Shown one piece after another: positions 1-64,000 of a stretch of 64,000 nt of DNA; position 1 is the first letter of the stretch; each line of letters starts with the position of its first letter. The position numbers were made by a program, and so were the translations under genes. This stretch comes from Corallium rubrum (Eukaryota > Cnidaria > Anthozoa > Scleralcyonacea > Coralliidae). The stretch is from assembly GCA_964035015.1 (NCBI GenBank), contig CAXIUP010000007.1, positions 585,501 to 649,500 on the forward strand. Direction: 5' to 3'. The notes beneath the pieces are model-generated. The model ran no database searches and had not been told where the DNA came from. It saw nothing but the letters and a program-made list of their open reading frames with translations.

Positions 1-1
1 T

Positions 2-1195
2 TGTGTTCAAAATTGGTTCTTCACAGCAAGTGCCTTCGAAAGTACGTTCCAAAATTTTGCTGCAAGGCATGACGACATCAAAAGGCTGTTTATTTGGTCA
101 GACAATGGGCCTCATTACCACAACACTTCTATTATTCTTTGGTTGATGCGTTTTTCAGAGCTGTGTCCCATTAGAATCGTCCGATATTCCTTTTTCGAAG
201 CGCAGAAAGGCAAAACGTCTTTGGATTCACACTTTGCGACATTCAAGTTCGTTTTGAAAGGTTGGATGAAGCAAGGAAATGATATTTTACAAAGTAAAGA
301 TATTGTTAACGGCACAGCTGACCATCTCAAGGGAACGCACGTTTACGAAATTAACATAGACAGGGCGAAAGAACCAACTAGTGCGAACACTTGGAATGGG
401 ATAACACGATTCGGGAGCTTTACCTTCATTTATGACGGCGCCAAATGCATTGCGATTGATGCCAGAGAACAAACTAATAATTTTAAAGGTGAACGTTTTA
501 CAAAGCAATGGCTATTCAAGCTTTGGCGTACGTACCTAATGTCAGAAAGTGTATCGACTGGAGTAACATCAGATTTCAACACTGAGCACTACGAAAAAGT
601 GGAAACTCGATTGATGAAAAAACCTAGTAAGAAGAAAGGAAAACGAAAATGTCAAGAAAACTTCGAGCCCAATACCGATTGTGACGCCGACGGTTGTTCG
701 AATTGTGGCAAGAAGTTCTTGAGAGCAAGCTGGTTGGCAAAACACGTCGAAATGTGTAGCACGAAAGTTATTAAAGAAAGAAAAACCGCCGAAGAGGTCC
801 GGAAATCGCTACCAGTCAAAGAAGCTCTTGGCAGTGCTGTGAAACTTAGAAAACTAGATCCAAACATTTCTAACTTTCAGGCTGGCTTAAGTACTAATTT
901 GCAATCATATTACAAGAAGATCTTGAAAGGGAGTGCTAGAAAACAGTCTTCCAAGAAAAACAACCGATTCACAGCAACCCAAAAAGAAATCATGGAATCA
1001 TGCTTCAATGAAGGGGAATTGGACAAGAGAAAAAGGTTTACTGCATTACAATGCCAGAAGTTAATGAATGATCAACTCGGAGAAGAGCTGGTACTAAAAG
1101 AAGCACAAATAAGGAGCTATTGGAGTGCATATAGAAGAAAAAAACTGAAGATACAAAAAGAAAGACTATTTTATCTAGGGCTAAGCCATGAGTAA
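2..1195 (+). CDS. 3' part of unrecognised gene: Asp-Asn-Gly motif, zinc finger, HTH-like tail
   Basis: The frame is open from the left edge, so the gene begins outside the window; the first in-frame Met at 143 is not a convincing start. The upstream part contains WSDNGPHYHN (about 110-140), followed by FFEAQKGKTSLDSH (about 198-240). An Asp-Asn-Gly motif followed by a Glu/Gly-Lys/Asp block resembles catalytic blocks of RNase H-fold transposases, which is inference. Next come a Lys-rich linker, a C2H2-like finger CSNCGKKFLRASWLAKHVEMC (695-757; key residues Cys, Cys, His, Cys) and a basic C-terminal segment (about 960-1160) with RFTATQKEIMESCF and IRSYWSAYRRKK, which looks like a helix-turn-helix. 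AATAAA-type signals follow (about 1275). The ORF is unbroken for about 1.2 kb. It could be a domesticated transposon gene or part of a live element. I do not recognise the family and assign no function. Confidence 0.6.
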   Translation, partial: CVQNWFFTASAFESTFQNFAARHDDIKRLFIWSDNGPHYHNTSIILWLMRFSELCPIRIVRYSFFEAQKGKTSLDSHFATFKFVLKGWMKQGNDILQSKDIVNGTADHLKGTHVYEINIDRAKEPTSANTWNGITRFGSFTFIYDGAKCIAIDAREQTNNFKGERFTKQWLFKLWRTYLMSESVSTGVTSDFNTEHYEKVETRLMKKPSKKKGKRKCQENFEPNTDCDADGCSNCGKKFLRASWLAKHVEMCSTKVIKERKTAEEVRKSLPVKEALGSAVKLRKLDPNISNFQAGLSTNLQSYYKKILKGSARKQSSKKNNRFTATQKEIMESCFNEGELDKRKRFTALQCQKLMNDQLGEELVLKEAQIRSYWSAYRRKKLKIQKERLFYLGLSHE

Positions 1196-1320
1196 ATTAA
1201 TTTATAGCAAATACAGAAGGTACATCAAGACATACTGTGGCTTAATGGGTCCAAAGTAGTTTCAAATTGGAAAAATAATAAAACTAGCATGAAAGGACCT
1301 TCAAATACAGGAAATTTGGA

Positions 1321-1519
1321 TATCAACAACTTTTTGTTATCAACTACTCAAGGGACAACAGGCTCAAACCCCAGTGGCCCGATGGGGCCCCCAGGCTCAG
1401 AATCTTCCCTCAAAGTCCAGGAAATTGCATTTCAGAGACTCTAGTTGATAATTTGCCTCGAACACCATGTTTTTAGTGTCAATAACAAGTTAGTGGTTGA
1501 TAACAAATAGTTGTTGATA
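1321..1519. repeat. Foldback repeat with about 28-bp inverted ends
   Basis: The left end TATCAACAACTTTTTGTTAT is the near-perfect reverse complement of the right end around 1492-1519. The interior of about 140 bp has no ORF. This is a short MITE-like foldback 3' of the preceding gene. No clear target duplication was found. Confidence 0.55.
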
Positions 1520-2171
1520 AACAAATTTTTAGAGGTCCTAAGGAATGTAAAGTACCAGTGTACGGCATAGAAAGGGTTACTTGCTTAATCTTGGATACTC
1601 TAGAGCAAATTTTAACTTTAACTAGGCTATCCTTCATCCATGACACTGGAGCCATCGGTATAACAGCATGTTGACAGTCAATTTAACCTCATGCCAAATT
1701 TGTCTATATTAAACAAAGTAAAATACAGTAATATAATTATCTTGTTGAGAAAAATTTATATAATTGTTTGAAAAATGTACATAAAACATAAGATATAATT
1801 ATAATGGTAATAAAACCAATTAGTTCAAGACAGACATTATATCAGTTGTGCATGTTACTATAGTGTATAAAGTAAACAAGAACATTTTAACACAACTTCA
1901 CGCTGACCCCCTACTGGCTAAGTCAAATGTAGCCCTCTCACCTATCAAGGCAAGCGTCTTGTGCATAAATTGTCATCAATACTATAGTCTGCCTTGTCTC
2001 TATTCAATCCATTATCTCTATTGGACCTTTTTGATTTTTGACTAACATGAGAATTTTATGTCTTGGAAAACTGCAAAGTGGCCAGGTCAGCCATGAGAGG
2101 CTCCAGCTATTTACCAGTTTTGAAAGTATTGTAGGGTTTCCCACATATCCTCCTAAAACAGCCTTAATATT

Positions 2172-3060
2172 ATGAATATTGCAATTTTGGTTGATATAAA
2201 AAATGTTAAAAAACGACCTTCGACCTACCACTCAAATTTCATTCAAATTATTGTTTTTGCAAACTAATATACCCAGGCCTTATCGTCAAAGATAAATTAG
2301 TTTGATCAGAAACAGTTCTTGGCTGATTTGCAACAGTTAAATTTAAAGTTAAAGAGCAGATTGATGAAGTCCATTTCAGCCAAATTAGGCAAATACTACT
2401 TAATGCATTATTTCTTAATAAAAAACATTCAAGCAAATTTTAAATCAGTATTGCTAGTGAAAATAGGAATAAGAGATATGTTTATATGACTCGAAACATA
2501 ACATTTCACTTTATTTTCCATGAAAAAATACAAATATTGGGCTGTTCAAGTAAATAAACTCCAGGAAAATTTCAATTTTGGTGGATTTTAAAAATGTTAA
2601 AAAACAACCTTCGACATACCACTCAAATTTCATTCAAATTATTGTTTTTGCAAACTATCAGACCCCAGGTATATTGTAAAAGGCATTTTAGTTTGATCAG
2701 AAGCAGTTCTGGGGTGATTTACAACTACTGAAATTTTGTTTTAGCAATATGCCAATGGTGTCATTTAATGTCAAATTTGGCAAGAACAGTATAACTATTT
2801 CAAACCTATTTAGTGTTTGGATTTTGAAACTAATGCATACAATTGCATAAAATATATCTAACGAAACACAACATATACTGTAGATCAATATTTTCATTTA
2901 GTTTGAAAGATACAGCCAAAATCTCTGGATTCAATTACTTTTCTTTATAAAAATAGTAAATTTTGAAATCGTTTGTAAAAAATGTGCAAAATTAATGTTG
3001 ACAAACCACCCAAGTTTTATTGAAATATGATTAGATTAAAGTTAGGTACCTCAGGCTTGT
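2172..3060. repeat. Diverged direct repeats, period about 391 bp
   Basis: The block starting CAATTTTGGT at 2182 recurs at 2573 with the same order of landmarks: an AAAATGTTAAAAAAC run, then CACTCAAATTTCATTCAAAT, then TTAGTTTGATCAGAA. A third, more diverged unit seems to start near 2950. The rest of 1520-3600 is AT-rich and shows no gene. Confidence 0.55.
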
Positions 3061-3613
3061 TGTTTATTGCTATTTTGTCCGATTTAAAGCAGGTAATTAG
3101 GTAGAAAATCAGTAAAAATCCAGCCCATACCTTCCATGGTTCTCTGACAGTCCAGCCAACACAAATGCAAGTACAACATTGCATCGCTCGTGATTCCTTG
3201 TTTACTGCAAGAATTATCTTGTTAAATTCATCTCCTTGCTTGTTGAGATTAAATAGATTACTTTTGTGCCAAAAATATCCACATCCAGTTGTCATTTGTG
3301 TTAAAAAACCGCAGATTCTGTGTGTGAAACACTCCTACGACATGGAATCGCGCCGCCATATTGCAAATGCACTCATTCTATTCAACTTCGCATTCCGGCA
3401 CTCTGATTGGTTTTGAGCGCTGAATACGCGACTTTGTAAAAAATCTCCTCTTAATATGAATAATCCTGGTTTCGCATCCAACATCTTTAAATCTTTCTCA
3501 AGTGTCGCGTTTATCTATAGCGCAGCTAATAAAAAGACTATATGCGTGCCTATAGTCAGTGCCTATTAACTCGCCCCCCTCGAGTTGCTATGCGTAATCA
3601 AGGGAGAGGCCAA

Positions 3614-3724
3614 GGCCCGGTTTACACTAGAGCAAAACTGCAAAAGTATCCGGATTCACATTGTTTTTCATCCTCATGGGAATAAAAAACAATGTGAATC
3701 TTTGCTCTAGTGTAAACGGGGTCT
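3614..3724. mobile_element. Short foldback MITE (GTTTACAC-type ends)
   Basis: Two arms are nearly exact reverse complements: CGGTTTACACTAGAGCAAA on the left and TTTGCTCTAGTGTAAACGGG on the right. Inner arms GATTCACATTGTTTTTCATC / AAAAAACAATGTGAATC continue the pairing, so almost the whole unit is a hairpin. The terminal style matches the MITE at 17,699. Confidence 0.65.
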
Positions 3725-4019
3725 AAATCAAGATTACATAGGCTTGTGTGAAGACCTACCTAAACTAGAACAACTCTATACTCACATGAATCTCAAGTTT
3801 GAGAACGGGGTTATTCGGTTATTCACATGAAATTAAAATCTTCATCACGCCCGTAAAGCTGGCAATATTGGTCACAGGAAATCTACAATTTTACCTACAT
3901 TCCCGACAAAACTTTAAACTTTAATAATAAACTTTAATAATTATGCCTCCCTGGGCATCTCTAATATAACAACTATTTTATCAAATTCAGTTAAAAAATA
4001 CCTATATTCTTTTAAAAAT

Positions 4020-6107
4020 TTCATCTGACAGTTCCCAGTATCCATTTATATTGTCTCTACAGAGATTTATCTGTTTGTAATATTCTAATTTTGTTTTAAA
4101 ATCGTTTACCGAAGTTGCCTCATTTACTTCGCTTGGCAACATATTCCAATACTTATTTACTCTCTATTTAAACATATCTACACTCTTGCCACGCTTATAG
4201 CTTGTTGTATGTAACAGATTTCTTCCTGATCTTGCGTGGCGAAAAAATCCATCTCCATAATTCACTAGGCCATTCGTAATTTTAAAAGTTTCGATCAAAT
4301 CCCCGCGAGCACGCCGTTCTAACAATGTAGTTAGGTCAAGTCTTGACAGCCTCTCTTTGTATGACAACTCTTCCAAGCCTTCAATTCGCTTAGTAAATCT
4401 TCTTTGACAACTCTCTAGGCTCATAATTAAGGCACAGTTCCCTCTCCTTAAAGATGGTGACCACAACTGCACACAATATTCCAAGTGTGGTCTGACTAGT
4501 GACTTATATATAGGTAGAAGCACACTCCTAGACCGTGACACAGTATTTCGAAACACCCACGAAGTCATCTGGTTTGCTTTCCCCACAGCCTTTTCTATCT
4601 GCCCCTTCCAGTCACACTGATGGGACATTTCAACACCCAGATCGGATTCTCTCAGTACAGATTCAAGAACTTTATCATTTAAAAAGAAATTCGAATTTTT
4701 GTTAACCAGTCCCATGTGCATTACAAAACATTTTTTAACACTAAAAGTCATGCACCACTTACGCTCCCAGCCAGCCAGGTTATTAAGATCTTCCTGGATT
4801 TTGTCTGGTATACCAGCATTGCCAATGAGCTTAACGTCGTCAGCAAATAATTTAACTGGGGATGAACCAGCGTCGGGTAAGTCGTTTATAAAAAGTAAAA
4901 ACAATAGAGGCCCCAGTACCGAACCTTGGGGCACTCCTGACGTAACTTTCTTCCATGGTGAAACAGCATTTCCGACTCGAACAGCCATCCATCTGTCTGA
5001 CAAGAAGTCTTCTACGATTTTCAAAACGTTTCACACTATACCAAATTTTTGCAACTTAATCAACAATCTGCCATGAGGTACTGAGTCGAATGCTTTTTGG
5101 AAATCTAAATAAATTATATCAACTGTATCACCCCTTTCCATCATCTCAGTAATTTCGTCCAGAGTTTCCAATAAGTTTGACAAGCATGATCGACCTTCCA
5201 CAAACCCATGTTGATTTGGGGAGACCTGCCTGACAACGTGATAAAACATATGCCTTCTCAACAGCTTCTCGTACACTTTACTCAATATACATGTTAATGA
5301 CACTGGCCTATAGTTCTCTGAGTCAAACGTTGAAGCCTTTTTATGAAGCGCTATAATAAGTGCATATTTCCAAGCTAACGGTATCTTGCGTGCTTTAGCA
5401 CAAACCTTAAATAATTCTATTACAGCTTCTATAAACAAAGGACTTTCACCCAGTACTTTGAGTATTCCAGGATGCAGTTCGTCAGAGCCCGGCGATTTAC
5501 AGGGATCTAATGCAGATACCAGCTGTTCGACCACTGCTTCATCAATTTCAAAATCTTTGATCAATGTTACCCCAGGATAGACATCATAACAATCCTCTGT
5601 TAATGGCCCAAAAGGTTCCTCTTTGAATACAGAAGAGAAATAGTCGACAAAGACTTGAGCAGTTTCAGAAGGACTTTCCGTTCGAGTGCCATCAACAGGG
5701 TTTACTACAGACCCAACAGATTTATTTACTTTCCGTTTGGATCTCAAATAGGAATAAAACTTCTTAGGATTATGTTTGATATTCTGTGCAAGCTTCCGCT
5801 CGTAATTTCTCTTCGCATCTCTATCGTTTTTCTCAAATAGACGTTGAGCATCCATTGCCTTTCTAAAATTCATGCTAGTTGGCGAGCATTCAAAAATATT
5901 CCAAGCTTTGTCCTTTAATTTTCTAAACCTTCTTAACTTGCTGCATTCCCATTGAGCCATTTTTAAAGGAACACCATCACTTGTACATTTTTGAACACTC
6001 ATAGGTACGCTATGGTCAATAATAGTTATTACTTTAGCATTGAATTCCTCCCACATAGAATCAACATTTTCATTAAAAAAAAAACCCAGATGGAATTTAA
6101 CCGCCAA
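4020..6107 (-). pseudogene. 5'-truncated CR1-like LINE reverse transcriptase, broken
   Basis: Two minus-strand reading frames (6107-5031 and 5024-4164) together give a non-LTR reverse transcriptase. Visible blocks are NYRPVSLTCILSKVYEKLL, QHGFVEGRSCLSNLLETLDE, YLDFQKAFDSVPHGRLL, SGVPQGSVLGPLLFLLFIND, LFADD (catalytic Asp pair), and a thumb/C-terminal segment with VRPHLEYCVQLWSP and ERLSRLDLTTLLERRARGD, typical of CR1-like elements. A stop plus frame change near 5030 separates the finger/palm part from the rest, and another stop lies at 4164. The C-terminal similarity continues to about 4020. There is no upstream endonuclease, so the copy is 5' truncated. It is a dead retrotransposon. Confidence 0.85.
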
Positions 6108-6109
6108 TG

Positions 6110-7100
6110 GGATTCTTCCTATAGGGTGTTCTTTGTAGACTTTTGTACAGTGAAGCGGTTTTTCAATAAACTACTGGCAAAAAACGATGTTTTTTGAAAA
6201 CCGGTTTAACCAAATATTCAGACTTTCAGCGAGAAACCAAAACACAAAAAAAATTTGGGGAAAAGATAGGTATTTCGCCATAATCAAACTACAGGTATAC
6301 CACTACTTTCTCAGTTACACAGGCGATATCCATTGTTGTGTGGTCAGTCTCCTCCGCAATTTTTACAGATTGACTTCGTCTGTTGCAGTCTTACCAATAC
6401 CGAAGTACGAACGTTGTTTGGCATTGAATAAAAATCGCGAAGTTATTAAACTGGTCGCCTTTCTTCTTCTCTATTTCCGACAATGTATATTTGAGTGTCA
6501 TCATGCAAGGGCCCCAGGGACAATTTCCCTCCCCGTTACCCACATCTTTTTGATACGTAAAACATGTATACGTAGAACTTTCTGCGATGTCTGTATTTAT
6601 TGAATCTTATTTTGGCACGGTAGCCTGATCAAAAAATACTAATAACATAAAATGGTTCTTTTTCATGGGGCCGCATGTACAAAAAGTTACTCAAAACAAA
6701 GTATTAATGTCTGTTACAAATACTGATTAAAAGTTCTATTTACCTATATTTACCTATATATTTACATTATAAAAATATTTACTTAAGCTAAAAAAAGTTT
6801 TATGTTCAGCAGTGTCTGATGTTAGCCATATAGGACCACCAGTTAGTGTATTAGCTCCTTATAAGCGTAGGCCTATAATCACCATAGCAAGTTGTGCAAA
6901 CATCGTTTCCGGTTTTGTAAGCTTCCTACCCAGTTCCCCTCCATTATCAATAGTTTTATTGTTCCAGATTTTTGCACCTGTATAGTTAAAACTCCTCTTC
7001 ATTGCATTTGTTTTTGGTTTTCGCATACATCTTCCCGAGAGGCCAGAACTAGACTACTTTTGGCAGTTGCATGGCAAGTTGGACAGGCGGGACTTTGTTT
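6110..7100. other. No recognisable gene
   Basis: About 1 kb of AT-rich sequence. The ORF at 6187-6603 has no recognisable motifs and no splice context. I see nothing supportable here. Confidence 0.5.
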
Positions 7101-7105
7101 TCTTA

Positions 7106-7417
7106 AGCCATGGTCTCCATGTCATCGCTACGATCGCTCAAAAATGATCTCGGTGATCGCAACGATCGTAGTGATCATATGGAAACCACTGACGCAACGA
7201 GCATAGGAAACCACTGACGCAACGATCGTAGCGATCATATAGAAACCACTGACGCAACGATCGCTGCGATCGCGATCGCCAAGATAGAAAATGTTCTATC
7301 TCGGCGATAATGGCCACCATCAGCGATCATATAGAAACGGCGACACGATCATTGCGATCGCCGAGTTAATTTTTTAGCGATCGTGGCGCTCGTAGCTATT
7401 ATTATGTAAACCAGGGC
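7106..7417. mobile_element. MITE with GATCG-rich interior, possible TTA target
   Basis: The left end GCCATGGTCTCCATGTCATC and the right end (reverse-complement GCCCTGGTTTACAT) are imperfect inverted repeats. Both are bordered by TTA (7103-7105 and 7418-7420, with one extra A on the left), as expected for PIF/Harbinger-type insertions. The interior carries repeated CGATCGTAGCGATCATATAG-like units. No ORF. Confidence 0.5.
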
Positions 7418-7610
7418 TTAGCGGTATTTAAGTTTTTAGTTCGTCTTTAAACGCAACACATACCTGTCTTGGTTTCCAACCTCTTTGTAAGCCTTGTATT
7501 TCAGTCTAATTGTAACTTCGGAATCGCTCGGCAAACAAATGTCATGAAGCCTTATCCTGTTTGATAATATAATTCGCATAAACTCATTGATATTCCGTAT
7601 TCTGTACCGC

Positions 7611-7850
7611 AGTATGGTACGGTACGGTACACGGCCCACTGTACAGTATACGGTACGGTGGACAACGGTACGGTATAGCATGGTATGGTATAGCATGGTA
7701 CGTATGGTATGGTATGGTATGGTATATAGTATGGTATGGTATGGCAGGTATGGTGTGGTATGGTATGGTATGGTATGGTATGTACGGTATGGTATGGTAT
7801 GGTATGGTATGGTATGGTATGGTATGGTATGGTATGGTATGGTATGGTAA
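7611..7850. repeat. (TATGG)n pentanucleotide microsatellite
   Basis: A long array of TATGG with interruptions, degenerating at its left end into TACGG variants. The Tyr/Met/Val/Trp-rich translations on both strands are repeat artefacts. Confidence 0.95.
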
Positions 7851-8175
7851 TATCACATTATTTTACAATTTCTTATATCTTTACAACTGGTCTTACACAT
7901 ATCATCACAAAATTAATTGCAAAAAAGTTCACTTACTTGAACATTTTTATTTTTCTAGGATCATATTCCTCTGGGCTTTCACAAAATTTCCGAATGCCTG
8001 TATACAAATTTCTGAAGCATTCCTCGCGAAGCAATCTGTAATTAATTTCCAAATACTGACATGTTGATTCATAAGGTTTGTCTCGTTTTATAGCCTCAAG
8101 ATCGCTAATGTCATGTTCTGCAATTTAAAAATTGGATCCAAATTTGTCTGTAGAAATTTAACTGATATCTGCTAG

Positions 8176-8230
<55 letters not shown>

Positions 8231-8246
8231 CACACATATATACGCT
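8176..8246. repeat. (TA)n microsatellite
   Basis: A TA dinucleotide array with one ACACACA interruption, immediately 5' of a ribozyme-bearing PLE-like terminal segment. Confidence 0.95.
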
Positions 8247-8462
8247 CCTTCACTTGGGTGTTGTTGAGCACTCTGTGAAGTTGCCGTGGGTACCTATTAG
8301 CAATAATGCAACACTCACTACCCTTGTGGAAGTTTGAGCACTCTGGGCCCATGCGCACTTCACGCTATCTGAATGTACTTCACCGATGCTGTCCCACATG
8401 CGGTTGTCACCGATGATCGCATGTGTATAAGTAATTGATGAAATTCATTCAGATTGTTCCAA

Positions 8463-8506
8463 CCTACACTGATGAGCTGTAGTACAGCGAAACACGTGTC
8501 TGTAGA
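8463..8506 (+). ncRNA. Hammerhead ribozyme motif in a PLE-like terminal segment
   Basis: All conserved hammerhead elements are in order. Stem I 5' arm is CTACA (8464-8468), core CTGATGA (8469-8475), stem II GCTG/CAGC (8476-8479 and 8485-8488) with a five-base loop, core GAAA (8489-8492), a very short stem III ACAC/GTGT (from 8492), cleavage triplet GTC ending at 8500, and stem I 3' arm TGTAG (8501-8505), complementary to CTACA. Minimal stem III hammerheads are known from Penelope-like elements and retrozymes. The surrounding unique-looking segment (about 8247-8532), bounded by TA arrays, is probably a PLE terminal repeat. Self-cleavage is predicted, not shown. Confidence 0.75.
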
Positions 8507-8527
8507 TTGAAATATACATATACACAA

Positions 8528-8532
<5 letters not shown>

Positions 8533-8572
<40 letters not shown>
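8533..8572. repeat. (TA)n microsatellite
   Basis: TA array directly 3' of the hammerhead-bearing segment. Confidence 0.95.
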
Positions 8573-8578
<6 letters not shown>

Positions 8579-8951
8579 TAATTTATATGTACATGTATAT
8601 AATTCACGAGGAAAACCCAAAGAAATTCCATATTTAATTGGTGTCTTTATATGTAGTAAGGAATCTTTTGATTTACATAGTAAACTTTATAGCTTTCCCG
8701 ACTTTGACAACGTTGTTTTTTCAGAATAACTACGCCAACAAACTTACCAAATAACTATTCAAAACATTTGCAGTACGTGTTTTTTTTCTGTCATATCGAA
8801 AACACTATAGCCAGGCTATATCCCCTTGTGTTTTAAATTTGATTTTTAAATATTGCATATATGTGAATCAAAGTTTATTTGCACTTTCCCATTCTAGGCA
8901 TATGAGTGTAAGTGCATGTATGCATGCACGAATAAGCATGTACATACTATA

Positions 8952-9134
8952 TAGACCTTATTCAAAAATGGCCGCCGAATTGAAATTCTTTTATATACAT
9001 ATAAATTAGCCCTTATGAACTCGTTTTCATGTGTGAAATTCAAAAGAATTTTTACTTTAAAACGAAGTTATAAGGGCTAATTTATTTGCACATAAAAGAA
9101 TTCTATTTCCGCGGCCATTTTTGAATAAGGTCTA
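8952..9134. mobile_element. Foldback MITE, TAGACCTTATTC ends
   Basis: The first about 25 bases (TAGACCTTATTCAAAAATGG and following) are the reverse complement of the last 25. Inner arms AATTAGCCCTTAT / ATAAGGGCTAATT continue the hairpin. 183 bp, no ORF. Confidence 0.75.
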
Positions 9135-9419
9135 TTAGCTATAATATATATAATAACAATAGAGTTTATGTTTGTGGACATAAATATGTTTTTGATCCGA
9201 CTCAGGCTCATATATTAGCCCGGGCCGAAGGCGAGGGTTAAAATTAATTATCTCTGAGAAGGGCCAAAAATATATTTATACCCCGAGACACCTCTAATAT
9301 ACGGAATGACGGCGAAACCTTTCGGGTCTTTTTGTGCTTGCAGAGAATTTTGCAAAAAATTTTAGCATTTTTTAATGTTTTTAAACTTTTTATAGATCAG
9401 TTTCAAACCTCCTTTTACG

Positions 9420-9420
<1 letters not shown>

Positions 9421-9492
<72 letters not shown>

Positions 9493-9529
9493 TTTCGCTT
9501 ACCTCAAAAGTCTGCAACAGACTGTTTCA

Positions 9530-9598
<69 letters not shown>

Positions 9599-9652
9599 AG
9601 ATATAGATATAGATATAGATATAGATATAGATATAGATATAGATATAGATAT
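9421..9652. repeat. (AT)n, (TA)n and (GATATA)n microsatellite cluster
   Basis: AT array (9422-9490), a 45-bp spacer, a second TA array (about 9532-9580), then about 12 units of the hexamer GATATA (about 9581-9652). The Ile/Tyr/Arg-rich translation is not a gene. Confidence 0.95.
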
Positions 9653-9689
9653 ACTCGATGGGCGACCAGTATACATACTTATTTAAAAA

Positions 9690-10005
9690 TTTTATTAAAA
9701 TCTGGTCTAAAAAGTTAATACAGAAATTTTCGGCTGCAGAACTGTCAACTTCATCAGCATATAAAAATTATATTACAAGGCGAATAGTAAATTTATACCT
9801 AATCTAGCTCGTTACTAATGTTCCTATGGGATTTAATTAAAGGCAAATAGTTTGTTGGAAATTCCCTACGCTCATTTACCGCTTTTACATCTAAGGTGGA
9901 ATGCCACGATTCCAAAAACATTCTTTGTTCATAATTTATTACACCTTGTTCTAAAATTTTGGCATATTTCGGATCATGGCCAGAAATTTTCGACATGTGA
10001 GCCCA
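9690..10005 (-). mobile_element. Penelope-like element 3' end
   Basis: Read on the minus strand this matches the C-terminus and 3' flank of the PLE at 12,000-13,060. The shared protein tail includes KYAKILEQGVINYEQRMFLE and FPTNYLPLIKSHRNISNELD, followed by a hammerhead-like motif. It is the displaced 3' end of the minus-strand PLE arm at 10,927-11,983; about 1 kb of unrelated DNA (10,006-11,054) separates the two parts. Confidence 0.75.
9717..9763 (-). ncRNA. Hammerhead-like motif, degenerate stem II
   Basis: On the minus strand: CTGATGA (9757-9751), a weak stem II (GTTG against CAGC), then GAAA and a TTC cleavage triplet. It is the diverged counterpart of the better-formed motif at 13,006-13,053. 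Confidence 0.45.
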
Positions 10006-10062
10006 CAAAGCAATCAGCGGATGCATGCACAAAAATAAGATTTGGCCTTGCCACCATCAACA

Positions 10063-10215
10063 ATGGCCGCACAGCAAACAAAGCGGTCTATTGCTGCTGT
10101 AGACTATGAACAATTGAATTCGTTCTCGTCCGTCGTTTTATACAATACAAATAGGAAAAAAAGAGGCAAGTTTTACGAGGTGGAACGAGTGATCGAGAGA
10201 AGGAAGAAAGGAGAG
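10063..10215 (+). CDS. First exon of a chromodomain-like gene (partial)
   Basis: ATG at 10,063 in the context CACCATCAACAATGG opens 51 codons ending in FYEVERVIERRKKGE, directly followed by GTAAGAG, a good splice donor at 10,216. YEVERVIERRKKG matches the first strand region of a chromodomain, which normally continues with EYLVKWKG in the next exon; I could not find that exon. The stretch lies inside the DNA that interrupts the minus-strand PLE, so it may be captured host sequence or part of another transposon. Confidence 0.45.
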
Positions 10216-10926
10216 GTAAGAGTTTGAAGCTTTTCATATTTAATAGAACTGATGTAGTAGAACTGATGTAGTGTCACTACATCAGTAATTTACATGCTTA
10301 TATTTTAAAGATTTTGGAAACGATTATCTATCGTTCGTTTACATTTTGCTTCTTAAAACATAGACCTTCGAGTATATAGCTGCCTATAGCTGGAGCAAAA
10401 TAAAGCTGTTGACCTCAATAATTACAGACTCTGAAAGCCCATATTTCTACGATTATTTTGATACCAAATGTGGCCACAGTGTGTGAATGTGGGTTATTCT
10501 GGTCGTGTTTTTGACGGAAAATAATGTGCGTGTAGTGTATACTGGAATTTGACGCTCATAACAACGTTTTAGCTAACGAAAAGCTTGCAAGTTAGAGATT
10601 TTAACTGGATTTTGGAACAACTTCTTTGTATCGCTCAAACGAAAAAAAGCTTTGATTTGGAAAAGGTAAGATCGTACCACACGACTCCGTCGTGGCAAAT
10701 TCGAAATGATCTATTCGATTTACGTTATCTGCCATCAAATATTGCGTTCAGCGCTTTATTTGCGAATATTTATAAGGTCTGAATGGAGCACGAACTTGCC
10801 ATAACCAGCTACTGAATGGAACAAGTCAACGATCACTTCCAGAAAATATTTTTGTGTTTCATGAGCAGTAAGAGATCTAAAATTAGGAACTATCGTGGCA
10901 AATTGGATGAAGTATGTTGTTTCAGG

Positions 10927-11983
10927 TCATTGTGTCATTGTTTGTACGCTCTCTTTATAAACCCTTATTTTGTTTTTGCTGTGTAGTTGTTTCTCTTTTA
11001 TGAGATAACGCTGCTGTACCGCGGGCGCAATGTCCGACTTTTCTGGCCATGCTATGTCATGCCCTGATGCCTCCGCGTGCTGCTTAATGGCAGATTCGTT
11101 GTTGGTACGTCGACCTGGATTATGCTCCTTCCCTCCCGAGTCCCACGAGCGCTTACTTTCTCCAACGTATGTGAAGCAACAATCCTTACACTTAACTTTG
11201 TATACAATACCCGTCACTTTAAATTCGTCTTTCCTGTCCTTTGGTATTTTAAAAATACTAGAGAGGGGTTGTGATGGTTTAAGTGCGACCTTAATGTTGA
11301 CCCGTTTCAATGTCCGCTTGATACATTCCGCTACTCCCTTGACATACGGCAAAACTACAAAGCATTCCATATCCTTCTGCTGTGGTGGAGCTGTTTGACT
11401 TTGGCATTTGTTTTGGACCGTCTGGATAAACTTACGGTGATACCCATTTACTCTAAGGTCACTACAAACTTTCTCTATTTCCTGTTGACGAAGTTCCTCA
11501 TTTGCAGGGATTTCCCCAGCTCTGTGCAATAGCGTGCTAACAACTCCCGCTTTGTGTATTGTTGTGTTGTGTTGTGTTGTGTTGTGTTGTGTTGTGTTGT
11601 GTTGTGTTGTGTTGTGTTGTGTTGTGTTGTGTTGTGTTGTGTTGTGTTGTGTTGTGTTGTGTTGTGTTGTGACGGATTGTGTGAATCGAAATGCAAATAC
11701 CTGTTAGTGTGGGTCTCTTTTCGATAGATAGTTACCTCGACGGGATGGTGTGGTACAGCTGAGATATGACAATCTAAAAATGGTATACACTGCTTCCCTT
11801 CAATTTCAACGGGGTGTTCCATGGTAAACTGTATATGGTGGTTAATAGAATTTAGACGGGTATGGAAATCTGCAACATGCTTTCGTTTCAGACACACATT
11901 AGAATCGTCAACATACCTTCGCCACCAACGTGGTTTTGACGGGAATGTTGCCAAAGCCTTCGTTTCTATAGACTGCATGACGA
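10927..11983 (-). pseudogene. Penelope-like element, minus arm of inverted dimer (RT C-part + GIY-YIG)
   Basis: Minus-strand frames at 11,983-11,475 and 11,529-10,927. The RT part contains WWRRYVDDSNVCLKRKHVA with the catalytic YVDD. The C-terminal part contains GIVYKVKCKDCCFTYVGESK and downstream KEHNPGRRTNNESAIKQHAE, a GIY-YIG endonuclease as in EN(+) Penelope-like elements. A (TGTTG)n array (11,556-11,671) has expanded between RT and the GIY-YIG region and forces a frame change. The product diverges from the plus arm after ASGHDI, where about 1 kb of other DNA is present. The 5' part of RT is missing: the arm starts abruptly at the dimer junction near 11,984. Confidence 0.85.
11556..11671. 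repeat. (TGTTG)n pentanucleotide microsatellite inside a PLE
   Basis: About 23 units of TGTTG. The plus arm has only a single CACAACACAA at the corresponding place (12,302-12,312), so the array expanded after the two arms were formed. Confidence 0.95.
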
Positions 11984-11999
11984 GCTTAGCAATGACGGC

Positions 12000-13060
12000 G
12001 CAGTCTATAGAAACGAAGGCTTTGGCAACATTCCCGTCAAAACCACGTTGGTGGCGAAGGTATGTTGACGATTCTAATGTGTGTCTGAAACGAAAGCATG
12101 TTGCAGATTTCCATACCCACCTAAATTCTATTAACCACCATATACAGTTTATCATGGAACACCCCATTGAAATTGAAGGAAAGCAGTGTATACCATTTTC
12201 AGATTGTCATATCTCAGCTGTACCACACCATCCCGTCGAGGTAACTATCTATCGAAAAGAGACCCACATTAACAAGTATTTGCATTTCGATTCGCACAAT
12301 CCGTCACAACACAAAGCGGGAGTTGTTAGCACGCTATTGCACAGAGCTGGGGAAATCCCTACAAATGAGGAACTTCGTCAACAGGAAATAGAGAAAGTTT
12401 GTAGTGACCTTAGAGTAAATGGGTATCACCAAAGTGATACCAAAGTCAAACAGCTCCACCACAGCAGAAGGATGTCGAATGCTTTGTAGTTTTGCCGTAT
12501 GTCAAGGGAGTAGCGGAACGTATCAAGCGGACATTGAAACGGGTCAACATTAAGGTCGCACTTAAACCATCACAACCCCTCTCTAGTATTTTTAAAATAC
12601 TGCCAAAGGACAGGAAAGACGAATTTAAAGTGACGGGTATTGTATACAAAGTTAAGTGTAAGGATTGTTGCTTCACATACGTTGGAGAAAGTAAGCGCTC
12701 GTGGGACTCGAGAGGGAAGGAGCATAATCCAGGTCGACGTACCAACAACGAATCTGCCATTAAGCAGCACACGGAGGCATCAGGGCATGACATACATCCG
12801 AAATATGCCAAAATTTTAGAACGAGGTGTAATAAATTATGAACAAAGAATGTTTTTGGAATCGTGGCATTCCACCTTAGATGTAAAAGCGGTAAATGAGC
12901 GTAGGGAATTTCCAACAAACTATTTGCCTTTAATTAAATCCCATAGGAACATTAGTAACGAGCTAGATTAGGTATAAAATTACTATTCGCCTTGTAATAT
13001 AATTTTTATATGCTGATGAAGGCTGACAGTTCTGCAGCCGAAAATTTCTGTATTAACTTT
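12000..13060 (+). pseudogene. Penelope-like element, plus arm of inverted dimer (RT C-part + GIY-YIG)
   Basis: A near-identical mirror image of the minus arm. The frame from about 12,000 to 12,489 gives the RT segment with WWRRYVDDSN; after a small deletion near 12,430, where KFIQTV-type codons present in the other arm are missing, a shifted frame (12,492-12,971) gives GIVYKVKCKDCCFTYVGESK, KYAKILERGVINYEQRMFLE and a natural stop after SNELD. The 3' flank carries a hammerhead-like motif. RT in PLEs primes at nicks made by the GIY-YIG nuclease; this copy cannot because its RT is truncated and shifted. Confidence 0.85.
13006..13053 (+). ncRNA. Hammerhead-like motif in PLE 3' flank
   Basis: CTGATGA (13,013-13,019), stem II GGCTG/CAGCC (13,021-13,025 with 13,035-13,039), GAAA (13,040-13,043), a minimal A/T stem III, cleavage triplet TTC ending at 13,048, and TGTAT able to pair with ATATG (two wobbles) as stem I. 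The core is complete but stem I is weak, so activity is uncertain. Confidence 0.6.
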
Positions 13061-13074
13061 TTAGACCAGATTTT

Positions 13075-13254
13075 AATAAAATTTTTACGAATAGTAAATT
13101 TTTACCTAATCTAGCTCGTTACTAATGTTCCTATGGGATTTAATTAAAGGCAAATAGTTTGTTGGAAATTCCCTGCGCTCATTTACCGCTTTTACATCTA
13201 AGGTGGAATGCCACGATTCCAAAAACATTCTTTGTTCATAATTTATTACACCTT

Positions 13255-13257
<3 letters not shown>
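13075..13257 (-). mobile_element. Third Penelope-like element 3' fragment
   Basis: About 180 bp nearly identical to 9,780-9,960, in the same minus orientation and abutting the plus arm tail-to-tail. It is cut off by the following microsatellite at TTATTACACCTTA. Confidence 0.75.
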
Positions 13258-13762
<505 letters not shown>

Positions 13763-14091
13763 ATGTATATATGTATGTTTGTAGTCGTCTTTTCTTGTCG
13801 AAAGCTGGCCTCGCCAGTCACACAAGGTCCCATGAGCGCAGACAAGATCAAGCTGTGTATAATGATCTCCTTCCCCAAAGGCCTTTGGACAACACATGCC
13901 CTGTATGTGGTAAGGTCTGCAAGTCATCTGGCGGACTGAAAAAACATTTTAAGGTCCATAAAGACTCTCCTTCAGAACTTGTACAGAATCTTACCTTGAA
14001 ATGCCATATCTGTGGAAAGTCCTGTAAATCCCAAGCCGGGCTTAAAAGTCATCTGCGTGCACATGGTCGCATGAGAGAGAATGACAATTAG
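13763..14091 (+). pseudogene. C2H2 zinc-finger tail, probably LINE 3' fragment
   Basis: The frame encodes LFLSKAGLASHTRSHE (half finger), CPVCGKVCKSSGGLKKHFKVH and CHICGKSCKSQAGLKSHLRAH (two complete C2H2 fingers), with a stop at 14,089. Fingers of the form CxxCGKxCKSxAGLxxHxRxH sit at the C-terminus of some non-LTR retrotransposon ORF2 proteins, which is the likeliest origin. The apparent N-terminus is just translated microsatellite. There is no start codon and no upstream RT here. Confidence 0.55.
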
Positions 14092-14640
14092 ATGTGAAAT
14101 TTTTTTTAGTTTTTTTTTAATCTTACCAAGAGATGGCTATCTTCTGTCAAGAAGCAGCAATCATCATGTATGTATGTATGTGTGTGGACGAACCACGCGC
14201 GGTGAAGATTGTGGGGCACTGGAAACAATGTAGTTATTGCCAAAAAAGATTTGAATTAATATTTTTGACAAAAAGACTTGAGAAAGGAGTTTTTGGGATA
14301 CGTGCATCCCTTTCAAAAGAACAGAAACAAATCAATGTTTACGTAAAGTCTTGACTAGAAGGAAAACCGTCAAACCCAAACTCGAAAGAAGGAAAATATC
14401 ATCCTTAAATTTTTCTTTCTTCTTTGTTACCTTTTTCTTCAAAGAGTTTTGTTTTCTCATTTCAAGTATTTTACCGGAATTAAAACTATATTTTCATCGT
14501 TCCCACAAGCGTTGGCTATTTCCAGGCCCCCAATAAAAATAAGCGCAAGGCGGGTTGCATTAATAAAAGCGGGCGAGGGCTTATTGCATTTATGTATTTC
14601 TAGTAGCTCAATAATTAAAATATATTTTAGCCCGCTGAAT
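14092..14640. other. No recognisable gene
   Basis: A short (ATGT)n at about 14,166-14,182 and AT-rich sequence. The ORFs at 14,133 and 14,351 show no family signature. Confidence 0.4.
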
Positions 14641-14713
14641 TCTTCATTTTAGCCCGCAAAAGTTACCACAATGCCCGATAAAATTATTATAATAACTTAC
14701 TGGGAAAGACTTA

Positions 14714-14973
14714 CCGGTCTCACCGGGAAAGATTTCTTTCTGCGTTAAAATGGTTGGCAGCTCATGCCAATCAGAAGCGACTTCTTGAGAACCTGGTACA
14801 TGCCTTGTCAAAGTGGCGCCAAGATCTGCCAAAAGCCTGGTAGACCAGTGGCAATTGTTGTGGTTCGTCGTCGCTCCTCCCCTTACATCAGGTCTACTGT
14901 CGATCAACTGCTTTCCAAGGCAATGTGCCAGCTTAAACACATTCTTGCTTGACGACGGAGAAAGTTTCACCAT
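14714..14973 (-). CDS. Possible internal or first exon, unrecognised product
   Basis: A minus-strand frame opens with MVKLSPSSSKNVFKLAHC and stays open through HELPTILTQKEIFPGETG, where a strong donor GGTAAGTCT follows (about 14,705). The other two minus frames are closed. I do not recognise the product and no partner exons were found, so this is a tentative exon. Confidence 0.3.
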
Positions 14974-15308
14974 TAACTTTAGTAAAGTTGCAATATCCCG
15001 AGTTTCGTCACTATATCATGAGCACAATGTCTATTAGATGATCTATAAATCAATTTCTATTAAACTGGTAACACAGTAAATTCTACAATCCATTTAGTGT
15101 CATTCTGTCATCGTTTGGAGTACAAACGGTGACAGAATGACACCAATTGGAGTTGAATCTACTCCATAAAAGTTACTGTGAATATATTATTTACAAGGTA
15201 CAGTATATATATAGTCAAAGCAACTCTTTGCTAAAGCAAAGGATTGAAAAAATAGAAGTAAAGCTTATAGAGATACTCAGTGCAGTAAACTTTATAATGT
15301 CAAACTAA

Positions 15309-15743
15309 AGGGATGTTTATATGGAGGAGGGCCAGCCCTCTGCTAGACCTCTTTGCCAAGATCCCGCATCTCAGTCAGCGTAATTCCTTGTAAAAATTTG
15401 TTTGCGCTTACATGACAAGAGGGTCAGCCCATGTAAACTCACTCAAGAGGGCTGGCCCTCGAAGCTCACTATACACAGTAAAGTTTGCCTTTGCTAATAG
15501 TTTTTGGTCAACTTTTATTTTACAAGTTGCGTTCGTTCATGTGTTTGTTATAAATTCAAATTATGTTTGCGAAAACATGATTTCGGGCTACGTGGGAAAG
15601 CTTCACAAATCGGTAAACAAGCCAACGCGAGGTGAAATCCAGCCCTCTTACTACTCTAGGGCTAGCCCTACCAAGAGGGCTAGTGCTACCAAGAGGGCTA
15701 GCCCTACCAAGAGGGCTAGCCCACCTCCATGTAAACACCCCCT
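15309..15743. mobile_element. MITE with GGGCTAGCCC-rich ends
   Basis: The left end AGGGATGTTTATATGGAGG and the right end CCTCCATGTAAACACCCCCT are inverted repeats. Subterminal AGGGCTAGCCCTACCAAG units are tandemly repeated three to four times at the right and echoed at the left. No transposase ORF. Confidence 0.7.
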
Positions 15744-16781
15744 ATATATAATATATAAACAGTGTTGTGTTTTTTACTGCCTTAAAGACTCAAAGACGGT
15801 GCTTTTTAACTTTAAGATTCGTTCAACAAATTATTTGTTTGCTTGTAAGTGGACATTTAGTTCTTCGTCCTCGCTTATTTAAAACTTTTCCCTGTTGAAG
15901 CCCTTACACATTCCTGTTTTATTTGTGTCAGTACTAAAAAAATTAGATTAAAGTCTATAAAAAGCGTCACTCAAAATTGCTGCAAATTTCCGTGTTTGAA
16001 TAGCCTGATCCAAACATGGGTATTGATCAATCAGCGCTTGCGTGGCGTACATGTTATTTTATAAAATTCTATCAGGTATAATTGTGGGAGAACTATAAAC
16101 AAGCCTGGAATTGTTTTGTGTTTTGTGTTCAAGAGCCAAGCTAAACTCGCTAAAATATACGGTAGATTGTACTTTAATATGGTAACAAACAACGTGATTT
16201 GGAAAGTACACGTTTTGAAAACGATATTAAAACGGAATAACATTCTGTTCAAATACCTTTCATTTTCTTGCCTGATGAACTCACTTGGTAAAAAAAAAGG
16301 CGTTGTCTATATGAAGTAAAATACCCAAGAGCTCTCGATATAAAATTAAAATCTGCCGATGAAAATATTTTTCCGGAAGCTTCAGTTTCAGCGGCTTTTT
16401 ACGGCCAAAAGTTTTTCATGTACTTGCTCTGAAACCATGAGCCAGACGCTGAGGCGCTTGTTTCTAGTAATGTTTACGCGTTTTCCTAATCATTTTCGCT
16501 GTTTTCGATGGTCAGAGTTCACTTCTTTATTGACATTCCCATCTTTAATGCCGAATTTGTCGGCAAAATAATTTTCGGACTACATTCTTTCTCGTTTCGC
16601 ACGTCCAGCTCGTTATCAAGACCTTACTAGGCGAAATCTGACTGGCTGTTTATGAGTCTGGACTCTGGGAAAAGTAGACGAAACGTGATTGGTAGTTGAT
16701 GAATTTCGGGAGTATATGTATTCCTATCATTATTTTTTAGAAAATCTGTTATGTTAATTTATTGTCAGTCATTTTATAAAA

Positions 16782-16964
16782 GAAATACCTAATGGGTTTC
16801 CATGTTTGGACAGCTTGATCCAAACACTCGAGACGGTTGCTCGACTTTCGAAAGCTAAAAAACACTCGCCTAGCGGCTCGTGTTATTTATGCTTTGCGAA
16901 AGCCTCGCAACATCCCTCGTGTTTGGATCAAGCTATCCAAACATGGAAACCCATTAGGTATTTC
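16782..16964. mobile_element. Foldback MITE, about 45-bp near-perfect inverted ends
   Basis: The left arm starts GAAATACCTAATGGGTTTCC and the right arm ends with its exact reverse complement. The arms stay matched for about 45 bp (one mismatch, GGACAG against GGATAG). The interior of about 90 bp is non-coding. Confidence 0.8.
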
Positions 16965-17075
16965 TTGAAGGTACTACAAGTAATATTTAGCATTTCACTT
17001 GATAAAACTGCATCTTGTAGGAATATTCATGGCAAAGGAAAATTTTGAGTGTAAATTTAACCCTGGAGAACTCAC

Positions 17076-17445
17076 GGGGTCATATATGACCCCACTTAAT
17101 TAGAATCCCACTGTAATTAACATGTTGATGAAGAAGAAATTTTTACCCCAAAAACCCAGTGTCCCACATATGACCCCTCTGCTAGCGAGATCTGGTGCCG
17201 AGTTCGAGAATTACCTCATCGGAATTATCTGCCAAACATGGCGGCTTTCGTAGTGAGTTTCTCGATTTAGAGTTGCAGTTTTCAAGTCACAATCAAGCCA
17301 TCCACAAGTTACATAGATTTTGGGGTTTCGCACCAAAGGTTGAGTTGTTAGCGAACCCGTGGAACGTATTTTTGTGTGGTTGTTGTGGATTTGTGTTGCA
17401 TCCAGCAAGTCGTCAAATCGATGGGTCACATATGACCCACTGGGT
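17076..17445. repeat. Cluster of ATATGACCC palindromic motifs
   Basis: GGGGTCATATATGACCCC (17,076-17,093) is a perfect 18-bp palindrome. CACATATGACCCC recurs at 17,164 and GGGTCACATATGACCC at 17,422. No gene is supported between them. Purpose unknown. Confidence 0.5.
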
Positions 17446-17698
17446 CACTCTGGAAAGTTTGGTTATTTTCATCCAGATGATCTGCGGGCAGCCAACCAGA
17501 TGCCTCAGGGGCAGGGCAGCATGACTCAATACCAAGGGCAGGGGAACAATGTGGAAGTCTAAATTTTTGCATAGGAAGACTGTAATAGACGACCTTCGAA
17601 AGTCAGAAACGGAACCCAAATTTGGAGTACATAGATGGATATCTCCAAAACTTATATTTTTGGGTTTATTTAGTCCGTTGTGTTCGTTTTAGACTAAG

Positions 17699-17871
17699 AC
17701 CCCGTTTACACGATGCGGGTACAATTTGAAAACGGAACAAAATCATGCCGTTTAGACCTTGCGTTTACACGATACCGGCACAAAAATAACATGAAATGTT
17801 ATATGCTGTATTTGCATACCGGCATGATTTTGTTCCGTTTTCAAATTGAACCGGCATCGTGTAAACGGGGT
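17699..17871. mobile_element. MITE with ACCCCGTTTACACGATGC ends and CTAAG target copies
   Basis: The left end ACCCCGTTTACACGATGC has its reverse complement at the right end. Inner arms AAAACGGAACAAAATCATGC / GCATGATTTTGTTCCGTTTT pair fully. CTAAG flanks both sides (17,694-17,698 and 17,872-17,876), a plausible 5-bp target duplication. Confidence 0.8.
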
Positions 17872-17879
17872 CTAAGAAT

Positions 17880-18070
17880 TTATTTTTTCTACTGATGAAA
17901 GATGTCTTGGGTTCCCCAGGGGATCACTGAACCGGGACCAGTTGCTAAATGCAACATGAAGGCCTTTCGGCTAGGAATTCAGGAAACCCGCGATCATGCA
18001 TGCGATTCCAATGCCTAGAGCGATCAGTAACGAGTTCTGTGAAGGACTTGATCTTGTTGCATTTTCGCGG
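17880..18070. other. No recognisable gene
   Basis: Short intergenic stretch between a MITE and the TTAA element; nothing supportable. Confidence 0.5.
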
Positions 18071-18661
18071 TCTTAAGGTGGCTCCATACAGTTCTTGAAA
18101 AATGGAAAATACAAGTTTGGAAAATACAAAACACGTGCAGAAATAATTCGGAAAAAGAATAAAAGTAAATGTTATGCATAGTTAAAAAGTCTGACAATCG
18201 AAAACTCTTACCAAATGAATAGTAACAGTTGTTGCTATGGCAACAATGACGTTTCAAACTGGCTGACATGTACAATTAGCCTTCAAACTAATTTAATTCG
18301 AAAAAAACTTTGGAGACCCCTCATTTTTTTTTTCATTAAAACTTTTCTTGAAGTATGAGTAATAAATAGGCTGATTTTAAAAAAATAGACACGCTCAGGC
18401 GTGCATGTATCTACTGCGATTAATGGCCGGTGCAGCTACAGTAAACACAATGACGCAAACTGTGTAGTTGTAACAACATTGGCTGGAAAAGAACATTTTG
18501 GACGAAATTTTCCTAGCTGTTTAATTAATAAGCTTGTTTATTTTCTTCGACAATGTTAAGAAGTGGTAGCCAAGTTGTGTGTTGAATGTTTGCCATTAGC
18601 ACTTTAAAAATTGGAAATTTTAAAAATTACAAAAAGCAAACTGAACAATTATGGACGCTAC

Positions 18662-18682
18662 ACCCCCCCCCCCCCCCCCCCC
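18662..18682. repeat. Poly-C tract
   Basis: About 20 uninterrupted C residues inside the left arm region of the TTAA element. Confidence 0.95.
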
Positions 18683-20817
18683 TGCGCGTAATGTACTGAC
18701 TATTTAACACTATAATTAGACGCACAACGGCGGTTTAATCTTTGTCCGCCGTTACCAGTTCATCAGCAGGTCCAGCAAAACGCTTTCTTCGGATTTTGAT
18801 CAACATTCAGCGTGAACACATTCAGAACTCGTGGAATTATGACCAACAAACTAAGCACAATGACGTTTTATTTTCAATCTGACAAAGGGTTCCGTACTAA
18901 TCGGATTTCTGACCAGCATGTCGATTTGTTCGGATATTTTACCGATTCGCCAGCGCCAACACACTCACAACACATAAATTTCTCATTGACAACACACGCC
19001 ACGAATTTCTTACAGTTTGTAGGAGGACAAGACTGGCAAGTTGTTTTTTTTGCGGATACTGGTTGCTAAATCATGCAATTGCCCATTGACCTGGCGCAAT
19101 ATATTTTCCGTGTTTAGTAACACTGTTCAGCATCGCGGAAATAAACCATACGCGCAAAGTGTTATAATTATTCCGTAACGCGCCTCGACTTTCTCGCTCA
19201 AACGACAAGCTTTCCATGGACGAAGAGACAGAGCGAGTGCTTGTTTGGCTTCGAATCAGGATCGTTCTGAAATATGAATAGCCTCTTAACTAATGTTTCA
19301 AGTGTACTGTTGACATGTTAGGCCCTCGGCCAAGATGTCTTAGCTATAAGTTTATACGCAGAAATAAACTTGGCACTGCTTGAGTTACATGTAGGCGTAT
19401 ACAATACTTATTCAAAAAGCGCGTTGATCATTGTTGAGACAAATCAATACATGTGTTACCAGAGTCTAACACAATCTCGTTCCCAGAGCCAAATATGCCC
19501 GGCCGCGCGGGAAAATCAAATGGCTCTGGGAAAATCCATTTGAAATACAGGAAAAAGTGTTGTATTTTGGGGCATGCGCAGTTGGTATTTTTGTACCCAT
19601 ACCCACGAAAACCTTCAGCGCGGCCGTTCAATGTTCTGCAAAATACATCGACATGTTGTGGCTGTTTCCGGAATTTAATAGTAACAAATAGCAGTAGAAA
19701 TGTTGTAAGAATATAATCGTGGCTGCTTTGTGATGCGATAAAGTATTATTACTTGGCAGAAATTTCTGGAAAAGAGACTGATAAATGGAAAATAATGCAC
19801 CAGGCGTGATAGTGATCGATGACCAATTCATGACCTTGATGAAACCCAGTCTGAATTCTTGTTTATTCAAACTTATGAACACGAGAATATCGTATTATTG
19901 TTCTGAATATTATTCGAATATTCGTAGACAGCTACAAGGTAAATTACAACGAAATCTGGAATTTTACAAACTTATTTCATGTAGCTATATAGTACTGCAT
20001 GTATGTCTTTCAAATAAAACGTGACCTTGGTGGTATATTTTTCATTTGTTGATTTGCAACATTTAATTTGTTACATGTTTTAATCCTCTTGTTTGTGTGT
20101 AATTCGAAATAATCGACACTGTAGCTTTCTGAGGTTGAATTATTTATTAATTCATATTACACCTGTTCACTGATCTATGTGGCTGAAGATTGAAACACCA
20201 GTAGCTGAACTTCACTATGAGCCAGCCATATTTGTACAGCCTGTTATTGCCCATTTGAGTATGGCGAAAAAATTCTATGCATAAAAGTGAGAAGTTCTTC
20301 TTTAGTTCTTTTACTTATTTTTTAAACATTAACTTTAAAGTACTTAACACCAAAGATGTGAGGGGCAGGTGGCACACCTGCTCACATTTAGCTAATATAT
20401 GATTTATAACAGCATAACATCCCTTGATTGAAAGTCCTGATATTGGATTTTGGGTTCATTTGTCATTTGTCAATCTAGTTCAGTTGTAAAATTTACTAAC
20501 GTTTGTGGAGCCCTTCATCAAAGTAAAACCAAGGGCACCACCTTTTTAACTTTATACCCAAAACACTGCTTAAATATATCAACTTTACTCTTAAAAACAT
20601 TACAATTATATTACTGGTATATATAATAAAGCAGCTTCTGGTACAATACCCTTTAGACTTGGCATCTTGTGCAGTCTGGTAACTGATAAGGGTGTAACAA
20701 TAGAGGGACTAGGGGTGGGGGGATATAGCCCACTTAATATTTTTCTTAAGCTCCATTGGCAACTCTAAAAATGGGTCTAAAATGCGACTAAAACCCGGTT
20801 TCCATTTGGTCACTAGT

Positions 20818-20888
20818 GGTCATTGACAGAGTTGCTGCTGGGATAGGATTTATTCTATCCCAGCAACTGCAATTGACCGCTTGTGACC
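20818..20888. repeat. Small hairpin repeat
   Basis: GGTCACTAGTGGTCATTGAC on the left pairs imperfectly with the right end. The inner arms CTGGGATAG/CTATCCCAG are perfect. Confidence 0.6.
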
Positions 20889-21469
20889 CACAAACATCCC
20901 AATGTCAGTCAGGATTAAAATTTCCAAGGGAAAGCACAATGCACCCCACCTTACTATTAATTTTGACAAATTAGGCTAACCCGAAGTATCTTCTGCCAGC
21001 ACTATGTTGGCATGTGTGTATTCCCCATTAATAACAAGGGTGTCCACAGTTAGCAAGGCTCTCATTTGTACTGTATGCTCTACTGATAAATTTACTTTTG
21101 GATGAAGTGCCAACTGAAGATACATGTATTTGAACCAAGGCTACATTATGTGCAGCCTACGATGAGTAAAGTCATAGTCAGCAATAAATTATGAGTTTTA
21201 AGAAATCCTTTTATTAACCTTTTCACCACCAGGTTAAGCTATTTATAATTTTATTCTGGTTAACATGCCAGCTGTTATTCTACTGCAGAGGGAATGCATT
21301 AGCTGGTTGGGGCGGCCTTGCAAGCTCACATTGAATGGGTCAACTCACTGTTGCTTAGGTTTGCTGAGAATCCCTGTTAATCAGCTAATTAAGTTAGCTG
21401 GTGTACGTAGGAATGGGTTATGGTCCAAATCAAAATGTCCAACACAGTAAATGTAATATTAATTTTATT

Positions 21470-21494
21470 GTGTGTGTGTGTGGGGGGGGGGGGG
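21470..21494. repeat. (GT)n followed by poly-G
   Basis: Seven GT units then about eleven G residues. Confidence 0.9.
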
Positions 21495-21674
21495 TATCAC
21501 TTAATATGGATATCACTTAAAACAAGATATTAAAAAGGAAACTATAAATAAGTTCACCATTTATTATTTTATTATCATATATTTTATTTATTAACATTTG
21601 TACCTAACTGATACTGGGGAAACAACAATAGGACTCAAGGTCCCTTACAAGGTTGTTCTCCTAAGATTAAATTG

Positions 21675-21905
21675 TTGATTTTATGCAGGGGAGAAAACCG
21701 GAGAACCCAGAGAAAAACCCTCGAAACACAGGAGAGATCAACTACAACAGCTCTACTCAACGAGTTCCAAGCTCAAGCTTGTGACAAGGTGTCCAAAGTG
21801 GTCACCCATCCAAGTACTAATCCCATCCAATCAAAAATGGATCACAGTGGTCAGGCAACTCTTCACCACCCATGCTTCCCATATGGTCACATAGGTATAG
21901 TACCA
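21675..21905 (-). mobile_element. 5S rRNA-derived SINE fragment
   Basis: On the minus strand, TTAGTACTTGGATGGGTGAC (21,820-21,801) is almost identical to the internal control region of animal 5S rRNA. It is followed by a tail with CTCTGGGTTCTCCGGTTTTC (near 21,710-21,691). SINE3-type elements carry a 5S-derived pol III promoter head, so this is most likely a SINE rather than a 5S gene: the 5' half of 5S is not recognisable. It lies in the TTAA element. Confidence 0.6.
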
Positions 21906-23721
21906 GTTTAAAACTGGTGTAAAATGTATAAATCAGCAACTAATGTTTACCCCATATGGATACTTCAAACCAATGTATATTACTGGTAGATAAATGTATA
22001 TTTTAGTGTGCCAGGTTCAAATTAAAACAATGCCTTGTAGTACATTGTAGTGTACAACTATAAGAATATTGTCACATGTATTAAAACACATATAAAAAGT
22101 AATAAACACAGTGTCAAACTGATTTGTTAAAAATATGAGGAGATACATACATGTTGATATAAACTTGATCAGTCACTCAGATCACTGCTCAGATAACTAT
22201 GAATATTTGAGGTGATTGAAAGATGCAGACAATTATTTGTTATTCAAATAGCTATCATTTATACGTTCCAATGATACTTCTTGGAGTCAAATCCAGTGTC
22301 CATATGACGATGTACCATAAATATTTAATTATATATTTTACATACAAGTACGGAAAACTATGAATTCCGATGCATTGGTCACGATGAATCTGTCATACTT
22401 CAAACTCGAACCAGAGTTCCAAAAACACCACAAAGGCAAGTAAGTATTTCTTGTCTCCTTCAAGTGACTTTTGTAAAAGAATAACTCTCAATTTCTCAGA
22501 GTAAGTCCCAATAAACATGTTATTTCACTTCACTCCTTCTCGAAAACAGCCACCATTACATGAAGACCGCGATGGCAGAATGGGTGTGAAATTATCTGCG
22601 CAGCGCAGTAGGCGTCAACGCGTTAAGCCAATCCGAGTCGATTTTCAAATGGATTGTCCCAGAGCCATTCGCTTCCCGCGCGCGTATGGGTCTGGGTACG
22701 AGATTGAGTCTAACACAGTAAAGATTAGAACGAAAACGATATAGTGCCACATTCTTTTAACAATGCGATTAGCGACCGCGTTTCCTGTTTTTTCCAATTT
22801 TAACAGGATGTCGCTCTTATCGGATTAATCTATTTAATAATTCGTAGCAAAGCAAGTTCATATTCACAACACACTAAACACAAGATATTGCTCTTATTGG
22901 ATTTTAGATCAACATTCAGCGCGAACACATACAAACCCACTATGAGACACAACACGTCGTCCTGATCGTATTTCTATTCGCCAATTCAGTGCTCAACTCA
23001 GCGCGAACTATTAGATTCCTGGCAAAGGAAGTTCATTGATTTCACCGACCAATGTTATAATTTAAAATCACTTCGAAAAATAAGTACGCCCAAACGTGCA
23101 TGGATCTAACTAGCGCATGCGCAGTAGATACAAAAATTCTGTAGAACGAATTTATTTTTTTCCGGAAAAATCATATTTGTTAATTTTTAGAAAATTTGGA
23201 TGTACAGAATTTTATTTAAATCAGCCTATTGGTTACTCATACTTCAAGAAAAGTTTTAAAGAAAATAAATGGGAAGTCACCAAAGATTTTTTCGAATTAA
23301 ATTAGTTTAAAGGGTAATTGGCAGCCATTTTGAAACGTCATTGTTGCCATAGCAACAACTGTTGCTATTTATTTGATAACAGTTTTTGATTGTCAGACTG
23401 TTTAACTAGGCATAACATTTAGTTTTATTCTTTTTCCGAATTGTTTATGCACGTGTTTTGGACTCTCAAAATTGTATTTTCCATTTTCCATGAAACTGCA
23501 TGGAGCCACCTTAAAGTGCATATTCTTACGCTTAAAATATTCGTTCGCCAAATTATATATCATTGGTATATGCATTAAAGACTTAAATATGTGATTTTAA
23601 AATTGGCAAGAGTCTACCGGCCAGCTCATGTAATACCCTCCATCGTTTCTCATGCACATGCGATTTTAAATAAAATTTAGACTATGATTAAAGTAGTAAC
23701 AAGACGCCTGGTCAGGCGTTC

Positions 23722-24446
23722 ACTCGGGCTACTGAAAAATCACGCGCAGGTTGTCACATGCAGTGCTAAGATCTAAAGCCGGCGTCTAAACACATTCAGG
23801 TCACAGACAAAAGTCAAAACACAATCCAATCTCCGATAGAAAACGCAATTTGCAATACACAAAACACGATTGCCTGTAACGTATTTCCACAAATGTACAC
23901 AGCGTTCATATGTCGAGTCTCTTTGGGTATTAAATATCAACACAGCTAGCGACATTACTGACCAATATCAAACTATGTCTGTGAACACGCAAAACACATC
24001 CGAGACGAGAAAGACTTGATCAGACTCTGATCATCAGACAGTAGGAAAGCCAAGAAAGAAAGCATTATTTCCACACATGTACAGCGTTCATATGTCAAGT
24101 CGTATACGGCGTGTGAGATCGCAAGCGTATATAATATCAAGATACTTGCCAGCGACATTACTGACCAATAACTATGTCTGTGAAAACACAAAACGCATCC
24201 GAGGGGAGAAAGACAGGATCAGACATCAGGAAAGCAAAGAAAGAAAGCATTTGGCATGCACGCATCAGTTTCGCAAAGTCTTATTATGTTTGTCTTGATC
24301 GAGACGGCGGAATAAGTTAAATGCGCACTTGACTTGAGCCTGCGCTTTCTGATTAGAGATGCCTGCGGAGTAGGCTAAGAGCGTGACACAGAAGGAAAAA
24401 AAACCGAGCCGAAACCTAGACTCGGCCTACCACAAGTAGCCCGAGT
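23722..24446. mobile_element. MITE family copy A, ACTCGGGCTACT ends
   Basis: A perfect 12-bp inverted terminal pair ACTCGGGCTACT (23,722-23,733) / AGTAGCCCGAGT (24,435-24,446). The left outer flank is the palindrome GACGCCTGGTCAGGCGT. A second copy with the same ends and outer flank lies at 45,581-45,944. The interior contains two direct repeats of about 190 bp. Confidence 0.7.
23872..24262. repeat. Two direct repeats, about 190 bp each
   Basis: CAGCGTTCATATGTC, GCGACATTACTGACCAATA, ACTATGTCTGTGAA and GAAAGAAAGCATT recur in the same order from 23,880 and from 24,060. An inverted copy of the unit lies at about 26,385-26,600. Confidence 0.75.
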
Positions 24447-24569
24447 AATTAGAGTAAAATTTTTAACTCAATATTTCCTAATATCCTAATAATTAGTCTT
24501 CATATCTTATAAGCATGCTTGTACTCTATAATCTGTTGCAGTTTTAAGAAAATACATTGCAGAAACAAA

Positions 24570-24830
24570 CGCAAATTTCTGGAGCCAACTGAGCCAATCA
24601 AAACCAACAAAAACTAAAAAGCCAATCGAGTTCTACAGCGGATTTTAATGAATGGTAGCCAAGATTGGAATAGTGGAGGACAATTCATTCAAATTTGAAT
24701 CTAATTATTCTTTATAATATTGTCAAGAAAAGTACCTACAATAGGACTAGAAGATTCTCAGTGCTTTGACTAAACTTTTTCAAGTAGTGGTGGTCAAGTT
24801 AACTTCAAGCCCGAGGTTTAATATGTTATC
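24570..24830. repeat. Dispersed repeat, second copy at 32,390-32,690
   Basis: GAGCCAATCAAAACC..., CAAGTAGTGG and GAAGATTCT(T/C)AGTGCTTT occur in the same order and spacing in both places, with a roughly 30-bp indel. Non-coding in both copies. Confidence 0.65.
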
Positions 24831-25208
24831 CATAAAGACCAAACAGTCGAGGTTATTAAGCAGTGTATTATATGACAATCAATCTGGCACAAAACGTCAG
24901 TTTAAGGCACGCGTTTACAAGAGCACCAAAAAGCGGTTTTCTTTTAGGTAATTTGTCCATGGCTTCTTTGTCAATATTGTAACATATTCTGAAATTACCC
25001 CTTCGTAATTCTCTTTACCCTTTTCTTAAAGCACAAATGAATAGTCGAGTCTTACTTAGTCTTCACTGTCTGGTTGTTGTCGCCACGGCTAGTATCCACT
25101 TCTCTTGCAATGTTTACTCAGCGAATTCACGCATGCGCAAACGTTTGGTAGCGGTGTTATTTACATCTTGTTGATAGATAGCATCATCTTGGTTCTATGA
25201 GAGCATAA

Positions 25209-25640
25209 GGGCCTGTTTATATGATCCCGGTATAGCGGGATCTCGGCTTGTAGATAATTTACTGTTATTTTCCAAGTTGCGTTTTATGGCCTGACCCCCT
25301 GACCACTAACCGGGATCCCAGCCAGGCGGGACAAATGTTTGTCCATATAAACGCAATATCCCGGGACCGGAATGAAGTTTACTGAACTTCAATGCTTGAA
25401 ACTCTGAATACTAGAGACAAAACACTGAATAAAAGTGAAATAACTTCTAACATAGTAGAATTAGGCTGAGTTTTTGCTTTTTTTGCTCCATTTCCTTAAA
25501 TTCCCGCGCTTTTTGACCAGGGATAAAATTCATTCCGCTCAACCGAGACGAACGCTTTGTTTACTCTATATAAACCCGGAATGAAATTTATCCTCGGCAA
25601 CCGGGACATCCTGGTACACCGGGATCATATAAACAGGCCC
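25209..25640. mobile_element. MITE with GGGCCTGTTTATATGATCCC ends and TAA target copies
   Basis: The left GGGCCTGTTTATATGATCCC and right GGGATCATATAAACAGGCCC ends are perfect 20-bp inverted repeats, bordered by TAA on both sides (25,206-25,208; 25,641-25,643). A 3-bp TAA duplication with GG-starting ends fits the PIF/Harbinger group. No ORF. Confidence 0.8.
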
Positions 25641-25754
25641 TAAATATGGGACCTGTCTTCACAACAACCAGCCCTAGATTGGAGTGTCGAAACGTTGGGT
25701 TCACAAACAGTATTTTTCTAAGCTACGTTCAAAAAAACTTTTAAGCCGTTGAAA

Positions 25755-26215
25755 TTTTGATCGTTGTCTTGCATTGTGTCAGCTCCTACTTGACACGACG
25801 CCAAGTAGAAGTTTACGCGGGCCACGTATGAGTTCAGTCAAGTCAAGATTATTTAACTTATTTTAATGCTTGTCGACAATAGCTCTTCTAAAATCAATGG
25901 ACAAAGTTTTTCCACTCTCATATCTCCTTCCGCGTTTGCTAAGTTTCATAATTATTATCTCACAACTTGCTGTCTGAGACAGGGACGTCGGAAGCGGGGA
26001 GGGGGGAGGGGGGGGGGGGGCAGCATGTGTTTGGGCCCCCCCCTCCCCCCACTTTTTAACAAGGCCAGTAATAAAGTTATGATTAACAAAATCACTAACC
26101 TGAATGTCACGCCTTTATTTGTTCCCGCCTTCCGCTAAAACTGGCAGCGCGGGCAGAGTTGCGGGCGAGCGAGAAGGCGAGAAAAATAAAGGCCTGAGGA
26201 AACTCTTAATAAAAC
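25755..26215. repeat. Outer inverted repeat, left arm
   Basis: Pairs with 31,105-31,700. Landmarks in mirrored order are AAATTTTGATCGTTGT, GTATGAGTTCAGTCAAGTCA, a G-rich tract, GTTCCCGCCTTCCGCTAAA and GCGAGAAAAATAAAGGCCTG. The arms enclose the whole Polinton-derived element. No ORF is supported. Confidence 0.7.
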
Positions 26216-26384
26216 TGTGGGTTCTCCGTCCATCTCATGGACGGGAGCTCTGATTGGCTGACTAATTGAAGAAAGGATTTTGATTGGTTCATTCAAATAA
26301 ATAACTTCCCAAAGGTTGCACCGTCAAGGTGCACACCGTGACAAGGTCATCGCCATTTCTCGAATTTGTGTAAGGTGAAGAGAC

Positions 26385-26600
26385 TTGACATATTGAACGC
26401 TGTACATGTGGAAATAATTAATAATACTTTCTTTCTTTGCTTTCCTGATGTCTGATTACCCGTCTCAGATGTGTTCTGTGTGTTCACAAACATAGTTATT
26501 GGTCAGTAATGTCGCTGGAAAGTATCTTGATATTATATAACTTACACTTAGAATCACACACGCCGTTAATAATAGTTGTGTTGATATCTGAAGAGACTCG
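26385..26600. repeat. Inverted copy of the 24-kb 190-bp repeat
   Basis: The reverse complement of one unit of the 23,872-24,262 pair, with TACATGTGGAAATAATT, TTATTGGTCAGTAATGTCGC and GAGACTCGAC recognisable. Confidence 0.7.
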
Positions 26601-26631
26601 ACAGTAGTGATACCCCCCCTCCCCCCCATCC

Positions 26632-27194
26632 AGACCACAAAGGGATGCCGCCTCATTAAATATTCAACTTATTATTTATTCATTCTCCTGGCATTTTATA
26701 TGCGCGTTACGTCATTAATGGCAAACGTTAACTAATATCCAACCCTCCAACCCTAGTTGTTACTCAACTCCCCTGGTATTCACTACGTCATTCCCGATAG
26801 CTCTCCGACTGATTTCCGTAGGTAAAATACCGTCGAGTTGTTTCTTATGAGTACTAAAGTAAGGTGTTGTGTATATACACTTTACCCCAAGAGTGCGTAC
26901 GGTAAACGTTTGACAAGATGGATATTATTTACGACGAATTAAAGAAAAATAACGTTGATGTCGATAAAGACACTCTGGCGTATTACCTTAAACATTGTCT
27001 AGAAGAACATCGAGTACTATTCGACAACATCATTGAACAAATACCCAGAATATGTCTTCAACACGTTTATGAAGAGATGAACCCCAACAATTTTGGTCGA
27101 ATTATCGTTTATCTAACCCTAGTGTATAGAGTAAACGAATCGTTGGATGAAGAATCAATTCGAGAAGCCGTAAGAAGAACGATCAATGATTTCA
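26632..27194 (+). repeat. Left terminal inverted repeat of Polinton-derived element
   Basis: 563 bp with a clear mirror copy at 29,724-30,509; weaker pairing continues to about 27,370. It holds two TACGTCATT (CRE-like) sites (26,709 and 26,784 regions), a TATATACA box near 26,872 and most of the ORF at 26,918. Confidence 0.75.
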
Positions 27195-27295
27195 AATGTA
27201 CTGACTTGTCTAAATACAGACGAATTATTATTAGTTCTCCACGGTTGCTAGGGTACCTTCTACTCAGACTGATATCTGCATATTTTCATGTATAA
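26918..27295 (+). CDS. Putative Bcl-2-like protein encoded in the terminal repeat
   Basis: A 125-residue intact ORF. The central segment NPNNFGRIIVYLTLVYRV (about residues 63-80) resembles the BH1 motif of Bcl-2-fold proteins (Asn-Trp-Gly-Arg-Ile followed by a hydrophobic helix), with Phe in place of Trp. It is followed at the expected spacing by an acidic/amphipathic helix (SLDEESIREAVRRTINDF). The C-terminus (about 107-125) is hydrophobic, LLGYLLLRLISAYFHV. A clear BH2 motif is absent. Bcl-2 homologues have been reported in Polinton-related animal viruses (adintoviruses), where they would block host-cell apoptosis; the role here is inference. A TATA-like box lies about 45 bp upstream. A decayed mirror copy is at 29,724-30,100. 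It could instead be an unrelated helical protein. Confidence 0.45.
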   Translation: MDIIYDELKKNNVDVDKDTLAYYLKHCLEEHRVLFDNIIEQIPRICLQHVYEEMNPNNFGRIIVYLTLVYRVNESLDEESIREAVRRTINDFKCTDLSKYRRIIISSPRLLGYLLLRLISAYFHV

Positions 27296-27477
27296 AACCT
27301 CATTAGACGATCATTAGGAATTTAAACAAAAGAACGAGTCTGGGCGAGTCCGGGCGACGTCAGAACTTAGACAAAGAAATCCTAATTAATATGCTATTTG
27401 CCATAGAAAAGATTACGGCGTCGTTTTGTCTGGCGTATCATTTGCTTACTGTTTGTCGTCAGAGTAAGATCGTTGTA

Positions 27478-28071
27478 ATGGAGTGTCTTCACGGTAAACC
27501 TGCTTCTAACTCAACGACCAAGAATGGCTTTTTCTGGTTCTGTGGACAAAAGCCCAGCTGTCAGATTTTCTGCCCTGAAGAAGATTGTTACATGTTTGGT
27601 AAAGCCGTAGACGCTTTTCGAACAAATGGCTGTCTACATCCAGTCTGCCCTACTCATCAGAAATTGGCGACACTACGAATGGTTAAAGACAAAATGAGAG
27701 AAAGTTACGGAAGACCTTACTTCGTCTGTTCTGAACGAGAGAATCCCTGCTCATTTTGGCAATGGGGGGATGTCTTCGCGAGTCCAAAGCCTTTGTGTAA
27801 ACACGGAATGGTTTCCCGTACTCGTAAAGTTAAGAAAGAAGGGGACAACCAGGGTCGGCTGTTTTACTCGTGTCCTAACGAAAGACAACATGCATGCGGA
27901 TTCTTTGAATGGAAACCTACAGAGAGCTCGCCACGAATTTATAACATTGGGTGGTTTGGGTGTTACCCCGGGGGTGTTTGGGGGTTATCCCTGGGGTGGT
28001 TGGGGTACCCCAGGGGTGTTTGGGGTTACTCCAGGGGTGTTTGGGTGTTTAGATCCTCTGCAGAAATTTAG
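27478..28071 (+). CDS. Triple GRF-type zinc-finger protein
   Basis: The start is taken at the Met of MECLHGKP (27,478) because the upstream codons belong to the degrading terminal repeat. Three Cys-rich modules follow: residues about 3-37 (CLHGKPASN...FWFCGQKPSC), about 48-94 (C...HPVCPTH...GRPYFVCSERENPCSFWQW) and about 103-144 (CKHGMVSRTRK...GRLFYSCPNERQHACGFFEW). The GRxFxxC and CxFFxW signatures define GRF zinc fingers, which bind single-stranded DNA in DNA-repair enzymes. A single-strand DNA role in element replication is plausible inference. The last about 40 codons read through a minisatellite of about 21-bp units (27,950-28,050), so the original C-terminus may have been lost. Confidence 0.7.
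   Translation: MECLHGKPASNSTTKNGFFWFCGQKPSCQIFCPEEDCYMFGKAVDAFRTNGCLHPVCPTHQKLATLRMVKDKMRESYGRPYFVCSERENPCSFWQWGDVFASPKPLCKHGMVSRTRKVKKEGDNQGRLFYSCPNERQHACGFFEWKPTESSPRIYNIGWFGCYPGGVWGLSLGWLGYPRGVWGYSRGVWVFRSSAEI
27950..28052. repeat. Minisatellite, about 21-bp GGGTGTTTGGGGTTACYCC units
   Basis: About five imperfect units, translated as the Gly/Trp-rich tail of the GRF protein. Confidence 0.85.
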
Positions 28072-28139
28072 TTAAATAATTTAAATATTGCGCTTCCAAA
28101 TAATAAACTTATTTGGTGTTTAGTACTCATCGCGTAAAC

Positions 28140-29460
28140 ATGTCACACGTTTGCAACAAATGCGGAAAAAGTCTATCGGGAAAAGAGCACCTTCTTCGTC
28201 ATATTAAGAATGTCCATCGCAAGAGCGATGCCTCACAACCTATTCCTCTAGCCAACGTATCTACAGTCATGCAGCACCCGTTCACGTGTATTGTAGCAGG
28301 GTGCACCCAAAGTGGTAAAACAGTGTGGGTGAAAAAACTTCTTGAAAACGCCAAAACTACGATTAATCCTCCTCCCGAACGTATCATTTGGTGCTATGGA
28401 CAGTGGCAGCCCATGTATTTAGAAATGATCAAAACAATACCAGGCATCGAATTCTATGAGGGTATACCTTCCAACATTGACTCTGATAATTTTCTTGAAG
28501 TCTCTCAGCGTAACCTGATCGTCCTCGATGATCTTATGGCTCAATCTGGGGGAGATAAACGTATTGCTGGTCTATTTACTAAAGGTAGTCATCACAGGGA
28601 TCTCTCCGTGATCTATATTGTTCAGAACATTTTCCATCAAGGCAAAGAAACCGGAAACATCAGCCTCAACGCACACTGTATTGTGCTCTTTAAGTCTCCG
28701 AGGGATAAGCAGCAAATTTCTGTCTTGGCACGGCAGGTGAACCCAGGTCATGTCCATGAATTTATGAGGAGTTACGAGGAAGCCACAAGTCGCCCTCATG
28801 GTTATCTTATGCTAGATCTAAAGCCGACCACGGACGACCAATGTTCTACCTGTAGAAAATAGCTCCAGTCTGCAGCAACAGTTGGGTAGTTTCATACAAA
28901 AGCAATCCTATCAATTACCTCCGATTGTTAATGCCATGTACAACACAGAACAAAAAATGCAAGATATTGTAAAAGCGCCACAGTTAACACCTGAAGAAAA
29001 GAACATACTTTACTCCAATCAGCTAGGACGTTTTCTGACGTTTCAAAACCAACTGTAAAATCAGTCTCAACCTCTGACTAATCTTCAAACTCAGCCTCGG
29101 AAAAATACACCAAATTTGACACCGGAGATAAAGCACGAAACTGACGATCTTCCGTGGGGTTTCTCTGCTACACCTAAAACCTATTTCGTAACACCGCCTC
29201 CTACCGTTGAACAACCAACGCTTAAACATAATTTCTTTCATAACTGGGAAAGTTTGGGCGACCAGACAGAGAAAGACTTGACAAAGATGACTCCGGATGA
29301 AAGAGAAGAGTATGAACACCATCTAATGATGACTAGATCAAAATATTTACCCATGACAAAAGAAGATGTGTCCCAATTATCATCAGAGGACAAGAAAGAC
29401 TATCATGCTACTTTTAAAATAAAAACACCTAAATATAATTTAAGAAGCAGACCTTACTAA
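28140..29460 (+). pseudogene. C2H2 zinc finger + A32/FtsK-like packaging ATPase, late frameshift and stop
   Basis: The ATPase part (28,140-28,842) is intact. An N-terminal C2H2 finger CNKCGKSLSGKEHLLRHIKNVH (residues 5-26) leads to Walker A GCTQSGKT (54-61), Walker B NLIVLDD (125-131) and a sensor-like YIVQN (159-163). This order matches the A32-type genome-packaging ATPases of Polintons and related dsDNA viruses, which pump DNA into capsids. After TTDDQ a frame shift occurs near 28,842; the downstream frame has one TAA (29,056) and then stays open to 29,460 with an acidic, Pro-rich tail ending in NLRSRPY. The finger fused to the ATPase is seen in all three copies in this window (also 33.2 and 41.5 kb). 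No capsid gene accompanies it. Confidence 0.8.
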
Positions 29461-29723
29461 AACTTTTTATATCTAACCGTAATTTGTTTAAACCAAAGCC
29501 TAAATAAATATTTTAAACTGATTGTTGTGGATTCTGTCTTATGCAAAATACACGCTGACTTTCTCGCCTAGACTTGCCCACGCGCTTGATTCTCTTAATG
29601 ACCCCTAATGAGTTTCTCTTTTGTCTCCTGCACGTGCACTGAGGATAAATATTCAAATATCACACTTAGTAACAGAAAGCGTAGCAACCAGCTTGAAGAG
29701 TTATTCCGTTTATATTTTTTTCA

Positions 29724-30509
29724 TGAAATCATTGATCGTTCTTCTTACGGCTTCTCGAATTGATTCTTCATCCAAGGATTCGTATACTCTATACACTAGG
29801 CCAAAGTAAACGATAACTCTCCAAAATTGTTAACACTTACTGCCACCAAACGTGTATAAGACTGTTTGATCATTTAGGTTCTAACTAATATAATATTCAA
29901 AGTCTCCATATTATTCAAATAATATTCAGGTGTCACCAGAGCAGTTGTCTCTGCCAATTCAGACACTTAGGTTGTTGAAAACTCTCTATACTCATCGAGA
30001 CAAGGTTTCAAATAAAAAATATAAAGTGCCTCTATCAATTTCTCTTTAGTTCCTTATAAAGAACGTCTATTTTGTTAAAGTTTACTGTACGCATGCTCTG
30101 TACGACTACGTGTCCCACAACCGCTGACTGTCAGTAGGGTAAAGTGTTTAAATGAAAAGGTGATTACTATTACTTATAAGGATATAAGCCGAGTACCTTT
30201 CGATAATGACGTAACTTCGGAAATCAGTCGGAGACCAATCGGTTATGACGTATTACACGGGGGGTTGAGTAACAGCTAGGGTTTGGGGGAAAGTTAGGGT
30301 TACGACGTCCCAAAGGAGCCTGAGCATGAATAAATAATAAGTCAGTATGACGTAATAAAAACCGGGGGGTTGGGTTAGTTAGGGTTACTACGTCCCAAAG
30401 GAGCATGAGAAATGACGTATGCATAATGAGATTAGGGTTAGGAGGTCTCAAAGGAGAATAAAGAAATAATAAGTTGAATATTTAATGAGGCGACATCCCT
30501 TTGTGGTCT
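29724..30509 (-). repeat. Right terminal inverted repeat with decayed mirror ORF
   Basis: Mirror of the left arm. Reading the minus strand from 30,100 to 29,724 follows the left ORF but with several stops and indels; only the segment corresponding to the helix after the BH1-like motif is nearly intact. The arm is longer than the left because a block of about 100 bp containing ACCCTAAC and TACGTCAT is duplicated (30,241-30,470). At least four ATGACGTA sites are present. Confidence 0.75.
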
Positions 30510-30541
30510 ACTCATGGTCCTTCGTTCGATGATCAGTGACG

Positions 30542-30628
30542 ATGGCTACTGAAGGCGAAGCCGATGCGAAAGTCCAAGTTGTTTTATATGGCAGTGCTGA
30601 GCAATGGTTGTCAGAAAAGTGGACCCGT
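30542..30628 (+). CDS. Possible first exon, unrecognised
   Basis: ATG at 30,542 opens MATEGEADAKVQVVLYGSAE and continues QWLSEKWT, followed by a good donor GTAAGT at about 30,629. The acidic start and donor resemble a host first exon just outside the Polinton-derived element. No downstream exon was found, and the product is unknown. Confidence 0.35.
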
Positions 30629-31104
30629 AAGTTACAAAACGGGGACTGAGTTTATACGGTTGAGACGTGTTTATAATTATGTATCAATATATTAAATGGT
30701 CTACCTGTATTCTAAAATTTAAATTCTAATGCTACAAAATCATATATTTTATTAATTTAGTCGAAACTATATCAAGGCGGCTTTCAAATCGTGTTTATCT
30801 TTTATTATGGTAGAATTTTGAACAATATATATGTATATTCTCAAATTGTCAAATTTCTCGGTTTCTTGTCGTAGTTTCAAATTGCTTCGACTTCTTCTCT
30901 AGATTGGGTCTAGATATACCATGGACAAACGCCTTCAATTCGAACTCGTGTATTTATTGCAAGTCTACCTAGACTAGTCTGGACTAAAACCAGACCCGGA
31001 GAAAGACTATATATTTCCGTGGGATGAAATCAAAACATACGCTTACAACTCATATATCAATCATACTCATCAATCATACTCGTTCATATTTAAAAATAGC
31101 ACGG

Positions 31105-31700
31105 TTTTGTTAAGAGTTTCCTCAGGCCTTTATTTTTCTCGCCTTCTCGCTCGCCTGCAACTCTTCCCACGCTGCCGGGTTTAGCGGAAGGCGGGAACAA
31201 ATAAAGGCCTGACATTCAGGTTACAAAATCACTAACCCTAGCTAAATAATAAAGAAATTTGAATGCAGATATTCAATGTCCGGAAAAGTGTTGTCTTTTG
31301 AGTATTTTATGACGTTTTTGGACTTTTAGAATTCTGTAAATCCTCGTCCAAAAATGCAGGAAATGGCATTTCAGAGAATCTACCTTTCAAAATTTCCCAA
31401 GGGAGCATGCCCCCGGACCCCCCTAAAAATTTTGGGTCCCCTCCCCCCTCAATTTTAATGTCGCTCCGACGCCCCTGGTCTGGGATCCCGCGTTAATGTT
31501 ATTGGTGTTCAATTTCAGTACGGCGGGATAAGTGAAATGTGATTGGTTAATACAAAAATAAAATTACATTACAACTGACAAAAACTTGATTCGAGCAATA
31601 AAAATAAGCTTGACTTGACTGAACTCATACTTGGCCCGGTGTAAAGTAGGAGTTGACACAATGCAATTAAACAAGTTACAACGATCAAAATTTCGGCACG
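31105..31700. repeat. Outer inverted repeat, right arm
   Basis: Mirror of 25,755-26,215 (see that entry). Between this arm and the Polinton-derived element (30,640-31,105) I see only AT-rich non-coding sequence. Confidence 0.7.
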
Positions 31701-31884
31701 CGGCGCGGCCACCCGCAACCAACAGTATTCTCTCATGTTTTACAAAGACTCCAGAACAATGAAAATTACCCAGTTAACGGCCTCGTGGTTTTCGTTGTCC
31801 TGTTGGGTTTATAACCCCTGGTAAAACACTCCAACTCGTTTATGAAATATTACATAATTACCTGTCTTTATCTTTTACGGAAAC

Positions 31885-32080
31885 CTTGATGAAGTCTGGC
31901 AACAACTTAACAAAGAAAGCCGAGGATGCAAGACTCTCTAAGAATATTTGACATGATGTCTCCTTTCCCTTTGATAACTTTTCAGACAGTAACCAGGACA
32001 CTTTTAAAATATCTTTCATGTTTTCTGTGTTTTCTTGGACACTCTCGTCATTCGTAATGTAATCCCAAATTCCTTTGCTC
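31885..32080 (-). CDS. Probable internal exon of a host gene
   Basis: On the minus strand, TTTCTCAG precedes 32,080 and GTTTCC follows 31,885. One of the three phases stays open for the full 196 nt and reads SKGIWDYITNDESVQENTEN, then MKDILKVSWLLSEKLSKGKE and TSCQIFLESLASSAFFVKLL, ending PDFIK. The helical, Leu-rich pattern resembles the C-terminal half of a death-fold (CARD-like) domain, but this is weak. A second similarly shaped exon on the same strand lies at 46,055-46,165. They may be exons of one gene whose introns hold the repeats, or unrelated. Confidence 0.45.
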
Positions 32081-32389
32081 CTGAGAAATTATAAAAATAC
32101 AGCAAGAGTATAACAACAATGACAACAACAACAACAACAATAACAATTTATTGTACCCTTTGATAAATACAAATGGTTTGAGATACATAAGTTAGTTTGA
32201 ATGAAGTTAGGGTACTGACTTCCAGAAATAACCTTTGAGGGCTAAAAATGCCAAGAAGCCAGTTTACAGAGTATGAAATTCAATTAAGGTCGGAATATAG
32301 CAAAGGATACACATTGCAGCGATATTTAACCCATACAATTATTAATTGGCTAAGAGCAGTGCGGTTTGAAGAAAATAAAGTGCAGAAAA

Positions 32390-32690
32390 TAGGAAATACA
32401 GTCCAAATCTTTGAAGCCAATGAACCAATCAAAAACAATAAAAATTGAAAAGAGCCAATCACGTTCTACAACGGTTTTTGACGGATGACATTTTCCAATC
32501 TCGTACCCAGGCTCTTCCTGCACGAAATAACAAAGATGGCCGCCATAATTTGGAATGAAGAAAAACATTTCGTTCAAATCTGAAGCTAATTATTCATTAT
32601 TATTATTGTCAAGTACAGTGGCTGCAAGAAAACTAGAAGATTCTTAGTGCTTTTAACTTTTTCGAGTAGTGGTAGAAGCAAAGCGTTTTT
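32390..32690. repeat. Second copy of the 24.6-kb dispersed repeat
   Basis: Shares GAGCCAATC, TTCTAC, TTCAAAT.TGAA and AGAAGATTCTTAGTGCTTTT in order with 24,570-24,830. Confidence 0.65.
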
Positions 32691-32699
32691 AAACAACCA

Positions 32700-33150
32700 A
32701 ATTTACGAGGAGCGGACACTGCTTAAAGAAAACTGTAAGTACAGTTGCTTGAACATTTTTTTTTCATGTACATTATTAATAAGTAATAGCATGGTTTTTC
32801 GTGCAATGTGGATAAACATACACTCGTGAATTTTTCAAAGATCTCAAATAGACCTCAAATCGTCCTTTGGACTCGTGCCATTTTGATAGTCTTTGAAAAA
32901 CTCACTCGTGCATGTTTTTTTTTCAAATTGCACTCTAAACTAACGTCAGGTTAAAATATTTTACAAGAGCATATACAATGTTAATTTTAATTTAGAGAGA
33001 AAAAGAAAGAAAAAGATCAGAACAGTTTTATCAACTTTTAAAGCAAGAAAGAAAATCTCTTTAGAATACACTATTTAATATTTTTCCAGTAAATCACTTT
33101 TTAACTTTTTTTTAAATTTTGAAAAGGAATACAATTTCATGTTTTCATCC
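32700..33150. other. No recognisable gene
   Basis: AT-rich sequence between a dispersed repeat and the ATPase pseudogene; nothing supportable. Confidence 0.5.
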
Positions 33151-33158
33151 ATAGAATT

Positions 33159-34154
33159 CTAAACTTTGGGTCCTTGGAATCTTATGTTAAATAAACCATA
33201 ATTAGTCCTTGCTTTAGGAAGGTCATAAGACCGTTTCGATGCCAATCTTGTATTATAACCACGGACAGATTTTGTATAGTTTTCTAGAGCTGTGTTTGAA
33301 GATTGTTCTGAACTTAAAGCTGGTTCTTCAGCTGATTTTAGAATGTTAGGAAACGCTGTAGCTAGTTCAGGAGTTAACTGCGGCGCTTGGGCAATACGTT
33401 CCATTTTTTGATCGGAGTTATACATAGCGTTCAAGACAGGCGACTGTTGATAAGATTGTTTCATAAAATACGACGTCAAAATATCGTTTTCTCCAGGTAG
33501 AACGTTAGTCTTGAGACGATGCTGGTCATCGGTAGTCGGTTTTAAATCAAGCATAAGATAACCGTGAGGGCGGCTTGTTGCTTTTTCGTATGTTTTCATA
33601 AACTCTTGAACATGACCTGGGTGAACTTGCCGTGCCAGAATAGAAACTTGTTGCTTGTCCCGAGGAGATTTGAAGAGCACTATATAGTGGGTATTGAGGA
33701 TAATGTTTCTGGTTTCTTTGCCTTGATGGAATATATTTTGAACAATATAGATCACAGACAAATTCCGGTGATGACTGCCCTTTGTAAACAAATCAGCAAT
33801 ACGTTTATCTCCCCTTGACTGTGCCATAAGATCATCGAGAATGATCAGGTTACGTTGAGAGACATCAAGAAAATTATCAGAGTCAATGATATAGTTTTGA
33901 TCATTTCTAAATGCATGGGTTGCCATTGCCCATAACACCAGATGATACATTCGGGAGGAGGATTAATGGTAGTTTTGGCGTTTTCCAGAAGAGCTTTCAC
34001 CCATACAGTCTTGCCATTTTGGGTACACCCTGCTACGATGCACGTAAGTGGATGTTGCATGGATGGTGGATCCGCTGACAAGAGGGGGTGCTTGACCATG
34101 TGACGGAGTCAGGTTAGTATACGATTTACCGCAAACTTGACAAACGTAGAACAT
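33159..34154 (-). pseudogene. C2H2 + A32-like packaging ATPase, copy 2
   Basis: Minus-strand frames 34,154-33,963, 34,099-33,845 and 33,950-33,159 cover the same protein as at 28.1 kb. They show finger remnant CQVCGKSY, Walker A GCTQNGKT, Walker B NLIILDD, YIVQNIFHQGKE, and a longer C-terminus (QKMERIAQAPQLTPELATAF and onward to FNIRFQGPKV). Two frame changes near 34,090 and 33,890 break it, and the second half of the finger is deleted. Upstream, ATAAAACC(TT)A and ACCGGACCGTCTATCTGGAA are shared with copy 3, so these two are one subfamily, distinct from the 28-kb copy. Confidence 0.8.
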
Positions 34155-34361
34155 GTTTCCAGATAGACGGTCCGGTGTAGAATAAAGTTTTCTCGGCTAT
34201 AAAACCTTATTTAGGTACATCCAAGATTTTAGTCATAGTATATAGTCACAGGAAAAAACCCACATCTAGCAGACAATTTGAAAAAAATACAAGACAAAGC
34301 ATAAACCGAAAATAAACATCTTGAAACCCAAAATATGAGCTAAAAACAAGACAACAATTGA

Positions 34362-34408
34362 AACGGTGATATTTCGATTTTATTACAAAATCATCATCAG
34401 ACCAAGTG
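34362..34408 (-). ncRNA. Hammerhead ribozyme motif (PLE, minus)
   Basis: Minus strand: GGT stem I arm, CTGATGA (34,400-34,394), a perfect 6-bp stem II GATTTT/AAAATC with a five-base loop, GAAA, a minimal ATAT stem III, cleavage triplet ATC, and ACC closing stem I. It is the best-formed stem II in the window. Confidence 0.7.
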
Positions 34409-34651
34409 ACACTAGAATCAAATATCTACGTTCTATATATGCAAGGATGGTGAAATAATAGGATTAAAATAACTAGAGTTATATTACAACGGTTATCGGC
34501 AAGATAAGAAAATTCAAAATTTTAAAATTTTGAAACTTAAACTGATTACAAACGGAAAATAAGCTATAGTATATACAAGGTCAGAAGAATTAAGAAGGAA
34601 TTAAAGGAATGCATGCTATCTATTACAAGTCAAAGTGAGAAAGACAACTAG

Positions 34652-34714
34652 ACAGGACAGGACAGGACAGGACAGGACAGGACAGGACAGGACAGGACAG
34701 GACAGGACAGGACA
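34652..34714. repeat. (GGACA)n pentanucleotide microsatellite
   Basis: About 12 uninterrupted GGACA units inside the PLE 3' flank. Confidence 0.95.
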
Positions 34715-34737
34715 AGACTTTATTTAATACCATAATT

Positions 34738-34796
34738 TGCATTGCATTAAATGTATTGGTACGTATAATACTTACCAATACATTTAATGCAATGCA
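34738..34796. repeat. 24-bp perfect inverted repeat, 11-nt spacer
   Basis: The left arm starts TGCATTGCATTAAATGTATT and the right arm ends AATACATTTAATGCAATGCA; the arms are perfectly complementary over 24 bp. Confidence 0.85.
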
Positions 34797-35236
34797 CTAT
34801 AAATAAGTATAAGCTAACTGTAATAACCAAAAAGGCTACAAAGTACATGCTACAAGAAAAGCGTCAGTTCTTTACTGGCTTTTAGACCAGGATTTAACTC
34901 TGGCGAGTTGAATTTAATTAATAGAGCTTCTAAGATTAATAATATGTTCGGACTGTAAGATTTACAGGAATGAAGGATTCTAGAGTTGTTAAATACAAGA
35001 GGTTTAATATTGTGAGATGACTCAAGAGATGAATTATTATTTAATCGGTCATATAAGTTGTCTAAATCGGCGAGGTGTTGAGCATGTTGGCAATTGTGAA
35101 AATGTTGAGCCACCGCGCTAGTTTTGAATTGGGTGCTGTGTTCCCGTAGACGTTTTTCGAGACAACGATCGGTTTTACCAATGTATCTTTCACCGCAGTC
35201 TGGACAAGAAATTTGGTAAACAATCTAGTTAAACGA

Positions 35237-36210
35237 TGCATAAATTAAGTCCGACGTCGCCTTAGAGAACCTGTTAATTTTATTGTGATTTACAACACCA
35301 AAAAGGTTTCTTATCAAATTTCTTGTCCAGGCTGCGGTCAACATTCGTATACACCTTCACTTTACAGCTCAGTTGTTTATTGAGGAAGAATTGCGATGTT
35401 TTGACGTCCTAAGTGTTTCCCGACACTTACTATTCCATCTGCATAAAATACTTAGTAATACAAGCCTATATACTCACCTCAGATCGACGAAGGTTCACTG
35501 TCCTAGCTTCTTATCACTAGCTTTCTTTCTGCAACCGCCAAAAGTTGAAAGTTAAACAGTTAAATTTTCATTTCGAGCTCCAATTGGAATATATTCCATG
35601 ATTTCCTTCTTTCGATCGCCAAGATCTTTGGTAAAATCGTCGAGACATCCTTATGCTTTTTATATAATATACTGTCGCTACGCTAGATCCCAGGAACACT
35701 CGAAGGGCCAAAACGATTCTTGGCAGGACCTTTTTACGAAATGTTGCTTAGGCCTTCTCGTTTCCAGCCACTCCCCAGTCTTCCCAAGAACCCAAACCGA
35801 CTACGCGGCCAAGCTCATGGCGGAAACGAAAGGCTTAGAAACTAGGCTACTTTGTCACTTTGACATGTAATAGATAGCATTCATTCCTTTACTTCCTTCT
35901 TAATTCTTCTGACCTTGTATATACCATAGCTTATTTTCCGTTTGTAATCAGTTTAAATTTCAAAATTTTAAAATTTTGAATTTCATCTTGCCGTTAACCG
36001 TTGTAGTATAACTCTAGTTATTTTAATCCTATTTCACCATCCTTGTATATATTATAGAACATAGATATTTGATTCTAGTCACTTGGTCTGATGACTGATG
36101 ATGATTTTGTAATAAAATCGAAATATCACCGTTTCAATTGTTGTCTTGTTTTTAGCTCATATTTTGGATTTCAAGATGTTTATTTTCGGTTTATGCTTTG
36201 TCTTGTATAT
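35237..36210 (+). pseudogene. Second Penelope-like element, plus arm
   Basis: The plus strand near 35,290-35,325 reads VSYQISCPGCG, the start of the same GIY-YIG domain, but decays quickly into frameshifts. The last about 335 bp (35,875-36,210) are a high-identity mirror of 34,290-34,625 and include a hammerhead copy. Coding content is otherwise lost. Confidence 0.65.
36081..36130 (+). ncRNA. Hammerhead motif with duplicated CTGATGA
   Basis: Same layout as the minus copy (stem II GATTTT/AAAATC, GAAA, ATC triplet), but CTGATGA is present twice in tandem (36,088-36,094 and 36,095-36,101). This displaces the stem I arm by seven bases. Confidence 0.6.
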
Positions 36211-36321
36211 AGTCATAGTCATAGTCATATAGTCATAGTCATACAGTCATAGTCATATCCTCATAGTCATAGTCATATAGTCATAGCCATATAGTCATAG
36301 CTAGATAGGCTATATATAGTC

Positions 36322-36362
<41 letters not shown>
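36205..36362. repeat. Degenerate (AGTCAT)n and (TA)n
   Basis: Imperfect ATAGTCATAGTCAT units (36,205-36,320) followed by a TA array (36,328-36,362). The same hexamer theme flanks the ATPase fragments at 38.6 and 41.5 kb. Confidence 0.9.
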
Positions 36363-36364
<2 letters not shown>

Positions 36365-36366
<2 letters not shown>

Positions 36367-36470
36367 CAATTATACCATGAGCTCGAGTCGTATATGAGCT
36401 GATAGCCGACGAGGCGCTTCGCCGAGTCGGCTATCAGCCATATACGACGAGAGCGAATGGTATAATTGTT
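36365..36470. repeat. Large hairpin downstream of recombinase copy A
   Basis: AACAATTATACCAT / ATGGTATAATTGTT form the outer arms; TCGTATATGAGCTGATAGCC / GGCTATCAGC.CATATACGA form the inner arms around GAGGCGCTTCGCCGAG. Nearly the whole 106 bp is self-complementary. Confidence 0.8.
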
Positions 36471-36902
36471 TTATAATATAGACATCCACTACATATAATA
36501 TGAGCAAAAAATTTATTAACAATTCCATAATAATTTTTAATTAATAACGTAAACAAATGACATTTCTCCGCCCTGGCCATGGCGCTTAATTCCGTCATGC
36601 GTAGTGATCAAATGTAATGTACATTCGTAAAACGAACAGGGAACGTTCATCGCATGGATGATATTAAACAACAGACAAAAAATACAAGATTTGTGAAATT
36701 TAACACATCGCTACAATGATCAAGAATAACGATCATGCTATATTAACGTTGGTTCCAAAGATTACTGTTAAAAAACCAGTTAGTTGTGGATTTGAACGTT
36801 GCAGCCGTGGAAGTTGAATGTGGGGCCGCTTGTCATGTATGTGCTTTGCCTGTTGACTGTTATTGTGTGGTTGTCGCCGTCTGATCTCATTTCAACCGAC
36901 GA

Positions 36903-38139
36903 TTAAAGGTTATGATCTTTGTGAACCGCTTTGTCCAAACATTGCAACGATGAGGAGGATTGAGGTGTAGCCATTTCTGGTTGAAGATATTTACTCAGCG
37001 TGCTCGACATCCGTTCTTGTTCGTTCATCGAAGGACGAATGTTGTATGATTCAATCGACTGATCGGACTTATGGCCGGTGACCGATTTAATAAAACGGGT
37101 TTCGACATGAGCATCAGATAGTGCGGTCACGGAGGTAGCTCATATGCAGTGGTTGGTTAATGGCGGTGTTATTCCTGCTCGTGAACTCATGTGACGAAGC
37201 ATGTTTGCCAAGGTTGACTCGCCAACGGGAGAGTTGCAGTACCAAACTTCGCCATTTTTAGAGCTTCTCGGTCGTGGGAAAAGAGCATCGCACTGGGGAT
37301 TTAGGTGCTTTAAATTTCGACGTCGGCTAAACCGCCTTGGTGGTTTTTTGTTGACGGGATTGAACCTGCGACTTCCCGGTTCAGCTCGAAATATAACTTG
37401 CCGTCTGCTGTTGATCTTAAAACCAGGATATATGGCTTCAGTTTCCTCTGGTTTTCTCTTCCTCGTCGTCCCAAGTAAAAGCCAAGGTAAAACCAAACGG
37501 TACAAAGCAATTGTGATGGATCAGTGCTGTCGGCTGGACCTAATTCGCCACTGTCAAACAACAACTTAATTTGCTCCTGGGTTATTGGCTTTTTGTGGAC
37601 CAAACCGGCGATTTTCCCAGTTTTCCTGAGGTCTTTCACGAACGCATCTAACACTGAATTTGCTTCAGTAAAAGCAGGGTCGCCAATGATGGAAAATGGC
37701 TTGTTGTTTGGAGGATTTCTCAAGAATCTGTCAACAGCTGCTCGGATACTTTTTATCGTATTTTTCTTGTAATACGAGCCGTCAACTTGCCTAGCAGATG
37801 TATAAAACACCTTCAAGCAAGTGTTTAACTCTGCTTTTGTCATCTCTGTGATGTAAAAACTGCCAGAGAAATTGGAAGAGGTAAACCAATCTAAAATTCA
37901 ATGTAATTAATTTAATTTCTACCTTTCTCTCTTGTCTTTTAAAACTTTGCACTCCTTTTCAGTCCTTTCATGTCAAATTTAATTTCAAAACTACCCCTTA
38001 TTTTGAAAAAGGCTTTGCTTTACTTACCATTAAATATTTTCATTCCATATCTTGTTGTTTTTTTGGTATTTTCTGGTATTGCATTTTCAAGGAGGGTTTT
38101 TATTTCTTGTTCATCAAGCTGAGCAAAACGGTCAGCCAT
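36903..38139 (-). pseudogene. Crypton-type tyrosine recombinase, copy A (two exons, broken)
   Basis: Exon 1 is complement(38,028-38,139): MADRFAQLDEQEIKTLLENA and onward, 112 nt, with donor GTAAGT. Exon 2 starts at 37,890 after TTTTAG and restores an Asp-Trp codon pair. It encodes a DUF3504-like tyrosine recombinase related to the ZMYM/QRICH1/KIAA1958 group: RRGREN (catalytic Arg region), LTNHCI where the HxxR Arg codon is now TGA, and TGHKSDQSIESY with the nucleophile Tyr. A frameshift near 37,330 and the TGA break it. The enzyme would excise and integrate circular DNA through a 3'-phosphotyrosine intermediate. Confidence 0.8.
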
Positions 38140-38168
38140 TTTGATTTTTTATTGATTTCATTACTCAC

Positions 38169-38230
38169 CGTATATGAGCTGATATACAGCGAGTAGCTGA
38201 ACCAATCAAATTGCGGAACAGCTCATATAC
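38169..38230. repeat. Hairpin upstream of recombinase copy A
   Basis: GTATATGAGCTG and CAGCTCATATAC are perfect 12-bp arms. The same GTATATGAGCTGAT word is in the hairpin at the other side of copy A. Confidence 0.75.
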
Positions 38231-38245
38231 CATTAGTAGCTATAT

Positions 38246-38312
<67 letters not shown>
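38246..38312. repeat. (TA)n microsatellite
   Basis: Uninterrupted TA array next to a hairpin. Confidence 0.95.
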
Positions 38313-38320
<8 letters not shown>

Positions 38321-38405
38321 TATTAGTGAAGTTAGCTGTAGCTACTCGGAGTTTCACGCCGTTAGACTCCGAGTAGCGACAGCTAACTTCACTAATAAAT
38401 AAATT
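38313..38405. repeat. Hairpin, 93 bp
   Basis: AATTTATTTATTAGTGAAGT pairs with ACTTCACTAATAAATAAATT, then GTTAGCTGT.GCTACTCGGAG with its mirror; the loop is about ten bases. Confidence 0.85.
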
Positions 38406-38475
38406 ATTACGCTCTACCTAATGGTATCGAGCGCTCTCATATCTTTCGCCTATTTTATGTTTCATACATTATTTT

Positions 38476-38478
<3 letters not shown>

Positions 38479-38558
<80 letters not shown>
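38479..38558. repeat. (TA)n microsatellite
   Basis: Uninterrupted TA array passing into ATAGTCATAGTC repeats. Confidence 0.95.
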
Positions 38559-38561
<3 letters not shown>

Positions 38562-38596
38562 ATAGTCTATAATCATAGTCATATAGTCATGCAGTC

Positions 38597-38690
38597 ATTA
38601 GTGTACCCAAAATAGCAAGACTGTAGTGTACCCAAAATGGCAAGACTGTATGGGTGAAAACTCTTCTGGAAAACGCCCAAACTACTATAT
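38597..38690 (+). pseudogene. Fragment of packaging ATPase around Walker A
   Basis: Two tandem copies of GTGTACCCAAAATGGCAAG; the second continues with codons for NGKTVWVKTLLENAQTT, as in copy 3 at 41.7 kb. It is cut at CAAACTAC, just before the inverted terminus of recombinase element B. Confidence 0.75.
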
Positions 38691-38814
38691 GACTTTAGTA
38701 AAAATTTTCAGGTGACTATTTAATTTCTCGCAATCTGATTCCTCGAGGTTGACCGTCTCTGATGCTATAGTCACTGGCTACCCAGTGACTATAAACTTTT
38801 ACATTTTCTTCAAA

Positions 38815-40908
38815 ATGGCTGCTCGCTTTGCCGTAGTTACAGAAGAAGAAATTGAGAAAATTAAAGAAGATAGTATTCCACAAAAAACCAAAGAAGCCAC
38901 AAAATATGGTGTAAAAATCTTTCAAGGTAAAATGTTTAACTTAACGTTCTTTTTATCCAGGAAAACTGGCTTTGTTGCACCGGTGAAGCGGTGATGTCCG
39001 CATAAGTTTTAATGTAAACAAACGATAACCAAAATAAACACAAAAACTTCATTTTTTAATAGACTGGTTTCATGAGCAAAATGAATTCAACACAGCATTT
39101 GAAAGCATGAGTATTGAGGAGATCAACAAGTGTCTGTCTAAGTTTTACGTCTCGGCAAGAAAGCAAGACGGAAGTTTTTATAAGAAAACAAGTCTTTTGT
39201 CGATACGGTCAGCACTTGACCGCTACTTGAAGGCACCACCTCACAACAAAAGATTTTCGATATGTGACAAAGCATTATTCAGTGAAGCGAATAAAACACT
39301 CAGTTCGTACCTTAAACAGCTCGTTAAAGAAGGAAAGATAGCCGCCACAGTCCACAAAATTCCCTTGACAGCCGATACCATCAAGAAGCTGTACGAGAAA
39401 GGCGAGCTTGCTGATGTTGACACACAAAGTCCCCGAGCCTTGCTTCAAACTGCGTGGTTTTTAATTTCCATCTACTTCGCAAAACGGGGCAGGGAAAACC
39501 AAAGTTCACTAAAGAAGTCAATGCTGCGCCTGGTTACAACTGTATACGGCCAGGAATACTTTGAGCTAAACAGAAGTGAACCTGGTGTTGTTCTCACGAC
39601 CAAAAACCACACGGGAGGCCAAGATGGATCCGAAGACCACTCCGACGGAAAAATATTTTCGCAACCAGACTCAAGAAGATGCCCTGTAGAAATCCTGAAA
39701 ATGTACTTGAGCCATCTGAACCCCAATATTGATGGTTTATTCCAAAGGCCGAAAAGTGAGAGCTCGACGAAATTTAATCCGAAAGCTTATGATGTCTGGT
39801 ACGATGCTTGCAACGTTGGCCACAATACGCTGGAAAACATGCTACGAAGGATGACTGAAAGAGCTGAAATCAACCCGTATCTCACTAACCATTCTTTGAG
39901 AGCGACAACCGTTACTCATGGCGAGAAATGGTGGACATAGAGAGGCGGAGCTAAAGCCCTATTAAACTAGTACCTATGTCGTGCGGTCGTCACAGTTCCG
40001 CGGTTCAGAAGAAAAGAGAACAACTAATTTATGCAATGTTGGATGAAATCTTCATTCGATGATCAGAAAATACTGAAGCTTTGAGATTGAAAACCGCAAC
40101 GACAAATACAGGCTAGAAATGAAGAATATCATCGAAAAGACGGATCTTTATAGTAGCCGAATCAGATCGAAACTTGTACGGAAATAGTATACCTCTGTTT
40201 GATTTTCGATAACCTGAGCAGCAAGGTTGGTACAATTTTCGTATTCGCCATATTGGCTTATGTTAGACTTGTGCTCAAAATAGTATATCAAAAACCGCAA
40301 CGGATTTAATATCTGTGGCATATCGCTCATGATATTTATATCGCAGATGTGTTGCACTATACGATTCAGATTGAAACATTTGAAATAATTTAAAAATTGA
40401 CACTGCTACGACGATTGTTTCACTCATCCTCTATGTAAGTCCTATTAATCTTGCAGAACTTTTCTAGTCAAAATTTTTGTAAGTGGGCATGCATTACGCG
40501 CATGCGTGACCATTATTTCTCGCCATGTGTTTTATCTGGAAACAACATCGAGACTCGGAAAATCAAAGCCATCACGGGCCACAAGAGCGATTCTAGCATC
40601 GAAAGCTACTGCGAACGACCAACACTTGACCAGTTCAAGCAAATGTCGACAGCTCTAACATCGTTCATTCATAGTGACAGAAGTCCAGAATCTCGTCGCC
40701 AGTCTCTTGATTTATCCAAGGAGAAAGATGGGTCATCGGCTTCGATTTCTACACCACTTCCATGCCCATCATCCTGCCAACATTTGCCGCCGACTGAACA
40801 TGAAAGCTTTTTCACGTCGCTTGGCTTAAATTCGGGTTCAATCCTTCCATCTGGGTCGTTCAGCAATTGCCAGTTTACATTCAATGTGAATATGAACAAT
40901 ACACGTTG
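38815..40908 (+). pseudogene. Crypton-type tyrosine recombinase, copy B (two exons, one insertion)
   Basis: Exon 1 38,815-38,926 (MAARFAVVTEEEIEKIKEDS and onward) has donor GTAAAA; exon 2 starts at 39,063 after AATAG, and the split codon encodes Asp followed by WFHEQNEF. Catalytic elements: KRGREN (first Arg region), HSLR (HxxR box, intact), GHKSDSSIESY (His/Lys box and Tyr nucleophile). A 611-bp foldback insertion (39,917-40,527) splits the protein immediately after the HxxR box. The C-terminal part (40,528-40,908) stays open to a stop after NMNNTR. Exon 1 has exactly the length of copy A's exon 1. Otherwise the copy has no stops, so the insertion is recent relative to decay. Confidence 0.8.
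39917..40527. mobile_element. 611-bp foldback insertion in recombinase B
   Basis: The left end CATGGCGAGAAATGGT and the right end ACCATTATTTCTCGCCATG are imperfect inverted repeats. The interior is non-coding. The target duplication is unclear (one base at most). Confidence 0.65.
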
Positions 40909-41180
40909 ATATGGATTATGTTGGAGAACATTTCTGCTTGATTTGTTTGGCGATATTTGCTTTTTCAGCCTAGCTTAATTTAATAACTGTTGACTTGTCT
41001 CTTTCCTTTCGAACTATACAAGTAACAACAACACACAGCGCATGCATGTGAGGTTGTGACGTTAACTTATGCGGACTTACTTCCGGATGCAAATTATGTT
41101 ATTAAAATAATTTATTTAGTGTGAATTTAATTTAATCAAGTTGAATTATTATTGGTAAGCACCTGAAATTTTTTACTAAA

Positions 41181-41286
41181 ACAATTAGTCGCCTCAGGCT
41201 GGGTGATTACAAGCCTATATTCACTTCGCCGAAGCGGCTCAGTGAATATAGGCTTGTAATCACCTCGCCTTCGGCGACTAATTGTT
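41181..41286. repeat. Hairpin downstream of recombinase B
   Basis: ACAATTAGTCGCC pairs with GGCGACTAATTGT; GGTGATTACAAGCCTATATT pairs with AATATAGGCTTGTAATCACC, around a loop containing CTTCGCCGAAG. Confidence 0.85.
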
Positions 41287-41475
41287 AAATATGACTATAT
41301 GACTAAGACTATGGCTATATGACTGTACGACTATATGACCATGACTATGTGAATATGAACTATATGACTGACAAAATGACTATGACAAAATGACTATATG
41401 ACTATGACTATATGACTACATGACTATGACTATATGACTATATGACTATATGGCTATGAGTGACTATGACTAAAA
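41287..41475. repeat. Degenerate (ATGACTAT)n array
   Basis: Imperfect TATATGACTATGACTA units, the reverse complement of the ATAGTCAT theme at 36.2 kb and 38.6 kb. Confidence 0.9.
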
Positions 41476-41549
41476 TCTTAGATGTGCTCAAATAAGATTT
41501 TATAGCCGAAGAAACTTCATTCTATACCGGACCGTCTATCTGGAAACAT

Positions 41550-42290
41550 ATGTCCTACGTTTGTCAAGTTTGCGATAAATCGTATGCAAATTTAAGTAAC
41601 CGTCTCCGTCACATGAAGAGTGCGCACGGTAATAAACCCAACGGTCAAGCAGCTCCTCTTGTCAGCGGATCCACAATCATGCAACATCCATTTACGTGCA
41701 TCGTAGCAGGGTGTACCCAAAATGGCAAGACTGTATGGGTGAAAACTCTTCTGGAAAACGCCCAAACTACGATTAATCTTCCTCCCGAACGTATCATGTG
41801 GTGCTATGGGCAATGGCAGCCAATGTATTTAGAAAGTATACTCTCCGACATTGACTCCGATAATTTTCTTGATGTCTATCAACGTAACCTGATCGTTCGC
41901 GATGATCTTATGGCACAGTCAAGGGGAGATAAACGTTTTGCTGATTTGTTTACAAGGGGGAGTCATGAAACACTAGCCTCAATGCCCACTATATAGTGCT
42001 CTTCAAATCTTATCGGGACAAGCAACAAGTTTCTATTCTGGCACGGCAAGTTAACCCAGGTCATGTTCAAGAGTTTATGAAAACATGCGAAAAAGCAACA
42101 AGCCGCCCTCACGGTTATATTATGCTTGATTTAAAACCGACTACCGATGACCAGCATCGCCTCAAGACTAACGTCTTACCTGGGGAAAACATTATTTTGA
42201 CGTCATATTTTACGAAACAATCTTATTTAAATTACAGTCGCCTGTCTTGAACGCTATGTATAACTTCAATCAAAAAATGGAACGTATTGC
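41550..42290 (+). pseudogene. C2H2 + A32-like packaging ATPase, copy 3
   Basis: The intact finger CQVCDKSYANLSNRLRHMKS leads to Walker A GCTQNGKT and a damaged Walker B (LIVRDDL instead of LIVLDDL). A deletion after GSHE removes the sensor segment and shifts frame; the frame 41,996-42,250 then resumes with SYRDKQQVSILARQVNPGHV. The protein is truncated at QKMERIA where a CAT microsatellite has grown. Upstream sequence (41,480-41,549) matches copy 2. Confidence 0.8.
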
Positions 42291-42363
<73 letters not shown>

Positions 42364-42462
42364 CATCATCACCACCATCACCATCACCATCACGATCACC
42401 ATCACCTTCACCATCACCATCACCATCACCATCACCATCACCATCACCATCACCATCATCAC
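42291..42462. repeat. (CAT)n / (CATCAC)n microsatellite
   Basis: About 170 bp of CAT and CATCAC units. The apparent poly-His protein and Asp/Met-rich antisense ORFs are artefacts. Confidence 0.95.
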
Positions 42463-42470
42463 GTAACACT

Positions 42471-42747
42471 CAGGGCCACCGAGAGGGGGGGGGAGGGGGC
42501 TAGGAGGGCAATTTGCCCCGGGCCCCAAACTTGAGAAGGGGCCCCGTAAGAAAACATGAGGAACAGAAAGTATAAAGATTATTAACACTAACTTCATTTT
42601 TAGCCAACCCAGGGGACTAATTGAGAACACGTATAGACACGACCCTATGATGTGACGTCATCAGGGCCCACAAATCGACCCGTGACGTCATCAGGGGCCC
42701 AAATCGATAACTTTCCCCGGGCCCCACAATTTCTCTCGGCGGCCCTG
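42471..42747. mobile_element. hAT-type MITE with 8-bp target duplication
   Basis: The left end CAGGGCCACCGAGAG and right end CTCTCGGCGGCCCTG are inverted. GTAACACT occurs immediately outside both ends (42,463-42,470; 42,748-42,755). An 8-bp duplication with CAGGG-type ends is the hAT signature. 277 bp, no ORF. Subterminal GGGGCCCGGG blocks also mirror each other. Confidence 0.9.
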
Positions 42748-43275
42748 GTAACACTTCGGAGTACAAGACTCGTTAAAACATGCATGTGCCATTAAATAAG
42801 TAAAGTTAATAGATCGTTTTCATCTGACGTCACGGCGGCCATATTAGTGTACCAAAACAATGAAATGGCGGCCATATTGGTGTACCGTATGGGAATTAGC
42901 TCTTTCTTATTCAAATATTTCGCATTGTTTCACCACCCCAATGGGGCCACCGATCACGTGAGTGAAAACGATCTATATGGTACAAAAGTTAAAATATATG
43001 AATAAATGATATGTAGTAATAATACGTATGATGCCAGTAGTGTTTGCACTAATCGGACGAGGTATATAATCAGTTATATATTAAGGTGTTAAATAAATAT
43101 AAGAACTAAAATTTATGTGCTTGCAATCACGCAACATAAATATCAATATTAAGGTTTATCCCCTCGTGTTCGTGTGGTTCGCGAAGCGGGCCTCGCGACG
43201 CGAGGGAATCTCGACGGAGTGGGTGGTAAGTCCGGTCGGGGATTGTACCCATGTTGGCGGTTTGGAGTATGCATT

Positions 43276-43276
<1 letters not shown>

Positions 43277-43362
<86 letters not shown>

Positions 43363-43389
43363 TTATTTATTTATTTATTTATTTATATG
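43277..43389. repeat. (GT)n (AT)n (TTTA)n compound microsatellite
   Basis: Three adjacent arrays; the translated Val-Cys / Ile-Tyr / Leu-Phe ORFs are not genes. Confidence 0.95.
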
Positions 43390-44500
43390 TAATGATCAAC
43401 GGAGACCACGTTGGAGATCCGTGGGGTGATGGTGGTTGAAAGGGTACACGTGTTTCAGTGTTAGTTTTTTACGTCACAAATATCATTTTCGTCCGAGTTT
43501 GAGTACGAAACTACACAAGTCCAGAGAAGAAAAAATGTTTATAGGCTAGCTAGAAATGTTGAGACGTATTCAAGGGAAAGACATGAGAAAGAAACAAGCG
43601 AACGAGCGAAGGGAACAGGCCGAACAGCACTAGGCCAGAGCAAAATACAAGGAGAACTGCAGTATAAGCGACTTGAGGAAAACAAAACACAGCGTCTAAA
43701 ATCAGCGGAGAGAGGAACAGCGAAGAGAGAGGCGGGAAATTATTCCAGAAAACACAGCAAAAAGAATAGCATACAAGAGCAAGAGTCAGACAGCGAAGAG
43801 AAAAACTTGAATTCGTGACTGAGAGATGGTACGAAGGTACAGAGATATTTTTTAAAACATTTATTTATTAATAACAAAAGAAAACGCATTTAAACTATAT
43901 ATCTCTGTGCAGGAATTGTTGGTCGCATACATGTACTGTACAATCATGTATTTGACATTTTCATACATTCACTGTACTGCACAGTATGCATTATATATGA
44001 TTTATTATAAATTCATCAATTGGAGTAATGCCTAGCTATTCCTCCCTGGAATGTCAGGCATAATTTGCAAACTTTTTATGCCTGGCAGTGGGGCATTTAT
44101 CTACAGTACTGTTCGAGGTACTGTTTACCTAAAGCTGAAAAAATTCTGGTTACTAATTTAGTCACATACTTGCTGTGGTGTAATAAGCCAATTAAACAGC
44201 AATATAACTGGGGTTGTCAAAATATTGTATTTTGTGCAAAAGGACAATATAATTTGTACTGGTATGCTACAATGGGAGGTACGGGACTCCCATATATTGA
44301 CTATACAGGAATGTGCCACTGGAAAGGGAATGGTTTTCATTTTTAATTTGGAACAGGGTACTGGTGTAATAATTATCACACTTTTGATCTGGTGCAATGT
44401 CTGTTCTGATATGCTGGCAGTCATTTACTCCTTTTTTTCAGTTTGGAACAGGGTACCAGTTTCAGCCATTTTGTGTGAAGCCAATTCCTTTGTCTGGACT
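43390..44500. other. No recognisable gene
   Basis: A purine-rich stretch (43,500-43,830) and AT-rich sequence. TTTGGAACAGGGTAC occurs twice (44,348 and 44,443). No supported gene. Confidence 0.4.
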
Positions 44501-44569
44501 AACCAACATAATTTAAGGGTTCAGTGGTATGCCCCTGGGATTGAAGGCAGAGTGCATTAATAATAATAA

Positions 44570-45490
44570 ACAATGAACACGAGGGGTTTGCATTAATGTA
44601 TTTCTAGTTAAGTTTATTAAGTCCGGTTTTATTAAGTCCGATAACTCTTTCCAGCCTCTGACCCTTAACTGTGATATCTGGTACGATTGGGTCAAGTCCA
44701 TATACTCGTGACATTTTGTGAGGTTGCTATCAATATTTTTTTCGTTTTCTTTCCATTTAGTGAGAGATTCGAATCTGATACCCAGGCTTCGAGTGTCGTC
44801 ATCCTTCTTTTTAGTTCCTCTGCGCAATCACGGAGATTTTGGTTTATTTGGGGGTTTTTAGGGGTATAACAATAATTTCGGTTTTTTGTTTTGTTTTAGT
44901 GGCATTATACCGGTACAATGTAGTGTTATCTGCATACTGAAAGCATGAACAACCTAAATCTGTTTTTAAGTCATTCACATAAAGATTGAAGAGTACACGC
45001 CCTACGATAGATCCCTGTGGCACTCCAAATTCTACGTCAACTAACTCTGATTGTTTCTCATTGATTTGAACGAACTGTTGTCTACCAGTTAAGTAATTGA
45101 ACACACAACATAGCGCGGTACGCGAAAAACCAACGTTGTGCAACTGCTTTAGCACAGTGTCGTAGTGTACGGTGTCGAACGCTTTTGAAAAATCCGACAA
45201 CAAAAGCAATGAGCGTAACTTCTCCTATCGCCCTTGATTCGCGGCAACATTGAGTTAGTTGAGAGGCCTTTACGATATCCAGAAATACTACTGTGGAAAA
45301 CATCTTCTCGTTCTATATATTCGAGTATCTGTTTGAGAACGGGGCGCTCGTAAACTTTAGATAAGGCTGGTAGGGTTGCAATCGGTCCAAAATCATCTGA
45401 CTCCAGTGGACCATTCAGCATGGCGACAAGACCTATGTAGCTAAAGAGTATCAATGCCCTGGCGCAGCAGTCCGAACCATGGCCACCCAC
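44570..45490 (-). pseudogene. LINE reverse transcriptase fragment
   Basis: Minus-strand frames 45,490-45,149 and 45,209-44,844 together contain LPALSKVYERPVLKQILEYI, SGYRKGLSTNSML, DFSKAFDTVHYDTVLKQL, FGVPQGSIVGRVLFNLYVND and QYADNTTLY. These are reverse transcriptase blocks of a Jockey/CR1-type LINE. The catalytic YADD is YADN and a frame change lies near 45,200. Beyond 44,844 similarity is lost in stops. Confidence 0.75.
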
Positions 45491-45580
45491 CCCATTTTTT
45501 AATCTTTAGTTTATTATTTGTTATCATGCCATCATCGGCAACAGATACCACAACGTCGTATTCTACAGCGATCACTAATT

Positions 45581-45944
45581 ACTCGGGCTACTGTAGTAGG
45601 CCAAGTCTGAAGTTTCGGCTCGGTTTCTGTGTTTGTATTTTTTTTTCTTTGTCACAAAATTGCATTTTTGCACATCTTACTTCCGCTACTATTCATGCTT
45701 CCGGTGAGGCCGTGAGACATGAAAGTTCTTTGCTCCTTTTGCTTTTGCTAGTTTGGAGTTGCCGTTTGATCAAGATGTTCTTGCATGTTGTTGGTAGATT
45801 TTTAAAGTGACTGGCTGACTTTGTAGTTAAACTGACAGATCAGATGGGGCTGACAACTGTCTTCGTAAATATGTTCACCAATGTGAAGCATGCACCACAT
45901 TAAACTTTCGATGCAGGCTCCGCGTACTAGCCAGTAGCCCGAGT
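45581..45944. mobile_element. MITE family copy B, ACTCGGGCTACT ends
   Basis: Same 12-bp ends as 23,722-24,446. The right outer flank CACCTGACTCAGGCGTCTTG mirrors the left outer flank of copy A. Inside, GGCC(A)AGTCT..AGTTTCGGCTCGGTTT is shared with 24,395-24,425. Confidence 0.7.
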
Positions 45945-46054
45945 GAGCACCTGACTCAGGCGTCTTGTTAGCATTCTATTTGACGCTTGAAAAGTTCGAC
46001 ACTGACAGGTCGTCATGCTAAAGAATGCTGTATACAGTGTGTAATTATAGTTAC

Positions 46055-46165
46055 CTCTCGCACATCTCGTTGAAAATTGAAAAAGCATCAGAGTCTTCAG
46101 ATAAAAGGCTGTTCTTGAACTGTTGAATAAATTCAGTTTCATCTTTGGAGGACAAATTGGTGCTT
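46055..46165 (-). CDS. Probable internal exon of a host gene
   Basis: On the minus strand, GTTTTAG precedes 46,165 and GTAACT follows 46,055. One phase is open across all 111 nt: STNLSSKDETEFIQQFKNSL then LSEDSDAFSIFNEMCER. No family is recognised; acidic and helical. See the exon at 31,885-32,080. Confidence 0.4.
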
Positions 46166-46552
46166 CTAAAACATAAACGAGTTTTACGTTACAATAAAGA
46201 CATAAAGTTATTTATAGCATTTGAACCATTGGCACGTTATTTTTTTTTTTTTTTTATTACGTATTAGTATATTCTTCATGTAAGTTTGACAAACTTTTAA
46301 ATTTTCCACCAATATTCACTGCAGTAATCATTAAGTAACTCCACACGGTACCTCATTTTCAATATTCCCATTTTGGATCCAAAGTTCAACACAACTTACA
46401 AGCCGTCTCATAATGACCCTAGGTATAACGTATGCGTCTCAGTGATTCAAACTTTTCAATAAAACTTTCTGAGTCTAAGCTCAACGGAAAATCGCAGTAT
46501 CAAACAAACTGAAATATCGGAATGAATTAAACAATGAAGCAACCCCGGCGAA

Positions 46553-46980
46553 AATTCGTTCATGAATTGATAAACTTTCATGGGTCGTTCGTTCATGAAT
46601 GTTCATATCCGTTCATGAATAGTTCATGTTCAGTTCATCAAAAATGAAACATGTAGTTGATGAACTATTCATGTATGTATTTCATGAACAGTTCATGAAG
46701 TCTGATGAACAACAAATTAGTTCCTGAACTTTATGTTCATTATGTTGTATCGTTCATGAATGTTCATGAATATTCATTATATATATTATTCATGAAAATT
46801 TCATGAAACTTGTTCATGAATACTATTACAGAATCATCCTCAGAGACATGAGAAATTCAAAAAATGAAATTTTGATGAACAAAAGTCACATTTGACAAAA
46901 TAAAGTTATTCATGAAAGGTTCATGAAATTTGGTCATGAACATTTCATTGGTCATGAACATTTCATGAAATGTACTAATT
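46553..46980. repeat. TTCATGAA-rich palindromic tract
   Basis: About 430 bp in which GTTCATGAAT, TTCATGAA or TCATGAAC occurs roughly every 20-30 bp without a fixed period, in both orientations because the core TTCATGAA is palindromic. No ORF. Confidence 0.8.
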
Positions 46981-46989
46981 TGATTCCAC

Positions 46990-48000
46990 TGTAGCGCAGA
47001 AACTTTGCGCTGTGACACAAATCCGCATGTCCTTGTTATAATTGCCAGTTTTACTGCAAAATTGGTCTGAAGCTTCTTATTTTAGACATTTTACACAGTG
47101 AGTCAGTATAGGTCTGGCTAGTGGCTAAGTATAGACTAGCTAGATTTAAAAAGTCGAAACGTACCGTAATAATTCATTTTAGTCTAGGTGAAATTGAAGA
47201 ATGAGCCGTTTAGTCCAAATGCTATTATATTTGTCATTTTGTCTGAATGAGCGCATGTACTTTTACTTCGAATTTTTCCATTTTGACCAAATAATTGGCA
47301 GGAAATGGCAAAAATACTTTGTTGATGCCGAAGAGATAATTACTTAATCTCTTGCAAACATATTATCATCGAATAAAGACGTTAATAAACTCGTAGCAGT
47401 AGCAGTTCTCGCATCTGCGATCTAGCTATAACACAATAATACCTATAAATCCTAAGACTCTTAAGAGTAGACTAAATAAAATATACTATTGAGGCATTGA
47501 GCTTTTACCAATCCCGTCAGAGATGCTTGCAGCTATATGATAGTGCGTAATTCAATCCCATTCAAGTGTCATTACTGATACCATTTTGGCGCATGTCCTT
47601 GAACATTTGAATATTGTGCGTTAAAAGCCGTTGATACGGAATGGATAATTTTCCACAGTGACACAGTTTGGTGAACGTCTTAAAGAAAGGAGGAAAAATG
47701 AAAAGTGCGCTGGTACTTGCGTTTAATGCTGCTATAGCTCTCAGTCTGCTGAAATTCTCTTCAACGTTTACAAAGAACCAAATTAACAATCGAACAATCG
47801 GTGCCATTCAGAGGTAAATCTATGTCAAATTGTTTCTTCTCTGTATTAGGTAGGTTGCAATGCTTGGTTACAATCTATATTACTCGGGGGTATTTCGTAG
47901 TCCTATTAACATTCTGTGTAAGTGTTTAATCGAGTTTCTTCAAATGCTTTGTCTGATTGTCTCACCACTTACGTACTGGGACGTGGCTAATGGTATTAGA
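46990..48000. other. No recognisable gene
   Basis: Non-repetitive AT-rich DNA. The minus-strand ORF 47,807-47,562 is followed by a possible donor but has no recognisable content. Confidence 0.4.
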
Positions 48001-48002
48001 TG

Positions 48003-48042
48003 CCCCCCCCCCCCCCCACACACACACACACACAAACAAACA
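48003..48042. repeat. Poly-C followed by (CA)n
   Basis: About 16 C then CACACA, directly left of a Polinton-like terminus. Confidence 0.95.
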
Positions 48043-48198
48043 CACTATAGGTAAACAAAGGGATGCCGCCTCATTAATATTCAGCGTGACTCCCGCACCA
48101 TGACTCACGCACCGTGACTCACGACGCATGACGAACGGAGTAACAGAATAATAGGACATGATTGGGCAAGATTGGGTTAATTATAGTATACATGAGAC

Positions 48199-48206
48199 TA
48201 TATAAG
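48199..48206 (+). promoter_or_regulatory. TATA box of the PolB transcription unit
   Basis: TATATAAG about 230 bp upstream of the ATG and about 128 bp before the leader splice donor; followed by a GC-rich start region. Confidence 0.55.
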
Positions 48207-48326
48207 CTCGCGCGGTTATTTCGTATAGTTGTTACTTTTCCTAAAGTGTTTTACCTGTGGAGTTTACTATCTACGATACAGCGTTTTCTTGGGAGATATT
48301 TTCGAAGTGTTCTTGGCTGATCTCAG

Positions 48327-48428
48327 GTAAGACATTTTGCACTTATTCGTTTTATATTGCCTGACGACGTTCACTATTTGTATATTTTATCAGAGTTTAA
48401 TATACTGTACGTTTTGTTTCATTGACAG
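48327..48428 (+). other. Leader intron of the PolB unit
   Basis: A canonical 102-nt GT-AG intron (CAG|GTAAGA ... TTTCATTGACAG|CA) ending two bases before the ATG. Confidence 0.6.
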
Positions 48429-49686
48429 CAATGGATCTTATCGATGTAATCAAAGGTTGTACAACCGTTGAAGAAATTGAGGCGCTGGAATGGCCGTTTG
48501 ATTTCGAGGATAGGCATAAGGAAGCAGCCTTATTGCATTTGCAACGTATTACTATATTGTCGAATGCCTTGAGCGTGATTTGGAGAACGAACGTTGTGGG
48601 ATTTCTACGGTGTTAATGGATAGTTGGTCGGACGAGCAACGCGAATCCTTCAAGCGAGATTGGAACGATGATTCGTTTATGGCCGAGATGGACGATATCC
48701 CCGGTGGTCAGGCCCCCGAACCGGCTATACCCTCGTTAATGGATGGTTGGTTGAACGAGCAACACGAATCCTTCAGAATGGACTGGAACGACGATTCATT
48801 TATGGCCGAACTAGAGGATATTTCTGATGTCTCTGGTAAACCGTCGATACCCGAGGTATCTATCCAGACCGGAGAAGGAAGCCGAAAACAGCCGCTAAAC
48901 CAAGTACGGAATCAATACCAAGTAAGAGATCTAAAACTGTTCCATTATTTACGATAAAATCTGTCAAGCAAGTACGTGTGAAAAAGCTTAAGACCACGGG
49001 CCTTGATTATCGTGTTCAGTATGGCGATTTAAGGTTTGCCTGATGTCCTGAGGCAATTACGTATTTGACGTATTTGAAAGCCTATACTCGTTCGCGTAAC
49101 CGATGGCATTGCTATGCACGATCAAGTCCGATTTATTATGCATTCTCCTCAGCTCGAATATCCCATTTCGTTAGCGTTTATGACTCGTGAGAGATTAACC
49201 GTGGAGCGAATCTTGGCCGAGATCGAAAGAGTAATTCAATCGAACGATTCGTTTAAGTTAGATAATTCGATTACCGTTAATATCATCCATGTTGAGATGC
49301 CGTACGGGGGAGGGAGAAAGAAGCGAAAGATCGCCAACCTCGCTAAGTATCTTACCAACAAAAGGAGCAATAGTTCGTATCCAAAACAAAGACGATCTAT
49401 GTCTCGGTCGGGCCATCGCCGTAGCGAAAGCCAAGATCGACAACAACGAACGCTACCCATACATTACAAATTGTCGGGGAGCTTTGCAAAGGGACCTTGC
49501 TCACGAATTACATGAAAATGGCGGCGTACCACTCGGAGAGTGCGGTATCGAAGAAGTGAAAAAGTTTCAAGCTTATTTAACCGATTATCAGATAAACATT
49601 GTCTCGAAAGAGCATCTGAATGCTCTTACTTACTCTGGCCCTGAGGCACCAAAGCGGATTTATCTCTACTCCCACGATAACCACTA

Positions 49687-50234
49687 CAGTCAACTCTCGC
49701 CTTGCGGACACCCCGCTATTAAGGACACCCCACTATTAAGGACACCCCACTATTAAGGACAGTTGGTAAATCCCCGGCCGAAACTACTATGAAATGTATT
49801 GAAATAACTCTCGCTATTACGGACTCTCGCTATTACGGAATTGCGGACACTTCATGTGGTCCCCAACAAACATTTTTATTGTTCTACTCTCGTTACAACG
49901 GACACCTTGGACGTATTTTTCTCTCGACATATGAAAGTGAATGACTTTTTAATTTATCGAGTGACATATTTACATCTTGCTATTTGTCAGCGGAAGTACT
50001 TTGAAGATTCCGTTCGTCATCATTTCTGTTGACTTGTATTTTGACTTGCAGTAAATGTCAACTAGAAATTGAAATAAACTGGACATTTTAAAACAAAAAA
50101 GCAGTAATACATTATAGTGACATTTTACAACCTGAAATCGGGATATTTTCATCGCATCCCGCTATTGCGGACTCTCGTTATTAGGGACACAAAATGACGG
50201 TCCCCAGGCTGTCCGCTATAAGGAGAGTTGACTG
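49687..50234. mobile_element. Pogo-like MITE inside PolB, TA target
   Basis: The ends CAGTCAACTCTC and GAGAGTTGACTG are perfect inverted repeats with TA on both outer sides (49,685-49,686; 50,235-50,236). Subterminal CTATTAAGGACACC units are repeated three times. CAGT termini and a TA duplication fit the pogo/Tigger branch of Tc1/mariner. The PolB frame is continuous across the target site, so the insertion is precise. No transposase. Confidence 0.85.
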
Positions 50235-50816
50235 TATGACGTAATTACAAGCATTCCGGCTTTCCTCGCTCGAAAGAAGTACTGCCACGTATGTAAGAAA
50301 GGTTATGATAACATCGAAGACCATATCTGCGGAGATACGTGGAAGTTATGCCATGCACAAAACTGTCCGATAACGAACTGGGTATTTTGCGAAGATTGCG
50401 GCCGGTTTTTCAAGAGCCACGAATGTTTCGAGGTGATAAGCGACCAATTGCGCCTCAGTTGTGAAATGTCAACACTGCACGTGGTGAGGAGAGCTAACGA
50501 ACAGCCTGAGAAACACAATCGCGGACTTGTTCATGTACCGTATGCCAGCAATACGTAGATCCCGAGGATCACCAGTGTTGCATTCAACCGGTAAAGAAAA
50601 GAAAAACTACTCTAGATGATGAGGCGGAAGTTAGGGGAGACGAGAATGAAGATGACGGGGGCGAGGGAGGTTACAATCAATTGTTGTTTTTCGACTTTGA
50701 ATGTATACAAGAGGGCGGAGAACACGTAGGCCTACCGAATTTATGCATTGTTCACGACGAAAGCGCTCAAGAGTGGGTGTTTAGCGGTGCAAACACACGG
50801 CACGAATTTTGCGAGT

Positions 50817-51087
50817 GTGACGAATGTAAATCAACAATTAGTTAGCAGAATTAGCGCGTAAAAGCATGATATAGCAAATTGCGGTAAACGCTCCCTTTCC
50901 TGTAACACCCTTCCTTTACATAGGTCATGTATATACGTAGTAGTTGTATTGCTATATTTGGTTATTTGTTTGTAACGCCCAGCTTGGGCTTAGGGTATAA
51001 AAGTAACGATACTGTAAAAATAAAGGGAGGTTCTGTCTGACTGAAAGTCGTCGGAAGTCTATTCATTGGGTTGCTCGGTACGTTACA
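50817..51087 (+). repeat. 5' LTR of a Ty3/Gypsy element
   Basis: Starts TGTGACG where PolB similarity ends and finishes CGTTACA, an imperfect inverted pair. It contains TATAAAAG (50,996) and AATAAA (51,019). An alternative start is TGTAAC at 50,901, which mirrors GTTACA perfectly. The 3' LTR lies beyond the window. Confidence 0.7.
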
Positions 51088-51091
51088 AATC

Positions 51092-51103
51092 TGGTGGCAG
51101 CGG
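51092..51103 (+). other. Primer-binding site
   Basis: TGGTGGCAGCGG begins four bases after the LTR; its TGG start complements a tRNA CCA tail. Confidence 0.65.
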
Positions 51104-51113
51104 TAAAGTTGCC

Positions 51114-51990
51114 GCTGCTATGGCCGAATTGAAGAAGTCCATGTGCCCTGCTGCGAACCGCGAGAACTTTTATGCGGAATTCGAATGCCGTACTCTGCGC
51201 TCAGGCGAGGATCCGGCCGTTTATAAGTGGGAACTGGAAAACCTCCTCGCAAAAGCTGACCCTACTTTAGCCGCCGACGCAAAGAAGGCGTTGATTGCTC
51301 GCCAGTACATGAGAGGCCTTCCAAGTACTGCGAAATTTAAACTTTTGGAACATAACCCAACTCCAACGCTCGACGAAATGGTTTCGTTCACCCAACGATA
51401 CCGTGCCGTAGAGGGCTACGCATCGCCAAGGACCGACCACGAGATCAGCGCCACCAGTTCAGTCTCCCCCCAAAGGATACCACTACTGACCGCCAGTTCA
51501 GTCACAATTGGTCGCCATGGTTGCTGGTACTGCCGAGAAACAGCAGTCTCTCGAAACCTGATTAGCGAAGGCTGAGAACTTTCAAAAATCAATCTACCCG
51601 TCAGCCTGGTGGTCGACCTGGACCTTGTTGTAACTGTGGCGAAGTTGGCCATTTCCCTCGAGAATGTCGCCGAAGACGCACACAACCCACTACCCGACCG
51701 CCGACTTGCTTTTCGTGTGGTCGACTTGGACACTTGGCACGCGACTGCCGAAGAACGGCTTCTTTAAACTACTAAGGGATGGTCCAGCCTCTGGTGGAAA
51801 CAGCGACCATCCCATTGTAAGTAGCACTAGTGATACTGATTGTACTATCAACCACCCATTTGTTGATTGTTTTATTGACGGAGTCTGTGTTCGTGCTCTT
51901 TTGGCCACAGGATCCATGAAATCATTTGTGAGCTATAATATTCATCGTATTATTGACTTTAATAACACGTCTCTTGACAAGTCCAATGAA
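51114..51990 (+). pseudogene. Ty3/Gypsy Gag and protease start
   Basis: MAELKKSMCPAANRENFYAE opens a Gag-like frame (51,120-51,575) with a capsid-like ARQYMRGLPSTAKFKLLE. After a frameshift near 51,560, two zinc knuckles CYNCGEVGHFPREC and CFSCGRLGHLARDC (51,625-51,755) bind RNA in the family. Another shift leads to the protease region VDCFIDGVCVRALLATGS, in which the catalytic Asp of the D-T/S-G triad is Ala. The gene is cut at about 52,080 by a LINE. Confidence 0.8.
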
Positions 51991-52084
51991 TAGCAGTGTG
52001 TCTCGGACAAATCAGTACTAATGTTAAATTTAGTCATTCTAAACTAGCCTATTCTGGTGACTTTTTAGTTAGTAATAATATATA

Positions 52085-53845
52085 ATATATAATAATAATC
52101 TTTATTTCCATTCTTGTGCTAAGAAATACAAATGGAATTACATCAAATGTTTTTAAAAACTACCTAGGTTCTATATAAACTAAAACTACCTATGTACTAA
52201 AACTACCTATGTTCTATATACACATTTAAAAAGTTTTAAAAATGACGTTTATGGCAAGTCCGACATGTTCAGAATAGCCTAAAAAAAATTCACCAAAGTA
52301 TGCAAATATTTAAAAAAGTGAGGCAGCCCTCGGTATGAAAGAAGATCTGTCTTTCAGTTCCAGAAAATATTGATACTTTTTTCTTGTTTGACCTAAGATG
52401 GTAGTTGTGGCTTATGTGTTTCGGAATTAGGTCTGAGCAAGGATGTGTGTCCTCATCCATGATACGTTTGAATTCTTGGAGGGTAATGTTATTTCTCCTT
52501 TGGGACAAGGATGGTAGCTAATCGCTGGGTAAGCCTAGGATTTTCAAACTTCTTCTCTGAATGCTTTCAATCTCAGCCTCGAGATAGCTAGGAAGACCTC
52601 CCCAAATTGGAGCCCCATACTCGAGTAGGGGTCTGATCTTAGTTTTGTAGCAGGTAATACCAACTTCATCCGGGAGATGTGCCCGACGACATTCTCTGAG
52701 AAATAGTCTCTTGTTCGCCTTTTTGGTAATGTGCTCGACATGGCTATTCCACTTTAGGTCGTTTTGATGCCAGACGCCAAGTAGTTTAAAAGCTTTCACC
52801 CGTTCAACTGTGGCTCCATTGATTTGAAGATGGGGTGGTTCAGGAATCGATTTCTTAAAACAAATCCACATGTCTTTGGTCTTTTTAGGATTAAGAGACA
52901 TTTTGTTTACTTCTGCCCAACTATTCATAGAGTCCAAAACCTGCTGCATATGGCTCTCTTCACCATGGTTAACCTGTTCGTCCTGATTGCAGTCGTCTGC
53001 ATATTTGCAGGTATTTATTTCTAGATACTCGGGCACATAATCTTCGAGATCATTAACATGAATGTTAAATAGAGTCGGAGAGATTACGGATCCTTGAGGT
53101 ACGCCGGCGGGGCAGGATTTTACAGATGAAGCAATACCAGATATTTGTACTTTCTGCGTTCTACATGTACCCTCCAGAAAGCTGCGTACCCACAGCCATA
53201 AACTTCTTGTCACATTTAATTCAGCTAACTTTCTCAATAGGATTTCATGGTCCACTAGATCGAACGCTTTGGTAAAGTCAAGAAAGAGCGCGTGAACGCC
53301 CTTTCTTCCATTTCGGGAATTGTCAGTAGCGTTAAACCAGTTTTGTGAGATATTTGCAAGTGCAGTAACTGTTGAACGGCCTTCAGTGAAGGCATGCTGG
53401 TTTTTCTTGATCTTGATATTGTCATAATTTAGCTTGAGTTGGATCTTTTCAAGGACTTTGGCCATATGTGGCAAGACAGAAATCTGGCGGAAATCAGTTT
53501 CAATGTCCCTTGGTGGGTTAACTTTGGGAACTGGAGTAATCAGCGCGTGCTTGTAAAGAGAGGGGTATTTACATTGAGTAATAGAACTACAAATAATGTT
53601 ATGAACAATTGGAGCCAATTCCTCGCAGAAGTTTTTCAGGACCCAAGCTGGTATTTAATCTGCGCCAGTTGCCTTCTTTGGATTTAAATTCTTAAGGGTC
53701 GCTTTAACTTGCCCAATAGATGGTGTTGGAGGAGGACAATTTTCCAGCAAGTGAGATACCTCGTCGAGCTCTGGATATCTTGTTGACACAATATCATTCC
53801 ACGGTTTGGTGAATGCGCATTGCAGACGTTCTACCGAATGTGTAT
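52085..53845 (-). mobile_element. Jockey/CR1-group LINE inserted in the Gypsy element
   Basis: A minus-strand RT frame (53,618-52,518, with an upstream piece 53,840-53,655) shows NPKKATGAD, QHAFTEGRSTVTALANISQN, LFLDFTKAFDLVDHEILLRK, CPAGVPQGSVISPTLFNIHV, CKYADD and LLEYGAPIWGGLPSYLEAEI. The tail toward 52,085 ends in an A/T-rich microsatellite as in LINE 3' ends. The 5' part is missing. Gypsy protease codons resume at about 53,850 (GWDFITRNRL). Confidence 0.85.
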
Positions 53846-55464
53846 TAGGATGGGATTTCATCACTAGAAATAGGTTAACGATAAGTAGGAATGCGCGGGC
53901 GGGTTATCTCTTACTGGGACGTCACGGGAAAACACCCACCGGGATAACTATGAGTCTACAACGGCAAACCTTGCTGGGGTCATCCACACACGTGAGCAGC
54001 ATTCTTCGACTGATCGGTTGTTGTGTCAGTCCACATTCCAAAGCAACGCGGTCGTTGCTTTGGTTGAGAGTGCAATGATACCACCTAGAACCGAAATGAT
54101 TTTAGAAGGGAAATTGGCCAAAAGTGCCAACGGCAAAATAGGCATGATAGAGCCACGTTCGGGTATCAATAATGATGTCCGGCAGGGGTTTAGTTTAGCA
54201 CGGGTTGTGGTCAAACCCGACCAACATAGGATTGTGCCTTTACGCGTTATTAACATGTCACAGAGTCCCATTGAATTAGCCGCAGGTGAAAATATTGCGC
54301 AGTTTTGTCCCTTGGTTGAGTCATGCTCCAAAGTTTTAAACACCAAACCGGATGTCTGCGGAGCGGTGAAAAGTTGAGTTAAAAAATTTTACTGATAAGC
54401 TTGACTCTGTAATTGATAGCTCTCTTGCCCACGGTGACAAAGAGCGTGTACAGCGTCTCTTGTGCAAGTTTTTGGATGTTTTTGACGAGAGTTTAGGCCA
54501 TACAACACTACTCACGCACAAGATTGATACCGGCAATAACCCACCGGTTAAACAGCAACCGCGCCGTTTACCCTATGTACACCGCGACGAGTCTAATCGA
54601 CAAATTGAGAAATGTTAGAGCAAGGTGTCATACGTCATAGTACAAGTGCTTGGTCTAGCCCAATTATTTTAGTCAAGAAAAAGAATGGCGAACTTTAGTC
54701 AACGGCGCCAGCTACATTTCAACGCACTATGGACATCGTGTTGTCCGGATTGACCTATGCTATTCGTTTGTGTTACCTTGATGATGTCATTGTTTTCGGT
54801 CGCCACATCAATGAGCATTGTGAACGATTAGAAACCGTTTTACTTAGACTAAGACAGCACAACCTCCGCGTCAAATTATCGAAGTGTAAGATCGCCGCGC
54901 AGCAAGTTGCATTTTTAGGACACGTTATTTCGAAGTCCGGAATTCAGCCTGACCCCACTAAAATAGCGGCGGTAAGCGACATCCCTCGACCACATTCAGT
55001 GAAAGAAATTCGAACTTTTTTAGGTCTCGCTTAGGTCTCGCTGGCTATTACAGAAAATTTATCCCAGGATTTGCGATGGTCGCTGCGCCACTTGTTCGTC
55101 TCACTAAAAAGACAACGACTTTTTCCTGGACAGAAGAATGCGACACCTCTTTCTCTAAGCTAAAATCTTTGCTTTGTTCTGCGCCAATCTTACGTTATCC
55201 TAAGTTCGACCGCGAATTTATACTCCAGACCGACGCTTCTGATTTCGGAGTAGGCGCGATCTTATCAAAGATCGACGATAACGGGCTCGAAAAAGTGGTT
55301 GCATATGCGTCAAAGGCCCTTTCTGCACGACAGAAGACGTTTTCTACAACTGAAAAAGAGGCTTACGCTATCGTTTTCGGTACCCAGCAGTTTCGCGTTT
55401 ACTTGCTTGGGCGTCATTTTCGAATTGTTACGGACCATAACGCGTTACGGTGGCTTCATAGCAT
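53846..55464 (+). pseudogene. Ty3/Gypsy Pol: protease end, RT, RNase H start
   Basis: GWDFITRN (protease end), then after a shift an inter-domain segment with KIGMIEPRSG and VRQGFSLARVVVKPDQHRIV, then RT. RT is damaged: after ILVKKKNG about 70 codons of fingers/palm are absent before TFQRTMDIVLSGL; YLDDVIVFG carries the catalytic Asp pair, followed by FLGHVISKSGIQPDPTKIAA and the RNase H domain (ILQTDASDFGVGAIL, VAYASKALS, TTEKEAYAIVF, TDHNALRWLH). A 9-bp duplication GTCTCGCTTAG-type near 55,025 shifts frame. RNase H is interrupted at 55,465 by the 7.06-kb transposon. Confidence 0.85.
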
Positions 55465-55476
55465 TAGTCAGGCAGA

Positions 55477-55634
55477 TTTGATTTGATTTGATTTGATTTA
55501 TTAAATTCGCCAAAGAAAAAATGTACATTACAAATACAAAAAAACCTACAAAACTACCCTAGAAAAAAAAATGGCAGGGACACCACAACAGCAATCGCCA
55601 ATTACCGTGGGCCCTGATAGACGTACTCAAAAAG
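55477..55634 (-). mobile_element. Short retroposon-like insert with (CAAAT)n tail
   Basis: Reading the minus strand, the segment ends in GCGAATTTAATAAAT followed by about five AATCA units, as in LINE/SINE 3' ends. It splits the left inverted terminus after the first 12 bases. Confidence 0.55.
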
Positions 55635-55989
55635 GTGAATACTTACGGTAGCTTGGGACAATTCAATTTTATGATAGAAATGTGGTCTGGAACATAGTTA
55701 ACCAATTTCTGAATGTTGGACATGCTGATATTACTTGAGTGATTAATTCAACAGCATTTTCCGAGTAGCGTTGTGATTAAAATTTCGAAACAAAATGGTT
55801 GACAGAACGAAGTGAGCCCACGGTGTTTCGGCCAGCGGGTGCGAAGACTTCAAGTAATCTATTTAAAATGCCAACTTAATCTTGCATGCATGTCATGCCA
55901 AAACGAGGGTTGTTTTGTTTGGAAAGTGATAAAAATAGCGATAAATTAAATTATGTCAAGCAAATAAGCGAAAGACAACAGATAGTGGT

Positions 55990-58900
55990 GCTTGCATAAT
56001 TCACTGTCGAGATGGCACGAATGAAGGCCTAGTGAAATTCAGCTTAATATCACGGGAAGCAGTTTATATAAAGCTGCAAAGATAAGAAACGACGGTGACG
56101 TTATTGGAATTCTTGATTCGTATGGAGAAGATTTACCAGGACAAGAACACGGCTTTCACCGGAAATGCTATCAGAACTACACCCACAACAAGGCGTTGAA
56201 AAAGCTTAGTGACAGTGGAGAAGCAAGTGAGTCTGAAAGTTGCCGGGTATCAACCAGAAAAACAGATCGCGGAGGTATGAATGGATGATTACATTGCAGG
56301 CTACAGTAGAAAGAGAGGACTTATTACAGGGAGAAAAATAGCTTAGTGACAGTGGAGAAGCAAGTGAGTCTGAACGTTGCCGGGTATCAACCAGTATTAA
56401 AAACAGATCGCGGAGGTATGAATGGATGATTACATTGCAGGCTACAATAGAAAGAGAGGGCTTATTACAAGGAGAAAAATAGCTTAGTGACAGTGGAGAA
56501 GCATGAAAGTGAGTCTGAACGTTGCCGGGTATCAACCAGTATTAAAAACACATCGCGGAGGTATGAATGGATGATTACATTGCAGGCTACATTGCAGAAA
56601 GAGGACTTATTAGTGGAAGTTAAAGAGAGGCCGAGCTTAATGAAGGGAGAGCTTTATTAAACGGAGGTTTATTAGCTAGCCTAGAGGGTGGGGCTCAATA
56701 GAGGAAATACCGTAAATATTGTAAATGTTGCAAATAATTATATTGTGTAATAATTATATGCGTAATAATTATAAATAATTTTCGTGGTAATATATTATTC
56801 ATTATTATTTCAACTTTATTGAATTACATTATATTGTATTCCAAATTCGTCTTTGCAATCCAGGAAAAATATTAGCTGACTATGAATGTTGTATTTGTGG
56901 AAAAAAGAAAACTGCAAAGGGTGGAAGTGGGTATGAGCAACTTCAAAAATGTGAAACTGAAAATGGTGCTCGAACTTTGCAACAGGCAGCTGTGATACCA
57001 GAAAACACGTGTTTGCACGCAGAATTGGCGGGTAATGATTGGCAAACCATAATTGCGAGGGAGATGTTCTACCATCGGACATGTTATCGCGAAATTACCA
57101 GAAAACGAGATGCAAAACAGGCCTCTCAAGACGCCACCGATAAGGTATTCTTGGAGCTTACCGCTGTCATAGAGGAAAAAATAATTATTGGTTGTGAAGT
57201 GATACGTATGGCTGATCTAGCAGAGCGGTTTGCGGAAATCCAAGCCCAACTATCTTGTGAACAAAGTCCATCGTCGGTTAAAATACAGAGCTTGAAGGAA
57301 AAGATCCAAAAATGGTTTGGTGCAAAAGTTGGATTCTGGTGAACAAGCTACGGTAGCGAGTATGGTTGAAAAAGGGCAGAAACTTGCTAATTGCAGATGG
57401 GAGGAGAAGACCTTAGAGGAAAAAACACGTGAAGTGGCTCACGAGATTCGCAATGAATTATTGAAAACTCCAGCTACCTTCAGCAGTTGGCCACCTTCCG
57501 AAGCCGAGGTTCTATTGAAAGTAACAAACATCCCAACTTTAAAACGTGTTTATTGCAAGGTATCCTTTCAAAAAGGTCAAAAAATCTTCGAAGGTAAAGC
57601 GTCTGGTTTCATCGATTGGGCAAGACCTCATTTATCACGTCAACAATGGTCAAAAGAAGACATCAAAACACATAATTTTTCCATTTTCAGTAAAAAGAAA
57701 AACGGGTTCGAAGGCGGTAATCAACTGGACAAGAAAGTTTGGCCATGGGATATCGTATGACGATGTTCTGATACTGGAAACCCATCTGGCTATGGAACAC
57801 ACCAAAGACGAAGTGCACAGGTCATTCGCTCCCGCTTTAATCCAACCATCTCGCTTTGTTACCTTTGTTTGGCACAATAATGATATTAACCCGGAAAGTC
57901 TTAAAGGCCTTAGTCTGCATTGCACCAATGGCATTGTTATAGTCATCGAGAATTGTTTTAATTCAACCCGAGCCCACCGCTACAATTACTTCTCCACAAG
58001 CAGCGCAAAACCAAAGATAAAAAAGATTCCAGACCATCCCGATTGAAATGCCAGCGTAAATCCAGATAAAGAGACAGAATACCGAGAACCAGAGCAATAT
58101 TCAACGGAATATGTATGAGGAGGAAGAGCGACGTTCCGCGCAACTGACACTATGTGGATTGTTGCCAAATGCCAAGCCAGTAAATTGGACAGGCTTCAAC
58201 TACATGTTATGCGACAATGACAGCGATGACTACCACAAGATTGCGTACCTACCAGCAATCAACCAATCCCCGTCTTCTCACGACACAGTGTTGGAACTTC
58301 TCAGTCAATCAAAACTAAAAGCAGAGAAGCTTGGATTAACTGAAACAGATGTTGTGCTTGATATGGCAATCTACGCAAAAGCAGTTGAAATCATTATCAA
58401 CCCAAGATACCTCGATCTGAAGAAGTTCATTGTCCTGCGTCTTGGAGCGTTCCACACGATGTGTATATTTATAGCTGTTATTGGAAAAAGATTCGGCGGT
58501 ACTGGTCTTCGTGATGTGGTGATTGAATCTAATCTACTTGGTGAAAGTTCAGTCGAGCAAATGCTTAAAGGAAAGCATTATAACAACGCAGTGAGAGTCC
58601 TAAAATACCTCTACGATGCCACGAAGAGACACATGATTGAAAGCTCTGATAAACGCGTACGTGATCAATCAGACATGTTGGATATCAGTTACAAAGAACT
58701 TACCAACTCAGCTAAATTTATAAGCTTCCTTTCTTCACCGACAAAGAACTCCATGAAGATTTTAACACAAAATCATAAAGAAATTGTTGATCAAATTCAG
58801 ATTTATGAAAACTCTCTCTTGCAAGGTTCTCTTGGTCCGACTGCTTCAGTATGGTCATCTTTTTAAAAGATGGTGCAGATATTGCTCGATTTTTTGCGAT

Positions 58901-61120
58901 CAATCAAACTGGGAGAATGGAAACTGCACCTGCAGTCCACAGAGAACATGCTACCTTGGATGTTTTCTTATGATCGTCCAAACTACGCTCGATTCCTGAC
59001 CTATTATTGGATTAACATGCAAAAACTGCCGGAAACACATCCAGCAATTTACGAACAATTCGAAATTGGAGACTTCTCAGTGCGCAGACAGCACGGCAGG
59101 TTCAACAAGATACCATCCGACCAAGCGATAGAGCAGACCATCAACAGAGAGCAAAAATGCGCTGGAGGAATAACTGGGTTTAGTACATCTGAAGGAACTG
59201 TACAAAGATGGGTTCTTACAAGTCACGTTGCTGCAAAATGTCAATCTAAAATGGAGGAATTCCTGGGAATGTCTGAGGCCAGCAGTGTAACGAAAGATTT
59301 ATCAACGAAGAGAATACTATTCGACGAGGAATGTGTGATGCGCAGTTATGAACTGATGAAGGATTGGGGGACACCTTTTAAAGAAAACAACCGCCTCGTA
59401 CAACTTAGTTCTGGAACAGAATGCAACGACGAGATCCAAGACGACATGGTGAATGCAGAAAAGAAATGGGAAGAGGCATTGCCGGATTTCATCAAGAATA
59501 GAATAGAATAGAATCCAATGAAAAGGACTTGTATTGTCCACTTCCAAAGATGAAGCTGAAAACATTTGCTGCGCTGAAAGCGAAAAAATCTTGCAAAATT
59601 AAAGATAAGACTTTAACTTTGAAAGCTGATAGAGATGTCTTTGCAAGACTTCTGGTAATATGTGGTAAACGCGAGGTTTCCTTGAAAGAAGTGCTTACCT
59701 TCTCACTCGGTCCTATTCCATGGTCATTGGCAACATCAGATGGAGGTTTTGTAAGCTGCTCGAAGCTATCGAAAATGATGTTGAAGATCCATTTGTGGCG
59801 ACACTTCCGGAGCACTGTATAAGAGTTTATGACGGCATGGTCATTATTCAACAGCTTCCTTCGCTCAACTTGGAAACTTTCGGTGAAATGTCAGAATATG
59901 TGTTGAAGCGTATAACGACCAATTCAGCTAAAGTCATATATTTTGTCACTGATCAGTATTTAGAGGGTTCACTAAAGGGCAGTGAACGGCAGCGACGGGC
60001 GGCAGCTGGGAGTATTTGTGTCCAATTGACTAGAAGAGATCAGAAATGTCCGAAGCAATTTAAGAAGTATCTAAGCGACGGTGGTAACAAAGTCGACTTA
60101 GTAAGATTTCTACTGAATGACTGGTCGGATCAGGGGCGCTTCAAACACATCATCGCAGGTCGGCTTATATTTTTTACTGTGGAGAGTGAATGCCATCGTT
60201 TAGAGGTATCAGAAGATATTCTTTCGTGCAGAGAAGAAAGGCCCCTTTTTTCGGAGCAGGAAGAAGAAGACACAAAGATGTTTCTGTGCTGTCAACACGC
60301 TATCCAAAGATTTTCCCAGTATGAAAATATCTGCATCTCAACAGTCGACAGTGATGTTGGAATCCTTGCAATCTACTATAAAGATAGAATCCAATGCAAT
60401 CTGTTTGTTGAAATCGGATCAAAAGGAAAAAAGAGAATTTTGTCAACATCCAAGATAGCGGAAAGTATCGGTAAAGAAATGTCAGATGCTCTTCCCGCGT
60501 TACATGCTATAAGTGGTTGTGATTCAACCATTGCATTTTATGGAGTGGGAAAACGAAAGGTGTACAAGATTGTCAAGAGCTCTGGCAGCTTTAAAAATGC
60601 TCTAGCAGAACTAGGAGACAGCTTCGCTTTCAACGAGAGTCTTTTCCCAGTGGTACAAGAAATGGTTTCTGAATTTTATGGTGTTTGTGGCTGTGCCAGC
60701 GTAAACGAAGCACGCTACCGTCGATTCTGTGCTAAAAGCAAGGCTCCAGAACCTCAACAACTACCACCAACGAAAGACGAGTTGCTTCTACACTGTCAAC
60801 GTGTAAATTATGTTACATGCGTTTGGAAATCAGCACTGATAGCCAATTTCAATCCCCCAAAACCAGACGGACATGGTTGGTGTAGAATAAATGGCCTTTT
60901 GGATGTGAAATGGATGAGCCAGAAGCCTGCACCAGATTCACTATTGGAGTTTTTGTCATGCGGATGCAAGAAATCAGGGTGTCGTAACAACATGTGCGTC
61001 TGCGTCGCTACTGGTTTGAACTGCACGGACATCTGTGGTTGCAACACGTGCTCCAATACCCCACCTGATGAAGATGATCTAAATTCATACGAACTGGTTG
61101 CTGGTGACACAGAAGACTAG
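55990..61120 (+). pseudogene. Multi-domain gene of the 7-kb transposon: Cys/His fingers, XPG/PIN-like domain, CXC domain
   Basis: Pieces in order: FHRKCYQNYTHNKALKKL (about 56,150-56,200); DYECCICGKKK ... FYHRTCYREI (56,876-57,102), a Cys/His finger; a helical segment; FSVKRKTGSKAVINWTRKFG HGISYDDVL (57,660-57,770); GFNYMLCDN, VVLDMAIYAKAVEI, LRLGAFHTMCIFIAVIGKRF (58,190-58,500); GPIPWSLATSDG (59,710-59,745); EEEDTKMFLCCQHA, STVDSDVGILAIYY, ALPALHAISGCDSTIAFYG (60,260-60,545); a Cys-rich CXC end CGCKKSGCRNNMCVC ... CGCNTC (60,960-61,055). The DSDVG + HAISGCDS pairing resembles the acidic active site of PIN/XPG-type nucleases. Frame changes near 57,340, 57,700, 58,060, 59,515, 59,750 and a TAA at 58,864 break it. 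It lies alone in the element, so it is the transposase candidate, which is inference. Confidence 0.65.
56205..56600. repeat. Three tandem repeats, about 132 bp, at an exon edge
   Basis: AGCTTAGTGACAGTGGAGAA, GTTGCCGGGTATCAACCAG, CATCGCGGAGGTATGAATGG and ATTACATTGCAGGCTAC recur three times. The unit includes the end of the first coding block and a GTATG donor-like site, so an exon edge was amplified. Confidence 0.8.
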
Positions 61121-61135
61121 TATTTAACTGTTTCG

Positions 61136-62042
61136 ATAGCTGATTGAACTGTCCAATGAACCGTTCTGTTGCTCCTTCATCCTGTCTATAAACTGATTGA
61201 ACTGCCCAATAAACCGTTCTGTTGCTCATTCATCCTGTCTATAAACTGATTGAACTGCCCAATGAACCGTTCTGTTGCTACTTCATGCTGTCTATAAACT
61301 GATTGAACTGCCCAATGAACCGTTCTGTTGCTCATTCATCCTGTCTATAAAGTGATTGAACTGCCCAATGAACCGTTCTGTTGCTCATTCATCCTGTCTA
61401 TAAACTGATTGAACTGCCCAATGAACCGTTCTGTTGCTCATTCATCCTGTCTATAAACTGATTGAACTGCCCAATGAACCGTTCTGTTGCTACTTCATCC
61501 TGTCTATAAACTGATTGAACTGCCCAATGAACCGTTCTGTTGCTCATTCATCCTGTCTATAAACTGATTGAACTGCCCAATGAACCGTTCTGTTGCTCAT
61601 TCATCCTGTCTATAAACTGATTGAACTGCCCAATGAACCGTTCTGTTGCTCATTCATCCTGTCTATAAACTGATTGAACTGCCCAGTGAACCGTTCTGTT
61701 GCTACTTCATCCTGTCTATAAACTGATTGAACTGCCCAATGAACCGTTCTGTTGCTCATTCATCCTGTCTATAAACTGATTGAACTGCCCAATGAACCGT
61801 TCTGTTGCTCATTCATCCTGTCTATAAACTGATTGAACTGCCCAGTGAACCGTTCTGTTGCTACTTCATCCTGTCTATAAACTGATTGAACTGCCCAATG
61901 AACCGTTCTGTTGCTCATTCATCCTGTCTATAAACTGATTGAACTGCCCAATGAACCGTTCTGTTGCTCCTTCATCCTGTCTATAAACTGATTGAACTGC
62001 CCAATGAACCGTTCTGTTACTCATTCATTCCGTCTATAAATT
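61136..62042. repeat. 53-bp minisatellite, about 17 units
   Basis: A unit beginning ACTGATTGAACTGCCCAATG repeats at exactly 53-bp spacing, with two main variants (GCTCATTCATCC and GCTACTTCATCC). It lies between the gene and the right terminus of the 7-kb transposon. There are no spacers, so it is not a CRISPR array. Confidence 0.95.
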
Positions 62043-62530
62043 CCAGTACAACGGTTTGTTATATGGCATATGTCGAATAATTGTGTACTACTATACAAGT
62101 TGGGTACAGTCGCAGTCATGGTCAGCAAAAATACGGAAATCATTTCAAATCAATCCAGACAGTACACAGATAGAGATCAACACACGATGCAATCAAGGTA
62201 AAAAAATTTTAATTGACATATTTGGTATTATATGGCCGGAAAGTACGCATTTCATTAACGAAATTAAGTAAGATTACTTGAAGTACCACAGGAATGTTGT
62301 CCGCGTTGACCAAAAAATCGCGGGCTCACTCCTTTTTTAACTGCCATATTGATTTACAAAGACAGAGCCAGAGTGTCGAAATAAAACGTTGTTGACTGGA
62401 GACCACAAGTAATATCAACACGTCCAACATTCAGAAATGTGTTCCTTGGTGATCGAACTATAGTTTTATGGCAAAATTGAATTGTCCCACGTTACCGTAA
62501 GTTTTCACGCACCTATCTGCCTGACTACAT

Positions 62531-64000
62531 GGAACCTAAAGGCCGCTTAGCCCGATGGATAATGGACCTACAGGAATTCGACTTTCCCGTTGCACATAGG
62601 GCGGGTCGCCTGCATAACAACGCTGATGCATTGTCTCGGCTAGTCCAGTCCCACTCCCATACTCTGGTCCAATAGCGAACATTCCAACTCCCAATCCCGC
62701 GAACGTAAGGACTACGTTCGCGGGATTGGGAGTCGAACCGGTCGAACTGTCATAATAACCCAACATACCAAACCACTCAAAACTGACTCAACCGGAGCTC
62801 TAGTTACAACACCCGTCGTCAATGATTCGGATTCAAGTGGTGATGAGAACGCAAATGTGCCGACAGGAGAATCCTGTGCCGTAACGGTCAACCCCTCGGT
62901 TAATCTTATAGAAGCACAGCAAAATGACCCACAACCTTCGAAAATTATTGAAATCAAAAACCGCGGGCTCCCAAAACCAGAGATATCTAGCACAGACGAC
63001 CACAATCTTAAAACCTGGTATCGACATTATGATCGTCTCTTCGTGCGAGACGGATTGCTCGTGAGGTCCATTGGTAATCAACAACCTTATCCTAATTACG
63101 TAATGATCGTACCAACTGCTCTTCGAGAAACAATTTTAAATGCTGTTCACGACAATCCTTTTGCCGGTCACTTAGGAATTACTCGCACCGAGGAAAGGGT
63201 GAGAAAGCGCTTTTATTGGCCTAGTATTCGTAACGATGTCGATATGTATGTAAAGAAATGTTCAGTGTGTACGCGCAACAACTCGCCAGTTAACAACAAT
63301 CGAGCGCCAATCGGCACTATTTCGATAGGTGAGCCGTTTACATTCTGGGCCATGGACTACATGGGTCCACTACCAGAAACCAGTAGAGGCAATAAGCACA
63401 TCCTTGTAGTTGTCGATCATTTTACAAAGTGGTGCGAGGCATTTGCAACTCCAGACCAAAAAGCTAGCACGGTAGCGCCAATTTTGATAAGCAGAATATT
63501 TTCTCGATTTGGACCACCTGCTGTACTACACTCAGATCAAGGGCGCAACTTTGAGAGTGTTTTGATTCATGAAATTTGCAACGCAATGGGCATCACTAAA
63601 ACGAGAACAACTGCATACCACCCGCAATGCGACGGTCAAACCGAGCGACAGAATAGAACCCTCCAAGGCATGCTTTCCTCTTTTGTTTCTAGCAGAAGGG
63701 ATGATTGGGATTTGTGGCTGGACAGCATTACATTTGCTTACAACACAAGCAAGCATGATTCGTTAGGAATAGCCCCTTATGAGGTTGTTTTTGGTCGTGC
63801 TCCTCGGCTTCCACTAGAGTTGGAACTAGGAATGCCCCTATCAAATCCTTCTACACGCAGCGATTACTCGCACTCAGTTAGATCGGTCTTTCGCGACGTT
63901 CGACGAATCGCAATGGAACACCTTTCCAAAGCATCCGAGAAACGGGTGGGGCGCAACCACGGGGCAAACACTTGGCGGCCATTTCATGAGGGACAGTCAG
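62531..64000 (+). pseudogene. Ty3/Gypsy Pol: RNase H end and integrase, runs off window
   Basis: The RNase H end (KGRLARWIMDLQEFDF, NNADALSR) is in one frame, with a stop near 62,676. After a palindrome the integrase frame is open from about 62,740 to the window edge: H2C2 zinc region (HDNPFAGHLG ... CSVCTRNN, about 63,140-63,290), then the DDE core with Asp in FWAMDYMGPL, Asp in LHSDQGRNF and Glu in GQTERQNRTL, followed by ITFAYNTSKHDSLGIAPYEV. All catalytic residues are present. Integrase inserts element cDNA into host DNA. Confidence 0.9.
62687..62733. repeat. 21-bp perfect palindrome, 5-nt loop, between RNase H and integrase
   Basis: The left arm starts ACTCCCAATCCCGCGAACGT and the right arm mirrors it exactly (62,713-62,733). 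It sits at the point where the reading frame changes. Confidence 0.9.

Follow-up and report, generated by a model that had tools for sequence, protein, structure and literature searches.

The nuclease of Academ transposons is of the XPG type, and elements of the P superfamily generate an 8-bp target duplication. The Academ superfamily and its AcademX lineage are said to go back to Kapitonov and Jurka in 2010 and Kojima in 2020. In the accessible portion of one survey, Academ is counted among the DDD/E superfamilies (PMC9587614). The available passages of another study characterize AcademX by a nuclease and a target duplication of 3 or 4 bp, and AcademH by a helicase and a duplication of 9 or 10 bp (PMC10045372), while a mean length of 5,565 bp is given for the bivalve Academ consensus in an excerpt of a third (PMC10294476). 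For the P superfamily, a C/D-x-x-H motif after strand 5 is described in the sections available of two papers (PMC8230255, PMC9587614). The literature searched yielded no Academ protein with an XPG domain, no DUF6589 and no text joining as many as four of six CXC/XPG/DDE terms, and Academ is not mentioned in PMC12730594.

The window, which is the whole stretch of 64,000 nucleotides analysed here, contains a transposon of 7,063 bp (55465-62527) delimited by inverted ends that match exactly and by a duplicated CAT. The 5' terminal inverted repeat, TAGTCAGGCAGA (55465-55476, plus strand), is shared with a second copy at C9:1300571 and with a short derivative (L048), and the 3' terminal inverted repeat, TCTGCCTGACTA (62516-62527, minus strand), recurs in L032 and L047; each sequence occurs once within the window. 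The two copies of CAT lie at 55462-55464 and 62528-62530. A Gypsy RNase H frame constitutes the host sequence broken by the element, and three related Gypsy copies elsewhere (95-97% identity) are uninterrupted at this site and hold a single CAT. The initial annotation had read the 12-nt exact ends with CAT on both sides (55462-55476 and 62516-62530) and the broken Gypsy frame as marks of a transposon, and this reading is correct: the element is real and its boundaries are precise. Its description as a complete DNA transposon applies to the ends, which are both present, but not to the gene, which has decayed through at least two frame shifts and at least one in-frame stop.

Longer imperfect inverted arms, also noticed earlier, are present as four complementary blocks of 61 nt (79%), 52 nt (81%), 32 nt (75%) and 14 nt (100%). 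Arm alignments place the inner parts of the repeats at 55635-55860 (plus strand) and 62271-62508 (minus strand), with sequence related to the latter present at other genome sites. When the C9:1300571 copy supplies the 5' end, the alignment of the two ends spans about 230 bp at 66% identity and scores 95.4 bits; among 193 pairs of 260 bp drawn at random from the initial 54 kb of the window, the highest score was 58.3 bits. The apparent offset of the inner arms in the window element is due to a roughly 140-bp insert (55477-55616, edges to within a few bases), which splits the 5' arm just inside the terminus and is lacking in the C9:1300571 copy. This insert opens with a 5-bp repeat in five copies and has the appearance of a SINE, or of a small element, lying in reverse orientation. 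Tandem repeat analysis further located 2.9 copies of a 141-bp repeat (56199-56612) and, between the gene and the 3' arm, a 53-bp array of 17 copies (61140-62040); the array recurs in the copy on C217, and the 141-bp repeat in those on C9 and C217.

The gene lies on the plus strand; in intact relatives, its counterpart encodes a single protein of about 1,550 residues with Cys/His modules, a winged helix, a DDE transposase, a nuclease and a CXC domain. In the window, the 5' part of the gene (56025-56285) encodes a first Cys/His module, HGFHRKCYQNYT, which by eye resembles one in the A1 consensus of intact relatives. A second Cys/His module (CCICGKKK...YHRTCYREI) follows at 56791-57339, within which the winged-helix region begins by position (residues 186-276 in the model of a relative). 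By translation and comparison with relatives, strand 1 of the RNase H fold (D1 block) falls at 57543-58043, the first acid of this block being lost in the window copy and present in two further copies of the same family. The second acid (D2, VVLDMAIYAKA) and a G-x-F-H motif are found at 58060-58863, and a helical insertion and the D-x3-E block (DQAIEQTINRE) at 58867-59508. A frame at 59502-59819 joins the transposase and nuclease halves, and the last frame (59669-61117) encodes a FEN1/Exo1/XPG-type nuclease, its fold and acids read from relatives, and a C-terminal Tesmin/TSO1-like CXC domain. This CXC domain had been proposed earlier and scores 27.6 bits against PF03638, for which the cut-off is 23.5. 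The nuclease acids had been expected at 60,260-60,560, where five of the seven are located, but the other two lie at about 59,820-59,960.

Longer frames are retained in the F2 family, where one element (L033) has frames of 964 and 633 aa. Many relatives of the 964-aa frame are encoded in one frame of about 1,550 aa, and among the named carriers are Paramuricea, Hydractinia, Oculina, Actinostola, Porites, Mytilus, Nucella, Branchiostoma, Nymphon, Epinephelus and Cirrhinus. The related proteins are unnamed genes across many animal gene sets, some of them named for the CXC domain alone; by homology, such entries in data from cnidarians, molluscs, lancelets, sea spiders and fish would be transposases.

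The N-terminal half of a modelled relative has an RNase H/DDE fold with conserved acids, and is a predicted DDD/E transposase of the kind expected of Academ and AcademX. With this half, a Foldseek search returned no match at E 0.001 and a PDB profile search returned none. The model resembles the Drosophila P element transposase (6p5a) in its RNase H fold, whose first strand carries a D, with a second D following strand 4, an H motif after strand 5 and E in a late helix. Unlike the P element, the window family has G-x-F-H (G-A-F-H in both the modelled relative and the window) in place of C/D-x-x-H, duplicates 3 bp instead of 8 bp in 14 of 14 insertions, and carries an extra nuclease and CXC domain. 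In 24 members searched against Pfam at E <=1, the CXC domain was matched in 13 and DUF6589 in six (best E 3.7e-5); the 19 families matched include no P-type model, and no KDZ (Kyakuja, Dileera, Zisupton) model, if the library holds one.

The nuclease half (model residues 343-715) has a FEN1/Exo1 fold with seven matching carboxylates that are nearly invariant, and on this model it is a predicted member of the FEN/XPG nuclease superfamily. We take the seven carboxylates to have the roles of the FEN1 active-site residues to which they are matched. Fold and carboxylates are common to Exo1, FEN1 and XPG, whereas identity to Exo1 is about 15% and the window-family nuclease is fused to a transposase. 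The CXC domain is likewise comparable to that of LIN54/Tesmin, with PF03638 over the cut-off and a weak profile match to lin-54 (E 0.044), but here it is a single unit, placed at the C terminus of a transposase.

A search of the 474-Mb genome with the last frame of the gene gave at least 109 matches, a lower bound because 88 of 346 candidates were scored. Three further families carry the same gene within TAG...CTA ends of their own and are 33-37% identical to the window protein, and exact ends are now given for four families. The nine F2 copies share 35% identity with the window over the last frame and have ends TAGTGCATGAGCCAGG; the eight with both ends have the duplications ATG, TAA, CTA, TAG, ACA, TTA, TTA and TTT. 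Two copies of F4 have ends TAGGCCGTTTGCTGTGG and duplications AGC and TTT, and two of F5 have ends TAGGCCGTTTGCTGTTG and duplications TTT and ACA, the end search having covered two of seven F4 copies, two of six F5 copies and no F3 copy. A gene-less derivative of 1,162 bp (L048, C1:9363546-9364707) has the ends of the window family and the duplication TTA; of 40 genome matches to the 3' arm, many of which stop exactly at the terminal base, it alone had its second end resolved. An exact 3-bp duplication thus accompanies all 14 insertions having both ends (the window, eight F2, two F4, two F5 and L048), and the proposal of a transposase-type gene family with a 3-bp target duplication agrees with the copies in F2, F4 and F5, which carry the same gene. 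Outside the 14 are the ninth F2 copy (C37), whose 5' end lies beyond the stretch, five loci (L049, L050, L053, L054, L055) for which a 5' end was not found within 2-3 kb, L051/L052, with a 5' side without terminus, and the C217 copy, which has lost its 5' end. The second copy (C9:1300571-1319504), enlarged by further inserts, is also excluded, since it has the same Gypsy flanks and CAT as the window element and is regarded as a duplicate of that insertion.

The same genome holds 107 matches to DUF6589. At the three DUF6589 loci fetched for the comparison (L068, L069, L070), a helicase is on the opposite strand in every case, a pattern that points to DUF6589 as the core of elements with a helicase. 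One of the three yielded a duplication: in L070 (1179-8846), an inverted repeat no shorter than 40 nt, some mismatches allowed, with ends CATTCTCG (CATTCTCGTTCCCAG), is accompanied by an exact 9-bp duplication, ATTTTTTAC, and this element fits AcademH. These elements resemble the window family as DNA transposons with core acidic blocks in the same order by eye (DN-x-D, DQ, x-x-H, D-x3-E), the profile scores between the two being weak, and differ in having a helicase in place of the nuclease and, in one case, 9 bp duplicated instead of 3 bp. At a fourth DUF6589 locus (L081), no helicase was seen in a stretch that ends about 0.6 kb past the DUF6589 frame. A decayed nuclease-bearing gene lies directly upstream of the DUF6589 gene there, on the same strand (L081:1-6401, C124).

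Because of its 3-bp duplication and nuclease, its separation from the helicase elements and the block order shared with them, the window element is filed as AcademX type, and it is very probably a decayed cut-and-paste DNA transposon of that branch of the Academ superfamily. AcademX membership is strongly indicated by published feature descriptions: the families agree with AcademX in the 3-bp duplications (published, 3 or 4 bp), the encoded nuclease with its FEN1/Exo1 fold and seven carboxylates, the DDD/E-type transposase and the length (6.1-7.2 kb). The families themselves are new, most likely within this already known kind of Academ element and not as a novel type of mobile element, and at the superfamily level the window element is ordinary. 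A separate superfamily akin to Academ, with the same layout and outside Repbase's Academ, is improbable; the weak sequence similarity to the DUF6589 elements with a helicase and an AcademX likeness based on features would speak for it, but duplication length and nuclease agree with the published AcademX features and both element types have the same block order by eye.

For an AcademX-type element, the Cys/His modules and winged helix would likely recognize the ends, these parts and the CXC domain presumably binding DNA. Cleavage at both ends, and their joining to the target strands, is likely the work of the RNase H-fold DDE site, a 3-bp stagger between these strands giving the 3-bp duplication, and the FEN1/Exo1-type nuclease would most likely remove 5' overhangs or flaps, either from the excised ends or from the donor break. 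We tentatively suggest that cut-and-paste transposition here may depend on one protein that combines two different nuclease sites, one P-like and of DDE type, the other of FEN/Exo1 type and equally conserved, with end processing or donor repair built in, and that helicase (AcademH, 9-bp) and nuclease (AcademX, 3-bp) might be alternative partners of related cores. The reason for a repair-type nuclease on a DDE transposase is a testable question, and the DDE-plus-FEN architecture is worth an experiment.

The initial annotation, whose interpretation is partly supported, had instead suggested that a PIN/XPG-like site might be used rather than a DDE one. A FEN1/Exo1/XPG-type nuclease is indeed present, with a complete and nearly invariant site, but as the sole catalytic site, with no DDE transposase involved, it is very unlikely, and this version was rejected because the N-terminal half has the DDE fold and acids; Academ is also placed in the DDD/E superfamilies in the accessible part of PMC9587614. 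Less likely still is a host gene carried as cargo by an unrelated transposon, as the unnamed genes in many animal gene sets might suggest, since the four-family survey found the same gene associated with three different kinds of ends, the model of the protein is itself that of a transposase, no second transposase was recognized in the window element (Pfam, eight plus-strand frames) and no different intact transposase gene was seen in the other copies examined, non-exhaustively.

Close matches to the window gene were found only on C9 and C217, with 88 of 346 candidates scored, and these were considered as contaminant contigs for that reason; the idea was rejected on the related ends and near-identical Gypsy copies present on large scaffolds. 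The second copy is on the same contig as the window and is 97-98% identical to it in long aligned pieces. A relative with an open frame of 1,638 aa (C8:30900290-30901561), outside the 14, is possibly a domesticated gene or part of a longer element; inverted ends were not found in the two stretches examined. The end-only loci L049/L050, L051/L052 and L053/L054 form pairs on different contigs or at distant sites with an identical 20-bp 3' flank, a sign that the assembly may include duplicated or haplotig sequence.
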